Source: Melioribacteraceae bacterium (GTDB lineage Bacteria > Bacteroidota > Ignavibacteria > Ignavibacteriales > Melioribacteraceae). From it: 64,000 bases of DNA. The notes below the pieces were generated by a model. The model saw only the letters and a program-made list of their open reading frames with translations, ran no database searches and was not told the DNA's origin. The stretch is taken from positions 653,511-717,510 of the forward strand of contig CP129490.1 of assembly GCA_030584085.1 (NCBI GenBank), given 5' to 3'. This document shows positions 1 through 64,000 of the stretch, one piece after another. The position numbers were made by a program, and so were the translations under genes. Within the stretch, counting starts at the first letter, position 1. Each line of letters starts with the position of its first letter.

Positions 1-1102
1 GATGTTCAACTCCCGGTATCCCACCGTATACTTTCCAGAAATTATCAACTTGTTTTTCGTCTAGTGGATTGCATCCAGCATGATCTGTTGTTACAAATTC
101 TAATTCATTATTTATTAGAGCCTTCCATAATTCATTTTTATCTTCCTCGAATTTTACCGGTGGAGCAGTCTTTAGGTAATTTCTAATATTATCGTTTTCA
201 AAATCACTTTGGGTGAAATACAAATAATGTGGACAAGTTTCGGATGTAAGTTTAATATTATCTTTAGCGGCTGCTCGAATTATTTCCATTCCTTTTTTTG
301 AGCTAAGATGGACAACGTGAATTCTGCAATCGGTTTTTTCAGAAATGTTTTTTATTTGCTCAATTGCTTTTCGTTCTGCTTCAACATCTCTCGCAATGCA
401 GTATTCTTTCCAACTGTTTTTATTTTCTTTTTGAAATGCTTCCCTTCGTGAAATGACTAAAGATTTATCTTCTGCGTGAACCGCCATCGGTTTACCGGTT
501 TGTTTAACTATTTCCGCGGCTTGTTCAATTTGATCGTAAGTTAAATCGGAAAACTCTTCCATTCCGGAAATAACGTAAACTTTATATCCAGCAACTCCGG
601 CTTCGGATAATTCAATAATTTGTTTTTCTAATTTTTGAAGATTATCAAAATCTTGTCTGCGCACTCCGCCCCAAAAAGCAAAATCAATTAAGCTTCGGTT
701 TTTTACTACATCTAATTTTGTTTCGAAGTTTTTAAGATCGGTAACCGGTGGTAGAGAAGTACAAGGCATATCTATTATAGTTGTTACACCACCGTAAGCA
801 GCTGCGGTTGATGCGTGTTCAAAATCTTCTCTAAATTCAAAACCTGGTGTGTCAAAATGTACGTGAGGATCAATGGCGCCGGGCATTAATAAACTGAAAT
901 TACCATCGATTGCATTCTCATCATCATATTCTTTTTTATTCTTCGACTTAAATTCATCAAGTGATATTTTATCTTTTATATTCTTCCAATCAATTTCATC
1001 AGAGAGAAATTTTATCTCTTCAATTATATCGGAGAAAATAATTTCGGCTAATCGAAGTTTATTTTCTTTTGTGTTGATGAATATGTTTGTTAGTTTTTTC
1101 AT
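1..1102 (-). CDS. Cyclic amidohydrolase (dihydroorotase/allantoinase/hydantoinase family), 3' end cut off
   Basis: The gene reads from ATG at 1102 to the window edge (about 367 codons), so the C-terminus is missing. The metal-binding motif DPHVHFD lies at residues 79-84 and is followed by GGVTTIIDMPCTSLPPVT. Further in are KVYVISGM (about where the carboxylated lysine sits), AVHAEDKSL, RIHVVHLSS, TSETCPHYLYF, TTDHAGC and finally GGIPGVEH. This order is that of the dihydroorotase/allantoinase/hydantoinase group of zinc hydrolases, which open cyclic amides. The GGIPGVE ending favours allantoinase-like or hydantoinase-like enzymes over pyrimidine-pathway PyrC, but the substrate cannot be fixed. 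About 60 residues between the start and the first beta strands look loosely conserved. It lies downstream of the PLP-enzyme gene, on the same strand, separated by hairpin repeats. Confidence 0.85.
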   Translation of the reverse strand, partial: MKKLTNIFINTKENKLRLAEIIFSDIIEEIKFLSDEIDWKNIKDKISLDEFKSKNKKEYDDENAIDGNFSLLMPGAIDPHVHFDTPGFEFREDFEHASTAAAYGGVTTIIDMPCTSLPPVTDLKNFETKLDVVKNRSLIDFAFWGGVRRQDFDNLQKLEKQIIELSEAGVAGYKVYVISGMEEFSDLTYDQIEQAAEIVKQTGKPMAVHAEDKSLVISRREAFQKENKNSWKEYCIARDVEAERKAIEQIKNISEKTDCRIHVVHLSSKKGMEIIRAAAKDNIKLTSETCPHYLYFTQSDFENDNIRNYLKTAPPVKFEEDKNELWKALINNELEFVTTDHAGCNPLDEKQVDNFWKVYGGIPGVEH

Positions 1103-1118
1103 TTATTATGTTACCGTA

Positions 1119-1224
1119 AAACCGCTGAAGCGGTTAATATGGTTTTGTAGAACTTGCTAACCCACGGATTAATCCGTGGGTTAATGAATAAGTAAAAAAA
1201 AGTCCTAACCGTTTTAACGGTTTA
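1119..1224. repeat. Cluster of three palindromic hairpins (REP-like)
   Basis: Three short perfect inverted repeats follow one another in about 105 bases: AACCGCT/AGCGGTT at 1120-1135, a 26-base palindrome with arms TAACCCACGG/CCGTGGGTTA at 1158-1183, and AACCGTT/AACGGTT at 1207-1222. They fill almost the whole gap between two minus-strand genes. Only the middle one has an A-run nearby, so simple terminator function is not obvious. Arrangement and wording resemble dispersed REP-like intergenic elements; copy number elsewhere cannot be judged here. Confidence 0.6.
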
Positions 1225-1228
1225 TAAA

Positions 1229-2689
1229 TCACAAGCTCACTTTTTTGTTAAATTCTTCAATAAGTTTATCCCATTCGGGCACGATTGAAAATCTTTCATC
1301 CCAGTAATTTTCATCATACCATTGAGCATTAAGTTCATCTACATCTTTTCCTTGCTGCTCAACCCAAGTAAAGTATTTTAGATTATGAATGCTCTTCTTG
1401 TCATAATAATTCAATTCTTTAAAGTAATCAATTCCTTGATGTTTAATAACGCTGTTCCAATCAATCGCGGCTTGTGTTTCGCTGTAACTTCCCCATGCTT
1501 CGTTCATTTCCTTTAACCTGGATTGATAAAGGTCTGCGGAGTCAGTAAAAATAGTGAATATCACATCGTTTTCGGTTAGCTCATAATATTTTGCATGTTT
1601 AATCGCACTGATTAAATTACTGATACATGAGATTCCAAGTTCAGGCAGACGGGAAAGGATCTCTTCTTTAACGCCAAGCTTTCTTAAATAATTATGACCA
1701 TCTTTTTCGTTGAAGAGTCTTAATATTCTCAAAGGATCTTCATCATCAATTGCACAAACAGCATCGGTATTTTTAACATTGTGAATCCATGGAACGTGTT
1801 TATCGCCAATTCCTTCGATTCTATGTCCGCCGAAACCATTCATTAATAAAGTTGGACATTGTAAAGCTTCGGAAGCAAGTACTTTCATGTGTGGATAAAC
1901 TTTTTTCAGATAATCTCCAGCGGCAATTGTACCGGCAGATCCGGTAGCACTTACATAAGCTGATAAACGTTGATCTTTTTCTTTTATTTGATTGAATAAT
2001 TCATCAATCGTATTTCCCGTAATTTCATAGTGCCAAATTGGATTTCCGAATTGATCAAATTGGTTGAAGATAAGGTATTCATCACTTTCCGCTTCTAGTT
2101 CGTGACATTTATCATATATTTCTTTTACGTTGCTTTCACAGCCGGGAGTTGCGTATACTTCCGAGCCAATATTTTTAAGCCAATCAAATCTCTCTTGACT
2201 CATTTCTTCCGGAAGAATTGCTACAGCATGAACTGTAAGTAAAGCAGAATTGAAAGCACCGCCGCGACAGTAATTCCCGGTTGACGGCCAGACAGCTTTA
2301 TGGTATTCTGGATCGAATCTTCCTGTAACCAAATAAGGTGCGAGACAACCGTATGTAGCACCGACTTTATGAGCACCGGTTGGGAAGTGTTTGCCAACCA
2401 AGCCGATTATTCTTGCTTTAACTCCGGTTATTTCCTTGGGAATTTCTAAATAATTAATTCCGCCGATTGATCCGTCATTCGGATTGTTATTCCAATTAAT
2501 TCTAAAAAGATTTAGAGGGTGAACATCTTGGAGACCGATAGATTTTAATTTTTCTTGTATCTCTTTGGGAATTTTGTGCGGGTGTTTTAATTGCTCAAAT
2601 GTGGGTAACAAAATTTTGTTTTCTTTACATCGCTTGATAGTTCTTTCTAAAAAATCTTTGTTCTGAATGGTCCAATTCCATAACTCCAT
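1229..2689 (-). CDS. PLP-dependent fold-type II enzyme (cysteine synthase/tryptophan synthase beta superfamily)
   Basis: This 486-residue protein belongs to the TrpB/cysteine-synthase superfamily. The PLP lysine is probably K108 in TGAHKVGATYG, and the phosphate-binding glycine loop is the TGSAGTIAAGD segment. WPSTGNYCRGGAFN matches the substrate-loop region. At 486 residues it is longer than cysteine synthases (about 310), with an extra C-terminal segment. The exact reaction is unknown; an ammonia-lyase or beta-replacement activity would fit the fold. The start at 2689 is chosen because GGAG lies five bases upstream, whereas the earlier ATG at 2707 has no ribosome site. The amidohydrolase gene downstream hints at a shared role in amino-acid or purine nitrogen breakdown, which is inference. 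Confidence 0.8.
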   Translation of the reverse strand: MELWNWTIQNKDFLERTIKRCKENKILLPTFEQLKHPHKIPKEIQEKLKSIGLQDVHPLNLFRINWNNNPNDGSIGGINYLEIPKEITGVKARIIGLVGKHFPTGAHKVGATYGCLAPYLVTGRFDPEYHKAVWPSTGNYCRGGAFNSALLTVHAVAILPEEMSQERFDWLKNIGSEVYATPGCESNVKEIYDKCHELEAESDEYLIFNQFDQFGNPIWHYEITGNTIDELFNQIKEKDQRLSAYVSATGSAGTIAAGDYLKKVYPHMKVLASEALQCPTLLMNGFGGHRIEGIGDKHVPWIHNVKNTDAVCAIDDEDPLRILRLFNEKDGHNYLRKLGVKEEILSRLPELGISCISNLISAIKHAKYYELTENDVIFTIFTDSADLYQSRLKEMNEAWGSYSETQAAIDWNSVIKHQGIDYFKELNYYDKKSIHNLKYFTWVEQQGKDVDELNAQWYDENYWDERFSIVPEWDKLIEEFNKKVSL

Positions 2690-3049
2690 ATTAACTCCAT
2701 TATTCATCTTAAATGGTGAATTGCCAATAATCGCCTTAGCCGGACAATCACGTCTATAAATCTACAGAATATTGTGATAATTTAATATAGTTTGTCTTTA
2801 TCAAGCTAAAGCTGAAATGTGCGGAAATCTGGAAGAAATAGCTATTAAAATGGAAGAATCCAAATTGTGATGTTTATAATTTTATGATATTTAAACTTGA
2901 TTATAAATCTTGAACTTCTTAATTTGATGTCATTCCAAACCTCAGAATCTATCTTCTAACTGTTGTACTCTAAATTTTGTTTATCATCAATTAATCAATT
3001 GTGGATGCCACGTGCATTCTGATACAATAATTATTTTAAGGAGGTATAA
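2690..3049. other. Divergent intergenic region
   Basis: About 360 bases between the PLP-enzyme gene and the spoVG-like gene. It must hold both promoters. No ORF with a ribosome site, no long repeat and no tRNA was seen. The only clear signal is the strong Shine-Dalgarno AAGGAGGT just before position 3050. Confidence 0.5.
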
Positions 3050-3295
3050 ATGAAAGTATATCGAATGAATAAACTTGATTCAAAAACTGCCGGTAAGGTT
3101 GCTGCTTTTCTTGATCTACAAACAAATGACGGAATTATACTTAAGGGTTTCCGGTTAGTCGATGGATCGAACGGACTATTTCTTTCAGCACCCGATCAAA
3201 AAGGGAAGGACGGGAAGTACTATGAAAATGTTATCCTACCAAAAGAATTGAAAGAAGAAGCTGAACAACTCGCCATTTCAGAATACAATAAATAG
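3050..3295 (+). CDS. spoVG: SpoVG-family protein
   Basis: An 81-residue protein whose middle and end match the SpoVG fold: the segment GFRLVDGSNGLFLSAPDQKG corresponds to the family's highly conserved IRVIDGxxGLFVAMPSKR. It is followed by a C-terminal helix ending AISEYNK. SpoVG proteins are small DNA/RNA-binding regulators; in Firmicutes they affect septation and virulence genes, while their role in this group is not known. Length is normal for the family. AAGGAGGT sits six bases before the ATG, one of the strongest ribosome sites in the window, suggesting high expression. A strong terminator follows at once, so it is probably monocistronic. Confidence 0.8.
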   Translation: MKVYRMNKLDSKTAGKVAAFLDLQTNDGIILKGFRLVDGSNGLFLSAPDQKGKDGKYYENVILPKELKEEAEQLAISEYNK

Positions 3296-3308
3296 ACCAT
3301 TCTTTTTA

Positions 3309-3355
3309 AGATAGCGGACAAACTTTTATAAATATTTGTCCGCTATCTATTTTGA
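3309..3355 (+). terminator. Rho-independent terminator after spoVG-like gene
   Basis: A perfect 14-base stem (AGATAGCGGACAAA at 3309-3322 with its complement at 3335-3348), a 12-base loop, then a T-rich stretch. It begins 14 bases after the spoVG stop. Confidence 0.85.
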
Positions 3356-3374
3356 TTTATTAAAAATCTTTTAT

Positions 3375-3409
3375 AATTTTCGAACATTAAGGACAAACGT
3401 TCGAAAATT
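3375..3409. promoter_or_regulatory. Probable TetR operator
   Basis: Eleven-base inverted arms AATTTTCGAAC (3375-3385) and GTTCGAAAATT (3399-3409) are separated by 13 bases. The right arm ends two bases before the TetR start codon. Position and symmetry suggest the autoregulatory operator of the efflux operon. No Shine-Dalgarno can fit between the palindrome and the ATG. Confidence 0.7.
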
Positions 3410-3411
3410 CT

Positions 3412-4035
3412 ATGAACCAAGACAGTAATATATCAGATAACTATTCAGCTAAGCGGGAGCAAATAATTGAAGCTGCCGAAAATGTCTTCGCGTATTATGG
3501 TTATAACAAAACTACTCTTGAAGACATTGCAAATAAAGTCGGCATGAAGAAAAACAGTATTTACTATTATTTTAAGAATAAGGAAGATTTGCTCAACGAA
3601 ATAATTTCCAGGATCTATAAAAGCAAAATTAGTGATTTCGAAAAAAGAGTTGAATCGGTTGAATCAACATTTGATAAGCTGAAGATTTTCTTTGAAGCAA
3701 TTATATCACCAATAGTAATAGATAAAAAATCATACAATGTAACTCCGCAAGCCTTCATTGAAATTGGGAGAGTTATTGAAGAATCATTCAAAGAATTTAT
3801 TGAAGATACAAACAATTATTTGCATTCAATTTTAAGAGAAGGTATTAAGAAAGGTGAGTTAAAAAAAATTGATGTAAAAAAGACAGCCGGAGTACTTATC
3901 CGCTATATGCAAGCAATTGAACTACTCGAGTATTCAAAAATCAAATCAAAATTTATTGATAGACAGACTAATGAGCGGCTGCGTCAAGAAGTACTGGCTC
4001 TTCTTGATTTAGTTGTAAATGGAATAAAAAAATAG
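3412..4035 (+). CDS. TetR/AcrR-family transcriptional regulator
   Basis: A 207-residue one-domain repressor. The N-terminal helix-turn-helix is typical of TetR: IIEAAENVFAYYGYNKTTLE, then DIANKVGMKKNSIYYYFKNK and EDLLNEII (about residues 18-65). The C-terminal ligand domain is helical and not assignable to a ligand. It is the first gene of an efflux operon and ends two bases before the outer-membrane protein gene, so it probably represses the operon and itself through the palindrome at 3375-3409. There is no Shine-Dalgarno near the ATG and no other in-frame start before the helix-turn-helix, so translation may be leaderless. Confidence 0.9.
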   Translation: MNQDSNISDNYSAKREQIIEAAENVFAYYGYNKTTLEDIANKVGMKKNSIYYYFKNKEDLLNEIISRIYKSKISDFEKRVESVESTFDKLKIFFEAIISPIVIDKKSYNVTPQAFIEIGRVIEESFKEFIEDTNNYLHSILREGIKKGELKKIDVKKTAGVLIRYMQAIELLEYSKIKSKFIDRQTNERLRQEVLALLDLVVNGIKK

Positions 4036-4037
4036 AT

Positions 4038-5483
4038 ATGAACAAAATAAATGAGAAACAAATGATCCTAAAGCACAAATTTAAGACAATAAGTTCCATT
4101 ATTCTTTTGGCATTCTTCTTTGCTTCATCAATCTCCGGTCAAACGATTACTATCGACGACGCCCTAAAAATTGCATTGGATAATAACCGGGATATTAAAA
4201 TTGCAAAACTCGAAGTACAGAAAGCTGAAGAAGCTGTTGATGAAGCATTTGGATACGCTCTACCTTCAGTAGATGTTTCTGCTAATTTTTCTCACTTCCT
4301 CTCTAAACCCAAAATGGCATTCCCGGATTTTGAAGCAATGCTTACTAACGCTACTTACGGAATTTTGTTCAATGAAGGAGTTATACCTCAAGACAATTCT
4401 AAACTGCTGCCGATGCAGACAAAACTTCAATCATTTGCACAGACAAATAATTTCGAAACTTCAGCTCAAGTCACTCAAATTCTTTTTAACTCAGCGGTGT
4501 TCAGGGGAATTGGTGCTTCTCAAATTTATCTCGATTTATCCAAAGAACAGCTGAAAGCTAAAACAACAGAAATAGTTTTGGTTGTTAAACAAGCTTTTTA
4601 TGGAGCTCTATTAACAAAACAGATGCTTGATATCACAAAAGCTTCGTTGGCTAATGCTGAAGAGAATGTTGCGAATGTTAATTCATATTATCGACAGGGC
4701 TTAACATCCGAATATGAAATGATGCAAGCGGAAGTTATGGTAGAAAATATTCGTCCAAAAGTTTTTGAGTTAGAAAATGTTTATAAGGATACAATAAATA
4801 AATTAAAAATGGTTTTAGGTGTTGATCAAAATAGTGATATCGAAGTTGTCGGTGAGATTAAATATGAAATAAAGGAAATCCCCGAAATTGAAGATGCCTC
4901 TCTACAGGCAATTAATAAAAACTATGATTTAAGTTCGTTGAAAGTTAAGAAACAAATCGACGAAGAATTTATTGCATTAGATAGATCAGAATATTGGCCT
5001 CAATTAGCAGCGTTTGGAAATTACACTTACGCCGGTTCTTCCGACGAATGGAATTTCCAAAATTATTCTTCTACTACTGTTGGTTTAGCTTTCTCGATTA
5101 ATATTTTCAATGGAGGAAGAACTAAAAATAAAGTTGAACAATCTCTAATTGGTTTAAGACAAACAGAAGAGCAGATTAATACTCTCCAAGATTATACCGT
5201 AACGGAAGTAAAAAAAACCATCAATGATATTGAACGCGTAAAAATTCAAATTGATGCGGTTGAAAGAAATGTGAAACTAGCAGAACGAGCTTATGAAATT
5301 TCCGTAACAAGATATAATGAGGGAACCGGTACGCAGCTCGAAGTTAAGAATGCAAATATTGAACTTCAGACCGCCAAAACAAATCGGCTTCAAGTGGTGC
5401 ATGATTATATAATCGCATTTGCAAAATTAGATAGGCTTCTTGGTCAGTTGACTGATCAAGAAATAAATTTTCTAAAAAATTAA
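4038..5483 (+). CDS. TolC-family outer-membrane efflux protein
   Basis: A 481-residue protein with a signal peptide (hydrophobic SSIILLAFFFASSISG at about residues 18-33) and two TolC-type halves. Each half starts with the classic pattern: ITIDDALKIALDNNRDIKIA near residue 37, and later long coiled helices ending with NEGTGTQLEVKNANIELQTA. It would form the trimeric exit duct for the RND pump encoded downstream. The start could instead be the ATG at 4062 (MILKHKF...), which leaves a more usual signal peptide. It follows the TetR gene by two bases and precedes the adaptor gene by 28 bases. Confidence 0.9.
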   Translation: MNKINEKQMILKHKFKTISSIILLAFFFASSISGQTITIDDALKIALDNNRDIKIAKLEVQKAEEAVDEAFGYALPSVDVSANFSHFLSKPKMAFPDFEAMLTNATYGILFNEGVIPQDNSKLLPMQTKLQSFAQTNNFETSAQVTQILFNSAVFRGIGASQIYLDLSKEQLKAKTTEIVLVVKQAFYGALLTKQMLDITKASLANAEENVANVNSYYRQGLTSEYEMMQAEVMVENIRPKVFELENVYKDTINKLKMVLGVDQNSDIEVVGEIKYEIKEIPEIEDASLQAINKNYDLSSLKVKKQIDEEFIALDRSEYWPQLAAFGNYTYAGSSDEWNFQNYSSTTVGLAFSINIFNGGRTKNKVEQSLIGLRQTEEQINTLQDYTVTEVKKTINDIERVKIQIDAVERNVKLAERAYEISVTRYNEGTGTQLEVKNANIELQTAKTNRLQVVHDYIIAFAKLDRLLGQLTDQEINFLKN

Positions 5484-5511
5484 TAAAAACGACTAGGAGA
5501 ATTGACACAAA

Positions 5512-6552
5512 ATGAATTTAAAGTCAAAATTGCTAATTGCATTCTTTTCCATCTTTGCTTCCTCGATTCTAATTCAATGTGGTGGCGATGATAAAGCAGA
5601 GAACAAAAGTATGCAAGAGATCCAAAATGAAACCGGTATCCCGGTAATTACAAAAGAAGTAAAATCTGAATACTTCAAAAAAGAATTAACATACTTTGCT
5701 TCCCTAAGCGGAATTATGCAAACAACTAGAGCCTCGGCAGTTGGTGGAAGAATTGAAAAGATTAATTATAAAGTCGGGGACTACGTTAAGAAAGATGATA
5801 TTGTTATTGAATTTCCTTTAGATAATCCAGCAGTTCAATATGAGCAAGCTAAACATGCCTATGAAAATTCAAAGAAAACATATGAAAGAATAAAAACATT
5901 ATTGGAAGCCGGTGAGACTTCGCAAGCTAATTATGATGGTGTGGAGACAAAGTATTTGGTTGATAAAAGAAATTATGAGATGGCTAAACAAGCAATGTTT
6001 ATAGAAGCACCCTATGATGGTGTTATTGTTGAAATTATGGTTAATGAAGGAGATGGTGTCGATTCAAAAATTCCACTTTTTACAATTGCAAAGCTGGATA
6101 AAATGAAGGCAAGAGTTTGGGCTTCCGAAAGTGAAATTCGCCAAATTAAAAAAGGAATGAAAGCTGAGTTGATGAATAACGAGAAAAAATACGAAGGGAA
6201 AGTTACCGAAATATCACTCGCCATCGATCCAAGAACAAGATCGTTTTATGCTGAAGTTGAGTTTGACAATAATAATATTGAACTGCGCCCGGGTCTTACT
6301 ACTGAAATAGCAATCAAAGTTTATGAAAACGAAAAAGCAATTATAGTCCCAAAGAATTTACTAAATTCTGAGAATGGAGTTGAGTCAATATACATTGTTA
6401 ATAATGGCATTGCTGAATTACGAACAATTACGATCGGTGAAAGAAATGCGATTTCAGTAGAAGTTTTAGAGGGATTAAAATTAGGCGATAAGCTCATCAT
6501 AAAAGGATCAAATATGATTAGTAACGGACAAAAAGTAAACGAAGTAAACTAG
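5512..6552 (+). CDS. RND efflux periplasmic adaptor (membrane fusion lipoprotein)
   Basis: This 346-residue HlyD/AcrA-type adaptor is a lipoprotein: the lipobox ILIQC puts the lipidated cysteine at residue 23. A biotinyl-lipoyl-like half (GGRIEKINYKVGDYVKKDD) precedes a helical hairpin (residues about 105-160). The second lipoyl half (APYDGVIVEIMVNEGDGVD) and beta-barrel domains with the conserved IDPRTRSFYAEVEF follow. It would link the RND pump to the TolC-like duct. AGGAG lies upstream of the ATG, and the pump gene begins eight bases after its stop. Confidence 0.92.
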   Translation: MNLKSKLLIAFFSIFASSILIQCGGDDKAENKSMQEIQNETGIPVITKEVKSEYFKKELTYFASLSGIMQTTRASAVGGRIEKINYKVGDYVKKDDIVIEFPLDNPAVQYEQAKHAYENSKKTYERIKTLLEAGETSQANYDGVETKYLVDKRNYEMAKQAMFIEAPYDGVIVEIMVNEGDGVDSKIPLFTIAKLDKMKARVWASESEIRQIKKGMKAELMNNEKKYEGKVTEISLAIDPRTRSFYAEVEFDNNNIELRPGLTTEIAIKVYENEKAIIVPKNLLNSENGVESIYIVNNGIAELRTITIGERNAISVEVLEGLKLGDKLIIKGSNMISNGQKVNEVN

Positions 6553-6560
6553 AGGAAAAA

Positions 6561-9500
6561 ATGATTCTTGCAAAAACATCTATTAATCGTCCCATCCTTA
6601 CAACAATGGGAATTTTCGTTTTCCTAATATTTGGTCTTCTAGCTTACTTTAATCTTAATCTCGATCAAATGCCGGATGTAGAAATTCCTTATGTAACAGT
6701 TCAAACAATTTATCCAGGTGCCGGACCGAAAGAAATTGAAACTCTAGTAACTAAGAGAATTGAAGATGTCATTTCCACAGTAAGTCAAATCGAAAGTATG
6801 AATTCTTATTCTCTAGATGGCGCCTCAATTATTATTATAGAATTTAGTTTGAGTAAAGATGTTGATATAGCAAATCAAGAAGTGAAAGATAAAGTTGATC
6901 AGATTCTTAATGACTTACCGGACGCTGCAGAAAAACCAATTATTCAAAAGGTTGATATACGTGCATTCCCAATTATTGATGTTGTGCTTAGCGGTAATCT
7001 TGATCCACGTGAACTTTATAAAATTGCCGATAAAACTTTGAAAGATAGATTCTCGCAAATTCAGGGTGTCGCAAGAGTTGATATCACCGGTGGACAGGAA
7101 AGAGAAATAAGGGTAATTCTTGAGAACAAGGATATATATCAAAACTATATTTCTATGCCGCAGCTTTTGCAAATATTAGCCGCACATAATATGAATATGC
7201 CCGGTGGTTATTTTCAAATTGAAGATCAAGAATTTACGGTTAGAATGAGTGGTGAGTTTGAAAGTTTGGAAGAAATAGAAGAGCTACAATTGCCGACTCC
7301 ATTCGGTAATAAAAAACTTCGTCAATTTGCAACAGTTGCTGATTCTGGAAAGGATATTCGACAACGTACAATATTTTTTGATGCAGAAAAGCAATTCAGA
7401 AATGAAAATGTGGTGAGACTGGGAATTGTAAAAAGCTCGGAAGGTAATGCTGTTGAAGTTGCAAATGCTGTTAAAAAAGCTCTTCCGGAAATTCAAGCAA
7501 TTCTTCCGGCAGGAACAAATTTGGAAATGGTGAACGATGAATCCGAGTTTATAAAATCTACAGTTGATGATACGATGAGTAATATATTGCTCGGCGTTCT
7601 TTTTACATCAATTGTACTTTTAGTTTTCTTATCTGATATACGTTCTACAATAATTGTTGCCTTATCTATGCCAACATCAATCATTTCAACATTTTTGCTT
7701 TTACAGGCATTCGGCTTAACATTAAACATGATGACTCTAATGGGGCTGTCCGTTTCAGTCGGTGTTTTGGTCGCTAACTCAGTTGTCGTGCTGGAAAATA
7801 TTTTCCGTCACAAAAAAATGGGGATGGACAACAAACGTTCCGCATATAACGGCACAACAGAAGTGTTGGTCGCGGTATTGGCTTCTACATTAACAAACAT
7901 TGTTGTATTTCTTCCAATAGCTAGTATGTCCTCAATGGTTGGAAGGTTTTTAAGTGAACTTGCATTGGCAGCAAGTTTTGCTACTATTTTCTCACTTTTG
8001 TTCTCATTTACATTAACACCAATGCTTGCTTCACTAATACTTCCCCAAAAACTTAATACAGGAAAATTAAGTAATTGGTTCAACAATTTATTTCATTCAT
8101 GGGACAATTATTATCAGAAAATTTTAAGTAAAGTTTTAAAAACTAAAAAACGGGCGATAATTATTATTGCAATTTCATTTGTTCTCTTTATTGCCGCAAC
8201 AACTATCTATGCGCCAAATATCGGTTTTGAGTTTATGCCGAATCTTGATGATGGAAAAATTAAAGTAGAAGTTGAACTGCCCGAGGGTTACAATCTATAT
8301 GAAACCGCTGAAGTGTTGGGAGAAATTGAAAATCGATTAAAAAATTATTCCGAGGTTGAGTATTTACTTACAAATCTTGGCAAAATTAGTGATCTAAATA
8401 CAGGTTCGAATATGGCAGTAATGAATGTTCAACTAGTTGATGAAAGTGAGCGTGAAGCCGGATTGGATGAAATGATTTCAAGTTTTGTTAGCAATCTATC
8501 ACGTGTTCCGAATGCAAGAATTGTTGTTGATTATGGATCAGGTATGGGAATGGGCGGTGCTCCTATTCAGTTTTATTTATTAGGACAAAGTTTGGAAGTA
8601 CTTGAAGAATGGAAAAATAAAATTGTTGAAGAAGTTAAAGATGTTCCGGGTCTAATTAACTTTGATAATAGTTCACGAGCCGGTAAGCCGGAAATCACGC
8701 TGTTTCCCAAACGTGATAAAATTGCAGAAGCCGGAGTCACAGTTCAAGAATTAGCTTTAACCCTAAGAGCCGCAATAGCCGGATTAGAATCTTCAAAATA
8801 TAGGGAAGAAGGTGATGAGTACGACATAACAATCACATTAAATGATAAAAATGTCGATACTCCTGAAGAAGTGGGAAACATACCGATTGTTTCTCAAAGT
8901 GGTGTTATTTATAAAATGTCACAATTAGCTGATGTAAATTTTACAATAGGTTATACAAATATTTTACATAGAGATAAATATACAACCATACATTTTACCG
9001 GTTCACCCGCACCAGGTGTACCTTTAGGGAATGTTACTGATGAAATTGAGAATCGAATTAGTCAATTAGATTTACCTCCCGGGTACAGATATACATGGGG
9101 TGGTAATGTTAAAATGATGAATGAAATGGTTGCCGATATGCTTTTTGCATTTTTCCTTGCTATACTATTGACTTATATGCTTCTCGCAGCAATTCTTGAA
9201 AGTTTTCTTCAACCGTTTTTTATTCTTTTAACAATACCACTGGCATTAATAGGGGTATTCGCGTCATTGTTCCATACTAATATTTCATTTGGGATTACTT
9301 CCCTAATGGCGTTGATAATGTTGATTGGTATTGTTGTAAACAATGCAATCCTAATGCTGGACTATACAAATCAACTTGTTCGAGATGAAGGAAAGCCGGT
9401 GAAAGAGGCATTAGTTCAAGCATGTCCGACAAAACTAAAACCAATTCTAATGTCATCCATTGCAATTATACTTGGCATGCTGCCAATGGCTCTAGGAATT

Positions 9501-9653
9501 GGTGATGCCGGCAAAGAAATGAGAATTCCGCTTGGTGTTGTTAGTATCGGCGGTTTAGTCGTATCAACATTCCTTACACTATTTGTAATTCCGGCGTTCT
9601 ATTATGTTACTTCAAGAAAAAGCAAAGAAGGTGTTGTTAAAGAGAAATTATAG
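6561..9653 (+). CDS. RND-family efflux pump (AcrB/HAE-like) with an altered proton relay
   Basis: A 1030-residue inner-membrane pump with the expected two repeats of one transmembrane helix, a large periplasmic domain and a helix bundle. The N-terminus (SINRPILTTMGIFVFLIFGL) and TM4 region (MTLMGLSVSVGVLVANSVVV) are family-typical. In AcrB the proton relay is Asp407/Asp408 in TM4 and Lys940 in TM10. Here the TM4 pair reads Ala405-Asn406 and the TM10 position reads Asn927 (VVNNAILMLDY). No acidic residue replaces them nearby in TM4. The pump therefore may use another coupling path or ion, or may not be a classical proton antiporter. It completes the TetR-TolC-adaptor-RND operon; substrate unknown. 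Confidence 0.92.
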   Translation: MILAKTSINRPILTTMGIFVFLIFGLLAYFNLNLDQMPDVEIPYVTVQTIYPGAGPKEIETLVTKRIEDVISTVSQIESMNSYSLDGASIIIIEFSLSKDVDIANQEVKDKVDQILNDLPDAAEKPIIQKVDIRAFPIIDVVLSGNLDPRELYKIADKTLKDRFSQIQGVARVDITGGQEREIRVILENKDIYQNYISMPQLLQILAAHNMNMPGGYFQIEDQEFTVRMSGEFESLEEIEELQLPTPFGNKKLRQFATVADSGKDIRQRTIFFDAEKQFRNENVVRLGIVKSSEGNAVEVANAVKKALPEIQAILPAGTNLEMVNDESEFIKSTVDDTMSNILLGVLFTSIVLLVFLSDIRSTIIVALSMPTSIISTFLLLQAFGLTLNMMTLMGLSVSVGVLVANSVVVLENIFRHKKMGMDNKRSAYNGTTEVLVAVLASTLTNIVVFLPIASMSSMVGRFLSELALAASFATIFSLLFSFTLTPMLASLILPQKLNTGKLSNWFNNLFHSWDNYYQKILSKVLKTKKRAIIIIAISFVLFIAATTIYAPNIGFEFMPNLDDGKIKVEVELPEGYNLYETAEVLGEIENRLKNYSEVEYLLTNLGKISDLNTGSNMAVMNVQLVDESEREAGLDEMISSFVSNLSRVPNARIVVDYGSGMGMGGAPIQFYLLGQSLEVLEEWKNKIVEEVKDVPGLINFDNSSRAGKPEITLFPKRDKIAEAGVTVQELALTLRAAIAGLESSKYREEGDEYDITITLNDKNVDTPEEVGNIPIVSQSGVIYKMSQLADVNFTIGYTNILHRDKYTTIHFTGSPAPGVPLGNVTDEIENRISQLDLPPGYRYTWGGNVKMMNEMVADMLFAFFLAILLTYMLLAAILESFLQPFFILLTIPLALIGVFASLFHTNISFGITSLMALIMLIGIVVNNAILMLDYTNQLVRDEGKPVKEALVQACPTKLKPILMSSIAIILGMLPMALGIGDAGKEMRIPLGVVSIGGLVVSTFLTLFVIPAFYYVTSRKSKEGVVKEKL

Positions 9654-9665
9654 TTAACAAATTGA

Positions 9666-9686
9666 GTCCCGGTAATTGACCGGGAC
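9666..9686 (+). terminator. Hairpin after the RND gene
   Basis: GTCCCGGT (9666-9673), a five-base loop and ACCGGGAC (9679-9686) form a perfect GC-rich stem 13 bases after the RND stop. The following ATATTTAAT is only weakly T-rich, so it may be a terminator, an mRNA-stabilising hairpin or an attenuator before the crotonase gene. Confidence 0.5.
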
Positions 9687-9708
9687 ATATTTAATATGGA
9701 GGTGTAAA

Positions 9709-10485
9709 ATGAAAAAGCCCCTTCAAATAGAATTTGAATCAGAAAACGTAAAGTGCTATTTGGCCGGTGAAGTCGCTGTTTTAAAAATTACATGTAATGC
9801 TTTCGGTACGTTAACAAATTTAGATCAAGCAAATAGAGTTTTACCTTGGTTTGATATGGTTGAAAATGATCCTTCTGTAAAAGCAATTGTTGGTATGTCG
9901 GAAAAGGATTGCCTTGGTGAGACAGCCTATGAAGAGTTTTTATCCGAAATTACCGGAAGAAGCATCCAAAGAGATAAATATAATGAGATAACTAGATTTG
10001 AGAAATCAGATATACGTGCTATCGAAATTAATATGCTAATTAATCTTATTAGAAAAATTTATTCGTTTAAGAAAATATTCATTTCTGCAATCAATGGAGA
10101 AATTGTAACTCCTTTTCTCGGTTTAAGTTTGGTTAGTGATTTTCGATTTGCAAGCTCTGATTTGAAAATCATGTTTTCACATGTGAAATATGGTCTGCAT
10201 CCAAGTGGTGCAATTCCATTTTTCTTACCAAAATTCATTAATAAACAGTTAGCGATGAAATATATGTTGCAAGGCGGAGTAATTAATTTTGAGGAAGCTG
10301 TTAAATTAAATCTTGTAAATGAATTAGTTGACGATAGTGAGTTTGAAAAGAATAGTATAGAAAAAGCAAAAGACTATATTAAAATGGGAATGAGTACATT
10401 AAAAAATACAAAATCATTAATTAATAGTAATTCTGACGAGTTGGAAAATTATTTTAAAATAGAATCTAATTATACTTACAAATAG
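9709..10485 (+). CDS. Enoyl-CoA hydratase/isomerase-like (crotonase fold) protein
   Basis: A 258-residue protein starting at ATG 9709, chosen because GGAGGTG lies five bases upstream; longer readings have no ribosome site. The crotonase core is visible in IFISAINGEIVTPFLGLSLV, then SDFRFASSDLKIMFSHVKYG and the helical end EEAVKLNLVNELVD. Two conserved features are degraded. The glycine-rich oxyanion loop (usually GGG) reads TPFLG. The segment that holds the first catalytic glutamate in hydratases reads SHVKYGL with no glutamate. It may be a non-hydratase member or an inactive homologue. The gene stands alone after the efflux operon. Confidence 0.75.
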   Translation: MKKPLQIEFESENVKCYLAGEVAVLKITCNAFGTLTNLDQANRVLPWFDMVENDPSVKAIVGMSEKDCLGETAYEEFLSEITGRSIQRDKYNEITRFEKSDIRAIEINMLINLIRKIYSFKKIFISAINGEIVTPFLGLSLVSDFRFASSDLKIMFSHVKYGLHPSGAIPFFLPKFINKQLAMKYMLQGGVINFEEAVKLNLVNELVDDSEFEKNSIEKAKDYIKMGMSTLKNTKSLINSNSDELENYFKIESNYTYK

Positions 10486-10504
10486 CTGTTGGAGATTTTT
10501 GGGA

Positions 10505-11815
10505 TTATATCAATAACATTATTTGAATGTCCATAACATTTGTGCCGGTTGGACCAATTTTGATCAAACTATCGAGTTTGTTAAAAAACTCGTATGAGTT
10601 GTTTTCACTTAAATAAATTGCCGGATCGATACCGAACTCTATCGCTTTTTTCATTGAAAAATTATTGATAATCGCTCCGGCAGCGTCAGTTGGTCCGTCA
10701 ATTCCGTCAGTACCAATGCTTGCAAAACAAAATTCATTCGTAATATCTTTGAGATGTATCAATGTGCTTAAAGCTAATTCTTGATTCCTTCCACCAATTC
10801 CTTTTCCTTTTACTCTGACGGTGGTTTCGCCACCAAACAAATAGCATTTAGGACTATCTGGTTTTTGTCGTTTAGTCACAAAATCAGCAATATATTCTCC
10901 CACTGATTTAGCTTCACCTATTATATCTGTTCTGATAATACGCGTTTCATAACCTAATTGTTCAGCTATACCTTTTGCAGATTTTATTGCCCTTAAGTTA
11001 TCACCAAGAATAAAATGATGATTATTCTTATAGTAAAAATCTTCTAGATTATTACTCTCAAAATTTTGTTGAAGATAGCGTAGTATTGATTCAGGAATCC
11101 TCTTAGTAAGATAATAATCATCTAGAAGTTCAAGCGGTTTATACTTTTCTTTTCTCGTTATATATGTTAAGCCGGAAGCAATTGATTCAAGTTTGTTCCC
11201 AAGTACATCAGAAATGATTAGAGTAATGCATGTTGCCGGATGGATTTCTCTTGCAAGTTTGCCGCCTTTAATATTCGAAACAGCTTTACGTAGAGTATTG
11301 ATCTTATCAATATCCATTCCACTTTTTATCAAGCAATCTGCAAAGTCTTTGTAGTCATCCAAAGAAATACTTTCCGGTAATGATTCTAATAAAGAAGATC
11401 CTCCGCCGGATATTAATGCAATAACTAAATCATTTTCGTTCGCATCTTTTACTAATTTAAGAATTTTGTTGCCGGCTAATAAACTATTTTCATTTGGTAA
11501 TGGATGTGATGCTTTGATGTATTCAATTTTGCCGGTGTTACTATCAGCAGAAATATTTGATGACACAATTCCTTGACTTATTTTATTTCCTAATAAATCT
11601 TCAATTTCGATTGCCATACTTGTAGATGCTTTACCGGCGCCGATGATATAGATTTTCTTGTATTTTCTTAGATCAAAATCGATTCCCTGAATTGAAAGAA
11701 TTTCATTTATATATTTTATTGAACTTTGGAAAAGATTTTTAGGCGTGACACTTTGAATTGCAGCTTGATAAATTGACTCTATGTGTTTACGAAGTTGGGA
11801 AGAATTAGAACTCAT
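10505..11815 (-). CDS. Glycerate 2-kinase (DUF4147/MOFRL type)
   Basis: A 436-residue protein of the class II glycerate kinase family, which phosphorylates D-glycerate with ATP. The N-terminal DUF4147 domain shows IYIIGAGKASTSMA, the serine-rich loop LISGGGSSLLE, and INTLRKAVSNIKGGKLA. The C-terminal MOFRL domain shows CYLFGGETTVRVKGKGIGG, RNQELAL and the ending GTDGIDGPTDAAGA. Length is normal. It starts three bases after the stop of the histidine kinase gene with no own ribosome site, so it is probably translationally coupled to it. A functional link between the two is not evident. Confidence 0.9.
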   Translation of the reverse strand: MSSNSSQLRKHIESIYQAAIQSVTPKNLFQSSIKYINEILSIQGIDFDLRKYKKIYIIGAGKASTSMAIEIEDLLGNKISQGIVSSNISADSNTGKIEYIKASHPLPNENSLLAGNKILKLVKDANENDLVIALISGGGSSLLESLPESISLDDYKDFADCLIKSGMDIDKINTLRKAVSNIKGGKLAREIHPATCITLIISDVLGNKLESIASGLTYITRKEKYKPLELLDDYYLTKRIPESILRYLQQNFESNNLEDFYYKNNHHFILGDNLRAIKSAKGIAEQLGYETRIIRTDIIGEAKSVGEYIADFVTKRQKPDSPKCYLFGGETTVRVKGKGIGGRNQELALSTLIHLKDITNEFCFASIGTDGIDGPTDAAGAIINNFSMKKAIEFGIDPAIYLSENNSYEFFNKLDSLIKIGPTGTNVMDIQIMLLI

Positions 11816-11818
11816 TTT

Positions 11819-13507
11819 TTAGAAAGCAATCTTATAATTAATCGAAAAGGTTACTGTAGTACCGATACCAAACTCGCTATTCGCTACAATTTTTCCACCA
11901 AGCAAGTTTACATATTCGCTACAGATTGCTAAACCTAAACCGCTTGATGCTTCTCTACCGGAACTATCTGCACTTGTCTTAAATGGTTCAAAAATCTTCT
12001 CCATTAAATCAGGCGGAATTCCTCTTCCTGTATCTTGTATTTTTGTAGTCAATATTCCATTTCTCTTCTCTGTTTGTTTGGTTTCCAGCGAAATTTGTAT
12101 TTCCCCATTCTTGGTAAACTTAATAGAATTACCGATTAAATTGATCAATATTTGGCGGTATTTAATTTTATCAGTTACAATAGAAGAATTGTCCATGTCT
12201 TTTGTTATTAAAGTTAATTTATTTCCCTTTTCCTCAGATAGGTAGCTTAAAAGTTTAGTGACTGATCTAACTTCCTTTAGAAGATCAAACTCTTCATTTT
12301 CAATTTCGATTTTGCCGGCTTCAATTTTTGCAAAATCTATAAAATTACTTATTACCTGCAGTAAAGATTCAGCACTGACTTTTACAGTCTTAGCAAATTC
12401 TTCAAATTCTTCAATAGTGGTTAGTTGCTTGTTCTCAATCATATCGAAGTATAGGAGAATCGCATTTAAAGGTGTTCTAACTTCATGATTAATTTTTGCA
12501 AGCAATTTTATTTTTTGATTCTTTTCATCAATAACTTTTTGAGCAATAAGTTCTTTTTCTCTTGCTTCTTCAAATAACTTTTCAAGTGCAAGATTTTTTT
12601 CGCGTTCGGCTTGTTTTTCTTTTGTCTTATCGGTTATAATACATTCAATCGCTTTTAAGTTAGTATCTGTTTCAATTTCTTTTGATATTATGTGTAAGTG
12701 TTTTACCTCGCCACTTTTTCCTACTATTCTTTCTTCAAGATGATCATATTTACCAGCTAGTATTTTATTTCTGATAAGTTCTCTTTCTTTTTCTCCCGGA
12801 GCCAGAATATCAAAAATGTTGTGCTCTACCTCAAAATCAGTTATCTCAAATAAGTTTAGTAAGTAATTATTCGCAGCAATGATTTTTCCGTCTTTGTTAA
12901 TTTTCAAAATACCAACAGAGGCATTATCAAAAAGAAATTTTATTTCGTTTGTCTTCTCTATATACTTCTTGCGATTTTTATATATAACTGCACTTGCGGC
13001 AACACTTAATAAACTTATGAAACTAACAAACAAAACTAGTGAAAGAACATTGGGCAGCTGAAAAATATTTTTATCCGAATAGAAAATTGAAGCGGCAAAT
13101 AATAAATTGTAATAAATGGCTACAATTATTTGTTGTGTTACTTCCCAGCTAAAAATAATTGCGAATGTGAAAATTAATAATGATAATATCTGAGAGTTTA
13201 TATATATGGTGCTGGGTATCATAATAATTGTAAAAATAAATGAGGATATAAGACCTAAGATCAATACGTGAGTTAACATATTGACAATTTTACGGGAGAA
13301 ATTTCTAAATGTCAGTGCAAAAACAATAGCGGAAAGAAAAGTAAAAGATACTCTGGCTAAATAAAGTTCAATTTGAAATCCTTGGAAAAAATATATTTCG
13401 AAAAGCATCGACCAAGTGCCGGCAATAATCGAAATAGCTGATAAAATTCGGAGTGGATTCAGTTGATGATTTGTGTTACCTGATGTGATTAAACTATTCT
13501 TGGTCAT
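11819..13507 (-). CDS. Membrane-bound PAS sensor histidine kinase
   Basis: A 562-residue kinase. The first 175 residues hold about six hydrophobic helices without a recognisable ligand domain. A PAS domain follows (about 186-300; NASVGILKINKDGKIIAANN), then a coiled coil (300-335) and the phosphoacceptor H341 in KINHEVRTPLNAI. The HATPase domain comes last, with NLIGNSIKFTKNGEI, DTGRGIPPDLMEKIFEPF and SGLGLAICSEYVNLLGG. There is no receiver domain and no adjacent response regulator, so it is an orphan whose partner lies elsewhere. Transcription probably continues into the glycerate kinase gene. Confidence 0.9.
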   Translation of the reverse strand: MTKNSLITSGNTNHQLNPLRILSAISIIAGTWSMLFEIYFFQGFQIELYLARVSFTFLSAIVFALTFRNFSRKIVNMLTHVLILGLISSFIFTIIMIPSTIYINSQILSLLIFTFAIIFSWEVTQQIIVAIYYNLLFAASIFYSDKNIFQLPNVLSLVLFVSFISLLSVAASAVIYKNRKKYIEKTNEIKFLFDNASVGILKINKDGKIIAANNYLLNLFEITDFEVEHNIFDILAPGEKERELIRNKILAGKYDHLEERIVGKSGEVKHLHIISKEIETDTNLKAIECIITDKTKEKQAEREKNLALEKLFEEAREKELIAQKVIDEKNQKIKLLAKINHEVRTPLNAILLYFDMIENKQLTTIEEFEEFAKTVKVSAESLLQVISNFIDFAKIEAGKIEIENEEFDLLKEVRSVTKLLSYLSEEKGNKLTLITKDMDNSSIVTDKIKYRQILINLIGNSIKFTKNGEIQISLETKQTEKRNGILTTKIQDTGRGIPPDLMEKIFEPFKTSADSSGREASSGLGLAICSEYVNLLGGKIVANSEFGIGTTVTFSINYKIAF

Positions 13508-13681
13508 ATAATATCACAAAAGTTTATTTGTCTTAGAAGTAACTTTTGTAATTTAGTTAACCATATTGAAACCTGCTATGTTTTTTATCAAAAATTGTGG
13601 TCTATAGAAATATGATTTATATTTAAATATATAATTTTGTTGTAAGAAAAAATAAATAAAAACATTTTCAGAAAGATATTA

Positions 13682-14308
13682 ATGAACAAGAAATTAAGGT
13701 GGGCTTTATTTTTAGCAATCGTTACTGTTCTTTATAATGTTATTGAGGGATTTGTATCGATAATATTTGGTGCTGAAGATGAAACTCTTGCATTATTCGG
13801 TTTCGGTGTTGATAGTTTTGTAGAAGTTATTTCCGGGATAGGAATTCTTCACCTTATTTTCAGAATGACTTATAAAAATGTTGAACACCGTGATGAATTT
13901 GAAAAAACTGCATTGAGAATTACTGGGTCAGCTTTTTATATCTTGACTGCTGGATTGGTATTTGGTTCGGTTTTGATTGTGGTTAATGATGTTAAACCAG
14001 AAACAACAATACCGGGGATAATTATTTCTATCGTTTCGCTGTTAACAATGTATTTCTTGATGAACGCAAAATTGAAAGTTGGTAAAGAACTAAATTCTGA
14101 TGCGATTATAGCAGATGCAAACTGTACAAAGACATGTTTCTATCTGTCTATTGTTTTACTTTTGTCAAGTGCAAGTTATGAGTTATTAGGATTTGGATTT
14201 ATTGACGCAATTGGTTCTCTTGGTATTGCATATTTTTCATTTAATGAAGGCAGAGAAGCGTTTGAAAAAGTAAGAAGCGGTAATTTATCTTGTTCTTGTG
14301 ATCACTAA
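13682..14308 (+). CDS. Cation transporter-like membrane protein (shortened CDF relative)
   Basis: A 208-residue protein with about six hydrophobic helices, reminiscent of cation diffusion facilitators without the cytosolic tail. FGFGVDSFVEVISGIGIL resembles CDF TM2, EIADA-like ELNSDAIIADANCTKTC resembles TM5 and FIDAIGSLGIAYFSF resembles TM6. The usual HxxxD metal pairs are not conserved; instead cysteines appear (NCTKTC) and the C-terminus ends CSCDH, which could bind soft metal. It lies nine bases before a canonical CDF gene, so the two may work on the same metal. Function is inferred from fold-like features only. Confidence 0.65.
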   Translation: MNKKLRWALFLAIVTVLYNVIEGFVSIIFGAEDETLALFGFGVDSFVEVISGIGILHLIFRMTYKNVEHRDEFEKTALRITGSAFYILTAGLVFGSVLIVVNDVKPETTIPGIIISIVSLLTMYFLMNAKLKVGKELNSDAIIADANCTKTCFYLSIVLLLSSASYELLGFGFIDAIGSLGIAYFSFNEGREAFEKVRSGNLSCSCDH

Positions 14309-14316
14309 AAATAAAA

Positions 14317-15204
14317 ATGTCACACAATCATAGACCACCATATAATAGAGCATTTTTTATCGGCATCAGCTTAAATGTAATATACATTATCGTCGAGTTT
14401 ATTTATGGTTTAATATCAAATTCAATGGCTCTAATTGCTGATGCTGGACATAATCTTAGTGATGTACTCGGCTTAATCTTAGCTTGGGGAGCTTCCTATT
14501 TAGCAACAAAAACTCCAACAAATAGACGCACGTATGGATTTAGAAAGTCAACAGTTCTGGCATCATTAACAAACGCTGTAATTCTTTTAATAGCTGTCGG
14601 TGCAATTGCTTTTGAATCAATAAAAAGATTTTCAGAACCGCAAGTTATTGAAAGTGAAACAATAATTTATGTCGCAGCTATCGGTGTCATAATTAATGGA
14701 ATTACAGCTTATTTATTTTTTGCAGACCACAAGCATGATTTAAATATAAAAGGTGCGTTTTTACACATGGCCGCCGATGCCGCGGTATCTCTGGGTGTAG
14801 TGATTGCAGCAATATTTATTGGTTTAACCGGTTTTTCATGGATTGACCCGGTTGTAAGTTTAATTATTGTAATAGTTATTACAATTGGCACATGGGGTTT
14901 ATTGAAAGAATCTCTTAATCTATCTTTAGATGCTGTTCCAAAAAATATTGATCTTGAAGCCGTCCAAAAATATTTTCTGAATTTAAAAAATGTGAAGAAT
15001 ATTCATGATCTTCATATTTGGGCAATGAGCACAACCGAAACAGCTTTAACCGCCCATCTCTATATGCCGGATTCAAATGTTGACGATGACTTCATTGAAA
15101 AAATTAATAATGATTTGCGTAAGCAATTTGATATAAATCATGCGACAATTCAAATTGAACGAACAGAAATTTGTAATGAGTGTAACATGATCGGAAATAT
15201 TTAA
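14317..15204 (+). CDS. Cation diffusion facilitator (CzcD/ZitB-type zinc transporter)
   Basis: A 295-residue CDF exporter with six membrane helices. Both metal-site pairs of zinc transporters are present: H45/D49 in DAGHNLSD (TM2) and H150/D154 in LHMAADAAVS (TM5). The cytosolic domain after about residue 210 shows VKNIHDLHIWAMSTTETALT. A short His-containing N-terminus (MSHNH) and a terminal ECNEC-like CNEC are seen. It would export zinc or a similar divalent ion in exchange for protons. It forms a tight run with the gene upstream and the DUF4301 gene downstream. Confidence 0.92.
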   Translation: MSHNHRPPYNRAFFIGISLNVIYIIVEFIYGLISNSMALIADAGHNLSDVLGLILAWGASYLATKTPTNRRTYGFRKSTVLASLTNAVILLIAVGAIAFESIKRFSEPQVIESETIIYVAAIGVIINGITAYLFFADHKHDLNIKGAFLHMAADAAVSLGVVIAAIFIGLTGFSWIDPVVSLIIVIVITIGTWGLLKESLNLSLDAVPKNIDLEAVQKYFLNLKNVKNIHDLHIWAMSTTETALTAHLYMPDSNVDDDFIEKINNDLRKQFDINHATIQIERTEICNECNMIGNI

Positions 15205-15214
15205 GGAGAATCTA

Positions 15215-16792
15215 TTGGAAAATGTGAATACCAAAGAGTTCGTAGATAAAATGAATTTGACCATTGAGGACTTAAAATTAATTGAAGAACATGGATTAAC
15301 TTTATCTCAAGTAAGCTACCAAGTTGAGCAACTTAAGAAGGGGACAAAATATTTAAAACTTTCTGAAGCATGTACTGTCGAGAACGGAATCTTGAGGATA
15401 TCCGGTAATGAAAAACAAAAATTTATAAAAATTTATGAAGATCACGTTAAATCCAATCTCGTTATAAAATTCGTACCAGCATCCGGTGCCGCAAGTAGAA
15501 TGTTCAAGAAGCTGGAAAGTTTTATGTTGGCAAGTGAGAACCTAGCTCTTGATCAAAATTATACTTCAGACGAAAAAACGTACATCCAACATTTTTTTAA
15601 GAACATAAAAAATTTTCCCTTTTACACCGAATTAAGTGAAGTACTTGAAAAGAATAAATTAAATATTGAAAAGTTATTACTCGAGAAAAAATTCAAAGAA
15701 ATTTTAGAATTCTTATTAACCCCGCATGGAATGAATTATTCCAACCTTCCCAAAGCGCTAATACAATTTCACCAGTATAAAAATGAATCAAGAGTTTCAT
15801 TAGAAGAGCAAATTGTTGAAGCAATCGAATATATTAAAAGTAGCGAACAAAGTATTAACCTGCACTTTACAATTTCCGAGGATATGAAAGGTGAGTTTGA
15901 AGCAAAAGCAAATCTGCTAGCCAAAAAATATAGATCTAAATGTGAAATCAGTACATCATTTTCGTTTCAGAAAAAATCTACAGACACAGTAGCACTTGAT
16001 TCCAACCAAAATATTTTTCGTGAAAATGACAAAATACTTTTTAGACCGGGTGGGCATGGTGCTTTAATCGAAAATCTTAATGAACTTGACGCTGATTTAA
16101 TATTTATTAAAAATATTGATAATGTTCAGCGAGAAGAAAATTTAAGTGTTACCATCGATAACAAAAAATTACTTGGTGGTTTACTTATTAAATATCAGTC
16201 ACAAATACATTCCTATATTACAAAACTTAATATATCATACGATATCAATTTTATTGAAGAAATAGAGGAGTTTTTAAGTAAAGAACTCGGTTATCAATTC
16301 GATTTGGGATATACAAATTATAGCTTAGACGAAAAACAAAAGTATTTATTGGATTTTTTGAACAGACCGATTAGAGTCTGTGGAGTTGTAGTAAACGAGG
16401 GACATCCCGGAGGCGGACCATTTTGGGTTGAAGATGAAAATGGAAACTTCACAAAGCAAATTGTTGAAGGCAATCAGATTAAACTTGAAGATGATAAACA
16501 AAGACAGATATATAATTCTTCTACGCACTTTAATCCGGTTGATATTGTATGCGGAATAAAGGATGCGAAAAGAAAAAAATTTGACTTGATAAAGTATGTT
16601 GATAATCAAGCTGTTCTCGTTTCCAAGAAATCCAAAGATGGTAAGGAGTTAAATGCTCTCGAATTACCCGGTTTATGGAACGGGGGAATGTCTGATTGGA
16701 TTACAATTTTCGTTGAAGTCCCAAGTGCAACTTTTACACCGGTCAAAGAAGTAAATGACCTTTTAAAAAATTATCATCTCGGATCACTTTGA
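15215..16792 (+). CDS. DUF4301 family protein
   Basis: A 525-residue protein that I recognise as the DUF4301 family common in Bacteroidota, function unknown. Conserved-looking stretches are KFVPASGAASRMFKKL, LTPHGMNYSNLPKALIQFH, ILFRPGGHGALIENLN, VVNEGHPGGGPFWV and STHFNPVDIV. The PASGAASRMFKKL and RPGGHGAL pieces recall sugar-nucleotide or phosphate-binding loops. The start is TTG at 15215: AAGGAG overlaps the previous stop codon and lies six bases upstream. Its 3' end overlaps the convergent lipoprotein gene by nine bases. Confidence 0.8.
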   Translation: MENVNTKEFVDKMNLTIEDLKLIEEHGLTLSQVSYQVEQLKKGTKYLKLSEACTVENGILRISGNEKQKFIKIYEDHVKSNLVIKFVPASGAASRMFKKLESFMLASENLALDQNYTSDEKTYIQHFFKNIKNFPFYTELSEVLEKNKLNIEKLLLEKKFKEILEFLLTPHGMNYSNLPKALIQFHQYKNESRVSLEEQIVEAIEYIKSSEQSINLHFTISEDMKGEFEAKANLLAKKYRSKCEISTSFSFQKKSTDTVALDSNQNIFRENDKILFRPGGHGALIENLNELDADLIFIKNIDNVQREENLSVTIDNKKLLGGLLIKYQSQIHSYITKLNISYDINFIEEIEEFLSKELGYQFDLGYTNYSLDEKQKYLLDFLNRPIRVCGVVVNEGHPGGGPFWVEDENGNFTKQIVEGNQIKLEDDKQRQIYNSSTHFNPVDIVCGIKDAKRKKFDLIKYVDNQAVLVSKKSKDGKELNALELPGLWNGGMSDWITIFVEVPSATFTPVKEVNDLLKNYHLGSL

Positions 16793-17176
16793 AATTATTC
16801 CAAATCTTTCGCTTAACGCATAAATGTCCTGGTTATTCGGATTAACAATGCGTATCTGGTAATGAACCGATGGAATCATCTGCTTATTTGTTTGCCACTT
16901 GAATTGACCGGTATTTGGTACGTTTTCAGCAATAGTGAACATTATGCTGCCTTTTTTTTCTGCATACAAATTAATGAAATCAGAATTTGAAAACACACGG
17001 TATTCTACATCAATTTCGTCACCTAAATAGAAAATATTTCCCTTTTGCGGTTTGTGAAAAACTTCAAAATCCGGATCAAAATCAAATAGTTCGTTAACTT
17101 CAGTGGGGGTATAATTTTCATTTCGGCATGAAGCAAATAAGAGAATCAATAAAAAAAATAAAATTAAATTTTTCAT
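16784..17176 (-). CDS. Small lipoprotein with Kre9/KNH-like N-terminal domain
   Basis: A 130-residue secreted protein. The start at 17176 gives a textbook lipoprotein signal (MKNLILFFLLILLFASC) with the lipidated cysteine at residue 16; the longer reading upstream lacks a signal at its start. The mature part (LGDEIDVEYRVF, MFTIAENVPNTGQFKW, YQIRIVNPNNQ, SERFGI) resembles the Ser-Thr-rich/Kre9-KNH beta-sandwich domain seen in bacterial surface proteins. Role unknown. It overlaps the DUF4301 gene tail to tail. Confidence 0.7.
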   Translation of the reverse strand: MKNLILFFLLILLFASCRNENYTPTEVNELFDFDPDFEVFHKPQKGNIFYLGDEIDVEYRVFSNSDFINLYAEKKGSIMFTIAENVPNTGQFKWQTNKQMIPSVHYQIRIVNPNNQDIYALSERFGIISK

Positions 17177-17368
17177 AATACTAGTCACTATCAATTCAGT
17201 AATAAGATAAAAAATTTTCGCGTAACTCAAAACCTATTCGACCCTAAATCCGTTATTTAAAATTACTAACATAGCCAATTGATAATATTCTATTAAAGTA
17301 GATATTTGTACTTCCAAAGAAATAAGAACTTTCATATATTTATTTAATATACTTTATTACAAAGATTT

Positions 17369-17782
17369 ATGAATAGCAAAGAATTCTCAATAGCGAGCAA
17401 TTATACGGAAGTCACCCCCGTTTGTAAGGAGATAAGATCTTTTTGCCTGGATGAAAATATAAAACCTTCAGATTGCAGCGAAATAGAAATATGCTTAATA
17501 GAAGCTCTAAACAATATTGTTAAACATGCTTACAAAGAGGACTTCACCAAATCGATCCAAATAAAAGTTGATATTAACAATAATGAGATTATGATTCAGC
17601 TATTTGATAGTGGAATCTCACGTAAAGAATTTAAAAAACCTACATTGGAATATGATCCAGAAGATATAGAAAACTTGCCTGAGGGAGGTATGGGTTTGTA
17701 CATAATTGATCAACTTATGGACGAAATATCATACAAAGTTCTTGATGGTGTAAATATTTTTTCCATGAAAAAGAAATTTTAG
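17369..17782 (+). CDS. RsbW-like anti-sigma/serine kinase (HATPase_c)
   Basis: A 137-residue stand-alone GHKL ATPase domain. The N box is EALNNIVKHAY, the G1 box is LFDSG and the G2 box is GGMGLYIIDQLMD. Such proteins bind sigma factors or anti-anti-sigma (STAS) partners and phosphorylate the latter on serine. No partner STAS or sigma gene is adjacent. Length is typical of RsbW/SpoIIAB relatives. Confidence 0.85.
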   Translation: MNSKEFSIASNYTEVTPVCKEIRSFCLDENIKPSDCSEIEICLIEALNNIVKHAYKEDFTKSIQIKVDINNNEIMIQLFDSGISRKEFKKPTLEYDPEDIENLPEGGMGLYIIDQLMDEISYKVLDGVNIFSMKKKF

Positions 17783-17854
17783 TAGTTCATTTCTTGTAAC
17801 TTTTCAAACGTATCGCTGTTAAAAATTGTCTAATTACTAAAAATATTATTTCAT

Positions 17855-19393
17855 TTGAAAATACTAATACCACTCTTATTAATTGTTTCGGTGCTGCTAG
17901 GACAAGATTCAACAAAAAGTGAAGCATTTAAACGTGATTTGCCGAAAGGAAAATCCACACTTCATCAACCAAAATATCCATCCTATCCTTTATTAACCGG
18001 ATTCCTACTTCAACAAGAAGCAAATAGCGGCGATCCATTTGCTCAACACGAGCTGGGTATTAGATTACTTCTTGGTAATGGATTCGCACCGGATACTTCA
18101 AAAGCAATTTTTTGGATTCAAAAAGCTGCTAGTCAAAATATTTCGGCTGCTCAATTTAATCTCGCGATAATGTACTATAACGGAATTGGTGTAGAGTGGA
18201 ATCCTTTTTTAGCTTACTTAAATTTCAAGGCTTCCGCAGATGCCGGAATGGCGGAGGGACAATTTGCTTTTGGTATTTTCTTTACTGAAAACTTTGTTGT
18301 CAATAAAGATCTTTCCAACGCATATCGTTGGTTTAAAAAGGCAGCGGACAAAGATTATGAACCGGCTAGAGAATCAATTGCATATTTAATTAAGCAAGGA
18401 TATAATCCGGTTGATATTGAAAATGATGGCAAAAATTCAAATGAAGAAGAGAAAGAAAGCACTCAATCATCATCGCTTATGCATCAAGATTGGGAAGTTT
18501 CCTTTTTTGAATTTGAAGAAGATACTTTAACTGATGAGCAGGAAAAAGAAATTGTTGAAGAATTATTTACAAAGAATAAAGATGAGCTTAAACAAAAGCT
18601 TGGTGTTTCCGAAATCAGAAACGAGGAACTTATTAAAGACACAAGTTCTTTAGGAATAATCAATTTTGCTGCCGATAACGGAAGCCCAGAAGCACTGTAT
18701 ATTTCTGCGAAAGCAGCGGAAATGGGAATCGTTGTAGAAAATAATTTAATAGATGCTGCATTCAAATACCTACGTTCCTATCGACTCGGTTCACAAAAAG
18801 CAGCATTCAGGCTATATCAATTAACAAGGGAAAGAGAAATATTTAGATTACTAAAAGGGCAAGTTGACAAAGATAATCCGGACGCAATGTATACCTGGGC
18901 TGGTTTAGTTGCTCTCGGTTTTGACAATAGCTTAACCGATAAGCAAGCGTATGAATTATTGGTAAAGGCTGTCGCTCAAAATCACATTAACTCGATGATA
19001 GAGATCGGATTAAACTATTTTAACGGCAGTTTGGTTGAAAAGGACAAAGAGAAAGCATTTGAGTATTGGGAAAAAGCCTCTAACTTGGGAAGCCGTGAAG
19101 CAGATGTTAGAATAGCATTCGCAAAAATCTCCGAAACTAAGGAAAATTATTCCGATGAAATAAATACTTTACGACTTGCAGCCAATCAAGGTTCTGTTCT
19201 TGCACAATCTGCTTTAGCTTATTGTTACGAGAATGGAATCGGAGTAAAAATAAGAAAATCTATGGCTGCTAAATTATATAGACAAGCGGCTTCAAGAGGA
19301 AATGAAAACGCATATAATTCTTTAAAAAGAATGTATGATGAATTAAGACCTGCCTTAGAAGAATTTCAAATCTATAAAGAAAAGTCATTGTAA
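17855..19393 (+). CDS. Exported Sel1-repeat (TPR-like) protein
   Basis: A 512-residue secreted protein. It begins with TTG at 17855 because the encoded signal peptide (KILIPLLLIVSVLLG) starts there and no ATG exists nearby. Sel1-like repeats occur in two blocks: residues about 50-180 (AQHELGIRLLLGNGF, AQFNLAIMYYNGIGV, GQFAFGIFF) and about 285-490 (AMYTWAGLVALGF, SMIEIGLNYFNGSLV, AQSALAYCYENGIGV). An acidic spacer separates the blocks. Sel1 proteins scaffold protein complexes; the partner is unknown. Confidence 0.8.
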   Translation: MKILIPLLLIVSVLLGQDSTKSEAFKRDLPKGKSTLHQPKYPSYPLLTGFLLQQEANSGDPFAQHELGIRLLLGNGFAPDTSKAIFWIQKAASQNISAAQFNLAIMYYNGIGVEWNPFLAYLNFKASADAGMAEGQFAFGIFFTENFVVNKDLSNAYRWFKKAADKDYEPARESIAYLIKQGYNPVDIENDGKNSNEEEKESTQSSSLMHQDWEVSFFEFEEDTLTDEQEKEIVEELFTKNKDELKQKLGVSEIRNEELIKDTSSLGIINFAADNGSPEALYISAKAAEMGIVVENNLIDAAFKYLRSYRLGSQKAAFRLYQLTREREIFRLLKGQVDKDNPDAMYTWAGLVALGFDNSLTDKQAYELLVKAVAQNHINSMIEIGLNYFNGSLVEKDKEKAFEYWEKASNLGSREADVRIAFAKISETKENYSDEINTLRLAANQGSVLAQSALAYCYENGIGVKIRKSMAAKLYRQAASRGNENAYNSLKRMYDELRPALEEFQIYKEKSL

Positions 19394-19424
19394 CGATGAA
19401 TTTAGTAAGTTAGAAAGTCTGGCA

Positions 19425-20087
19425 TTATTTTTCTTTATAATTAATTTCAACTAGCTTTCTTGAAAGAGCTGCAAGACTCTCAGAAAATTGTGCATTTTCC
19501 ACAACTATATTTTGGGGAACTCTAATATTCATTGGAGCAAAATTCCAAATAGCTTTTATTCCACCCTCAATTAATAAGTCTGCCGCTTGCTGAGCAGCGA
19601 ATGCTGGCACTGTTATTACACCTATTTTTACGTTCATCTTTTGCGCCATGGCTGGAATTTTATCGATGCTGAATATAGGGGTGTTGTAAATATGTGTCCC
19701 AATTTTTGTTTCATCACTATCAAAAGCTGCAATAATATTTAATCCATAGTCATTAAATCTTTTGTATCCCAACATAGCTGAACCTAAGTTTCCTGCACCG
19801 ACAAGAAAAGCAGCTTTTTCTAAATGCCAATCTAAAAATTCATTAATTGCTTTAATTAATTCCTCTACAACAAAACCTGTTTTGGGTCTGCCTTTAACGC
19901 CGGTATATTCAAGATCTTTCCTAACCTGTGTGGCATCAAGAGAAAGCTCAGTTGAAATAACAGTGCTCGAAATCCTTGTTACTCCATTTTCTGCTTGTCT
20001 GTGCAGAAAGTGCAGATAATGAGGTAATCTCCTCATAGTTGGTTCAGGTGTAATCCTCAAAACAATTCCTTTAATTTCATTAAACAT
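19425..20087 (-). CDS. rex: Redox-sensing transcriptional repressor Rex
   Basis: A 220-residue regulator of the Rex family, which senses the NADH/NAD+ ratio. The N-terminal winged helix has RRLPHYLHFLHRQAENG and STELSLDATQVRKDLEYTG. The Rossmann domain has FLVGAGNLGSAMLGYKRF, AAFDSDETKIG and the ending IWNFAPMNIRVPQNI. The start at 20087 (MFNEIKG) is preferred over 20120 because it gives the usual Rex length. It is divergent from the ccmC-F genes, a sensible neighbour for a respiration regulator. Confidence 0.92.
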   Translation of the reverse strand: MFNEIKGIVLRITPEPTMRRLPHYLHFLHRQAENGVTRISSTVISTELSLDATQVRKDLEYTGVKGRPKTGFVVEELIKAINEFLDWHLEKAAFLVGAGNLGSAMLGYKRFNDYGLNIIAAFDSDETKIGTHIYNTPIFSIDKIPAMAQKMNVKIGVITVPAFAAQQAADLLIEGGIKAIWNFAPMNIRVPQNIVVENAQFSESLAALSRKLVEINYKEK

Positions 20088-20465
20088 TACAAATATGAAG
20101 AAAAATTTCTCTAATAACAAAAAAATATTTCAAAGCTTTTTATCCTGTTTTTCCCCTGAACTGAGAAGATTTTTCAGACTTTTGAGAAAGATTTATTTAT
20201 GGCCGATCTTTTTCAAAGATGTTAAAATTAATATGAAACTTATACTTTGGATTTATTTTAATGCACAAATCAGGAACAAATGATTTTTCTAATACCTTTT
20301 GTCAAATTATACACTTTTTCCTATATTTTAATTTGTTAATCGGAACAAATTATCTCATTATAGGTTATAATAATTTCTCAATTCGGGTTTCCGATTTAAC
20401 TTGAATAATAACTCGTTCTGGTCTAATTTTTGTTTCAATTTTAATTCCATTAATTATAGAGAGAT
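20088..20465. other. Divergent rex/ccm intergenic region
   Basis: About 380 bases of AT-rich DNA holding the rex and ccmC promoters. A small ORF at 20095-20283 has no ribosome site and no family look. The only structured element seen is the palindrome at 20330-20351. Confidence 0.5.
20330..20351. promoter_or_regulatory. Palindrome, possible Rex-type operator
   Basis: AATTTGTT and AACAAATT flank six bases. TTGTT...AACAA half-sites recall Rex operators, but the known sites have eight bases between these half-sites, so the match is imperfect. It lies about 115 bases before ccmC and 240 bases from rex. Confidence 0.3.
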
Positions 20466-21173
20466 ATGAAAAGCATAATTTGGAAGATACTCTTATTTGT
20501 TTTAATGACTTTTGTGATTGTTGCCGGAATTTCATTTGAGATTGTGAAGTCACCATCAGCTTGGAACCAATTTCCGATGATCCCTGGTTTGGAAGAAAAA
20601 GCAAAAATAATTTTCTTTCACGTTCCGACAGCATGGCTTGCTGTAATAGCTTTCTTGATGGCAATGATTTACGGTGTTAAATATTTAGTAAAGGGAAATC
20701 TTGATAATGATGCAAAGTCAAATGCTGCTCTTCAACTTGGATTTATATTCTCGATTCTTGCAACCGTAACCGGTTCAATCTGGGCTAAGTTTACTTGGGG
20801 TGCATTCTGGCATTGGGATCCTCGCGAAACATCAATTTTTATTTTATTACTAATATATGGTTCTTTATTTGCACTTCGTTCAGCTGTAGAAAATGAAGAT
20901 AAACGGGCAAGACTTTCAGCCGTTTATTCAATAATTGCTTTTCTAACGGTACCATTCTTTATTTTTATTATGCCGAGGATTATGACAGGTTTACATCCCG
21001 GTTCAGCAAATGATGATACAGCCGGTCCGGTGGTTGATTTTAAAATGGATGCAAATATGATGCTAGTATTTTACTTATCACTTTTCGCGTTTACAATTTT
21101 ATATTTTTGGATGTGGCAAATCAGTTACAAGTCAATAATTATTAAAGATAAACTTTCGAAAAAAATAATCTGA
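20466..21173 (+). CDS. ccmC: Haem exporter / cytochrome c maturation protein CcmC
   Basis: A 235-residue integral membrane protein with about six helices. The tryptophan-rich haem-handling WWD segment is WGAFWHWDPRETS (about 111-123), flanked by two histidines, H52 in FFHVPTAW and H177 in GLHPGSAND. CcmC loads haem onto CcmE. Stop and the next gene's TTG are seven bases apart with GAGGTG in between. The ABC partners CcmA and CcmB are not in the window. Confidence 0.92.
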   Translation: MKSIIWKILLFVLMTFVIVAGISFEIVKSPSAWNQFPMIPGLEEKAKIIFFHVPTAWLAVIAFLMAMIYGVKYLVKGNLDNDAKSNAALQLGFIFSILATVTGSIWAKFTWGAFWHWDPRETSIFILLLIYGSLFALRSAVENEDKRARLSAVYSIIAFLTVPFFIFIMPRIMTGLHPGSANDDTAGPVVDFKMDANMMLVFYLSLFAFTILYFWMWQISYKSIIIKDKLSKKII

Positions 21174-21180
21174 GGTGAAT

Positions 21181-21348
21181 TTGGAAGGCTTATACGATTT
21201 TTTAAATAATAATTCAATTTATATAGTACTCTTTATTGTTTTGGTCGTCTGGTTGGGAATTTTTACTTTTCTATGGAACACAGATAAAAGATTAAAGAAA
21301 ATAGAAGAAGAATTAAAGATTGAAGGGAGTAAACAAAATGAAAAATAA
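21181..21348 (+). CDS. ccmD: Small CcmD-like membrane protein
   Basis: A 55-residue reading frame starting with TTG at 21181. GAGGTG lies just upstream, overlapping the ccmC stop. It encodes one hydrophobic helix (SIYIVLFIVLVVWLGIFTFLW) followed by a charged tail (DKRLKKIEEELK). Size, topology and position between ccmC and ccmE are those of CcmD, which helps release holo-CcmE. Its 3' end overlaps the ccmE start by 11 bases. Sequence identity with CcmD is too low to rest on alone. Confidence 0.7.
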   Translation: MEGLYDFLNNNSIYIVLFIVLVVWLGIFTFLWNTDKRLKKIEEELKIEGSKQNEK

Positions 21349-21727
21349 ATATTTGTTCGGCGGTGGGATTATCATCGTTTTCTTAGCATTGATGTCTTAT
21401 CTTTTTACACAGACAAATGTTAGTTATGAGGAAGATTTTGCCGAAATTGTGCATTCAACAAAAACCGTAAAAGCTACCGGTGAATGGGTAAAATCAAAAA
21501 ATTATCGATTAGATAATGAAAAGAAAATATTTTCTTTCTATATGAAAGATTATAAAGGAAACGAAATGAGAGTTGTTTATAATGGAGTAATGCCGAACAA
21601 TTTTGAATCATCTACAAGTGTTGTTGTAACAGGTAAATACCAAGACGGTTATTTTTATGCAACGGATATTCTCACCAAATGTCCTTCAAAATATGAAGAG
21701 CAATTTGACGAAACCGCAAGCTCTTAA
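21338..21727 (+). CDS. ccmE: Cytochrome c maturation protein CcmE, cysteine-type
   Basis: A 129-residue haem chaperone with an N-terminal anchor (FGGGIIIVFLALMSYLF) and an OB-fold (VKATGEWV, MRVVYNGVMPNNF, VVVTGKY). In most CcmE the haem is bound by His in LTKHxxxY. Here the motif is LTKCPSKY, with Cys115 and Tyr119. This C-x3-Y type is known from some archaea and sulfate reducers and defines a variant Ccm route. ATG 21338 is preferred to the upstream TTG 21320 because GGGAG lies eight bases before it. Confidence 0.92.
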   Translation: MKNKYLFGGGIIIVFLALMSYLFTQTNVSYEEDFAEIVHSTKTVKATGEWVKSKNYRLDNEKKIFSFYMKDYKGNEMRVVYNGVMPNNFESSTSVVVTGKYQDGYFYATDILTKCPSKYEEQFDETASS

Positions 21728-21748
21728 TCACAAAGGAGTCAATTTAGA

Positions 21749-24160
21749 ATGATTGGAAATATAGTTTTAACCATAGGACTTCTTGCAAGTCTTTTCACTC
21801 TTACTATGTATTATTTTACACTAAGAGGTTTTGAAAATACAAAAAACTTTGCAAGAATAGGATTTCACACTACTGCTATTATGGTAATCGCAGCTAGTGC
21901 ATTATTGCTTCATGCTGTGCTTACACATCAATATCAGTATAATTATGTTTACAACTATAGTGGAAGCGGACTTCCAACCGGCTTACTTATGTCAACGTTT
22001 TATGCCGGACAAGAAGGCAGTTTTATGTTATGGGTATTATTAACTTCCATAGTAGGATTAATACTTTTAGATTATACAGCAAAGCGTGGCGACCTGGAAG
22101 AGCGTACAATGTTTTTCTTTACATTGGTTATTGCCTTTCTTCTTGTTATGGTAAACCCACTATTAAAATCACCGTTTAATTACATTTGGGCTGATCCAAG
22201 TTTCATAAATGCAAAAAATATTAATTCATCATTTCTGAATTTATCATTCGTTCAAAATTTTCTATTTACTGATTCCAGTAATGGAACAACATTCGTTCAG
22301 ATGAATAAAGATTTGTATGCATTGTTAACTGCAAACGGAATTGCGATCAATGATTTTATTATTCAAGGAAAAGGCTTGAATCCACTTCTCCAAAACTTCT
22401 GGATGCAAATTCACCCGCCGATTTTATTTGTTGGATTTTCAATGGCAACAGCGCCATTTGCTTTTGCAATGGCCGCAATAGTTAAAAATGAATATACGGA
22501 ATGGATTAAACAATCATTACCCTGGATACTTAGTGGAATGATGCTACTCGGGCTGGGAATTATGCTTGGTGGTTATTGGGCTTATGGTGTACTCGGTTGG
22601 GGTGGTTATTGGGGATGGGATCCTGTGGAAAATTCTTCTCTTGTACCTTGGATTGTCGGTGTTGCGTTAATTCATACAATGTTGATCCAAAAAAAATCGC
22701 AATCAAATGGCGGACATCCAAGATTTGTAAAAACAAATTTGCTGCTTGCTGTAATGACTTACGTTCTAGTTATTTATAGTACATTCTTAACGAGAAGCGG
22801 TATTCTTGGCGACGCATCTGTACACTCGTTTGTTAGCCCGGGTATGTTGGTTTACTTTTTCTTAGTTGTGTTTATTGGAACATTCACAATTATCGGATTA
22901 GGTGGAATTGCTTATCGCTGGAAATACTTAAACGAAACCTTTAACGATGACAGCAGCGGCCTATCAAGAGAGCTAGCGTTGTTTACAGGAGCAGTTACTT
23001 TATTAGCATCTGCAATTATTGTTTTAGTCGGAACAAGTGCTCCAATTTTCGGTCAATCTGTTGAAATAAGATTTTATAATGAAATGAATTTACCGATCGG
23101 AATTATTATCGGTTTATTAAACGGACTCAGTTTATTATTAAAATGGAAACATACAGAAAGTAATGAGATTTTTAAGAACTCAAGAAATGCAATAGCTGGC
23201 GCAGTTATTATGACCGCATTAATTGTAATATTTGGCGGTATCCATGATATAATGATGATCATCTTTACATTCTCTGCAGCCTTCGCACTTTTCGTGAACG
23301 GTGAAATTGCTTTTAAAATATTAAAAGGAAAGAAAACACATTTAGGTGCATATATTGCTCATATCGGTATAGCGTTATTTATGTTAGGTGTTATAGCCAC
23401 AGGCGGAAAAACATATGAAGAACAAATCGATTTAGTTAAAGGCGAACCAAAATCAGTGCTTGGTTACGACTTAACTTTTAAAGGGTACACCCCAATTGAT
23501 AACGGAAAGAAGTTTGCTTTTAATATTGATATTGCCAAAAATGGTGAAGTAAAAAATACAATATCACCGGTTATGTACGTTGCAGATTTCAACAATAGCT
23601 TGATGCGTGAACCTGATATCTTAAATATGCTTACAAAAGATATTTATGTTTCACCACTTGGTTATAATGATGGAGCAGCACAAGATCACAACCATGATCA
23701 GACTGTAACAATAAAAAAGGGAAGCTCTGCGACTTATGAAAATGCGGTTGTTACTTTTGTAAATTTTGAGTTTCCGGAAGAGTCCATGAGTTCAATGATG
23801 GGCGGCGGTTCATTTCAAATCGGTGCTGTCTTCAATGTTGAACAAGAAGGCAAAGCATATGAAGCAAAAGCGTACATGAAAAGTGAAGGTGGAAATAGAA
23901 CATTTGTTCCGGCAGATGTACCCGAAGCAAATTTAAAGATAGATATGATTAATCTGGATGCCTCCGGTAGCGTGGTTGTTTCATTAGAATCACTTGATGG
24001 ATCGGACTCTAATAATTCTCATGCTTCAATGACAAAGGAAACTCTTTCTATTGAGGCGAGTGTAAAACCATTTATCAATTTAGTTTGGGCTGGTGTTCTT
24101 ATCATGGTTGCGGGTTTTACAGTCTCGGTTGTAAGAAGAACAAAAGAATCAAAAAAATAA
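21749..24160 (+). CDS. ccmF: Cytochrome c haem lyase subunit CcmF
   Basis: An 803-residue membrane protein, longer than the usual 650. It carries FYAGQEGSFMLW, the WWD segment GWGGYWGWDPVENSSLVPW (about 283-301), and flanking histidines including the one in MQIHPPILFVG (about 222). An extra stretch of roughly 45-60 residues lies between NPLLKSPF (about 136) and GLNPLLQNFW (about 209). A large C-terminal periplasmic domain (about 545-780) is followed by a final helix. CcmF attaches haem from CcmE to CxxCH apocytochromes. The operon ends here with a strong terminator; ccmG/H are not seen. Confidence 0.92.
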   Translation: MIGNIVLTIGLLASLFTLTMYYFTLRGFENTKNFARIGFHTTAIMVIAASALLLHAVLTHQYQYNYVYNYSGSGLPTGLLMSTFYAGQEGSFMLWVLLTSIVGLILLDYTAKRGDLEERTMFFFTLVIAFLLVMVNPLLKSPFNYIWADPSFINAKNINSSFLNLSFVQNFLFTDSSNGTTFVQMNKDLYALLTANGIAINDFIIQGKGLNPLLQNFWMQIHPPILFVGFSMATAPFAFAMAAIVKNEYTEWIKQSLPWILSGMMLLGLGIMLGGYWAYGVLGWGGYWGWDPVENSSLVPWIVGVALIHTMLIQKKSQSNGGHPRFVKTNLLLAVMTYVLVIYSTFLTRSGILGDASVHSFVSPGMLVYFFLVVFIGTFTIIGLGGIAYRWKYLNETFNDDSSGLSRELALFTGAVTLLASAIIVLVGTSAPIFGQSVEIRFYNEMNLPIGIIIGLLNGLSLLLKWKHTESNEIFKNSRNAIAGAVIMTALIVIFGGIHDIMMIIFTFSAAFALFVNGEIAFKILKGKKTHLGAYIAHIGIALFMLGVIATGGKTYEEQIDLVKGEPKSVLGYDLTFKGYTPIDNGKKFAFNIDIAKNGEVKNTISPVMYVADFNNSLMREPDILNMLTKDIYVSPLGYNDGAAQDHNHDQTVTIKKGSSATYENAVVTFVNFEFPEESMSSMMGGGSFQIGAVFNVEQEGKAYEAKAYMKSEGGNRTFVPADVPEANLKIDMINLDASGSVVVSLESLDGSDSNNSHASMTKETLSIEASVKPFINLVWAGVLIMVAGFTVSVVRRTKESKK

Positions 24161-24183
24161 TTAGAGAATTACATTTATAATTT

Positions 24184-24210
24184 AAAAGCGGCTTCGGGCC
24201 GCTTTTTTTT
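24184..24210 (+). terminator. Rho-independent terminator after ccmF
   Basis: AAAGCGGC, TTCGG loop, GCCGCTTT followed by a run of eight T. It lies about 25 bases after the ccmF stop. Confidence 0.9.
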
Positions 24211-24338
24211 GTTCACACATCTAAGCGTTTGTATGTTCTGAAAAAGTATTAAATTTTATTTTCATTTACTTCAATTGTTTATAAAATTTTCCCAAAAGGA
24301 TTCGTAAAACAAAACATATAAATCGTACAAATAAAAAT

Positions 24339-24740
24339 ATGACCTCGTCCCTTACAATCTTCTTTGTGAGGGTAATGGTTGGGTCAGTATTTCTAATCGA
24401 AGGAATTCAAAAATTTCTTTATTTCGAAATTAGAGGAGTTGGCAGATTCATTAAAATTGGGTTACCCGCACCGGAGTTTTTAGGTTACTTTGTAGCCTCA
24501 TTTGAAATCGTTTGCGGTATTTTAATTTTACTCGGATTATTTACTCGTATCTCTGCTGTTCCATTAATAATTATAATGTTAACAGCAATAATCTCGACAA
24601 AAGTACCAATACTTTTTAAAGATGGATTTTGGGAAATGGCACATGCCGCAAGAACAGATTGATCAATTTTAATTGGGTCAATGATTTTGCTATTAACAGG
24701 AGACAGGAAGTACACAGTAGATAATATTTTCAACAAATAA
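24339..24740 (+). pseudogene. DoxX-family membrane protein interrupted by an in-frame TGA
   Basis: The first 107 codons give a DoxX-type protein with three helices (FVRVMVGSVFLIEGIQKF, FLGYFVASFEIVCGILILLG, AVPLIIIMLTAIIS) and the conserved tail EMAHAARTD. A TGA at 24660-24662 then stops the frame. Reading continues in the same frame for 26 codons to TAA at 24738 as SILIGSMILLLTGDRKYTVD, which is exactly the usual fourth helix. Relatives normally have Trp after RTD, so TGG has become TGA. The intact product would be 133 residues. A single nonsense mutation or a sequencing error is most likely. Confidence 0.8.
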
Positions 24741-24760
24741 AAATTTATTATGGAGAAAAA

Positions 24761-25114
24761 ATGGAAATACTTATAATTATTAACGATGCACCTTATGGAA
24801 CGGAAAAAGCTTATAATGCATTACGATTAGCAATGAGTATTCAAAAAGAAAGCAGCGATACACAAGTTGATGTGTTTTTAATGGCAGATGCAGTCGGATG
24901 TGCTCTACCAAATCAAAATACACCTCAAGGATATTACAATGTTGAGCGAATGTTGAAGTCAGTAATTCTGAAAGGTAGCAAAGTAAAAGCTTGCGGCGGT
25001 TGCATGGACGCAAGAGGATTAACTCAAGAAATGTTAATGAATGGTGTTGAAAAAAGTAGTATGAAAGAATTGACCGAGTTAACTTTAGCTTCAGATAAAG
25101 TGCTTACATTTTAG
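24761..25114 (+). CDS. DsrE-family protein
   Basis: A 117-residue cytosolic protein of the DsrE/DsrF/YchN fold: EILIIINDAPYGTEKAYNAL at the start, VFLMADAVGCAL in the middle and the cysteine motif VKACGGCMDARGL near residue 78-90. Such proteins are involved in sulfur or persulfide transfer. It lies 20 bases after the broken DoxX gene with GGAG upstream and before a TSUP transporter, which fits a small sulfur-handling group. Confidence 0.85.
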   Translation: MEILIIINDAPYGTEKAYNALRLAMSIQKESSDTQVDVFLMADAVGCALPNQNTPQGYYNVERMLKSVILKGSKVKACGGCMDARGLTQEMLMNGVEKSSMKELTELTLASDKVLTF

Positions 25115-25154
25115 TATTCCATCAATAAGCTCAAGACTAAAAGAAAAATAATTT

Positions 25155-25943
25155 ATGGAATATATTATTATAGCAGCTGTTGCATTATTTGTAGCGGGAC
25201 TAACATTCTTCTCCGGATTTGGTCTTGGTACTTTATTAATGCCTGCTTTTGCACTTTTCTTTCCAATTGAAATTGCTGTCGCTGCTACGGCAATTGTTCA
25301 CTTTGTTAATAATATTTATAAATTTATTCTCATCGGTAGAGAAGGGAATTTAAAAATAGTTATAGCTTTTGGTATTCCCGCCGTTATTGCTGCGGCTGGA
25401 GGCGCATATCTTTTAGATTATGTTAGTCAATTTGAGAATGCATATTCTTATTCATTATTCCAAAATGAAATGAGTGTAACACCTGTCAAATTTATGATTG
25501 CACTACTTATGATAGTTTTCGCAATTGTAGAATTAATTCCAAATTTTAAAAACTTTAAAATCTCTCATAAGTGGATTCCTTTTGGTGGACTATTATCCGG
25601 ATTTTTTGGCGGTCTCTCCGGACATCAAGGAGCTCTAAGAACTGCATTTTTAATTAGAGCCGGATTGGAGAAAAAGGAATTTATAGGAACACTTGTAGGT
25701 TGTTCATTATTAATAGACGTAACTAGAATTACGATTTACGGAATTACATTTTTCAAAACAGATTTTAATATTTTAGATCAGTCCGGTTTGTTGGGTTTGT
25801 TAATTGTGGGTTCGGCTGCTGCATTTATCGGTACAACTTTTGGAAAATATTTATTAGAGAAAGTAACGTTTAAATCAATACAATATACAGTTGCGTCAAT
25901 GCTTTTTCTTTTAGCAATAGGTTTAGGAATGGGAGTAATTTAA
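25155..25943 (+). CDS. TSUP-family (TauE/SafE) membrane transporter
   Basis: A 262-residue protein with about eight helices. The two half-motifs of the family are seen: SGFGLGTLLMPAFALFFPIE near the start and GLLSGFFGGLSGHQGALR in the second half. TSUP carriers move sulfur compounds or organic anions such as sulfite or sulfoacetate; the substrate here is unknown. One base separates its stop from the thioredoxin-like gene. Confidence 0.9.
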   Translation: MEYIIIAAVALFVAGLTFFSGFGLGTLLMPAFALFFPIEIAVAATAIVHFVNNIYKFILIGREGNLKIVIAFGIPAVIAAAGGAYLLDYVSQFENAYSYSLFQNEMSVTPVKFMIALLMIVFAIVELIPNFKNFKISHKWIPFGGLLSGFFGGLSGHQGALRTAFLIRAGLEKKEFIGTLVGCSLLIDVTRITIYGITFFKTDFNILDQSGLLGLLIVGSAAAFIGTTFGKYLLEKVTFKSIQYTVASMLFLLAIGLGMGVI

Positions 25944-25944
25944 G

Positions 25945-26271
25945 ATGAACATAACATCAATGGATCAATTTTCTAAAATCATTTCAGAAAATGCAGCAGT
26001 TGCGGCATACTTCAGTACAGAACATTGTAATGTTTGCAAAGTACTGAAACCAAAATTAAAGGAATTTATAAGTGAAGAATTTCCTAAAATTGTTTTTATA
26101 TATATCGATATTGAGAATGAAAAAGAACTAGCCGCAACTTATTCTATTTTTGCCGTACCGACGATTATTTTTTTCTTTGATGGAAAAGAAGCAATTCGGA
26201 AATCTAGAAACTTCGGGTTTTCTGAATTAGAATTAGCGATAGAGAGACCCTACAAAATGTTATTTTCATAA
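25945..26271 (+). CDS. Thioredoxin-family protein
   Basis: A 108-residue protein with the active site HCNVC (C28, C31) and the cis-proline segment FAVPTIIFFFDGKE. The spacer NV differs from the classical GP, so redox potential is likely unlike thioredoxin 1. It has no signal peptide and is probably cytosolic. It is transcribed directly with the TSUP gene. Confidence 0.88.
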   Translation: MNITSMDQFSKIISENAAVAAYFSTEHCNVCKVLKPKLKEFISEEFPKIVFIYIDIENEKELAATYSIFAVPTIIFFFDGKEAIRKSRNFGFSELELAIERPYKMLFS

Positions 26272-26299
26272 ACATATTTTTATTAAATGAGGATAAGAT

Positions 26300-26689
26300 A
26301 TGAACAAATTTTGGATTGCCTTTTCACTTGTACTATTAACTACTTATATATACTCTCAGGACGAACCTGAATTTAAAATGGTTCAATATTATTTTGTCGA
26401 GTTGATTAGAAATCCTGATAAACCTCAAATTGATTCAGCAGAAGTAATGAAGATTCAAGAAGGGCATATGCAGAACATGAGGAATATGGCTGAAGCGGGA
26501 AAACTTCTTTGTGCCGGACCATTCGGGGACAACAATGGCGGTGGTATTTGGATTCTAAAAGTTGATTCATATCAAGAAGCCGAAGAGTTATGTAAGCAAG
26601 ATCCGGCTGTTATAAATAAACGATTGAATTATTTGATTCGTCCTTGGTGGACTTCGGAAGGTACTTTTGTGTTAGAAAAGGGAGAGTGA
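26300..26689 (+). CDS. Exported YCII-domain protein
   Basis: A 129-residue protein with a signal peptide (FWIAFSLVLLTTYIYSQ) followed by a YCII-like ferredoxin-type fold: MVQYYFVELIRNP, EGHMQNMRNMAEAGKLLCAG, PFGDNNGGGIWIL and AEELCKQDPAV. YCII proteins are usually cytosolic, so export is uncommon but seen in Bacteroidota. Function unknown. Confidence 0.8.
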   Translation: MNKFWIAFSLVLLTTYIYSQDEPEFKMVQYYFVELIRNPDKPQIDSAEVMKIQEGHMQNMRNMAEAGKLLCAGPFGDNNGGGIWILKVDSYQEAEELCKQDPAVINKRLNYLIRPWWTSEGTFVLEKGE

Positions 26690-26690
26690 T

Positions 26691-27095
26691 TTAATATACT
26701 ATCTCTACTTGAACTGAATCCGGGAATACCAATATTCTGTGTGTAACATAATCACCACCTTGAGTGCATCCGACACCGCTTTCCAACGGTTCAACTCCAA
26801 TCCCTTGAAATAATGCGCGGTCAGATCGAAGATAGACCACGCTATATTCACCGTTTTCATTATTCAACAATTGGTTCGGAATTTGGAAACCCACAAAACT
26901 TTTATTTCCTCCGCCAAGCTCGGAAGTTTTTCTGAAATAGATCTGAGACATTGTAGCAATATGCAATAAATCGTTTGTCACTCCGTTGCGATTCGATTCA
27001 ATAGCATTCGTGTGGAATAGATTCATACCAACAATCAAAGCACTACCAACAATTATCACACCCAATGTAATTAGTAAAAGTTGCTGTTGACCCAT
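26691..27095 (-). CDS. Membrane-anchored hypothetical protein, pilin-like N-terminus
   Basis: A 134-residue protein. It opens MGQQQLLLITLGVIIVGSAL, one hydrophobic helix preceded by a very short polar head, then a soluble domain (YFRKTSELGGGNKSFVGF, GCTQGGDYVTHRIL). The layout recalls type IV pilin-like proteins without a clear prepilin cleavage site. The ATG at 27095 is preferred to the TTG two codons earlier. No family can be named. It ends one base after the convergent YCII gene. Confidence 0.6.
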   Translation of the reverse strand: MGQQQLLLITLGVIIVGSALIVGMNLFHTNAIESNRNGVTNDLLHIATMSQIYFRKTSELGGGNKSFVGFQIPNQLLNNENGEYSVVYLRSDRALFQGIGVEPLESGVGCTQGGDYVTHRILVFPDSVQVEIVY

Positions 27096-27139
27096 TTCCA
27101 ATCAAAAAATATTTGATTTAATTTATACAGAAAATAAAT

Positions 27140-28429
27140 TCAAATCAATGTCTTTAATGAATTGTGATGAGCTTCAATTGTTTTATCTAAATCTTCTTTT
27201 GTGTGTGCAGTTGATACAAACATTGCTTCAAACTGTGCTGGGGCTAAGTAAATTCCTTGTTTTAACATTTGGTTAAAGTATTTTCCATACAGTTCTGTAT
27301 CAGATTTTACAGCGGATTTAAAATCAGTTACTTCTGCTTCGGTGAAAAACATACACATCATTGATCCAATGCGTGTCATTGTATAATCTTTACCAATCTG
27401 TCTAAGATTTTCCTTTAAGCCTTTTTCTAAATAAGCAGATTGCTCTTCAAGGATTGTGTAAGTGTAGGGATTATCTTTAATTTTTTTCAATGCAGCATAT
27501 CCTGCAGCCATTGCTAAAGGATTTCCGCTTAAAGTACCGGCTTGATAAACAGGTCCGACCGGTGCAATCTTTTCCATTATTTCTTTCTTTCCGCCGAATG
27601 CTCCAACCGGCAATCCGCCACCGATAATTTTACCGAATGTTGTCAAGTCAGGTTTAACACCCAGGACTTCTTGAGCACCTCCGGGTGCAACTCTAAAACC
27701 AGTCATTACTTCGTCGAAAATTAAAATGACGTTTTCTCTGTCACAAATTTCTCTAAGCTCTGTTAGAAATTCTTCTGTTGCAGGGATTACTCCCATATTA
27801 CCGGCAATGGGTTCAATAATTATTGCGGCTATTTCATTTTTATTAGCAGCGATTAATTTTTTAACTGATTCAATATTATTGAAGTCGGCTGTCAAAGTAT
27901 CTCTAGCATTTCCTTGAGTTACTCCGGGACTTGTCGGAATTCCGAGAGTGAGGGCACCTGAACCAGCTTTAATTAAAAAGTGATCAGCATGACCATGATA
28001 ACAGCCCTCGAATTTTATGAATTTGTCTTTACCAGTATAACCGCGTGCAGCTCTAACAGCACTCATTGTTGCTTCAGTACCGCTATTTACCATTCTAACC
28101 ATTTCTACCGAAGGAACAAGTTCAGTTATTAACTGAGCCATTTTAATTTCAATCTCTGCAGGTGCGCCGAAACTAACGCCATTTTCAATTTGTTCGAGTA
28201 GTGCTTCTTTTATGAAATCAGGATTATGCCCGAATAAATGAGGTCCCCAACTTCCAATGTAATCGATGTATTCGTTTCCGTCGGTGTCAACCATTTTTGA
28301 GCCGTATCCTTTTGAAATAAATAACGGATCTCCCCCAACTGATTTAAAGGCTCTAACAGGCGAGTTAACTCCACCCGGAATAAATTTCTGTGCTTCTTCA
28401 AACAACTTTTTACTTTTTTCAATATTCAT
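27140..28429 (-). CDS. hemL: Glutamate-1-semialdehyde 2,1-aminomutase
   Basis: A 429-residue class III aminotransferase-fold enzyme making 5-aminolevulinate from glutamate-1-semialdehyde. Signature pieces: IPGGVNSPVRAFKSVGG, NSGTEATMSAVRAARG, EGCYHGHADHFL, IFDEVMTGFRVAPGG and the PLP lysine K267 in TFGKIIGGGLPVGAFGG. Length is standard. AGAGGAG precedes the ATG. It is the last gene of the haem locus, separated from hemB by a repeat-rich gap. Confidence 0.95.
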   Translation of the reverse strand: MNIEKSKKLFEEAQKFIPGGVNSPVRAFKSVGGDPLFISKGYGSKMVDTDGNEYIDYIGSWGPHLFGHNPDFIKEALLEQIENGVSFGAPAEIEIKMAQLITELVPSVEMVRMVNSGTEATMSAVRAARGYTGKDKFIKFEGCYHGHADHFLIKAGSGALTLGIPTSPGVTQGNARDTLTADFNNIESVKKLIAANKNEIAAIIIEPIAGNMGVIPATEEFLTELREICDRENVILIFDEVMTGFRVAPGGAQEVLGVKPDLTTFGKIIGGGLPVGAFGGKKEIMEKIAPVGPVYQAGTLSGNPLAMAAGYAALKKIKDNPYTYTILEEQSAYLEKGLKENLRQIGKDYTMTRIGSMMCMFFTEAEVTDFKSAVKSDTELYGKYFNQMLKQGIYLAPAQFEAMFVSTAHTKEDLDKTIEAHHNSLKTLI

Positions 28430-28438
28430 ATTATCTCC

Positions 28439-28509
28439 TCTTAATCTGTATCTTAATCATACTCTTAATCTTACTCTTTTTTTCTTCTCTTAATCTATTT
28501 GGATTAAGA
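28439..28509. repeat. Degenerate CTTAATC repeats with hairpin
   Basis: The heptamer CTTAATC occurs about four times on the plus strand at irregular short spacing and ends in a hairpin, TCTTAATC (28488-28495) against GATTAAGA (28502-28509). It fills most of the hemB-hemL gap. Function unknown. Confidence 0.55.
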
Positions 28510-28523
28510 GTAAGAACAAAAAT

Positions 28524-29498
28524 TTATTTTATCAACTTTGCCGCATCTTTAGCAAAGTAGGTAAGAATCATATCGGCACCTGCTCTTTTAATAGCAATTA
28601 ATGATTCCATCATGACTCGTTCTTCGTCAATCCAATCGAGTTTTCCAGCGGCTTTTATCATAGAATATTCACCGCTTACTTGGTAAGCTGCAGTAGGCAT
28701 AGCAAGTTCATGTTTAACTCTAAAAATTATATCGAGATAAGCACCGGCAGGTTTTACCATAATTATATCTGCACCTTCATCAATATCGCTTTCAGCTTCA
28801 CGGATTGCTTCGTCGCTATTTGCGATATCCATTTGGTGAGAACGTCTATCTCCAAACGCCGGCGTTGATTCTGCCGCATCTCTAAACGGTCCGTAATAAC
28901 CCGATGCATATTTAACAGCGTAACTCATAATCGGAATCTGAGTGAATCCTTTGTAGTCCAAAGCCTTACGAATAGCTGCAACTCTTCCGTCCATCATATC
29001 CGAAGGAGCAATCATATCTGCTCCGGCTTCGCAATGTGATACTGCTTCTTTTGCTAGAAGTGAAACTGTTTCATCGTTTAAAATATTTTCTCCGTCAAGC
29101 AGACCACAGTGACCGTGCGATGTGTATTCGCATAAGCAAACATCGGTTATTACTAGTAAATCATTTACTTCAGATTTAATAGCTCTTATTGCTTTTTGAA
29201 TGATTCCATTCGGATCATAAGCTTCGGATCCTTTTTCGTCTTTATGTTCCGGAATTCCAAAAAGTATTACAGCGGGAATTCCTAAATCACGAACTTCTTT
29301 GCATTCTTTAACTAAGTTATCTATTGAAAGTTGATAAACACCGGGCATGGATTTTATTTCATTCTTGATGTTTTCACCCGGACGAACAAACAACGGGTAA
29401 ATTAAATCGTTTACACTTAGTTCGGTTTCTCTAATTAAACCACGTACTCGTGGATTGTAGCGTAATCTTCGTAATCTTTGGGTTGGATACATTGCCAT
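28524..29498 (-). CDS. hemB: Porphobilinogen synthase (ALA dehydratase)
   Basis: A 324-residue enzyme condensing two 5-aminolevulinate molecules. The Schiff-base lysines are K196 ([18 protein letters not shown]) and K249 ([13 protein letters not shown]). A cysteine-rich zinc site is present (C121, C123, C131 in [14 protein letters not shown]), so this is the zinc-dependent form. GGAGG precedes the ATG. It follows hemY in the locus. Confidence 0.95.
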
Positions 29499-29529
29499 TA
29501 TTTTCCTCCATTACTTTGAATCATAAGAT

Positions 29530-29555
29530 ACCGCAACGGCGCTAAGACGCAAAGG
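29530..29555. repeat. Solo copy of the GxxExxY-cassette terminal repeat
   Basis: This 26-base stretch, beginning ACCGCAACGG and ending GACGCAAAGG, matches the terminal repeats at 33481 and 33896 at most positions. It overlaps the 3' end of the protoporphyrinogen oxidase gene and supplies its last codons and stop (RTFAS, then TAG). Confidence 0.7.
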
Positions 29556-30918
29556 TTCTGATTTTATTAAAAACTATTTCAGAATTTTTTACGCAATCAC
29601 CGACGGAAATACCACCGCGATAATTGCCGCTTAAAAATATTCCGGGATTTTCTTTTTCAAATTTATCAAAATAATTTTCGTGTTCTATATAACCTAAGTT
29701 GTATTGCGGAATTGCTTTTTGCCATTCCCTGTAAACTATCAACTCGGGTTTACCGTCAATGTTCATTATTTCGCTGAATTCTTTAATCGCTTTATTAACT
29801 ATTGTATCTGTTGATTCATCAAAAAGATTCGGCCTTCTTGCGCCACCGACAAATAAGGTGAAAGACGCATAACCATTAGGTGCTCTGTTCTTAAAAATTG
29901 TTGAACTCCAGATAGCTCCTAAAAAATTCTTTCCCATTTTTGAGGGGATTAAAAATCCAAATCCGTCCAACTCTCTTTTAATCTGTTCTTTTTTGTAACC
30001 TATGTATAGAACTAATACTGGCGGATAAAAAATATCAGTAGCGTGTTCAGTAAATTCATTATCAAATATTAAAAAATAATTAGCAGCTTTGTGAACTGGT
30101 ATAGTTGATAATAGAATATCTCCGGATAATGATTTTCTTTCACCATCAACAGAGTAAGTTATTTCATAACCGTTAGCCGATTTGCTGATGATCTCAACTT
30201 TTGTATCATATTCAATTTTATTTTCAAACTTTTTTGCTATTGCTTCGGGGAAAGACTGCATACCATTAATGAATGAAAACATCTTAGCGCTTTGTTTTGA
30301 TTCTTCATTACGCTGTTTTCTTTCTTTAGCACCTTTGATCATTCCTTTAACTAAACCACCATAAACTTCTTCTAATCTATATAGTTTTGGGAATGCAGAT
30401 TTAACAGAAAGTTTGTTCGGATCACCGGCAAACACACCAGATACAAACGGATCGATTGCATAGTCCAAAAATTCTTTACCCAATCTTCGCTCAACAAATT
30501 CAGCTATACTTTGGTAGTAACCGTCTTTAGATTTTCCGATGAACGGTTCGCCCATTACTCTTAATTTTGCTTTTGTTGAAAACAATTTTGTTTTGATAAA
30601 TGCGCGCGGTGATGTTGGAAGTGCATGAAGTTTTCCATCTCTTAAAATATATCTTTTGTTTGCTTCATCATTGGCATAAATCATTTGTTCTTTTAGACCG
30701 ACTTCTTCTGCAAGCTTGCTTATAAGCGGTGTGGTTTCAAGTCCGCTATTAGGACCGAAGTCAATGGTGAAACCATTTTTGGTAATTGTTTCCATTGCGC
30801 CGCCGGGTTCACTTTTTGACTCGAGAATGTTAACATCGAAACCATCTTTCTTCAACCAATATGAAGTAGCCAATCCGGATATACCAGCGCCCAGAACTAT
30901 AACTTTCTTATTTATCAT
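29542..30918 (-). CDS. hemY: Protoporphyrinogen oxidase, FAD-dependent (HemY/HemG type)
   Basis: A 458-residue flavoprotein oxidising protoporphyrinogen IX to protoporphyrin IX. The FAD dinucleotide fold is VIVLGAGISGLATSYWLKK at the start with the following ESKSEPGGAMET. FVSGVFAGDPNKLSVKSAFP is the family's central motif and GIFLSGNYRGGISVGDCV is the C-terminal FAD contact. It overlaps hemH by 11 bases. The last five codons come from a dispersed repeat. Confidence 0.92.
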   Translation of the reverse strand: MINKKVIVLGAGISGLATSYWLKKDGFDVNILESKSEPGGAMETITKNGFTIDFGPNSGLETTPLISKLAEEVGLKEQMIYANDEANKRYILRDGKLHALPTSPRAFIKTKLFSTKAKLRVMGEPFIGKSKDGYYQSIAEFVERRLGKEFLDYAIDPFVSGVFAGDPNKLSVKSAFPKLYRLEEVYGGLVKGMIKGAKERKQRNEESKQSAKMFSFINGMQSFPEAIAKKFENKIEYDTKVEIISKSANGYEITYSVDGERKSLSGDILLSTIPVHKAANYFLIFDNEFTEHATDIFYPPVLVLYIGYKKEQIKRELDGFGFLIPSKMGKNFLGAIWSSTIFKNRAPNGYASFTLFVGGARRPNLFDESTDTIVNKAIKEFSEIMNIDGKPELIVYREWQKAIPQYNLGYIEHENYFDKFEKENPGIFLSGNYRGGISVGDCVKNSEIVFNKIRTFAS

Positions 30919-31876
30919 TATTTTCTTTTAGTGCGTTAATAGTGATCTCTTTCAATGCAGAAATGAAGGTTGGTGAATCATTTAGTCCTTTCATCACAAT
31001 ATAATTTTCGATACCGCTCTTGTCGGCATCTTCTCTATATTCAATGTCGAGTTCAAATAATGTTTCAACGTGATCAGACACAAAACTTATCGGAACAATG
31101 AGTAAATGTTTTTTGCCTTTTTCCGCAAGTTCTTCGATCATTTTATCTGTTGCTGGTTCCAGCCATTTGACCGGTCCGACTTTACTTTGAAAACATAGAT
31201 GATGCTCATGAGAATTGTTTCTTGCTTTCATCACAAGTTCAACGGTATCACAAATATGTCCGCTATAAGGATCGCCGCTTTTAACCATGCTCATAGGTGT
31301 ACCATGAGCACTGAAAACTATTTGAACATCTGCTTGCACTTCTTTTGGGAAACGTGTGAGTGTTTCATCAATTTTTTCGTTAAAAGCTTTTATGTACTTT
31401 TCATTTTTATAAAAATCATTAATGTAAATAAGTTTCGAAGTATCGCCTTTATATTTTCTTTTCCATTCATTAAATGATGATCCAATTGTTGAGATCGAAT
31501 AATGAGGATACAACGGAAGTAAAATTACTTTGTCATAATTACCTTCTTCAACTTGTTTAGCTGCAACTTCCGTCAGTGGATGCCAATAACGCATTGCCGT
31601 TATCACATCGATTTGGCTGAGATCTTTTCTTAATTCTTCTTCCAACAATTTTCTTTGAATTTCTGTCCATTCATTAATTGGAGATTTACCGCCGATAAGT
31701 TCATACTCTTCAGCAACCTTCGGTGCTCTTCTTTTAGAAATTATTTTTGCCAATGTTTTCTGAAAAGGGAGTTTAAATATATCAGGGTCTTGGAAAAGAT
31801 TATATAGAAACGGTTCAATTGCTTCAATTGAATCGGGACCGCCTAATTGAAAAAGTACAACTGCTGTTTTACTCAT
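30908..31876 (-). CDS. hemH: Ferrochelatase
   Basis: A 322-residue enzyme inserting Fe2+ into protoporphyrin IX. Motifs: VVLFQLGGPDSIEAIEPFL at the start, PLYPHYSISTIGSS, the catalytic H191 in VFSAHGTPMSMVKSGDPY and the acidic ELDIEYRE near residue 268. AAGGAAGTGA precedes the ATG. It lies between hemN and hemY on the same strand. Confidence 0.95.
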   Translation of the reverse strand: MSKTAVVLFQLGGPDSIEAIEPFLYNLFQDPDIFKLPFQKTLAKIISKRRAPKVAEEYELIGGKSPINEWTEIQRKLLEEELRKDLSQIDVITAMRYWHPLTEVAAKQVEEGNYDKVILLPLYPHYSISTIGSSFNEWKRKYKGDTSKLIYINDFYKNEKYIKAFNEKIDETLTRFPKEVQADVQIVFSAHGTPMSMVKSGDPYSGHICDTVELVMKARNNSHEHHLCFQSKVGPVKWLEPATDKMIEELAEKGKKHLLIVPISFVSDHVETLFELDIEYREDADKSGIENYIVMKGLNDSPTFISALKEITINALKENNDK

Positions 31877-31968
31877 TCACTTCCTTTCTTATAAAAATTG
31901 AAATATAACTCACAAATTCGTTGTAGCTAATTGTCGTCTACTTAAGAGACTATTGTACAACTGATAAG

Positions 31969-32079
31969 TCGTCATTCCGATCGAGCTGTTTTTTGGCGAG
32001 AGAGGAATCTCAACTAAAAATTGCTGAAAATCTCAATTTTTTCTGGGTTAGATTCTTCATTCCGCCAAACGAACGACGA
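31969..32079. repeat. Inverted-arm intergenic repeat (GTCATTCCG...GAATCT type)
   Basis: The left arm runs GTCATTCCGATCGAG ... GAGGAATCTCAAC and the right arm reads, on the other strand, as GGCGGAATGAAGAATCTAAC. The arms are imperfect inverted copies around an A/T-rich centre. Such sequences are typical of dispersed intergenic repeats in this group. It fills most of the hemN-hemH gap. Confidence 0.5.
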
Positions 32080-32081
32080 TA

Positions 32082-33458
32082 TTACACTGTCCTTGAATAA
32101 CGCGCCGTATCTTCTTTTCGTTCCAAGTAACCATCAAAATTCATTGCGATATTTCTAATAAGTAATCTTCCCATTTGTGTTACTTCAAATTTTCGATCAC
32201 CCATAATTATAAGTCCATCATCAATATTTTCTTGTAGATTTTTTATTCCCAAGTTAAAATATTCTTCAAAATTTATATCGAATTTCTTTTCAACATCTTC
32301 ATAGTTCAATTCAAAATCGCACATGACTTTTGTTATGACATATCTTCTAAGTAAATCATCTTCGTTTAATTTGTATCCTCGTTCGACAGGAAGTAAATCT
32401 TTATCGATCATCTCAAAGTATTCTTTTTCTTTCTTTACGTTTTGTGCGTAAGTATCGGCAAGCTGCCCTATGCTTGTGATTCCCATTCCGATCAAATCAG
32501 TGCCTGCGTGAGTACTGTAACCTTGAAAGTTTCTGTAAAGTTTTTTTTCGTGTAACGCTTTGGTTAAATCATCATCCGGTTTTGCAAAGTGATCCATACC
32601 GATAAATTCGTATCCGGCATCAGTTAATTTGGCAACCGACATTTTTAATATTTCTAATTTTTCTTCCGGTTTCGGTAAATCTTCTTCTTTAATTAATGCC
32701 ATGTGTTTTTTCATCCATGGAACGTGTGCATAATTAAAGAGTGCAATTCTATCGGGAGAAATATCGATCATTTTGTCGACTGTCTTTTCAAACTCCTCAA
32801 CTGTTTGGAAGGGGAGGCCGTAAATTAAATCCAAGTTGATGCTTTCGAATTCAAGTTCGCGAATCCAATTGACTACTCTTCGCGTCATCTCTTCTGGTTG
32901 AATTCTGTTAACTGCTTTTTGAACTTTATCATTGAAATCCTGTACGCCCATACTTATTCGGTTTATTCCGCCTTCGCGTAAAGCAACTAAGTGCTCTTTT
33001 GTTAATTCACGGGGATCAATTTCGCATCCTTCTTCGGAGTTTTCTTTGAAGTTGAAACTCGATTTTATGTAACCGAGTAAGTCACTAATTTCATCCGGAT
33101 TTAATTGAGTTGGAGTTCCTCCACCCCAATGAAGTTGGATTGTTTGCCGGTCGGGTGAGAGTAGTTGTCTAACTAAATCAATTTCGTTTTTCAGATACTT
33201 AATGTATTCTGCAATTCTGTCCCGATTGCGGGTGATTATCATATTGCAGCCGCAGAAGTAACAGAGCGTATCGCAAAACGGAATGTGGAAGTACAGCGAA
33301 AGATCACGCGGGTTATCAACGTGGTTTGATTTTATCAAAGCGTTCGTTAAATCTTCCGATTTAAAGTTTTCGTGAAAATGCGGAGCCGTTGGATAGCTTG
33401 TATATCTTGGTCCGGGTCTATCGTATTTTTTTACTAAATCTAAATCTATTTCGAACAT
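32082..33458 (-). CDS. hemN: Oxygen-independent coproporphyrinogen III oxidase (radical SAM)
   Basis: A 458-residue radical SAM enzyme decarboxylating coproporphyrinogen III without oxygen. The cluster motif lies in YFHIPFCDTLCYFCGCN (C62, C66, C69 and the additional C71 typical of true HemN). WGGGTPTQL, CEIDPRELT, GVQDFNDKVQKAVNR and NLDLIYGLPFQT follow. ATG 33458 is preferred to the TTG one codon earlier; GGGAG lies seven bases before it. The mobile-looking GxxExxY cassette ends 22 bases upstream. Confidence 0.95.
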   Translation of the reverse strand: MFEIDLDLVKKYDRPGPRYTSYPTAPHFHENFKSEDLTNALIKSNHVDNPRDLSLYFHIPFCDTLCYFCGCNMIITRNRDRIAEYIKYLKNEIDLVRQLLSPDRQTIQLHWGGGTPTQLNPDEISDLLGYIKSSFNFKENSEEGCEIDPRELTKEHLVALREGGINRISMGVQDFNDKVQKAVNRIQPEEMTRRVVNWIRELEFESINLDLIYGLPFQTVEEFEKTVDKMIDISPDRIALFNYAHVPWMKKHMALIKEEDLPKPEEKLEILKMSVAKLTDAGYEFIGMDHFAKPDDDLTKALHEKKLYRNFQGYSTHAGTDLIGMGITSIGQLADTYAQNVKKEKEYFEMIDKDLLPVERGYKLNEDDLLRRYVITKVMCDFELNYEDVEKKFDINFEEYFNLGIKNLQENIDDGLIIMGDRKFEVTQMGRLLIRNIAMNFDGYLERKEDTARYSRTV

Positions 33459-33480
33459 CAAATTACTCCCTTCATTTATT

Positions 33481-33506
33481 AACCGCGAAGTCGCAAAGAC
33501 GCAAAG
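33481..33506. repeat. Left terminal repeat of GxxExxY cassette
   Basis: Starts AACCGCGAAG and ends GACGCAAAG, immediately before the stop codon of the GxxExxY gene. Confidence 0.7.
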
Positions 33507-33896
33507 TTAAAAATTTAGAACCTTCCGTCTAAATCCGTCAACTAATTTTGGTACATTAAAGTTTATCAAAAAACCAAGTCTTTTATTTGCTAGCTTCATA
33601 TAAGTTAAAATTTGTGCTTCGTGAACCGGTGCTAATTCATCAACTGCTTTTAACTCTATGATAATTTCTTCGTTTACCAAAAGATCGATTCTAAAATCGG
33701 CATCTAATATTTCATTTTTATATTTAACTGGTAATTCTAATTGTCTCTGTACAAATAAATTTCTATTCCTCAATTCCTTGAATAAACATATTTCATAGAC
33801 ACTTTCTAATAATCCGGGACCCAATTCCCTATGTACTTCAATTGCGCTATCTAAAATTATTTTGCTAAGTTTATTTAATTCCTCTCTGCTTATCAC
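33507..33896 (-). CDS. GxxExxY protein (PDDEXK_3-like)
   Basis: A 129-residue protein with the defining motif G28-LL-E31-SV-Y34 in ELGPGLLESVYE. A PDDEXK-nuclease-like core follows: DADFRIDLLVNEEIIIELKAV (D-x-ELK pattern), then HEAQILTYMKLANKRLGFLINF. The family is widespread in Bacteroidota and others; a nuclease role is predicted, not shown. The start is GTG at 33896. It interrupts the haem gene run between hemE and hemN and is bounded on both sides by inverted repeats, which suggests insertion. Confidence 0.85.
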   Translation of the reverse strand: MISREELNKLSKIILDSAIEVHRELGPGLLESVYEICLFKELRNRNLFVQRQLELPVKYKNEILDADFRIDLLVNEEIIIELKAVDELAPVHEAQILTYMKLANKRLGFLINFNVPKLVDGFRRKVLNF

Positions 33897-33922
33897 CTTT
33901 GCGCCTTCGCGTCTTTGCGGTT
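33896..33922. repeat. Right terminal repeat of GxxExxY cassette
   Basis: On the minus strand starts AACCGCAAAG and ends GGCGCAAAGG at the start codon of the GxxExxY gene; inverted relative to the left copy. Confidence 0.7.
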
Positions 33923-33927
33923 GTTTT

Positions 33928-34974
33928 TCAATGATACTTTTTACTTTCTTCTTTTACAAAGTCTACAAGAAGTTTCGCGTTTGCAGGCGGAACATCTGGT
34001 AGAATTCCGTGACCTAGATTAAAAATGTGTCCGCTTCCTTTGCCGAAACTTTCTAAAATTCTTGACGCTTCTTTCTTTATACCATCCGCTGTTGAATAAA
34101 GTTTGGTCGGGTCCATATTACCTTGCAGAGCAACTTTATCTCCGACTTTTTTTCTAACTTCACCTAAATTCATTGTCCAATCAAGTCCAATAACATCTGC
34201 GCCTGTTCCTACAATAGCTTCAATATTATAATGAACTCCCTTCGCAAAAACAATTACCGGCTCTTCATTTTTATTTAATTTACTTATTATTTGTTGGATA
34301 TACTGAAGTGAAAACTCATTAAAATCATCGGGAGTAAGTATTCCGCCCCAAGTATCGAATATCTGAACAGCATCGGCACCTGCTTCAATTTTTGCATTCA
34401 AATAATCTGCAACGGCATCAGAAATTTTGCTGAGAAGTTTATGAGCAAGTTCGGGATTGTTATAAATTAATTTTTTTACTTCGGCAAAATTTTTAGATCC
34501 TCTACCTTCAACCATGTAAGTTAATAACGTCCAAGGTGCACCGCTAAAACCGATTAAAGGAACTCTTCCGTTTAACTCCTTTTTAGTTAATGAAACAGCA
34601 TCCAATACATACTTTAAGTCTTTATCCGGTTCAATAATTTTTAATTCATTAGCGTCACGTTCATTTCTAATCGGTTTTGGAAAAATGGGACCTTTACCTT
34701 CGTGCATTTCGAGATTCATTCCCATTGCTTCGGGAATAACGAGTATATCCGAAAAAATTATTGCCGCATCAACTCCGATTAAATCTATTGGTTGGAGTGT
34801 AACTTCCGCTGCAAGCTCAGGTGTTTTACACATCGTTAAAAAATCGGCTTTTTCGCGCACTGCTCTATATTCTGGTAAATATCTTCCGGCTTGACGCATC
34901 ATCCAAATTGGTGTGCGTTCAACCGGCTGACGTTTGCATGCTCTTAAAAATAAATCGTTCTGTAAGTTCGGCAA
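33928..34974 (-). CDS. hemE: Uroporphyrinogen decarboxylase
   Basis: A 348-residue enzyme converting uroporphyrinogen III to coproporphyrinogen III. Signatures: RTPIWMMRQAGRYLPEYR near the start, IIFSDILVIPEAMGM, GFSGAPWTLLTYMVEG, DAVQIFDTWGG and GHIFNLGHGILPDVPP near the end. The start is TTG at 34974 with GGAGG about four bases upstream; no ATG fits the conserved N-terminus. It lies 15 bases after hemD. Confidence 0.95.
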   Translation of the reverse strand: MPNLQNDLFLRACKRQPVERTPIWMMRQAGRYLPEYRAVREKADFLTMCKTPELAAEVTLQPIDLIGVDAAIIFSDILVIPEAMGMNLEMHEGKGPIFPKPIRNERDANELKIIEPDKDLKYVLDAVSLTKKELNGRVPLIGFSGAPWTLLTYMVEGRGSKNFAEVKKLIYNNPELAHKLLSKISDAVADYLNAKIEAGADAVQIFDTWGGILTPDDFNEFSLQYIQQIISKLNKNEEPVIVFAKGVHYNIEAIVGTGADVIGLDWTMNLGEVRKKVGDKVALQGNMDPTKLYSTADGIKKEASRILESFGKGSGHIFNLGHGILPDVPPANAKLLVDFVKEESKKYH

Positions 34975-34989
34975 AAATCCTCCGTAGAA

Positions 34990-35784
34990 TTAAGTAGTAA
35001 TATTTTCTTTTTCTGAGTAATACTTTACTGTTTCTTTTATCAAGTCATTCATCGTGAAATTTTTTGGAATGATATCGATTTTTACTCCACTGATTTCTAT
35101 TGCTTCTTTTGTTGTTGGTCCAATAGCAGCAATCAAGTAATCTGCAAAATAATTTTGAGCATCTTCTATTTGAAGAATTTTCAAAAAATTATTATATGTA
35201 GAAGGACTAGTGAAAATGAACAAATCCGGGGTCTCTTTTTGCAGCATCTTTTTGCTTTCTTCAATATCATTTTCATCAGGCAAACCAACATCATAAATAG
35301 GAGTTTTTACAACTTTAGCGCCTAACTCAATCAAACCAACTTTTAATTCATCCGGTGCAATTGTCGATGATGGAATAAAAATATTATTATTAGTTATATC
35401 GATTTCTTTAAAATGATTTAATAAACCCTTAGCAGAAAAATCATTAGGAACAATATCAACTTTAATGTCAAGCTCTTTGCAAACCGACGCTGTTTTCTTC
35501 CCAACGCAAACCACACTCAAACTAGATGGTAAATCAATTCGAATTTCTTTTAAGCGCTCAACAGCATATTTCACCGCATTTTCTGAAGTGAAAATTATGT
35601 AATCAAATTTGTCTAATTGGTTTGCATAATTATCAAACATGTTAAAGGTTTCAATCGGTCTAATTTTTATTGTAGGGAAGGGAATTACAATTGCTCCGAG
35701 CGATTCAAATTTTTTGATCGAATCATCTGATTGCTCTTCACTTCTGGTAATAACTATAACTTTATTTTTTAATCCGTAGTTCAA
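34990..35784 (-). CDS. hemD: Uroporphyrinogen-III synthase
   Basis: A 264-residue two-domain protein of the poorly conserved HemD family, which closes and inverts ring D. Recognisable pieces are VIVITRSEEQSDDSIKKFE at the start, DYIIFTSENAVKYAVE, VVCVGKKTASVCKELD, LFIFTSPSTYNNFLKIL and YLIAAIGPTTKEAIEISG. The start is TTG at 35784, two bases after the hemC stop, which suggests translational coupling. Position between hemC and hemE supports the call. Confidence 0.9.
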   Translation of the reverse strand: MNYGLKNKVIVITRSEEQSDDSIKKFESLGAIVIPFPTIKIRPIETFNMFDNYANQLDKFDYIIFTSENAVKYAVERLKEIRIDLPSSLSVVCVGKKTASVCKELDIKVDIVPNDFSAKGLLNHFKEIDITNNNIFIPSSTIAPDELKVGLIELGAKVVKTPIYDVGLPDENDIEESKKMLQKETPDLFIFTSPSTYNNFLKILQIEDAQNYFADYLIAAIGPTTKEAIEISGVKIDIIPKNFTMNDLIKETVKYYSEKENITT

Positions 35785-35786
35785 AT

Positions 35787-36728
35787 TTACTTTCTTGCTG
35801 TTTCGTAAACTTCTTTTAAAATTTCCTTTGCACCTGCGCGTAATAAATTGCGGGCGAGATTTTTACCTAGTTTTTCCGGTTCGGTTTTACTACCGCGTAG
35901 TTTTTGTCTGTATGTCACACCTCCATCGATCGAACCAACCAAAGCATCCAAGTATAATCCGTTTGACATAACATTTCCCAAAGCACCAATCGGAACTTGA
36001 CATCCGCCTTCTAATTCTTTTAGAAGTGCGCGCTCCGCTAACACAGCTTGAGCTGTTTCGTAATGGTTTAATGATAATAAAATATCTTCGGCAAATTTGT
36101 TTTCTCTGTTAATTTCAATTCCCAAAGCTCCTTGTCCAACTGCAGGAAGCATTATATCAGAAGATATAATAGAAGAAATATGTTTAGTCAATTTTAATCG
36201 TTCAACACCGGCGCGGGCTAAGATTATTCCATCCCAATTAGAATCTAAAAATTTTTGAATTCGTGTTGGAACGTTTCCTCGAAGTTCAACTATGTTCAAG
36301 TCGGGACGAAGATGTTTAAGCTGTGAACGTCTTCGTAAAGAACCTGTAGCTACGGTTCCTCCTTCGGGTAAATCCCAAATCGTCATTCCTTTCTTTCGAG
36401 CAATTAAAACATCTTCAACATCGTGACGTTTTGTAACTGCTGCTAATTTTAAACCATCGGGAATCTCAGTCTGCAAATCTTTTAAGCTGTGGACGGCTAT
36501 ATCAATTCTCTTATGAAGCAGATGAACTTCCAACTCTTTGGTGAACAAACCTTTATCACCGATCTTCGAAAGAGCCACATCAAGAATTTTATCGCCTTTG
36601 GTTTTTACTAACTTAATTTCGACTGAAACATTTTTATGTTTTCTTTCGATTTCCTTTTTAATAAAATTTGATTGCCATAGAGCTAAGTCGCTTCCACGCG
36701 AGCCAATGATTAATTTATGTTTATTCAA
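35787..36728 (-). CDS. hemC: Hydroxymethylbilane synthase (porphobilinogen deaminase)
   Basis: A 313-residue enzyme polymerising four porphobilinogens. The dipyrromethane-cofactor cysteine is C243 in LEGGCQVPIGALG. IIGSRGSDLALWQSNFIK, IAVHSLKDLQTEIPDGL, GSLRRRSQLKHLRPDL and LPAVGQGALGIEI are all family signatures. The start is TTG at 36728 with GAGG seven bases upstream. It begins two bases after hemA. Confidence 0.95.
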   Translation of the reverse strand: MNKHKLIIGSRGSDLALWQSNFIKKEIERKHKNVSVEIKLVKTKGDKILDVALSKIGDKGLFTKELEVHLLHKRIDIAVHSLKDLQTEIPDGLKLAAVTKRHDVEDVLIARKKGMTIWDLPEGGTVATGSLRRRSQLKHLRPDLNIVELRGNVPTRIQKFLDSNWDGIILARAGVERLKLTKHISSIISSDIMLPAVGQGALGIEINRENKFAEDILLSLNHYETAQAVLAERALLKELEGGCQVPIGALGNVMSNGLYLDALVGSIDGGVTYRQKLRGSKTEPEKLGKNLARNLLRAGAKEILKEVYETARK

Positions 36729-36730
36729 TA

Positions 36731-38032
36731 TTATTCCTCGTTCTTATGAGCGGTGCTCGAACCGTTTTTTCTATTTTCTAAATTGAACAACTCTTTAAGA
36801 ATTAGTGCATGAGTTACTGCTTGCTGTGTATTTGTGCCATCTTCAGCAAGTTCACGCAATTTAATTGTTGGATTATGTAAAATTCTACCCATCATTCTGC
36901 GGGTCATATCTTCGAGTTTTTCATAATCTTCTTGAGAGATTTTGTGTTTTATTTTTTCTAGTTCATCATTTCTTATTTCATCAAAAAATTCACGAACTGT
37001 TTTAATGGTTGGAACTACTTCTAAAGCATTATACCAACTGAAAAGATTTGTCATTTCTTCAAGAATAATTTTTTCAACTTTGGGGATTTCTTCTTTACGT
37101 CTTCGCATGTTTTGATCAACTATGATCTTAAGCGAATCCATATCATGATAGAAAATAGTTTCTATCTCTTTAACCGTGGGATCTATATCTCTCGGAATAG
37201 CAATATCCATAATAACGCAAGTGTTACCTTTACGTTTTTTCATCATCTGTTTTGCATCATCAAACGAAATTATATAGTCGGGGGAACTTGTTGCACTTAT
37301 AATAATATCAAATTCATGCAGATGAGTTGTTAGTTGTTCAAAGGGGATTATATCGCCTTGAACTTTTCTTGCTAAAGTTTCAGCTTTCGATAGAGTTCTA
37401 TTTGCAATTGAAATTTTACCGACGCCTTTATCATGCAAGTGTACGGCAGCTAATTCCCCTGTTTCGCCGGCTCCGATAATCAACGCATTTTTCTTTTCTA
37501 AATTGGAGTAAATTTTTTCAACAACTTGAACGGCTGCATAACTAACAGTAACGGCACCTTCGCCGATTAATGTTTCTTTAATAGCACGTTTTCCGACGCG
37601 AATTGCAGAATCGAACACTCTTTTAATTATTGAGCCTGAGAAATGTAAATCCTCTGAATCTTGAAATGCATCCTTCATTTGTCCGAGAATCTGACTGTCG
37701 CCTATTATCAAAGAATCAATTCCCGAAGCCACAGAGAAAATATGTTTAACAGCACTACAAGAAAAGAACTTTAAAAAATGTTCAGATTTAATTCCCGAGA
37801 CCGGCTTATAATTAATTATCGTCTCTTGTAATTTTTTATAATCAAGTAAACCATGTTTTGGAGTACCGAAAATTTCGGTACGGTTGCAAGTTGAAAGTAT
37901 AAATCCATCTTCAAAAAGTTCGGTTTTAAGTTTGGGAATTAAATCAACTATTTCATCATGACTTAAATGAAGAGCTTCTCTTAATTCAATAGGAGCTGTT
38001 TTATGATTTATTGAGATGCCAAAAAGGTTCAT
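36731..38032 (-). CDS. hemA: Glutamyl-tRNA reductase
   Basis: A 433-residue NADPH enzyme producing glutamate-1-semialdehyde from glutamyl-tRNA. The catalytic Cys49 is in FILSTCNRTEIFG. The NADPH domain shows ALIIGAGETGELAAVHL and NRTLSKAETLA, and the C-terminal dimerisation helix ends the protein. The N-terminus (GISINHKTAPIELRE) is typical. It begins the tetrapyrrole series and follows the hemX-like gene by 15 bases. Confidence 0.95.
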   Translation of the reverse strand: MNLFGISINHKTAPIELREALHLSHDEIVDLIPKLKTELFEDGFILSTCNRTEIFGTPKHGLLDYKKLQETIINYKPVSGIKSEHFLKFFSCSAVKHIFSVASGIDSLIIGDSQILGQMKDAFQDSEDLHFSGSIIKRVFDSAIRVGKRAIKETLIGEGAVTVSYAAVQVVEKIYSNLEKKNALIIGAGETGELAAVHLHDKGVGKISIANRTLSKAETLARKVQGDIIPFEQLTTHLHEFDIIISATSSPDYIISFDDAKQMMKKRKGNTCVIMDIAIPRDIDPTVKEIETIFYHDMDSLKIIVDQNMRRRKEEIPKVEKIILEEMTNLFSWYNALEVVPTIKTVREFFDEIRNDELEKIKHKISQEDYEKLEDMTRRMMGRILHNPTIKLRELAEDGTNTQQAVTHALILKELFNLENRKNGSSTAHKNEE

Positions 38033-38047
38033 GATTAATACAAAATC

Positions 38048-38872
38048 TTAATAAAATGAATGAAAACTGCTTGAAAATACAATTGATAATACTACAGATA
38101 ATATCGTCAACACATAACCGAATAAAGCTAAGTTAACAACACGTTTGCCATTCCAATTAGCCACATATTTTGCCACTATTAAAAATCCGAATAAAATCCA
38201 TACGATACCGGTTGTAATAAGCTTCGGATCGGTATAGCTGAAATTTGGAAAAGCAGAAGGAAGCCAAATCACACCAATCACAACTCCGAAAGTTAACAAC
38301 ACAAATCCGATAACAACCGAGTGAAAACAAAGTCTGTAAAGAGTTTCTAAACTTGGTAATCTTTTAAATACGAGTCCGAATTTATTCATCTTAATTTCAT
38401 TATATAAAAGGAGGTAAAGCAAACCATAAACGGCTGAAAGTGTGAGACCGGAATAACCGAGCATTGAACTTACAACGTGTAAGCCGAGCAATCTATTTCT
38501 TAAAACTTCTGCAACTTCAAAAAGATCTTCAATAAATATTGAGGAGAAAATTTGAAACACCAATGAAAATAAAATAATAAATAATCCCGTCCCTCTAACA
38601 TCAGTTAGAAGTTCTAAAACGAAATAAGAAAACGAAATGGAGAAGGCGAGAAGGGTGAAGATTTCGAATTTGTTTGTAATTGGAGTATGATCGAACTCGA
38701 ATGTTCTAACCAATAAATAGAAAAAATGAATAACCAGTGTGATAAACAAAAACATTCTTTTCGCATCGGCAAAGGATTTGTTTTCCTTCAAGAAATCATA
38801 TAGATAAACGAAGAAAGTTACTCCGTAAAGTATAGGGAGTATAACATTAAGTACGTGAATTGTCGAAAGCAT
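38048..38872 (-). CDS. CcsA/HemX-like cytochrome c assembly membrane protein
   Basis: A 274-residue protein with about eight hydrophobic helices, first gene of the haem operon. It belongs to the cytochrome c assembly (CcsA/HemX/YpjD) group: LLGLHVVSSMLGYSGLTLSA carries the conserved LHxxxxxxGY pattern. The typical tryptophan-rich WGxxWxWD loop is reduced (here GVVIGVIWLPSAFPNF), which fits HemX rather than a haem lyase. In Bacillus HemX affects glutamyl-tRNA reductase level. AGGAGAA precedes the ATG. Confidence 0.8.
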   Translation of the reverse strand: MLSTIHVLNVILPILYGVTFFVYLYDFLKENKSFADAKRMFLFITLVIHFFYLLVRTFEFDHTPITNKFEIFTLLAFSISFSYFVLELLTDVRGTGLFIILFSLVFQIFSSIFIEDLFEVAEVLRNRLLGLHVVSSMLGYSGLTLSAVYGLLYLLLYNEIKMNKFGLVFKRLPSLETLYRLCFHSVVIGFVLLTFGVVIGVIWLPSAFPNFSYTDPKLITTGIVWILFGFLIVAKYVANWNGKRVVNLALFGYVLTILSVVLSIVFSSSFHSFY

Positions 38873-39215
38873 TTCTCCTCATCTGCATATATTTATAAGT
38901 TGTTTCTATTTGCGTGCCAAAAAGCAGTTTTAAGAGTCTAAAATTATGCAAAAATAAGATCAATCGGTAATTTATTTTGAGGTAATAATTTGGCTTAAAG
39001 ATGTCTAAATTGTTGTTTTGTAAGTATTTAGCCGCGTTTAGAATTGCTCTAAGAATATGCAGAATGGGTATATTTAAATTTTAATAGAGCTTGTAAAAAG
39101 AGATAATGATTGACTTCTTATAAATGGGATGAGATGACTTTTTCTTTCTTAATTGATGGAAATAAAAAAGCTGTTACCGAATTAACGGCAACAGCTTTAG
39201 GAATGTTTTTACTTC
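38873..39215. other. Intergenic region between haem operon and cytochrome cluster
   Basis: About 340 bases. It holds the promoter of the haem operon on the minus strand and, at its right end, the terminator of the cytochrome cluster. No other structure or ORF with a ribosome site was seen. Confidence 0.5.
39164..39198 (-). terminator. Terminator of the porin-cytochrome cluster
   Basis: On the minus strand AAAGCTGTTGCCG pairs with CGGTAACAGCTTT (one G-U pair) around a short loop, followed by a run of T. It starts about 18 bases after the last cytochrome stop. Confidence 0.85.
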
Positions 39216-40073
39216 TTAAAAAATTTCTTTTTCACCATTAATGTGAAGTGTTTTATCAATAATATTGCCTTGCGCGTCAACAACTCTCGGGTGACAGTTC
39301 CAACATTGAGTTAAAGTAAATGAACCCGGGTGACCCATTGGCTGCGGAGTAATTAACTCACCTTCTTCATCTAATTCACCGTGACATGTTCCGCATTTAG
39401 CTTGTGATCCATCGTTTATTGTCCAATTCGGTGCAAAATTATTTCCGACAATCGGTACGCCTGAAGCCGCAATAAATTCGAAGTTACCATGACAATAAGT
39501 ATTTTGGCATGTCAATGATTCAAAATCATAAACGGCAACTGAATCTCCAAGATCAGCAAATTGCCCGAATATTACTTCAGCTCTGCTTCCGGCTTCATCA
39601 ATGTGACCTTCCGCAGTAAATGAATTTGGAACATGATGACATTCTGAACAAGCCACATTCTCTGCAATTTGAATTCCATATAAATGAACTTGATGAGCAC
39701 CAACAGCGTAATCTGAAGTGCTGGTTTCATTGTTGGTCCCTTGAGGCGGGGCAATATTAGACGGATCAGCGAAATCCCCGTGACAAGTATTACATGCTTC
39801 GGGTCCCATATCTTGTGAGTGGCATTTTAAACAAGTTACACCGACAGTTCCGCCGGCATAATTAGCGCCATGACATTGTGCACATGCAAATAGATTCCAA
39901 TTATCTTCACGAATTAATTGTCCGTGAAATTTATCGGAAAGTCGATTTTTTATTCCATCTTCATGAATCGATACTTCCTGAGGTTCGGTAAGATCATATC
40001 TCGATTCGGCGCATCCGACAAAGAATAAAGTTCCGACTAATAATAATATTGAATATGAGATAATATATTTCAT
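39216..40073 (-). CDS. Seven-haem c-type cytochrome lipoprotein
   Basis: A 285-residue lipoprotein (LLVGTLFFVGC lipobox). It has six CxxCH motifs (CAQCH, CLKCH, CNTCH, CSECH, CGTCH, CWNCH) and one CxxxxCH motif (CQNTYCH). The CxxxxCH/CxxCH mixture is the type found in outer-membrane cytochromes of Geobacter-like metal reducers. As the last gene after a porin and a 14-haem periplasmic protein, it is the candidate outer-surface cytochrome of a porin-cytochrome conduit; which face of the membrane it occupies cannot be read from sequence. Confidence 0.85.
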   Translation of the reverse strand: MKYIISYSILLLVGTLFFVGCAESRYDLTEPQEVSIHEDGIKNRLSDKFHGQLIREDNWNLFACAQCHGANYAGGTVGVTCLKCHSQDMGPEACNTCHGDFADPSNIAPPQGTNNETSTSDYAVGAHQVHLYGIQIAENVACSECHHVPNSFTAEGHIDEAGSRAEVIFGQFADLGDSVAVYDFESLTCQNTYCHGNFEFIAASGVPIVGNNFAPNWTINDGSQAKCGTCHGELDEEGELITPQPMGHPGSFTLTQCWNCHPRVVDAQGNIIDKTLHINGEKEIF

Positions 40074-40094
40074 TGTTAACCTGTAAAATTAATC

Positions 40095-41300
40095 TTAGTT
40101 ATTATGACAGTATGCACAAAATCCGAAATTCATGTTTCCACCCGGATAAGCGTTTGCATCAGTATGACAATTATAGCAAACCGATCCGGCATCATTGTGC
40201 CAATCACCATTATTGCTACTCATAAAGTTAATGTCATGTGTCTTAGGATTAGTCCCTTTTACACCGTCCGGATCAACATGGCATAAAATACAATTTGCAT
40301 CGGCGCCTTGAACATCATGACACGAAGCACATCTTTCAATATCTCTTCTAGCAAGTCGTGAATGTTCACCACCGCCCGAGCCAACTCCAATCATTACAAA
40401 TCCTTGTTGAAGATGTGATGATGGCATAATACCTTCGGCAGCAAAATCTTGATGATTCGATGAATGGCATTCAGCACAGAAAGTTTCTGTTTGATGACAA
40501 GTTTGACATTCCATCGTTTTACCTTTTGCATCAATACCGTGCAAGAATCTGTAATTCAAATCATGAACACGAGTAATAACTTGCTGTTTAGTATTATTCA
40601 AATATGTGTGCGGAGAATAAGGTGTATAAAAATTATCAACTAGGTTTGATTCATCAATTCCGATAGTTGCAACGTGGCAATCTTCACAGAATACATCATT
40701 ATGACACATTGCACAATCCGCTGTAGCTGCCATAGCCGAGAATTTGTGATTATCAAAAAATGAAGCTGTTCTATGATTTTGAGGAAGAAGATTATCGGTT
40801 GCAGTATGGCATGCCGAACATTCATTTGTTGCAACAGCTTTATCATTATGGCAAGAATAACATTGCATCATTGGTGGATTTGCTTGAGAAGATTCGAAGC
40901 TATAATTAATTTCTTCGAAATCTTTATGACATTCAGCACAATCCATTCCCTTTTCCGCTACGTGAAATTTGTGAGAGAAAATCAATTCCGATTTCTTTTG
41001 CAGTAAGGGTTCAAAAACATCATCATAATGACATGTTCCGCAAGCGTCCATGTCCTCAACATCATGGCACATTGCACATGCATCTTTTTCGGGAATCAGT
41101 CTGTCTGATAAAGACTCACTTTCAAGAACTCCTGTATGACATGATTCGCAATCACTTAATTCCGCATGCAGCGAATGCGAAAATATGATAATACTTTCGT
41201 TGGTCTTTTCTTGAGGTTCTTCTTGCGTGGTAAAAGCAGTGACAAAAATTACCGATATTCCCAAAATGAAAACTGCTAAGTACGTATATAATTTTTTCAT
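40095..41300 (-). CDS. Fourteen-haem periplasmic c-type cytochrome
   Basis: A 401-residue exported protein (signal helix YTYLAVFILGISVIFVTAF) with 14 CxxCH motifs spread from residue about 50 (CESCH) to the very end (CAYCHNN). Many extra histidines (FSHSLH, FSHKFH, NHQDF) are available as distal ligands. No membrane anchor follows the signal. It lies between the porin and the lipoprotein cytochrome genes, seven bases from the porin stop, so it is probably the periplasmic or in-barrel electron carrier of that trio. Confidence 0.85.
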   Translation of the reverse strand: MKKLYTYLAVFILGISVIFVTAFTTQEEPQEKTNESIIIFSHSLHAELSDCESCHTGVLESESLSDRLIPEKDACAMCHDVEDMDACGTCHYDDVFEPLLQKKSELIFSHKFHVAEKGMDCAECHKDFEEINYSFESSQANPPMMQCYSCHNDKAVATNECSACHTATDNLLPQNHRTASFFDNHKFSAMAATADCAMCHNDVFCEDCHVATIGIDESNLVDNFYTPYSPHTYLNNTKQQVITRVHDLNYRFLHGIDAKGKTMECQTCHQTETFCAECHSSNHQDFAAEGIMPSSHLQQGFVMIGVGSGGGEHSRLARRDIERCASCHDVQGADANCILCHVDPDGVKGTNPKTHDINFMSSNNGDWHNDAGSVCYNCHTDANAYPGGNMNFGFCAYCHNN

Positions 41301-41306
41301 ATTTTT

Positions 41307-42572
41307 CTAAAAGTTAGTGTTGAACCAGTGATTGATTTTAAAGAGAATTCGGAAATCATTATTATAAATTTTGTTTGATACATATTGTGTTTGAAGATCG
41401 AACGATAATTTGCTCCAAGGACGGATATTAATTCCGGCTAATAATGCGAGCAAATTATTTTTTGGGTCATTTTCCGATAGTCTATAACTTGAAACCGTAA
41501 GTCCGAACGAAGGAGTAATAAATCCGTCATCGAAAGAACGTGCCGTATAAACCGAGAATGAATTAAGTTCGCCAGCATAACCAAAAGATGTTCTGTAGCT
41601 AACAGTTCCGTAAGTGGTATTTACTCCCAAGGTTAATCTTTGAGAATCTTCGTCTTGATAAGTAACATTAGCAAATTTTCCGAAAGCAGTTACAACATCG
41701 CTGAACTTATAATCCAATCCGCCTTCAATTTCTTCAGTATTGGAGAAATTAAATACAGAGAAAATTGAATTGTATCTAATTCGTGGTTCACGGTAATTAT
41801 AGTAAAGTGAAACCCCGAAATCTTCAACTTGAGTATAGCGAGTCCCGATCTCAAATCTTGATGTTTGCTCAAAATTTAGATCGTAATTATACCTTGAATT
41901 AATTTCTATTAGTTTGGGGATATAATAAGAAACTTCAGCACCCAAATATTTGAATTGGTTAGAAGCTCGTTGAATAAGAATTGTATCAAGCACGTTAAAC
42001 TCATTCAAACGGATTGCATCATAATCTTGGGCTTTGAAATTTTTGTCGGTATAATTAACTGCAATTCTCAATTCATCAGTTGGATAAACGGTAAGTTCAC
42101 CGCCAAGAATAAAGTCATTAGCAAAGTCGTCGGTTAATTCCAGTTTCTGATATTCCGGAACATTACCACCGTAGAAACCTTCTAATTTGAAAATCCCATG
42201 TCTAAGTTGAAGATTAACACCGTCGTACAATCCACCTGCAACGCCATTATAAAGAGACTGTCTTCCAAGTCGAATTGTGGCAACATTCAATAAATTTCTA
42301 GCTTCAACATAAAGATTATAGAATCTTAAGCGCGGATCGTTGTTCAGTGAATTTGCAATATTGGTTTCAAAATTTAAACGTGATCTTAGAGTGATGTTGT
42401 CTTTTGATAAATTAAAATAAAGTGAGCTAAGTGATCTAACATTTAATTCCGAAACTTCAGGAGCAGAAAATCGCTCAAAAGTATAGAGGGAAGTTGAGAA
42501 TCTTCCGTTTAAATTTTGAGCCGTCACCACTAAAGTAGTGAACATGACGGCTGCAATTAAAATCTTTTTCAT
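41307..42572 (-). CDS. Outer-membrane beta-barrel porin of the cytochrome cluster
   Basis: A 421-residue protein with a signal peptide (ILIAAVMFTTLVVTAQ), alternating hydrophobic beta strands throughout and a terminal aromatic residue (HWFNTNF), all signs of an outer-membrane barrel. No family name can be given from sequence; the LGRQSLYNGVAGGLYDGVNL part resembles alginate/phosphate-type porin strands. Its place between cytochrome genes suggests it houses a multihaem wire, as MtrB or ExtB-type porins do, although it is much shorter than MtrB (about 700). Confidence 0.75.
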   Translation of the reverse strand: MKKILIAAVMFTTLVVTAQNLNGRFSTSLYTFERFSAPEVSELNVRSLSSLYFNLSKDNITLRSRLNFETNIANSLNNDPRLRFYNLYVEARNLLNVATIRLGRQSLYNGVAGGLYDGVNLQLRHGIFKLEGFYGGNVPEYQKLELTDDFANDFILGGELTVYPTDELRIAVNYTDKNFKAQDYDAIRLNEFNVLDTILIQRASNQFKYLGAEVSYYIPKLIEINSRYNYDLNFEQTSRFEIGTRYTQVEDFGVSLYYNYREPRIRYNSIFSVFNFSNTEEIEGGLDYKFSDVVTAFGKFANVTYQDEDSQRLTLGVNTTYGTVSYRTSFGYAGELNSFSVYTARSFDDGFITPSFGLTVSSYRLSENDPKNNLLALLAGINIRPWSKLSFDLQTQYVSNKIYNNDFRILFKINHWFNTNF

Positions 42573-42589
42573 TTTCTACCTATGCTGAT

Positions 42590-43132
42590 TTATTCAGTTG
42601 GCACATTGTGTTTAATCTTTTCGTACATCTCAGCAAACTTAAATTCTTTGTAAGTAGGACTTTTTTCATTATGGCAAGTTCTGCATTGAGCTTCAATCGC
42701 TTTGTCATCAGCCCAAACTACTAAACCAGCAGCAACAGAAGCGGCTTGATCTTTCATAACTTTCATAGGGCTGTAATCTTTGCCTGCACCGTGACAAGTT
42801 TCGCATTGCACGCCTGCGGAAACTTCAAATCCTTTTTCCATTCTTGAAGCTGGAAGATCATAACCGGTTGCATGACAAACTAAACATTCTTTTGTTTCAG
42901 CAGCTTTTGTTTTAAAGCCTTTTTCTGCAGCAATTTTATCAGCTTCAGCTGTTGTTAAGGTTTTGTAAGCATTTGCGTGTGCTGAACCTTCCCATATTGA
43001 AAGTTGTGAGCCTTGTTTTTCAGTTTTGTGACACATTGAACATTTTTTTACACCAATGTAATTGAACTCTTGCGCGTTAATTGTTAAAGCGATAAACGAT
43101 AACGCAATTACTGCTAGCCAGAGTTTTTTCAT
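42590..43132 (-). CDS. Tetrahaem cytochrome c554-family protein
   Basis: A 180-residue exported protein (signal LWLAVIALSFIALTINA) with four CxxCH motifs: CSMCH, CLVCH, CETCH and CRTCH. YIGVKKCSMCHKTEKQGSQL and the segment around HATGYDLPA, GVQCETCHGAGKDY match the cytochrome c554/c-prime family, small periplasmic electron shuttles. AGGAGG lies before the ATG, one of the best ribosome sites here, so it may be made in large amounts. Confidence 0.88.
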   Translation of the reverse strand: MKKLWLAVIALSFIALTINAQEFNYIGVKKCSMCHKTEKQGSQLSIWEGSAHANAYKTLTTAEADKIAAEKGFKTKAAETKECLVCHATGYDLPASRMEKGFEVSAGVQCETCHGAGKDYSPMKVMKDQAASVAAGLVVWADDKAIEAQCRTCHNEKSPTYKEFKFAEMYEKIKHNVPTE

Positions 43133-43236
43133 AACATTCCTCCTGTTTATATTGGGATATTTATATTAAGAATATAATCCATTTATCCGATTTTAGCAAT
43201 CGAAGACGTATAAATCTTTTTATAAAAACAACTATA

Positions 43237-45678
43237 TTAGAGTCCTTTTAAGCGCTCAATAACCCAATTTCTTAATTCCGGATCATTTTCCATTTCGGCT
43301 GACATAATTTCGTCAGGATTTGCGCCATGTTTTTTCATCGTATCTAAGAATAATTTTGTCGAATGACTAACTTCGTCAATATTCTTTTGTTCTTCTTTAA
43401 CTTGCATCCATTCCAAAGCAATTTTTTTGAAATGTCTTTCGTGATGATGTCTATATCTGTGTAAACTCATCTTACCATCAACCCACACAAAACTCATAGG
43501 GTATTCACTCGGTCTGAATATTACAAAGAACCAATGCCATACAAAAATTGCAAGAGTCGCAAGTATTGCTTCGTAAAAGTGAATTGTTTCACTAACTTTT
43601 ATTAACCAAACCGGCGCCCAATCATCAACTATAGTTGGGAACCATAATATTAATCCTGTGACACCCATTACTATTGTACCCCAAACCAAAGCCCAATATT
43701 CGGCTTTTTCGGTATAATCAAACTTGCTGAATTCAGGGGGATGTTTCCTCAATCTTAAATAGTACATGAGATTTTGAGTCGCTTCTTTGATATCCTCAAA
43801 TTTTGGAGCCATGTGAGAAAGTACATCACGACCGCGTTTAGTAATAACCAAATAAATCACGTGATATAAACTCAGGACTATCATCACAACAGCAGCAATT
43901 CTGTGAATTAATTGTCGAATATCTTCAGACATTCCAAATTGATATAAACCATCTGCCCACCAGCTGAATGGGTATTTCAAAGCGAAGCCTGTAATTGCCA
44001 AAGTGAAGAAAGAAGTAAATAATAAAACGTGTTGAATAACTTCATTCCTTGTGAATCTAGGTATAAGAATTTCTTTTCTTTCATTCTGTTTGCGTTTTCT
44101 TACTTCATGAACATATATAAGAAGGTTGTGAAGAATCATTCCGCCGATAATAACAACAATTAACCAGAAATAAATTGTAGAAACTAAATCCTCAACTTGT
44201 TGAGCTTCTTTATTCTGTGATATATGAGAATAACTTTTCGCAAAAACCGGTTTTGCATCTGGATGACATTTTTGACATGTCTGCAAAACCTTTTCTTCAC
44301 TAACTGAAGAAGCGGGATGTTTTTGCGGGAGTATATCGTGTACATTATGACAATCAATACAATATGCTGCGTTCGGATCATTTCTTTTAACTGCCAAGCC
44401 GTGATAGCTATCTTGGTAACTATATGCTTCAGTTTGTGATAGTCCCAATCGTGATGTAAGTATCGGATCTTGATGACAAGAAATACAAATTTCTTCTTGG
44501 AACTGCTTTACCGAATAAGTGCCTTCCGCTAATTCTTTTGCACGGGGACTGTGTTCGCTGTGGCAATCACTACAAATCGGTGCAACTCTTAATCCTTTTT
44601 GAGCGCCGATCCAATGAATTGAATTTTTATAATCATGAACAACATCGGCATGACATTGTTCACAAGTCTCATTTAAATTAAATGTAGAAATTTTAGAGCC
44701 AGGTTGAATTCTGTTTTTGATATCATGAACTCCGTGACAGGTCGAACAGTTCATGTCGATATCTTTACCTTGTGCCATTAATGTATAATGGAAAGAGTCT
44801 TCGAATCTTAATCCTGATCTGACGTTTATTAAATTAAACTTCTCTGCAAATTTCGCATCGTCGTGACATACACCGCAAGTATGACCAAGATTTTCGTTTG
44901 AAACTTTGCTGGCTGGATTGTTTACATGTAATACCTCATGAGAACCGTGGCAATCCCAGCACGCTGCAGCTTCGGTAATTCCGTCGCTAAGTGAAATACC
45001 GTGAATACTTTCTTTGTGTTGATCGGCTTGTTCTTTATGGCACACATAGCAGCTAGCAACTTCAACTTTATTGAAATTATCGGGGTGATCGTCTAGTTTA
45101 CTTGCAATTGCCGAATGGCAATCATTACAAATTAAATCCTTATGAACAGATTGAGATAATTGAGGAGCAAAATCTTCAGTTGAATGACAATCCGCACAAG
45201 CATTATCTTCAATTTTTTGAACAGAGTGGAAAGGTCTCATTAACAATTTCGTTTCATGACAACTCGAGCAATAATCACGAGCTTTATTAGGACTATCTTC
45301 CGGTGGTTTTACGTAATGAGAACCATGGCAGTCAATACATTCGGGTGGATTTTTTACTCTGTCCTTTAGGCGATGATGAACATCATTTTGAACAATCGAA
45401 TAAATTTCTTCATGGCAATCAGCACACTCAACTTTATAAATATCCGTTCCTTCTCTATGCGGTAAATTTTCGCCATCAAAATCTGTGTGACAATCGGCGC
45501 AGTCGAACATTCCGTGAACTGAGTTCGAATATCGATTACCATCTATAAAGAGGGAAATTTCTTTTCCTTTTCTTTCATATGTTAAACTCTGATCTTCGTG
45601 ACAAACTAAGCAATCATCTTGAGCTGATATAAATAGGTGAGTGACTAAAAAAAGTAATAGAAATTTCGAAATTTTCAT
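43237..45678 (-). CDS. CbcL-like fusion: 16-haem c-type domain plus cytochrome b domain
   Basis: An 813-residue fusion. After a signal peptide come 16 CxxCH motifs (first C23, last C468), mostly with histidine-rich CHGxH and SxH partners. A membrane helix (about 502-522) leads to a four-helix b-type cytochrome domain (about 540-760; IQHVLLFTSFFTLAITGFAL, IHRIAAVVMIVLSLYHVIYL, ALVWGTIVMGVTGLILWF, IHFYEAILATLAIFVWHWFF). The b domain is of the HydC/FdnI type. The same architecture defines Geobacter CbcL, a menaquinol oxidase for low-potential extracellular respiration, but CbcL has nine c haems. Quinol oxidation is inferred from that likeness. Confidence 0.85.
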   Translation of the reverse strand: MKISKFLLLFLVTHLFISAQDDCLVCHEDQSLTYERKGKEISLFIDGNRYSNSVHGMFDCADCHTDFDGENLPHREGTDIYKVECADCHEEIYSIVQNDVHHRLKDRVKNPPECIDCHGSHYVKPPEDSPNKARDYCSSCHETKLLMRPFHSVQKIEDNACADCHSTEDFAPQLSQSVHKDLICNDCHSAIASKLDDHPDNFNKVEVASCYVCHKEQADQHKESIHGISLSDGITEAAACWDCHGSHEVLHVNNPASKVSNENLGHTCGVCHDDAKFAEKFNLINVRSGLRFEDSFHYTLMAQGKDIDMNCSTCHGVHDIKNRIQPGSKISTFNLNETCEQCHADVVHDYKNSIHWIGAQKGLRVAPICSDCHSEHSPRAKELAEGTYSVKQFQEEICISCHQDPILTSRLGLSQTEAYSYQDSYHGLAVKRNDPNAAYCIDCHNVHDILPQKHPASSVSEEKVLQTCQKCHPDAKPVFAKSYSHISQNKEAQQVEDLVSTIYFWLIVVIIGGMILHNLLIYVHEVRKRKQNERKEILIPRFTRNEVIQHVLLFTSFFTLAITGFALKYPFSWWADGLYQFGMSEDIRQLIHRIAAVVMIVLSLYHVIYLVITKRGRDVLSHMAPKFEDIKEATQNLMYYLRLRKHPPEFSKFDYTEKAEYWALVWGTIVMGVTGLILWFPTIVDDWAPVWLIKVSETIHFYEAILATLAIFVWHWFFVIFRPSEYPMSFVWVDGKMSLHRYRHHHERHFKKIALEWMQVKEEQKNIDEVSHSTKLFLDTMKKHGANPDEIMSAEMENDPELRNWVIERLKGL

Positions 45679-45708
45679 TCGTTTACCATCAATTATTTTT
45701 CAAAAAAA

Positions 45709-46584
45709 TTATCTATATAAGAATATCATCGAATAAATAATCATTACGACAATTATTAATCCGGTTATTAATGCCGTGAAGCCGAAAATTCTTGCACCTT
45801 TAACTAACCATTCCGGTGGGGGCGGTGCTAATCTCGATTCTAATTTATTTGTATCAACTAAAATTTGGTATTCGCGTGGTCTATCTTTTTTAAATTCTTC
45901 CAACGGAACTCTTCCTGTAAAGATTACATTATCCATCGGGAATTTATCCGGTCTAAAATGAGTATTGAAAAAATGAATTGTAAAAATAAATCCGGTCGCA
46001 AGTAATGCTTCATCACTATGTACAATAGTTGCTACATTTATCAACCAGCCGGGCAAACCTAAACCTGTGAAAAATTCCGAAAACCATAATAACAAACCAC
46101 TGGAACCAATTACAGTAATTCCCCAAAACACTGCAAAGTAATCAAACTTTTCCCAATAGGTCCATCTACCGTAGTCCGGACGTTTTCCTACACCAAAGAA
46201 CCATTTAATAGTTCCGATAAACTCTGTAAGATCTCTTTTATTTGGAACCATAGAGTTTTCGCCGGAGAACATATGCTTATAAGATCTTTTTTCTTTGGTC
46301 ACTTTTTTAATCAGATAACCAATATGAAGTATAAAATAAGCGAAAGTAATTATAGCGGCGAATCTATGAATGAATCCGGTTACTTCGTATCCACCCATTA
46401 GTTTTGAAGCAAATTGAAAAATTCCAACACCGGAAAATTTGATGGTCATTCCGGTTACAGCGAGCGCAATAAAACTTAAAATAACAAGTATATGTAAGAA
46501 ACTTAGAAATGGTTCGAATCGCCAAATGTATTGCTCATCATGATTTTCTAAAGTTTCACTTTTTCCTAAATCTTTATTTTCCAT
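45709..46584 (-). CDS. Cytochrome b (HydC/FdnI-type) membrane subunit
   Basis: A 291-residue protein with four core helices and paired histidines (FLSFLHILVILSFIALAVTG, GFIHRFAAIITFAYFILHIG, GSSGLLLWFSEFF, VHSDEALLATGFIFTIHFF) plus a C-terminal helix. It is a free-standing relative of the b domain in the downstream 813-residue fusion; both share the FRPxxxPM segment (FRPDKFPMDN here, FRPSEYPMSF there). It overlaps the 19-haem gene by one base and would be its quinone-site partner. Confidence 0.88.
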   Translation of the reverse strand: MENKDLGKSETLENHDEQYIWRFEPFLSFLHILVILSFIALAVTGMTIKFSGVGIFQFASKLMGGYEVTGFIHRFAAIITFAYFILHIGYLIKKVTKEKRSYKHMFSGENSMVPNKRDLTEFIGTIKWFFGVGKRPDYGRWTYWEKFDYFAVFWGITVIGSSGLLLWFSEFFTGLGLPGWLINVATIVHSDEALLATGFIFTIHFFNTHFRPDKFPMDNVIFTGRVPLEEFKKDRPREYQILVDTNKLESRLAPPPPEWLVKGARIFGFTALITGLIIVVMIIYSMIFLYR

Positions 46585-48560
46585 TAATCGGTGTTTCCTT
46601 CTTTCTTTTTATTTTTCAATTCACGTTCTTTCTTCTCTTTTCTTTTTTCAGCTAATCCCCTTGGCAACCAAAGTAGAGTATGAGCTCCAAAGAATAAGAA
46701 AGTTCCGGTTAACAAAATAGTCATAAACCAAAATGTATAAAACAAAAATGGATATTTATCTTTATCGTGATGTGTCGCGTGTGTTAAATATCCAACGAAT
46801 TTTCTGTTGGAATTTTCATGACAAGATTTACAAGTTTCGACAATATTATCTCTGTGAAGTGTAGATTTAGGCTCATAAGTCGGAAGAATATTATGTGCGC
46901 CATGGCAATCATAACATTTAGCCGCACCAACCGAACCCAATTTTGAAACTTTGCCATGAAACGTATCAAAATAAGTATCAGTTACATCTTCATGACATCT
47001 GCCGCATTGGTCTATTATTTCTGCTCTAAAATCGTCTTTATCTGTTCTTTTTATCGTATGCGCTTGATGACAATCCTGACATCCCGGTAATTCTTTGTCT
47101 GTTTTAGTAACGAGCGGACTGTGAATGCTTTGTGTAAATTGTTCATAAATTCCGAGGTGACATTTAGCACATGTTTCTCCGACATTATCTTTGCTGATTG
47201 TAGATAATGGATTGCTTTCAGGTAATTCTCTATGAGCTGAATGGCAATCGACACAGGTAGCGGTAACAGTTAAACCGGATTCGAGCAGGCTTCCGTGAAT
47301 ACTCTGTGTATAATCTTTAATAATACCTTCGGCATCTTCAACCATGCCTTTAGCAACTCCGCCGGGGCTGTGGCATTCTCCGCAAAGTTTGGGAACATTT
47401 CTTGAAAATGTTGGAGATGTTCTGTCTTTTTTCAACTGAACTTTATGATCTCCGTGGCAATCAGTACAATATGGTGCATCTAAATTACCACTCATCAATT
47501 CCATAGAATGCTGACTTAACTCCCAGTCTTCAACTTGACTTGCGTGACAAACAGAACAATCAACCTTACCGCTTTCATAACATATTGGATCATTAAATGG
47601 AGTGATATTAGTGTGACATTTAATACATGAGTTATCTTTGTGAACTGAATGTTTTAAATCGTTTACATCAACAAAGAGACTTTGTGGTTCACCGTTAACT
47701 TCTCTGGTTAAATTTTCGTTTCCGTGACACGACATACATTTTTGATCATCGTATTTCTGATCATAAAAAACTCTTCTCACTTCATGCGGTTGGTGACAAT
47801 CTATACAAGCCGGAATTGAATGGGGTTGTTTTTCCCATAATTCACCACGTATAACTTTCGTGTGGACTTTTTCGATTTGAGTGTGACATTGCATACAAGT
47901 TGAAGCAATATTATTTCTGTTAATAGAAGAATTTGGATTTTCATGCGGAAGAATATTATGTGTAAAGTGACAACTAGTACATACGGCGGTTACGATTAAA
48001 CCTCTTCTGAATAACCCATCGCCGTGAATTGATTCTTTATAATTTTCAAGGATATGACTTTGGGAGATATTTCTTAAACCAGAAACTTGTGTGCCTTCTT
48101 TATGGCAGCTTCCGCACAGATTTGGAATGTTCATAACATAAGTCTTAGAATTTTCATCTGTGTGAGAAAGGATATCATGTTTTCCATGACAAGTTGCGCA
48201 TGAAGGGGCCAAGAATTTACCTTTTTCTAAAGCTTGGCCATGTAAACTATTCTCATACATTTCGGCGGGTTTATCATGGCACATTGCGCAATCAACTTTA
48301 TAAATCTGCTCGCCTTCACGATGGGGGATATCTTCGGGATCAAAATCCTGATGACAGTCAACACATTCCAAATCAGCATGAACGGATGTGTTAAACTTTG
48401 ATTCATTAACAAAAAGTGATACTAATTTATTGTCTCGTTCATAGGACAATGATTTGTCACCATGACACATCATACATTCGTCATTTTGTGCCGAAATTTG
48501 TACAATAAGTGAAAAGAAAATTAATAGTGACCCAACATTTCTAATTTTTTTGATCATCAT
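46584..48560 (-). CDS. Nineteen-haem membrane-anchored c-type cytochrome
   Basis: A 658-residue protein with a signal peptide, 19 CxxCH motifs and one C-terminal membrane helix (FWFMTILLTGTFLFFGAHTL) followed by a basic tail. Haems fall into two homologous modules of eight (from CMMCHGDKSL and from CMSCHGNENL) and a final three. Within each module the order of side motifs is the same, for instance SLFV...SVH, CxxCHGxH and CxDCHxxHxELP/ILP. The N-terminal module also resembles the start of the 813-residue fusion. It is the first gene of the seven-gene minus-strand unit. Confidence 0.88.
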   Translation of the reverse strand: MMIKKIRNVGSLLIFFSLIVQISAQNDECMMCHGDKSLSYERDNKLVSLFVNESKFNTSVHADLECVDCHQDFDPEDIPHREGEQIYKVDCAMCHDKPAEMYENSLHGQALEKGKFLAPSCATCHGKHDILSHTDENSKTYVMNIPNLCGSCHKEGTQVSGLRNISQSHILENYKESIHGDGLFRRGLIVTAVCTSCHFTHNILPHENPNSSINRNNIASTCMQCHTQIEKVHTKVIRGELWEKQPHSIPACIDCHQPHEVRRVFYDQKYDDQKCMSCHGNENLTREVNGEPQSLFVDVNDLKHSVHKDNSCIKCHTNITPFNDPICYESGKVDCSVCHASQVEDWELSQHSMELMSGNLDAPYCTDCHGDHKVQLKKDRTSPTFSRNVPKLCGECHSPGGVAKGMVEDAEGIIKDYTQSIHGSLLESGLTVTATCVDCHSAHRELPESNPLSTISKDNVGETCAKCHLGIYEQFTQSIHSPLVTKTDKELPGCQDCHQAHTIKRTDKDDFRAEIIDQCGRCHEDVTDTYFDTFHGKVSKLGSVGAAKCYDCHGAHNILPTYEPKSTLHRDNIVETCKSCHENSNRKFVGYLTHATHHDKDKYPFLFYTFWFMTILLTGTFLFFGAHTLLWLPRGLAEKRKEKKERELKNKKKEGNTD

Positions 48561-48921
48561 TTTCCCATATAAAATTTATCGTCAAATAATTGCAAAAATC
48601 ATGCTAAAAATATGACATTAATAACTCATTAAAAATGAGATAATCTGATATAATTTCTTATTTGGAGAGATGAAAACAACCAAGTTTTTCATATCTAAGA
48701 AAAATCAGAATAAGATATTAGAGTATAATATCCAAAAGAAAAATATTGAGAATCGAACTCTTTGTCAAACTTTAAAGATGCCGATAATTTCTAAATGCCG
48801 TATATTGAAAAAGTGATGCAGTTGATCGTAATAAATTAATTGTGAATTAACAGCAGAAAAACTATCTTAATAAATTATAAATCAGACCAAATTAACTTAA
48901 TATCTACAATTTGAGGAAATT
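48561..48921. other. Divergent promoter region between the cytochrome units
   Basis: About 360 AT-rich bases between the 19-haem gene (minus) and the ImcH-like gene (plus). Promoters for both must lie here; no long palindrome or ORF was recognised. GAGGAAATT precedes the plus-strand ATG. Confidence 0.5.
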
Positions 48922-50418
48922 ATGAAACTCAAACTTCCCGAATCTTCTTATAACTGGATTTCATTAGTGGGGGCGACAATCGCATCAATTAGTTTTTTCA
49001 TGATTGTTTTTCTCTTCATAATCTCATCGGTATTCGATCGTGGGGGTTCGTATCTCGGTTTAGTCGTTTATATAATTCTTCCGGCGTTCTTGATTGCCGG
49101 TCTAGTTTTGATTCCTATCGGTATGATCTGGAAAAAAAGAAGAATCAATAAACATGGCGATTCAGAAAAAAGATTACCTCTAATTGATTTGAATAATGAA
49201 AGACACAGAAATGCTTTCACAATTTTTATTGTTGGAACAATATTGTTTTTATTCATTTCAGCCATCGGTAGTTATGAAGCATTCCATTACACTGAATCGG
49301 TTGAATTTTGCGGAACTGTTTGTCACAGTGTGATGGAGCCTGAATATGTAGCGTATCAATATTCTCCGCATGCAAGAGTAAGCTGCGTTGATTGTCATGT
49401 CGGTGAAGGTGTTGACTGGTATGTGCGTTCAAAACTTTCCGGGCTTAGACAAGTCTACGCAGTTCTTGCCAATACTTATCCGACTCCAATCCCAACTCCG
49501 ATTACGGACCTGCGTCCTGCAAGAGAGACTTGTGAAAGATGTCACTGGCCGGAAAAATTCTATGCTCAAAAATTTAGATTGGAAAGACACTACTTAAATG
49601 ATGAAACAAATAGCGAATGGGATATTTACTTAACCATGAGAATCGGTGCAACACATAGCGCACTCGGTTTAACCGAAGGAATTCACTGGCATATTAATCC
49701 GGACGTAAAAATTGAATACATTCCAGCAACCGAAAAACGCGAAGAAATTCCCTGGGTCAGATATACAAACTTAAAAACCGGTGAAGTAACAATTTATGAA
49801 GATCAAGATAATCCAATTGATCCAGCTGAAATGACTAACATGAAAGTGAGAGAAATGGATTGTATGGATTGTCATAATCGTCCTTCGCATAATTATAAAC
49901 CACCGGCATTTTTTGTTAATAATGCACTTACCGCCGGAACAATGCCGAAAGAGTTGCCCGAACTAAAATCAATTTCTATGGAAATTTGTTCTGAAGAATT
50001 TGAAACTAGGGAAGAAGCAAATGAATATATAAGAACAACTCTGTCGGAGTTTTACGAAAGTAATTATCCCGAATTTGATCAAGCATTAGTTGAAAAAGCA
50101 ATTGTTGGTTTACAAACAGAATACAACAGAAATATTTTCCCGGAAATGAAAGTTAAATGGGATCAATATCCTAATCATATTGGGCATGTTGAGTTTAACG
50201 GCTGCTTTAGATGTCATAATGATTTACATATGAGTGAAGAAGGGAAAGTAATTTCGAAGGATTGCAATCAATGTCATTATATTACTGCACAAGGACCGCC
50301 TGATAATCTGCAAGTTGCTAGTATTAATGAATCACTTGAGTTTGTTCATCCGACTGATATTGATGAAGCTTGGAAAGATTTTCTGTGCACGGATTGCCAC
50401 ACGGGTTTGAACCCCTAA
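48922..50418 (+). CDS. ImcH-like NapC/NirT-family seven-haem inner-membrane cytochrome
   Basis: A 498-residue protein with three membrane helices (about 12-37, 44-70, 99-118) followed by a periplasmic haem domain. Motifs: one CxxxCH (C130-GTV-C134-H135, in EFCGTVCHSVMEPEY) and six CxxCH (CVDCH, CERCH, CMDCH, CFRCH, CNQCH, CTDCH). The first four haems are NapC/NirT-like. Length, three helices and seven haems match Geobacter ImcH, a quinol oxidase used with higher-potential extracellular acceptors. It would feed electrons from menaquinol to periplasmic carriers. It is monocistronic with a strong terminator. Confidence 0.85.
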   Translation: MKLKLPESSYNWISLVGATIASISFFMIVFLFIISSVFDRGGSYLGLVVYIILPAFLIAGLVLIPIGMIWKKRRINKHGDSEKRLPLIDLNNERHRNAFTIFIVGTILFLFISAIGSYEAFHYTESVEFCGTVCHSVMEPEYVAYQYSPHARVSCVDCHVGEGVDWYVRSKLSGLRQVYAVLANTYPTPIPTPITDLRPARETCERCHWPEKFYAQKFRLERHYLNDETNSEWDIYLTMRIGATHSALGLTEGIHWHINPDVKIEYIPATEKREEIPWVRYTNLKTGEVTIYEDQDNPIDPAEMTNMKVREMDCMDCHNRPSHNYKPPAFFVNNALTAGTMPKELPELKSISMEICSEEFETREEANEYIRTTLSEFYESNYPEFDQALVEKAIVGLQTEYNRNIFPEMKVKWDQYPNHIGHVEFNGCFRCHNDLHMSEEGKVISKDCNQCHYITAQGPPDNLQVASINESLEFVHPTDIDEAWKDFLCTDCHTGLNP

Positions 50419-50424
50419 AAATAA

Positions 50425-50455
50425 AAAACCCGGGATTTTCAAAATCCCGGGTTTT
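50425..50455. terminator. Bidirectional terminator
   Basis: A 15-base perfect stem (AAAACCCGGGATTTT against AAAATCCCGGGTTTT) around a single C. A/T runs at both ends serve both the plus-strand ImcH-like gene and the convergent regulator gene. Confidence 0.9.
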
Positions 50456-50479
50456 ATTTACCATTATAAAAATTCTATT

Positions 50480-51646
50480 TTAAGCAAAGAATTTTTCAGC
50501 AAATTCATTTGCTTCTAAATCTGTAAATTGGTTTAGCACGCCAAACTGTAATACGTTTTCTGTATCGTCTTCTTTCATTTTGCTTTTAGCAACTAACTTT
50601 GATTTAATTATTTTTTGAGCTTCATCAATTTCTTCTTGATAAAAAGCAACCGCAGAATTCCCAATCTTTAAATTCGGTAATTCTGTATCAAGATTGTCTG
50701 CGTCAAGTGAACAGATCCAATTCTTCTCATAAGGTGTAATATCAAGTTTCTCTAAGTCTTCTAAGAGCTCTGTATTAACTTTTGCAACTTTCCCGGTAAT
50801 TGGAGATTTGAAATGGAAAATTTTTCCACCGGCAGTTATGTTAAATAAAGTCTGATCTTTAGTCACAGCCATTCCAAGATTCGGCATTTCAATATTATCA
50901 ACTTTGCCGAGTAATTTTTTAGCGAAATCATCAATTCCGGTTTTAACAGTTCCATCTTGGTTAACGGAACACCAGCAATGTGCATCCGAAATAAACACAC
51001 CGCCCGGTATAAAGAATTCCGTACTCTTCGGATCATCTTTATAACTTAAATGCGTAATATGAACTTTTGGCTTAATCTGCTTTTGAATTCTATCATGTCG
51101 TTTGATTACAAACTTCTTAACCATTTCGATAAGTTCTTCTTCTGTAAATGGTTTTTGAACATAATCCATTGCTCCGTATTTCATTGTCTCAACAGCTGAC
51201 TCAACAGTTGCGTAACCTGTAATAATTATAACATCGATATCCGGACGTAAATGTTTAACTGATTTACAAACATCTTCACCACTCATTTGAGGCATTTTAA
51301 GATCGGTAAATACAAAATCATAGTGATGCTTTTGAATCAATCCCAATGCTTCTTGTCCGGTTTCAACCGTATCGACAGAATATCCATCAAGAACAAGAAT
51401 TTTACGAAAACTATCCAGAATTACTTGCTCATCATCTACAGCTAGAATTTTTGCTTTTGGATTTTCAACTTCGGCTCGTTTTAATGTTTTAGCCTCGTGA
51501 GAAACATCGAGATTAAAACTTTGTTTTAAAACGGCTTCTCTTTCTTCACGAGCTTTCTTTGCTTTATGCGATTCAAGATATTTTCTTATCAACATATCGG
51601 CAATGATAAAGCAGACGAAGGCAATAATTACAATTAGTAGTGCCAT
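50480..51646 (-). CDS. Membrane-anchored response regulator with GcvH-like domain
   Basis: A 388-residue protein. It starts with a membrane helix (LLIVIIAFVCFIIADMLI) and a basic coil, then a receiver domain (about 65-185) with DD71-72, phosphoacceptor D115 in FVFTDLKMP and K165 in VQKPF. Residues about 212-345 look like the glycine-cleavage H-protein/lipoyl fold (DGTVKTGIDDFAKKLLGKVD, KSPITGKVAKVNTEL, YEKNWICSL). The lipoyl lysine of ESVKA is not clearly present: the region reads NITAGGKIFHF, with K275 one place off. There is no DNA-binding domain. Output is therefore not classical transcription control. It is the last gene of the operon. Confidence 0.8.
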   Translation of the reverse strand: MALLIVIIAFVCFIIADMLIRKYLESHKAKKAREEREAVLKQSFNLDVSHEAKTLKRAEVENPKAKILAVDDEQVILDSFRKILVLDGYSVDTVETGQEALGLIQKHHYDFVFTDLKMPQMSGEDVCKSVKHLRPDIDVIIITGYATVESAVETMKYGAMDYVQKPFTEEELIEMVKKFVIKRHDRIQKQIKPKVHITHLSYKDDPKSTEFFIPGGVFISDAHCWCSVNQDGTVKTGIDDFAKKLLGKVDNIEMPNLGMAVTKDQTLFNITAGGKIFHFKSPITGKVAKVNTELLEDLEKLDITPYEKNWICSLDADNLDTELPNLKIGNSAVAFYQEEIDEAQKIIKSKLVAKSKMKEDDTENVLQFGVLNQFTDLEANEFAEKFFA

Positions 51647-51683
51647 TTTATTTCTCCGATTATAAGTACATTAATTAATTTCT

Positions 51684-52481
51684 TTATATCTGATCCGAAC
51701 TGCATGAAGATAAATTTTTCATCTCATATTCAATGTCAGTGGGTATAACTCTATACAACCAACCATTAAAAAACGGATCTTTCTCTATTATGCTATTATT
51801 GTTAATTACAGCTTCATTTCGTTCAATAATTTTACCGGAAATTGGTGCAAGCAAATCATGGATATAAACATCATCTTCAATTAATTTTGCACAAGAGCTT
51901 CCTTGGTAAATTTCTTCTTCGATTTCCTTTAATGTGAGATTGTTATAGTTATCAATTGTCTTTAAGAATAAATCCGTTGCTCCTACTAAAGCTGAACCTT
52001 CATCTGTTATGTGAACCCAAGAGAATAGCCCAAGCCGGAAATATTTCGATGGACAATTAACATAAACTATATCAGTAGTTTCTTCTTCTTTGACTTTATA
52101 TCTAATACGAATAAAATTTTTGGCTCTATAAAGAGCGCTTAGTATTTCATCTACCTCAAATGGTTTTGGGATATAATCAATCGCTCCTTCATTCAAAGCT
52201 TTAACAGCATTCTCTAATGTTGAATAGCCTGTGATCATTATAACAGGTGTCTCGATTTTTCTTAATTGAAGCGTTTCTAAAAATTCGAAACCATTCATTT
52301 CCGGCAGCATTATATCTGAGAGAATCAAATCAAATTTATCTTTTGAAAGAAGTGAAAGACCATCTTCTGCGGTTAATGCAAAAGATGTTTGGAAATCTTC
52401 TAAAGCACAAATCTTTTCTAGAGAATCAACAACAACTTGTTCATCATCCACAATTAATATTTTTAATTGTTTTTCCTTCAT
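51684..52481 (-). CDS. Response regulator with GcvH-like domain
   Basis: A 265-residue protein with a receiver domain (residues 1-125; DD12-13, D56 in ILSDIMLPEMNG, K106 in IPKPF) followed by a GcvH-like domain (about 143-248; FSWVHITDEGSALVGATDLF, LLAPISGKIIERNEA, FFNGWLYRVIP). At the position of the lipoyl lysine the sequence reads KLIEDDVYIHD, with no lysine. It overlaps the kinase gene by four bases (ATGA), so it is translationally coupled and is the likely first partner of that kinase. No DNA-binding domain is present. Confidence 0.82.
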   Translation of the reverse strand: MKEKQLKILIVDDEQVVVDSLEKICALEDFQTSFALTAEDGLSLLSKDKFDLILSDIMLPEMNGFEFLETLQLRKIETPVIMITGYSTLENAVKALNEGAIDYIPKPFEVDEILSALYRAKNFIRIRYKVKEEETTDIVYVNCPSKYFRLGLFSWVHITDEGSALVGATDLFLKTIDNYNNLTLKEIEEEIYQGSSCAKLIEDDVYIHDLLAPISGKIIERNEAVINNNSIIEKDPFFNGWLYRVIPTDIEYEMKNLSSCSSDQI

Positions 52482-54361
52482 TGTTTTCTAATCGGCTCCA
52501 TTGGTAAACTTATTATGAATTTTGTGCCGACATTAACTTTGCTTTCCACTTTTATGTTGCCATCATGATTATCAATAATTCCCCATATAACGGCTAGACC
52601 AAGCCCGGTGCCTTTTTGACCTTTTGTGCTGAAAAACGGATCAAAAATTTTGGATAGATTTTCTTGAGGGATTCCACTTCCGTTATCTTCAATTGTTATT
52701 TGAATAAATTCTCTTCTTCCACTTGATTCAACCTGTGGCCATAATTGCCAATAGCAATTTTTATTTATACATCCTTTTAATTGACCTTCGCCCGGAGTTT
52801 CAATTTTATAGATTGGTGAATTGCATTCGGGACATTTTTCATTTTCATCAAGTAAAGAAATACTGCAAGTTGGGCATTCAAGTGAGAAAGGTTTATTTGT
52901 ATTGACTATCATCTCAGCATCATGATCCTTTTTCCCGTAAGTTGCGTTAAGGTTAATCAATCCATCTTTTTCATCTTGCTCAGCTAATAATTTTATCGAA
53001 GGAAGTCCGTCAATCTTATGGTGATCGTCCAACAGATTGTGTCGCTTACCGCATTCGGCTTTTTTAATTTGAATAACACCGAAAGGTGAAAGTTCAATAA
53101 GTTTTGTACTTACTTTTATATTTCCGCCACCGCTACCGATTGCATCCGACGCATTTACAATTAAGTTTATAAAAACTTGCTGCATCTGATTAGAATCAAC
53201 AATAATTGTCGGAAGATCAGGTTGATAATCTCTTTCGAATTTAACTTTATTCATAGTTAGCTGATTTTCGATAACCGTATAAGCTCGATCAATTATTTCA
53301 TTTATATCAGCTTTATTTTTCTTTGGAACCGATTGTCTAGCAAAATCGAGAAGTCCTTTAACAATTTCACGACTTCTTTTTGTCTCGCGAACAATTACTT
53401 TTAAGTCTTCTTGAAATTCGGGATTATCTTTTGTTCTTTTTAACAAAAAACTACTGTAAGTTAAAACTCCGGTCAATGGATTATTAATTTCGTGTGCAAC
53501 ACCGGCTGCTAATTTGCCAAGCGAAGCCATTTTATCAGATTGAAACAATTGCATTCTAGCTTCTGCAAGTTTGTGTGTCATATTATTAAACGAAGTCGCA
53601 AGCATACCTAGTTCGTCATTCTGTGTTTTATCAATTGTATATTGAAGGTTACCCGCAGCAACATTTTTTGTCGCAGTTACAAGTAAACTAACCGGTTTTA
53701 CAACCCAACGGCGTATGAAGAAAATAATTATTAAGCTAATCCCTACAATCGAAATTATTGAGAATAGTAATATGTTTAATTCACTTTTTGATATTTGTTT
53801 ATCAATATCTTCTAAGCCCAAGGTTATATCAAGAACGCCAAGTACAGTTTGATTTTCAGTATGCGCGTGACAAGGAGCATTATAACAATTCACTTCATTA
53901 TAAATTGGATTTATAATTCCAAGTACACGAATTCCTTTAGCTTCATCTCTAAATATTCTTGTTCGCTCGTTCATTGATAAACGTGTAAGAGGTTCATCTT
54001 TGGCATGACATGCAAAGCAGCTTTCGCCTTGCATGTCAACCATTTTACCGATGTCATTATTTTCGGCCGAATAAATTATCTCTCCGGCTTTATTAAATAT
54101 TCTTACTTGTTTAATTGAAGGTTCTTCGCCGATTGTATTAATCATGTTATGAATACTTTCACGGTTGTTTGCAAGCATTTCAAAATGCATACTTTTCTTT
54201 AATGCTTCACTCAATTGATTACCGTGACGTTCTACCTCATCCAGCAACACGGATTGTTGAGATTTGATAGCAATAAATCCGTAAACTCCAATAATAATAA
54301 GGGAAGTGGCCCCAACAACCGAAATTAATTTGAACCCTATTTTACTTACATAGTGTTTCAT
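52478..54361 (-). CDS. Dihaem-sensing histidine kinase with zinc-ribbon insertion
   Basis: A 627-residue kinase. Helix about 11-31, a periplasmic domain (32-195) with two c-type haem motifs (C115-FA-C118-H119 and C159-YNAP-C164-H165), helix about 196-217, HAMP (218-272), then the phosphoacceptor H290 in GVAHEINNPLTGVL. The HATPase N box is NLIVNASDAIG (399-409) and the G boxes are EDNGSGIP (558-565) and GTGLGLAVIWGI (584-595). Between them an insertion of about 120 residues carries C496-x2-C499, C510-x2-C513, C531 and C536, a zinc-ribbon pattern. It senses redox state or a haem ligand, and lies three bases after the 13-haem gene. Confidence 0.88.
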   Translation of the reverse strand: MKHYVSKIGFKLISVVGATSLIIIGVYGFIAIKSQQSVLLDEVERHGNQLSEALKKSMHFEMLANNRESIHNMINTIGEEPSIKQVRIFNKAGEIIYSAENNDIGKMVDMQGESCFACHAKDEPLTRLSMNERTRIFRDEAKGIRVLGIINPIYNEVNCYNAPCHAHTENQTVLGVLDITLGLEDIDKQISKSELNILLFSIISIVGISLIIIFFIRRWVVKPVSLLVTATKNVAAGNLQYTIDKTQNDELGMLATSFNNMTHKLAEARMQLFQSDKMASLGKLAAGVAHEINNPLTGVLTYSSFLLKRTKDNPEFQEDLKVIVRETKRSREIVKGLLDFARQSVPKKNKADINEIIDRAYTVIENQLTMNKVKFERDYQPDLPTIIVDSNQMQQVFINLIVNASDAIGSGGGNIKVSTKLIELSPFGVIQIKKAECGKRHNLLDDHHKIDGLPSIKLLAEQDEKDGLINLNATYGKKDHDAEMIVNTNKPFSLECPTCSISLLDENEKCPECNSPIYKIETPGEGQLKGCINKNCYWQLWPQVESSGRREFIQITIEDNGSGIPQENLSKIFDPFFSTKGQKGTGLGLAVIWGIIDNHDGNIKVESKVNVGTKFIISLPMEPIRKQ

Positions 54362-54364
54362 TTC

Positions 54365-55489
54365 TTACAATCTTTCTCCCGGTTCATAATCGGGATAAGT
54401 TATATCTTCATCGTGACAAGTTGAACAAACCGGAGTTTTCTTGAAGTCATTATTTTCATGACAAACATCGCAAGTCCACTCAATATGATTTTCACTTAAA
54501 CTCAGACCAACAATTCTGTGATCAAAATTATCAGGAGCCCAGTTTTCATGGCATGAATTACAATTGCTATTTAAACCTGTATATACTTGACTAGTTGTAT
54601 GACATTTCACACAGCCTAATTTATTATGATATTTTCCCAAGTCGAAACCGGTTCGCTGTTTATGATTGAAGGGTTTTAACTCTTCAGTTCTGTGGCAACT
54701 TTCACAATTGTCCTCCGTTTCATGGCAAGATGCACACTTCTGATGCTTAACGGTGAATTCCATTTCAACATCTTTAACCGGTGTCTTCTTATCATGACAA
54801 GCTGCACAACTTTCGTTCTTATGGCAACTAGCACATTCAAATCCGTATAAAGAGGTGTGTTCATTATGGAAGAAAGTTACAAGGGTCGATTCATATTCTT
54901 TCGAATCATACACGATTTTTGTCGGCTCTATAATTTTCGGATGAACTCTATCGGTAGTTTGTGTTTTTTTATCGAAAGCTGATTTACCGCTTGAATTCAA
55001 TTCGTGACAACTTTTACATTCAACTTTTTCTTCCCATTGTTTATGGCAGTCAATACATTGTCTGTGAAACGCTGCTTTTAAATCCGGTTTGGAAATATCT
55101 TGTCTAACTCTCGATGCGGAGTGACATTGGCTGCATGATACTACATTTCCGGGAGGATTATAGTGATGGCACATTTCACATCCGTTCGACATTCCGGCCA
55201 TTTCCGCATGAAGTCTATGTGTAAATTGAACAGGTTCATATAAATCTTCAACGGATTTCATTTTATTCAATACAATGATATCTGGAGATTCTTCAGGAGA
55301 TTGATAAACAGTTATCATCATTTCTCGAGGACATTCGATTAAACAGGGATCCGATTTTGTCGGTGTATCACAAGCGTGGCAAGTATTACAACTAAAATTC
55401 ATATTCTTGTGAGATTGTGCATTGATTGTAAATACAAATCCAATCACAAAAAATAATAATGCTATATGTGTTTTTAATTTTTTCATCAT
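54365..55489 (-). CDS. Thirteen-haem c-type cytochrome of a Hmc/Cbc-like complex
   Basis: A 374-residue exported protein (signal IALLFFVIGFVFTINAQ) with 13 CxxCH motifs. The first, CNTCHACDTPTKSDPC, is followed by an odd cysteine pair (CLIEC) outside haem motifs. Others run from CEMCHH (about 104) to CSTCH near the end. The type is that of the periplasmic cytochrome of Hmc, Tmc or Cbc complexes. Its start overlaps the NrfD gene, so the two subunits are made together. It would accept electrons from the membrane subunit and pass them to periplasmic carriers. Confidence 0.88.
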   Translation of the reverse strand: MMKKLKTHIALLFFVIGFVFTINAQSHKNMNFSCNTCHACDTPTKSDPCLIECPREMMITVYQSPEESPDIIVLNKMKSVEDLYEPVQFTHRLHAEMAGMSNGCEMCHHYNPPGNVVSCSQCHSASRVRQDISKPDLKAAFHRQCIDCHKQWEEKVECKSCHELNSSGKSAFDKKTQTTDRVHPKIIEPTKIVYDSKEYESTLVTFFHNEHTSLYGFECASCHKNESCAACHDKKTPVKDVEMEFTVKHQKCASCHETEDNCESCHRTEELKPFNHKQRTGFDLGKYHNKLGCVKCHTTSQVYTGLNSNCNSCHENWAPDNFDHRIVGLSLSENHIEWTCDVCHENNDFKKTPVCSTCHDEDITYPDYEPGERL

Positions 55490-56724
55490 GCACCTTTGAT
55501 TGCATATTTAGCTTTTTGAATTGCACCTTTTACAGGCTGACTGATAATCGGGAATATCATTACAAATGCTCTATAAAGAAGAATTTCTAGAGCAACAAAT
55601 CCTAATGTTACAAATATTTCACCAACTGATGGGAAGTAAGATGCATCGGTATAAGGCGGATCATATGCGATCACAAAATTATTAAACCGATTTAAGAGAA
55701 CTCCGAATATTACCAACATCGAAGCAATATAGAGTCCCGTCGTGTTTTCTCTAACGGCAGGCGAGAGAAACATCCTTAGCGGTATAATAACTCCTATTAC
55801 CATTTCAACAGTAAACATTATACTTGCTGTATTTATTTCAGCTAGATAAACAAAAGATTCGCGGATGAACATATCGCCAAGTTTAGCAGCGAGATAAACT
55901 CCAAGCAATGGTCCTACAAATCTTGATAAACTAGTTAGAACTTCTTTCTCGGGTTTCATACCAAATGATTTTGATGCCGTTAGTGACTCCATAATTACCA
56001 TTGGAAATCCGACTGAAAATGCTGATAATAAAAATAGAAGCGGTAATACTGGAGTTTGCCATAATGGATGCATTTTTTCACCGGCAATAATCATTAATGT
56101 GCCGAGAGAAGATTGATGTAAACACGAAAGAACTACACCGGCAATAATAAATATCCACATTACTTTGTTAAGAGTTCTATCCAGCACATGGAGAATTTTA
56201 TCAACAATTTTATTAAACGCTTTTAAGAAACCGGGTAGATTAACTTTTCCCATAAATCTTTCCGTCACCATCGGAAGAAATTCAATATATAGAACAGTTA
56301 GATAAAACATAACGCAAATACCTACTTCAAAAAGTGCGGAGTTACCGTTCCACATAATAAGCGGATGCCAGATATAATACCATCTACCGATATCTGTAAA
56401 TACTCCGAATGCGACAAATGTATAGCCTAGTAAGGCGGTTAGTAAAGCAGGTCTCACTAAAACTTCATATTTATCGCGATGCCAAATGTGACCAAGTGCG
56501 GCAGTTGTAAAACCACCGGCAGCTAAAGCAACACCGGCAGCAACATCTAACCCGATCCAAATTCCCCATGGATAAAAGTTATCCAAGTTTGTAACAGCAC
56601 CGAGTCCGAATAAAAATCTTCCTAATAAAAATGTCATCCCGATTGCAGCAATAATTGCTATAAATATTACTCCAGGAGTGAAATATTTATGTTTTACGGG
56701 GATAGGTTGTAGATTATGTTCCAT
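55486..56724 (-). CDS. NrfD/HybB-family quinone-reactive membrane subunit
   Basis: A 412-residue protein with about ten membrane helices and no cofactor motifs, of the NrfD/HybB/PsrC family that exchanges electrons with quinones. NLDNFYPWGIWIGLDVAAGV near the start, GRWYYIWHPLIMWNGNSALF and LHQSSLGTLMIIAGEK are typical HybB-like pieces. Start and stop overlap the neighbouring genes (TAATG upstream, ATGATG downstream). With the FeS and 13-haem subunits it forms a transmembrane redox complex like Geobacter Cbc or Desulfovibrio Hmc. Confidence 0.92.
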   Translation of the reverse strand: MEHNLQPIPVKHKYFTPGVIFIAIIAAIGMTFLLGRFLFGLGAVTNLDNFYPWGIWIGLDVAAGVALAAGGFTTAALGHIWHRDKYEVLVRPALLTALLGYTFVAFGVFTDIGRWYYIWHPLIMWNGNSALFEVGICVMFYLTVLYIEFLPMVTERFMGKVNLPGFLKAFNKIVDKILHVLDRTLNKVMWIFIIAGVVLSCLHQSSLGTLMIIAGEKMHPLWQTPVLPLLFLLSAFSVGFPMVIMESLTASKSFGMKPEKEVLTSLSRFVGPLLGVYLAAKLGDMFIRESFVYLAEINTASIMFTVEMVIGVIIPLRMFLSPAVRENTTGLYIASMLVIFGVLLNRFNNFVIAYDPPYTDASYFPSVGEIFVTLGFVALEILLYRAFVMIFPIISQPVKGAIQKAKYAIKGA

Positions 56725-57638
56725 TATTCATCCTCCCCATGTTTCTTTTCTTTATTTTTTGAGACCCACATAATTCCTCCAAGTAAAGCATAAAGAGCAA
56801 TCGGTGGAACGAAGTAAGCAAAAATTCCATGCTGAATTGATTCGGATACACCGGGAGCGGGATTATTTTTGAGTTTTGGAAAATCAAATTCATGGAAATC
56901 TCTACTTGCCATGTACATCCAAGATGTTCCGCCTACTTCGGTATGACCATAAATCTTGTTGATGTAACGATCAGGATATAATTCCATTCTTTTTTCTGCG
57001 ATCGCAATTAGATCTCGTCTTTTACCATAAGTGAGAGCTTCAACAGGACAGATTTCTACACAACCGGGCAGTAATCCCTCGGCAGTTCTTTCATGGCAGA
57101 AATCGCATTTTCTAATATCAGGTTCAATAGCTTTGTCATACTCGAAAGTTGGAATTTGGAAGGGGCAGGCAACCATACAATATCGACAGCCGATACACAT
57201 ACCGGTATCCCAAATAACCGAACCATCTTCTTTTTTTGAAAAAGCACCGACAATACAAGCCGAAACACATGCGGGTTGATCACAATGCATACATTGAACT
57301 TTTACATTAATCGGATGATATGGTTGATCCGGATTATCATAGCGGTTAACAACGGTATAACCCTCGTTATGAGGTCTACGCATCTTGTTGAATACCTCTT
57401 CGTCGCTATAAGTTTCGATATCGCCGGCATCGTAACCATGTGTTTTTTTACACATCCATTCACATCTTCTACATCCTATACATACAGTAGTATCTACAAG
57501 CACACCCATTCTATCCTCGGATAGATTTTTCATATCGGCAGCCTTTGCCTCTTTGGGAGAAAGTGCACTCAAACCTGCAACTGTTCCTCCTAATGCGGCA
57601 GATACTTTTAGGAAATCTCTTCTTGTTTGTTTTCCCAT
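56724..57638 (-). CDS. Tat-exported four-cluster FeS subunit (HybA/HmcB-like)
   Basis: A 304-residue protein with a Tat signal (TRRDFLKVSAALGGTVAG). Cysteine groups for four [4Fe-4S] clusters are present: CIGCRRCEWMC, CMHCDQPACVSAC, CIGCRYCMVACP and CDFCHERTAEGLLPGCVEIC. A C-terminal membrane helix (FAYFVPPIALYALLGGIMW) follows. The CDFCH here is a cluster ligand group, not a haem site. It is the first gene of the operon that continues through NrfD, the 13-haem cytochrome, the kinase and both regulators. Confidence 0.93.
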   Translation of the reverse strand: MGKQTRRDFLKVSAALGGTVAGLSALSPKEAKAADMKNLSEDRMGVLVDTTVCIGCRRCEWMCKKTHGYDAGDIETYSDEEVFNKMRRPHNEGYTVVNRYDNPDQPYHPINVKVQCMHCDQPACVSACIVGAFSKKEDGSVIWDTGMCIGCRYCMVACPFQIPTFEYDKAIEPDIRKCDFCHERTAEGLLPGCVEICPVEALTYGKRRDLIAIAEKRMELYPDRYINKIYGHTEVGGTSWMYMASRDFHEFDFPKLKNNPAPGVSESIQHGIFAYFVPPIALYALLGGIMWVSKNKEKKHGEDE

Positions 57639-57935
57639 TTTTTTACCATGTTTTTATAGATTATTTTAGGTTTTTCTAAGAAAGAACTCGTGTGGGTTGT
57701 CAAAAAAATCTTTATCTTGATCATAATATCTTTTTAACCAGTTAAGAAATAAGGGAATAATTAGAAAAAAAGATTCTAATATCTTTTGGAAAGATAAAAT
57801 TTTTGCTTTTTACTGTCAACTTAAATAAATATGGGTAATGGGATAAGTTTATCGTAATCTCTTATTCAATACTAAATATCTTTTTATAAATGAAATTATT
57901 TCTTACTTTTTGCACTTATTTTTACAATTAACGCT
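57639..57935. other. Divergent promoter region before the FeS operon and pheA
   Basis: About 300 AT-rich bases. It should carry promoters for both directions. No sigma-54 type TGGCAC-N5-TTGC element, long palindrome or ORF with a ribosome site was recognised. Confidence 0.45.
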
Positions 57936-59111
57936 ATGTCAAAAAAATTAAATCAGATAGATAAGCTCCGTGGAGAAATCAACAAAATTGATTCTTCCTT
58001 GCTGGATTTATTCTCCAAACGAAGAGAACTAAGCAAAGAAATTATTAAAGCGAAAGATCTTAATGATTTACCGATCCGTGATGAAAAGAGAGAGAAAGAA
58101 CTTCTCAATAGATTAATTAATGAAGGAAAACAAAAAGGTCTTGAAGCGGAATATGTTTCTCGCATATTCTATGAAGTGATTGAAAATTCTGTAAGACTTC
58201 AACAAAAATACATACAGCAGCAAGCAAATAAGAGAGACAGGAAGAAGAAAAAAATTAAAGTTGCCATACAAGGTATTGAAGGTTCATACAGCTATTTAAC
58301 TGCACAAAGATTCTTTAATGACTATGAAGATTCAATCGAATTTGTGGGCGAAGAAAGATTTGAGGAAGTCGCAAAAGCAGTTGAAAACGGTGAAGCAGAT
58401 TATGCAATCCTTCCGATTGAAAATACTACATCCGGTGGCATCAATGAAGTTTATGATATATTGCTTCATACAACTTTATCTATAGTAGGGGAAGAAAAAT
58501 TTAAAGTAGAACATTGCCTTTGTTGTACGGAAGAAATTCCGCTTGAAAAAATCAAAAAGATTTATGCACATTACCAAGCAGCCGCGCAGTGTAGTGGTTT
58601 TATAGACACACTTAATAATCCCACCCTGGAATATTTTGCAGATACTGCAATGTCAGTAAAAAGAATTAGTGAAGAAAAAAATAAATTTCATGCGGCAATA
58701 GCCAGTGAAGAAGCAGCGAAAGTATTTGGGGTGAAAATTTTAAAGAAGAACATCGCAAATCAGCCCGAAAATTTCACTCGATTTTTAATTTGTGCACGCA
58801 AACCGATATCAATTGATAAAAGAGTTCCGTCTAAAACTTCTATAGTGATGGCTACCGCCCACACAGCCGGAGCTTTGGTTGAAGGATTAATGACTTTCCG
58901 GAAATATAATATCAACTTGACAAAATTAGAATCCAGACCGATACTCGGGAATCCGTGGGAAGAAATGTTCTACTTGGATTTGGAAGGAAATTTATCCGAT
59001 AAGAATGTTCAAAAAGCAATTCATGAATTAACACCTTTCACAAGATTCTTAAAAATTCTCGGAAGCTATCCTTCCAAAGATTTACCAAAGACAAAGATTA
59101 TTGATGAGTAG
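57936..59111 (+). CDS. pheA: Bifunctional chorismate mutase/prephenate dehydratase (P-protein)
   Basis: A 391-residue three-domain protein. The AroQ chorismate mutase domain (about 1-90) begins IDKLRGEINKIDSSLLDLFSK and has RISRIFYEVIEN-like helix SRIFYEVIENS. The prephenate dehydratase domain (about 108-290) has GIEGSYSYLTAQRFF, ILPIENTTSGGINEVYDIL and NFTRFLI, the family's TRF motif. The C-terminal ACT domain has ESRPILGNPWEEMFYLDLEG, the phenylalanine-binding ESRP. It makes phenylpyruvate and should be feedback-inhibited by phenylalanine. Confidence 0.95.
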   Translation: MSKKLNQIDKLRGEINKIDSSLLDLFSKRRELSKEIIKAKDLNDLPIRDEKREKELLNRLINEGKQKGLEAEYVSRIFYEVIENSVRLQQKYIQQQANKRDRKKKKIKVAIQGIEGSYSYLTAQRFFNDYEDSIEFVGEERFEEVAKAVENGEADYAILPIENTTSGGINEVYDILLHTTLSIVGEEKFKVEHCLCCTEEIPLEKIKKIYAHYQAAAQCSGFIDTLNNPTLEYFADTAMSVKRISEEKNKFHAAIASEEAAKVFGVKILKKNIANQPENFTRFLICARKPISIDKRVPSKTSIVMATAHTAGALVEGLMTFRKYNINLTKLESRPILGNPWEEMFYLDLEGNLSDKNVQKAIHELTPFTRFLKILGSYPSKDLPKTKIIDE

Positions 59112-59124
59112 AATTTTCTCAAAT

Positions 59125-59667
59125 CTAAAAATAATATCCTGTTTGAATGTGGAAAGAAATATAACTTGGCGTTGTTGCATTAAACGTTGTTCCAATATCA
59201 GAACCAAGTAAAAGTTTAAAACCGGACTGCTTATAGTTTCGAAAATCCAAACCGATTCCGAGATTAAAAGCCGCACCAAATGCCCATTTGTCAACATCAC
59301 TGAATGTTCTGTCATTTAGTGCAAGTATTCCCAATCCTTCTTCAAGAAAGAAGTATTCACTTAATGGTTGTTCTAAAATTAATTTTATTGAACCGCCTCG
59401 AACAAATGGGAAATATCTAGATTGAGAGTTGTCGGGTAATAACGATTCTAACTTACGTGCATAATGGAAACTAAATCTAAAAATAACATCGTCCGCGAGA
59501 GATAATCTTGTATCTAAGAAAACAGAGGTTGTAAAACTGCCGACCGATGCCGAGTTTCCTTTAATACTTCCCAAACCAATATAGCCGCCAATAGCCTCGA
59601 ACTTAACTTGGGATATTAAAGGTGTATTGCTTGCTAAAACAAGAATAACTAAAAATATTTTTTTCAC
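59125..59667 (-). CDS. Small outer-membrane beta-barrel protein, function unknown
   Basis: A 180-residue protein with a signal peptide (FLVILVLASNTPLIS) and alternating amphipathic strands ending in aromatic residues (SFHIQTGYYF), the mark of an eight-stranded outer-membrane barrel. No family recognised. The start is GTG at 59667. It ends 13 bases from the convergent pheA stop. Confidence 0.65.
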   Translation of the reverse strand: MKKIFLVILVLASNTPLISQVKFEAIGGYIGLGSIKGNSASVGSFTTSVFLDTRLSLADDVIFRFSFHYARKLESLLPDNSQSRYFPFVRGGSIKLILEQPLSEYFFLEEGLGILALNDRTFSDVDKWAFGAAFNLGIGLDFRNYKQSGFKLLLGSDIGTTFNATTPSYISFHIQTGYYF

Positions 59668-59740
59668 ATCAACTCATCTAATTAGTAAACATAAATATAT
59701 CGCAATCATTTTAAGATAAAATGGAAATCAAAATCTACAA

Positions 59741-59926
59741 TTACTCTTCGGGCGGTTCCATGATAATCCACAGAATAATGTAAACAATTAATCCCGGAAT
59801 CATTGCAGAAAATAATGTTACAAGAGACCAAATTATTCTTACAAAATTTGGATTAACTTTTAGATATTCGGCGATTCCTCCGCAAACACCGCCGAGATAT
59901 CTATCATTTGCACGTTTTAATTTCAT
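59741..59926 (-). CDS. PspC-domain membrane protein
   Basis: A 61-residue protein consisting of a single PspC domain: KLKRANDRYLGGVCGGIAEYL followed by a hydrophobic hairpin (VRIIWSLVTLF, GLIVYIILWIIM). PspC domains take part in envelope stress signalling; the short stand-alone version is common in Bacteroidota. It follows the DUF819 gene by six bases. Confidence 0.9.
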   Translation of the reverse strand: MKLKRANDRYLGGVCGGIAEYLKVNPNFVRIIWSLVTLFSAMIPGLIVYIILWIIMEPPEE

Positions 59927-59932
59927 TTATTT

Positions 59933-61084
59933 TTAAGGTTGTAACCAATAACCAACTCCGGTACCTATAAATGTAGCAATTGCATAACCTAAAGTCCCAA
60001 CTAAAATTGCCGGTATAACCAAGCTTTCCCATTTTCTTGCCACTGCCATTGCCGCCGCGGTTGTGGGGCCGCCCATGTTAGCATTCGAAGCTATAACGAT
60101 TTCTGCCAAATCAAGTTTGAAAATTTTTCCCGCAGTTAATAAGAATAGTAAGTGAATTGATAAAATAATAGCAGCAAAAATAAATAGAACCGGTCCAAAC
60201 TCAATTACAATTGCAATGTTTGCACTCGCCCCAATTGCTGCAAAAAATATTTGCATTAAAAATGTACCTACTTTGTCGGCTCCTTTAATTTCTCCCATCG
60301 CATTGTGAAAAGCTGTTGCTAAAAAAACAACAATTGCTGTTATTATTAAAATTCCGCTGCCTTTAATACCGGTAATATCTTGTAATAAAAAACCAACAGC
60401 GCAAACAGATGTACTAATTGCCAAAGCTTTTGCGAGATTAGATAAACTTAATTCGGAAACATCACTGACGGATTGCATTTTTGATGAATCGACATTTTGT
60501 GCGTTATCTTCATGATGGGTTTTAAATCTCTTCTGAAGAAAAGTAAACGATGGAATGGCGAACAATAAAAGAAAGTAAAGAGTCATAACCAAATTATCCG
60601 CGGCAATTCCGGCTGTAAGAAGATCGCCCGACATTAATTGAAGCGCTTCGGCTGCTGCAACATAATTCATTGAGCCGCCGATATAAGTTGAGCAAAATAT
60701 TCCGGCTAATCGCCAGCCTTCATCTCCAAGTGAAACTATATTAAAAGAAATTATTGTTCCGATTACCGTACCAATAGCTCCGAAACAAAACGCGATTAAA
60801 GTTGGTCCGGCTTCTTTTATAATGCGCTTTAAGTTTGCTTTAAATAAAAGTGTCGGAATTGCCAGCGGAACAAGGTAAGACCAGACAGTATCATAAACTT
60901 CCGATACTGCGGGAATAATTGACAAATTAGATAAAACAAAAGTTGTTAGAATTGCTACAACCGCACCTGATAAACGCGAACCTATTTTTGTCTTCTCAGC
61001 CCAAATTCCGAAATAAGCTGCAAGAAGAAGAATTGACCAAAGAATCCACGTTTGGTTGGAATCTATTAAAGTGTTTTCAAACAC
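59933..61084 (-). CDS. DUF819 family membrane protein
   Basis: A 383-residue protein with about ten or eleven helices. It matches the DUF819 (YjcL-like) family: YLVPLAIPTLLFKANLKRI, CSTYIGGSMNYVAAAEAL, AADNLVMTLYFLLLFAIP and ASNANMGGPTTAAAMAVARK. The repeated GG-containing re-entrant-like segments suggest a carrier; substrate unknown. The start is GTG at 61084 with GGAGG just upstream. Confidence 0.88.
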   Translation of the reverse strand: MFENTLIDSNQTWILWSILLLAAYFGIWAEKTKIGSRLSGAVVAILTTFVLSNLSIIPAVSEVYDTVWSYLVPLAIPTLLFKANLKRIIKEAGPTLIAFCFGAIGTVIGTIISFNIVSLGDEGWRLAGIFCSTYIGGSMNYVAAAEALQLMSGDLLTAGIAADNLVMTLYFLLLFAIPSFTFLQKRFKTHHEDNAQNVDSSKMQSVSDVSELSLSNLAKALAISTSVCAVGFLLQDITGIKGSGILIITAIVVFLATAFHNAMGEIKGADKVGTFLMQIFFAAIGASANIAIVIEFGPVLFIFAAIILSIHLLFLLTAGKIFKLDLAEIVIASNANMGGPTTAAAMAVARKWESLVIPAILVGTLGYAIATFIGTGVGYWLQP

Positions 61085-61100
61085 GCTTACCTCCGTAAGT

Positions 61101-61418
61101 TTAATAATGAATTGCTAACCAAATTGTTTTGCCGGTATTACTCGTTTCGACAACTCTGTGCTTTTCGTGAGCTTTAATTTTTACATAGTTGCCTACTTCT
61201 AAATTTAACTTGGTTCCATTTTCATATTCAATTACGGCACAACCTTGTAGTAAAAATACGAGTTCATTCATTTCTTGATCGTACCAAAAATTTTGGGGAG
61301 AGTGATGTCCGTCCGATATAATACGTTCAATTTTAAGATGTTCTGTTTGGTCTATTAACTCAAATAGCTCATCCTTAATTGAAGAAGGAATATCCTTGTA
61401 AATATTTTTTTTGTTCAT
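61101..61418 (-). CDS. Cupin-domain protein
   Basis: A 105-residue single-domain cupin: DGHHSPQNFWYDQEMNELVF gives two metal-ligand histidines and a glutamate, GCAVIEYENGTKLNLEVGNY the turn, and IKAHEKHRVVETS the last histidine. Small cupins of this type often bind Mn, Fe or Ni; catalytic role unknown. Confidence 0.85.
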   Translation of the reverse strand: MNKKNIYKDIPSSIKDELFELIDQTEHLKIERIISDGHHSPQNFWYDQEMNELVFLLQGCAVIEYENGTKLNLEVGNYVKIKAHEKHRVVETSNTGKTIWLAIHY

Positions 61419-61512
61419 TGTGAGTTGTATAAGAGTTGACGCAAAATAAGGAATTAGAAAAAAACATATAAATAAATTTTCTAATGAAGTGAATAAATAT
61501 GATTACGAAAAA

Positions 61513-62667
61513 TTAGTAATCAACTACTACAACTTTCAGTTCATCAGAATTATTTACTTCCTTTAAAACAGCTTCTACTTCAAATAAATCTGATGGAGAT
61601 GAAATATGAGTTACATATTGATCAAACCCGGAAAGAATTCTGGGTAAAAGTTTTTTATCAATTTTTTGTCCGCCTGTAGCTGCTGCGGATTTATTGTTGA
61701 ATATTACTATTTTAATCGGAAGTTGACGATTAACCGCTTCCATCAAACCAAGATGTCCGGCACAAAGAAAACCAAAATCACCTGTTAGTGCCCAAACTTT
61801 TTTATTACCGGCAATGTAAGCACCGATCGCAAGCGGAATGCTGCCACCAATGTATGTAACAATATCAATTGCATTATAAGGAGGGAATGCAAAAGAACTT
61901 GATATACTTGTATCGCCTGTTGTAATATCTCGTTTCAATTTTGAAAACAATTCGAAAAACGGAAGGTACTTGTGTGCCGCCTCTTTGTATTTTTCAGGTA
62001 AATCATTGGGGATATTTGGTAATGCGGGTTTTTTAATTATACTTCTGTCACCATCAAATTTCTTTGCTGAAAATACTTTGTATTGATAATCCGATAAAAA
62101 CGGATGAACTACATGGTTATAAATATCTCTTTGATAAGTAAACCTTTTCTCAAGATTTGTCCGTCTTTCATACTCAAATGTATTCTCTACTTGTGCGGCA
62201 TCTAATATTAAAAAGAATGGTGAGAATGATTTTTCTGATTCACGGAATGCGCTAACTACATCTTCATAAATCGAATCGGGTGAAGCAACACGATGAGGAA
62301 CTGCAGCTCCTTTTAATAGTGGCTCAATCTCCAAAATATTATCCGAACTTCGACCTGTTTTATCATCAAAAATAATAGAAACAAATCCGGCTGTCATATC
62401 AGTGTAAAGTGAATCGGTAATAGAATTCATTGCTTTGGCAACACCTTGTGATTTACCAAGAAATGCGGAACGTTTACCGCAAATAGCAGCCGAATGAGAG
62501 ATTGTATAAGCAACTTCTTCATGAAATGAAACGGGATGCTGTTTAAATGTTTTTGCTACATATTCGCCGTAAACTTGTGTGCCGCCTAAACCTGGAACAT
62601 TGGTCACAACACTAACACCTAAATCAACAAATGCTTGTGCAATAATTTCCGAAACTTTCGCCTGCAT
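61513..62667 (-). CDS. Compact ThDP-dependent enzyme related to indolepyruvate ferredoxin oxidoreductase alpha
   Basis: A 384-residue protein with an N-terminal pyrimidine-binding-type domain (IIAQAFVDLGVSVVTNVPGL, SFHEEVAYTISHSAAICGKR with the expected glutamate) and a C-terminal ThDP domain. The latter has the GD...NN signature: GDFGFLCAGHLGLMEAVNRQ to IVIFNNKSAAATGGQ. SAAATGGQ matches the AMTGGQ of IorA-type enzymes. It lacks the C-terminal ferredoxin part and the length (about 600) of IorA. A 2-oxoacid decarboxylase is possible. Substrate unknown. Confidence 0.75.
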   Translation of the reverse strand: MQAKVSEIIAQAFVDLGVSVVTNVPGLGGTQVYGEYVAKTFKQHPVSFHEEVAYTISHSAAICGKRSAFLGKSQGVAKAMNSITDSLYTDMTAGFVSIIFDDKTGRSSDNILEIEPLLKGAAVPHRVASPDSIYEDVVSAFRESEKSFSPFFLILDAAQVENTFEYERRTNLEKRFTYQRDIYNHVVHPFLSDYQYKVFSAKKFDGDRSIIKKPALPNIPNDLPEKYKEAAHKYLPFFELFSKLKRDITTGDTSISSSFAFPPYNAIDIVTYIGGSIPLAIGAYIAGNKKVWALTGDFGFLCAGHLGLMEAVNRQLPIKIVIFNNKSAAATGGQKIDKKLLPRILSGFDQYVTHISSPSDLFEVEAVLKEVNNSDELKVVVVDY

Positions 62668-62675
62668 AATATCAC

Positions 62676-63905
62676 CTATGTTTTAGATGAACCTGACAAT
62701 GATTTAAAATCATTACCAGTTGGATTCTGGAATATTCTCAATTCAAATTGTGGAACGACAGCAAATATATGATCAAATATATCTGATTGAATATCTTCAT
62801 ATTCCGCCCATTTAGTTGTGGTGGCGAACACGTAAATTTCAATCGGTAACCCTTCTGGACCCGGTGGTAAATGGCGGACTAAAAAAGTCATTCCCTTATT
62901 AACATCTTCTCTTTTTAAAAGATATTCTTTTAAGTAAGCTCTAAAAGTCCCGACATTGGTGAGTCTTCTTCCGTTTATAAGTTGAGTTGTGTCAAACTTT
63001 TTTTCTTCGTTATACTTTTTCACTTCGTTTTTTTTCTTATCAAGATAATCTTTTATTAATTGGTACTTGCCGAATCTCTCCAACATTTCATCAGTGCAAA
63101 AGGTTATTGAATTTTGGTCGATATAAATTGACCGTTTAATTCTTCTACCACCACTAAGCTGCATACCGCGCCAGTTTTTGAAACTGTCTTCAATAAGTTT
63201 ATAAGTCGGAATAACGGTGATGGTTTTATCCCAGTTCTGAACTTTTATTGTATGAAGAGCGATATCGATAACATCACCATCGGCACCAAACTTCGGTACT
63301 TCTATCCAATCTCCAACCTTAACTAAATCATAAGAAGAAATTTGTATGCTTGCAACAAAGGAAAGTATTGTATCGCGGAAGACTAGAATAATTACTGCGG
63401 TTAAAGCACTTAAACCACCAAGAATAGCCCAAGGCGACTGTCCGGTGAGAGTTGTAATGATTAAAATACCCCCGAAAATAAACATGATTATTTTTACAAC
63501 TTGAATGTATCCTTTAATCGGACGGTCTTTGTATCGCTCAATCTTTTCATAAACTTCTACAATACCTGTGAGTAATGAACTGATAGTTAATAGAATAAAA
63601 AAGATTATTAATATGGTTGAGAATCTTTGTATCAACCCAGCAAAAGTCGGAACCAAGTATGCGAAGTTAATTATTACAAGAAACGGTGCAACAAGAGAAA
63701 TTCTTCTTAAAACTCTGTCGCTTAATAAAATATCATCCCATTCAATTTTTGTTTTTTTTACAAATCCTTTAATTACCCGCATAAGAATTTTTTTTGTAAT
63801 CAGATAAGCAACATATGCCAATAGAATTACACCAACAAAAACTATATTTTCTTTAAGAAAAGGATACTGCTCTAACCAATTATTAATGTCTTCAATAAAT
63901 TTCAT
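62676..63905 (-). CDS. MscS-family mechanosensitive channel (YbdG-like)
   Basis: A 409-residue membrane protein with about five helices before a cytosolic domain. The pore helix is GGLSALTAVIILVFRDTILSF-like with small residues, then SSYDLVKVGDWIEVPKFGAD, the conserved MscS beta domain start. VIPTYKLIEDSFKNWRGMQ, GGRRIKRSIYID and the ending GLPIEIYVFATTTKWAEYE are typical of the YbdG branch, which opens under mild osmotic shock. It lies eight bases before the ThDP-enzyme gene. Confidence 0.88.
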   Translation of the reverse strand: MKFIEDINNWLEQYPFLKENIVFVGVILLAYVAYLITKKILMRVIKGFVKKTKIEWDDILLSDRVLRRISLVAPFLVIINFAYLVPTFAGLIQRFSTILIIFFILLTISSLLTGIVEVYEKIERYKDRPIKGYIQVVKIIMFIFGGILIITTLTGQSPWAILGGLSALTAVIILVFRDTILSFVASIQISSYDLVKVGDWIEVPKFGADGDVIDIALHTIKVQNWDKTITVIPTYKLIEDSFKNWRGMQLSGGRRIKRSIYIDQNSITFCTDEMLERFGKYQLIKDYLDKKKNEVKKYNEEKKFDTTQLINGRRLTNVGTFRAYLKEYLLKREDVNKGMTFLVRHLPPGPEGLPIEIYVFATTTKWAEYEDIQSDIFDHIFAVVPQFELRIFQNPTGNDFKSLSGSSKT

Positions 63906-63958
63906 TATTTCTCAAAAATATTATTAATATTCCTCTCCCAAATTTAAGGAATTACTGT

Positions 63959-64000
63959 GTGACTATCCGTGAAATCAAACTTATCAGAAAATTTTTCATC
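63959..64000 (+). CDS. Possible start of a plus-strand gene cut by the window end
   Basis: AAGGA at 63946-63950 is followed eight bases later by GTG and an open frame of 14 codons to the window edge (VTIREIKLIRKFF...). Too short for any assignment. Confidence 0.3.
   Translation, partial: MTIREIKLIRKFFI

Follow-up and report, generated by a model that had tools for sequence, protein, structure and literature searches.

Gene set and its surroundings

The window, i.e. the whole stretch of 64,000 nucleotides that was analysed, carries on its minus strand three consecutive reading frames, coding for a porin of 421 residues, a 14-haem cytochrome and a lipoprotein, just where an earlier note had placed them. 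The set extends beyond this trio to a 4-haem c554-like gene, separated by 17 bases from the porin downstream of it. The four genes are transcribed head to tail in the order 4-haem, porin, 14-haem and lipoprotein, the other two gaps being 6 (porin/14-haem) and 21 bases (14-haem/lipoprotein). Fourteen CXXCH motifs were counted in the 14-haem protein and none in the porin. As for the lipoprotein, taken in the earlier note for a 7-haem protein, six CXXCH were found, and a seventh site is reached only if one atypical CX4CH (at residue 189) is counted.

A hairpin starting 17 bases past the lipoprotein stop codon has the longest stem of the window scan, in which 6 terminator-like sites were found vs. 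5.7 expected from shuffles; being terminator-like, it may close the conduit gene set. The genes downstream of the set are presumably devoted to haem biosynthesis.

Table 1. Position of the conduit genes, the hairpin and the neighbouring redox genes in the window
Feature	Position	Strand	Length and basis
Terminator-like hairpin	39167..39198	-	13 pairs, then T-rich tail
Multihaem lipoprotein	39216..40073	-	285 aa; ORF list, motif count
14-haem secreted c-type cytochrome	40095..41300	-	401 aa; ORF list, motif count
Outer-membrane beta-barrel porin (predicted)	41307..42572	-	421 aa; ORF list, AlphaFold2
4-haem cytochrome c554-like secreted protein	42590..43132	-	180 aa; usual upstream partner; motif and family match
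16-haem cytochrome fused to cytochrome b561-type membrane domain	43237..45678	-	813 aa; motif count, families
Cytochrome b561-type membrane protein	45709..46584	-	291 aa; ORF list, families
19-haem cytochrome, C-terminal hydrophobic stretch (seen in sequence)	46584..48560	-	658 aa
13-haem cytochrome, NrfD-type membrane subunit and (presumably) ferredoxin-type subunit	54365..57638	-	Further upstream

Concerning the redox genes upstream, the 16-haem/b561 fusion appears to follow a CbcL-like plan and is a candidate quinol-side partner, and the module made up of the 13-haem, NrfD-type and ferredoxin-type proteins is a candidate quinol dehydrogenase. Upstream of the 19-haem cytochrome lie what we take to be two response regulators and a sensor kinase, and an NrfH-like cytochrome of 498 residues is encoded on the plus strand amid this regulator/13-haem region. 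The genome containing the window is 3.74 Mb in size.

Conservation of the gene order

The porin is present in 49 of the 58 relatives (45 of the 51 good genomes), an indication that conduits of the porin-cytochrome kind are a near-standard respiratory part in this order rather than a rarity. Published habitats of the order include anode communities, groundwater and hot springs (PMC7399161, PMC6137239). Gene order was examined in 47 of the 49 porin-bearing relatives, i.e. all but the window's own genome and G001. The 14-haem gene directly follows the porin in all 47, and the lipoprotein comes next in 43, three of the remaining loci stopping at contig ends and one (L066) having the porin and the 14-haem gene with no lipoprotein behind. 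Upstream of the porin, the 4-haem gene was found in 42 relatives, was cut off in two and was absent in three.

A second set consisted of the named contigs (best 80 of 149 relatives), which share some assemblies with the first. Among these best 80, the 14-haem gene stands beside the porin in 79 (one cut off), the lipoprotein is present in 76 (four cut off) and the 4-haem gene lies upstream in 73, with six cut off and one absent. The order of the porin and 14-haem genes is thus kept far beyond chance.

To look further afield, 395 genomes drawn from the phylum were searched with the porin profile, which matched 57, all of them in the window's class and 20 of them outside its own order. In each of these 20 distant loci, where frames run from stop to stop, the porin is followed by an ORF with 12 to 14 CXXCH (14 in 17 loci, 12 in three) and then by another ORF with 5 to 18 CXXCH, counted as multihaem irrespective of a lipid anchor. 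Also, 12 of the 20 have a 3-4-haem ORF whose start lies within 1 kb of the porin frame on its upstream side. Since a gene for 12 to 14 haems stands beside the porin in all sets, porin homologues always lacking cytochromes, which the earlier note had named as the case that would speak against a conduit, do not occur among the relatives, the named contigs (best 80 of 149) or the 20 distant class members; the search for a conserved trio that it had called for came out in its favour.

The porin and the 14-haem gene are also present and absent together. No full-length match to the 14-haem protein was found in any of the nine porin-less relatives (three of them under 90% complete), vs. a match in all six control genomes. 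A separate protein of about 190 residues, matching the N-terminal 6-haem part only, occurs in five of the nine and in five of the six, respectively. Porin and 14-haem distances correlate with a Pearson coefficient of 0.74 and a Spearman coefficient of 0.51, both computed without an unlinked control gene. Searches of the two proteins against plasmids gave no match. The porin of the Ignavibacteriales MAG SURF_28 shares 99% identity with the window porin. Stygiobacter electus, a cultured relative, has the set as well (L112).

Porin, 14-haem protein and lipoprotein

The AlphaFold2 model of the porin, built on a 76-row alignment, has a mean pLDDT of 85.8 and a pTM of 0.76. It contains 24 strands of at least 3 residues, the 22 long ones being counted as membrane strands and the two short ones (184-189 and 195-200) sitting in one long loop, which is taken as lying outside. 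Turns on the presumed periplasmic side measure 2-7 residues, which, judging from the strand list of the model, would fit a barrel with an even number of strands and both termini in the periplasm. With start codons picked by rule, porin length is 417-427 residues in 76 of the 77 sequences and 436 in the remaining one. Short loops account for the short chain and, as 421 residues suffice to close a barrel of 22 strands when the loops are short, chain length is no guide to pore width. The size argument of the earlier note is to be corrected in this respect: what it had called an unusually small barrel has, in the model, a strand number inside the range of 18-22 given for Pcc porins (PMC4245776). 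Its grouping of OmbB with MtrB as much larger differs from the published account, in which OmbB is set among the smaller Pcc porins, apart from MtrB (PMC4245776).

By VIA-align, the porin model (residues 19-418) was best superposed on the barrel of the TonB-dependent transporter PirA (Z 20.6), and BtuB reached Z 19.5 over 338 residues (rmsd 4.3; model 19-417 on chain 134-594), with ushers (Z 18.4) and smaller porins (Z 17.4) aligning over fewer residues. Transporters of this TonB-dependent kind form barrels of 22 strands, with a plug domain of more than 100 residues inside. The top Foldseek rows were ushers and ordinary porins, at TM-scores of about 0.5 or less. The structural match of the model is therefore not specific, and the count of 22 strands rests on the model and not on a match. 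By standard barrel geometry with assumed shear numbers, the C-alpha radius comes to about 20 angstrom for 22 strands vs. 23.5-24 for 26, so that the modelled pore would be moderately narrower than that of MtrB and not clearly too narrow for a haem-bearing polypeptide.

When strand positions were assigned by parity and hydrophobicity rather than by coordinates, 38 of the 132 inward positions were conserved at 95% or more, vs. 12 of the 135 outward ones, and the inward positions were net positive in 72 of the 76 porins (mean +6.6). The window porin has no curated family above cut-off in family profile searches, and its profile found no relevant solved chain in the PDB (one unrelated chain, E 0.13). 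LptD (PF04453) scored 20.9 bits on it, below the cut-off of 22.4. Among 29 porin family members, judged by E-values and not by cut-offs, LptD matched nine (E up to 0.1) and the general outer-membrane barrel family PF13505 matched three. These matches were read as shared barrel patterns, the window LptD score lying under its cut-off.

The 14-haem protein falls into an N-terminal part (residues 27-167, six haems) and a C-terminal part (168-401, eight haems). The former consists of two c7-type triheme domains: searched alone, it matched TIGR04257 in two stretches with 50.3 bits (cut-off 40), and PDB 3ov0 matches residues 27-167 with an E of 1.4e-13. The latter has c7 family matches at its end only and, searched alone against the PDB, found no cytochrome, two enzyme chains (E 0.2) being taken as chance. 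Even so, with haem-site cysteines and all histidines excluded, invariant positions number 22 of 200 in the C-terminal part vs. 3 of 119 in the N-terminal one; the 8-haem part is thus the better conserved, though it has no haem match in the PDB. Of the 14 histidines outside CXXCH, 12 are invariant in all 72 sequences and two are variable, so that a different sixth ligand is possible for two haems. The motif count is constant, with 14 in 74 of the 77 sufficiently long frames and 13 in the other three. The mature protein carries a net negative charge in all 72 sequences (mean -20.9), which, together with the net-positive barrel interior, would fit insertion of the wire without proving it. Its own AlphaFold model is weaker (mean pLDDT 59.5), and poor past about residue 150.

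The lipoprotein has a CxxxxCH/CXXCH domain above cut-off (PF09698 and TIGR01904) and is presumed to be the surface-exposed electron outlet. Its lipid anchor is deduced from sequence: by a loose test, a Cys stands 12-32 residues after a Met in 70 of the 72 relatives' frames longer than 240 residues. The conserved Cys of the 71-row alignment arises partly by construction, since only rows with a Cys 12-32 residues after a Met were kept. CXXCH counts were tallied on 77 frames from the named loci (best 80 of 149 relatives), of which 8 were cut by the locus end. In the 69 uncut frames of these best 80, counts range from 5 to 28, 6 being the commonest, with the exception of two neighbouring 3-motif frames in locus L152, and at least one CX4CH is present in 68. 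Some of the large counts may be fusions or insertions.

Relation to known conduits and proposed electron path

In 2014, Shi et al. described in Ignavibacterium album a porin, IALB_1839, beside IALB_1838, a cytochrome of 400 residues and 14 haems which was the largest Pcc periplasmic cytochrome then known (PMC4245776). The set analysed here resembles it in gene pair, haem number, size of the periplasmic cytochrome and class, by the description given there. The locus is very probably a Pcc electron conduit of this type, as gene content and the barrel model indicate. Genes for a porin, a periplasmic multihaem cytochrome and, mostly, an outer-membrane one, as their presumed locations go, are adjacent; the 22 strands of the model fall within the 18-22 predicted for Pcc porins, which are much smaller than MtrB and include OmbB; and 14 motifs fall within the 5 to 14 of Pcc periplasmic cytochromes (PMC4245776). 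The kept gene order and these features support the porin-cytochrome conduit proposed in the earlier note, which is a real and well conserved one of a published kind. The suggestion drawn from the small barrel, that it may be a different conduit type, is not supported, the same kind of pair having been published for I. album (PMC4245776). No difference from the I. album pair was found in its published description.

With OmbB/OmaB/OmcB of Geobacter, the set shares the plan of a porin, a periplasmic and an outer-membrane multihaem protein, a strand number within 18-22, and atypical haem sites, which are reportedly common among the outer-membrane cytochromes of Pcc systems (PMC4245776). It differs in that its periplasmic protein has 14 haems vs. 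8 in OmaB (PMC4245776), its lipoprotein 7 sites vs. 12 haems, and a 4-haem gene usually lies upstream; our guess is that the C-terminal 8-haem part is the counterpart of OmaB. As for Shewanella MtrCAB, the working principle is probably shared, whereas the porin has 22 predicted strands vs. 26 in the structure (PMC12133095), or 28 by prediction for MtrB-type porins (PMC4245776), and the wire has 14 haems vs. the ten of the decahaem MtrA. The MtrB/PioB family TIGR03509 matched neither the window porin nor any of the 29 porin family members at E 1, nor anything in the window's genome at E 0.001. Five of 76 genomes of the order have a match, none over cut-off and one of them strong (G047, E 3e-48). 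TIGR03508 (decahaem MtrA/DmsE) gave 16.9 bits on the 14-haem protein vs. a cut-off of 192.2. On these grounds and the strand numbers, an Mtr conduit (MtrCAB/PioAB) was ruled out; the absence of MtrB among the 50 VIA-align matches listed carries no weight.

A conduit of separate origin, unrelated to both MtrCAB and the Geobacter Pcc family, would account for a porin with neither a curated family above cut-off nor a relevant solved chain, for the lack of an MtrB match among the 29 family members, and for the distance reported between the I. album pair and the other Pcc groups (PMC4245776). We consider it unlikely, since searches with Geobacter porins have called Ignavibacteria porins OmbB-like (in two genomes, PMC7399161) or Geobacter-pcc-like (PMC6137239), the two papers between them covering Ignavibacteria and M. 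roseus, and the set agrees with Pcc in strand number and gene plan. Far less credible still is that the porin is an ordinary solute channel with cytochromes merely in the same operon, a reading to which the many ordinary porins and ushers in the top Foldseek rows would lend themselves: the 14-haem gene adjoins the porin in 126 of 127 loci, i.e. in all those with room (overlapping sets, including the best 80 of 149), and both genes are missing together in nine of nine genomes.

Taking the locus as a Pcc conduit, we infer its function and the direction of electron flow as follows. At the inner membrane, quinol would be oxidised by the neighbouring b/c-cytochrome or NrfD-type modules, and transfer across the periplasm would involve multihaem cytochromes, the 4-haem c554-like protein perhaps being one of them. 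The 22-strand barrel would house the 8-haem C-terminal part of the 14-haem protein, whose two c7 domains at the N-terminus would extend into the periplasm, and the surface lipoprotein would deliver electrons to an external acceptor, e.g. Fe(III). A mainly inward flow, in which external Fe(II), other cells or electrodes would donate electrons to the quinone pool, appears improbable, more so than a separate origin. It would agree with quinol/quinone modules of the CbcL/MtrH/MtoC kind, which are thought to work both ways (PMC6295460), and with facultative aerobes such as M. roseus in the class (PMC3534657), but M. roseus, which seems to carry the same set (L045), can use Fe(III) as an acceptor, and its describers proposed that NrfCD passes electrons on to a hypothetical Fe(III) reductase of the outer membrane (PMC3534657).

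Within the literature searched, the new details are modest, namely that the 14-haem wire stays constant and the CXXCH number of the lipoprotein ranges from 5 to 28 (best 80 of 149 relatives). A fuller picture can be offered tentatively, as somewhat less than an even bet: Ignavibacteria may own a conduit lineage passed on vertically, in which a minimal sheath of 22 strands, equal in width to a TonB-dependent transporter, is combined with a single polypeptide acting as both in-barrel wire (8 haems) and periplasmic arm (two c7, 6 haems), and with a changeable lipoprotein tip of 5 to 28 CXXCH that tunes the constant wire to different acceptors. A constant wire with a variable tip would suit as a model for what the surface cytochrome decides.

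A Bacteroidetes_1 organism, up 39-fold on an electrode, carries a seven-gene cluster of six multihaem proteins and one beta-barrel, with best matches in Bacteroidetes and Ignavibacteriae (PMC8258643); going by that description, it is possibly identical with the present set. The main text of the M. roseus multi-omics paper contains none of the words "porin", "multiheme", "outer membrane" and "extracellular" (PMC5492636). M. roseus is described as possibly using Fe(III), arsenate and nitrite, and its NrfC/NrfD pair (Mros1571-1572) was proposed to feed multihaem cytochromes as well as the Fe(III) reductase (PMC3534657). In the genome that is apparently that of M. roseus (G010), the cluster that holds the conduit genes also includes an nrfD homologue, at a place which, by estimate, agrees roughly with gene number 1571.

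Regulators and an opposite-strand cytochrome

The gene that we take to encode a sensor kinase adjoins two response regulators in the window, and several relatives carry homologues of all three within the same cluster. By motif count, this presumed kinase possesses a single CXXCH at aa 115 as well as a single CX4CH at aa 159, and it is possibly a c-haem-bearing sensor. The NrfH/NapC-like cytochrome also lies within the cluster, on the strand opposite to it, and its plan is similar to that of ImcH, as described in PMC6295460.

Features of the window, its genome and relatives
Feature	Location	Strand	Size or motifs
NrfH/NapC-like cytochrome	48922-50418	+	498 aa; 6 CXXCH, one CX3CH
Presumed sensor kinase	52478-54361	-	
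Protein outside the window	G000:C1:1713778-1714305	+	~190 aa
16-haem/cytochrome b fusion homologue	L045 10794-13195	-	two overlapping frames
MtrB-like porin	G047:C19:2200-4635 (L183)		

Probable conduit components among relatives

At locus L066 (G052:C48), the 6 kb behind the porin and 14-haem genes hold no multihaem ORF on the same strand; this locus is a conduit without an adjacent surface cytochrome. As for L079 (Melioribacteraceae Zod_Metabat.461), its surface lipoprotein frame has 876 residues with 28 CXXCH motifs, the usual count being six. An MtrB-like porin was found in one genome of the order (E 3e-48, below the curated cut-off), and PMC7399161 reports one for a single Ignavibacteria genome too.

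Other cytochrome-related proteins

The window's own genome carries a separate protein resembling the N-terminal six-haem part of the 14-haem cytochrome, perhaps, as a guess, an ActA or QrcA-like subunit. Concerning the 16-haem/cytochrome b fusion homologue of a M. roseus-like genome, its split reflects either a frameshift or a sequence error.
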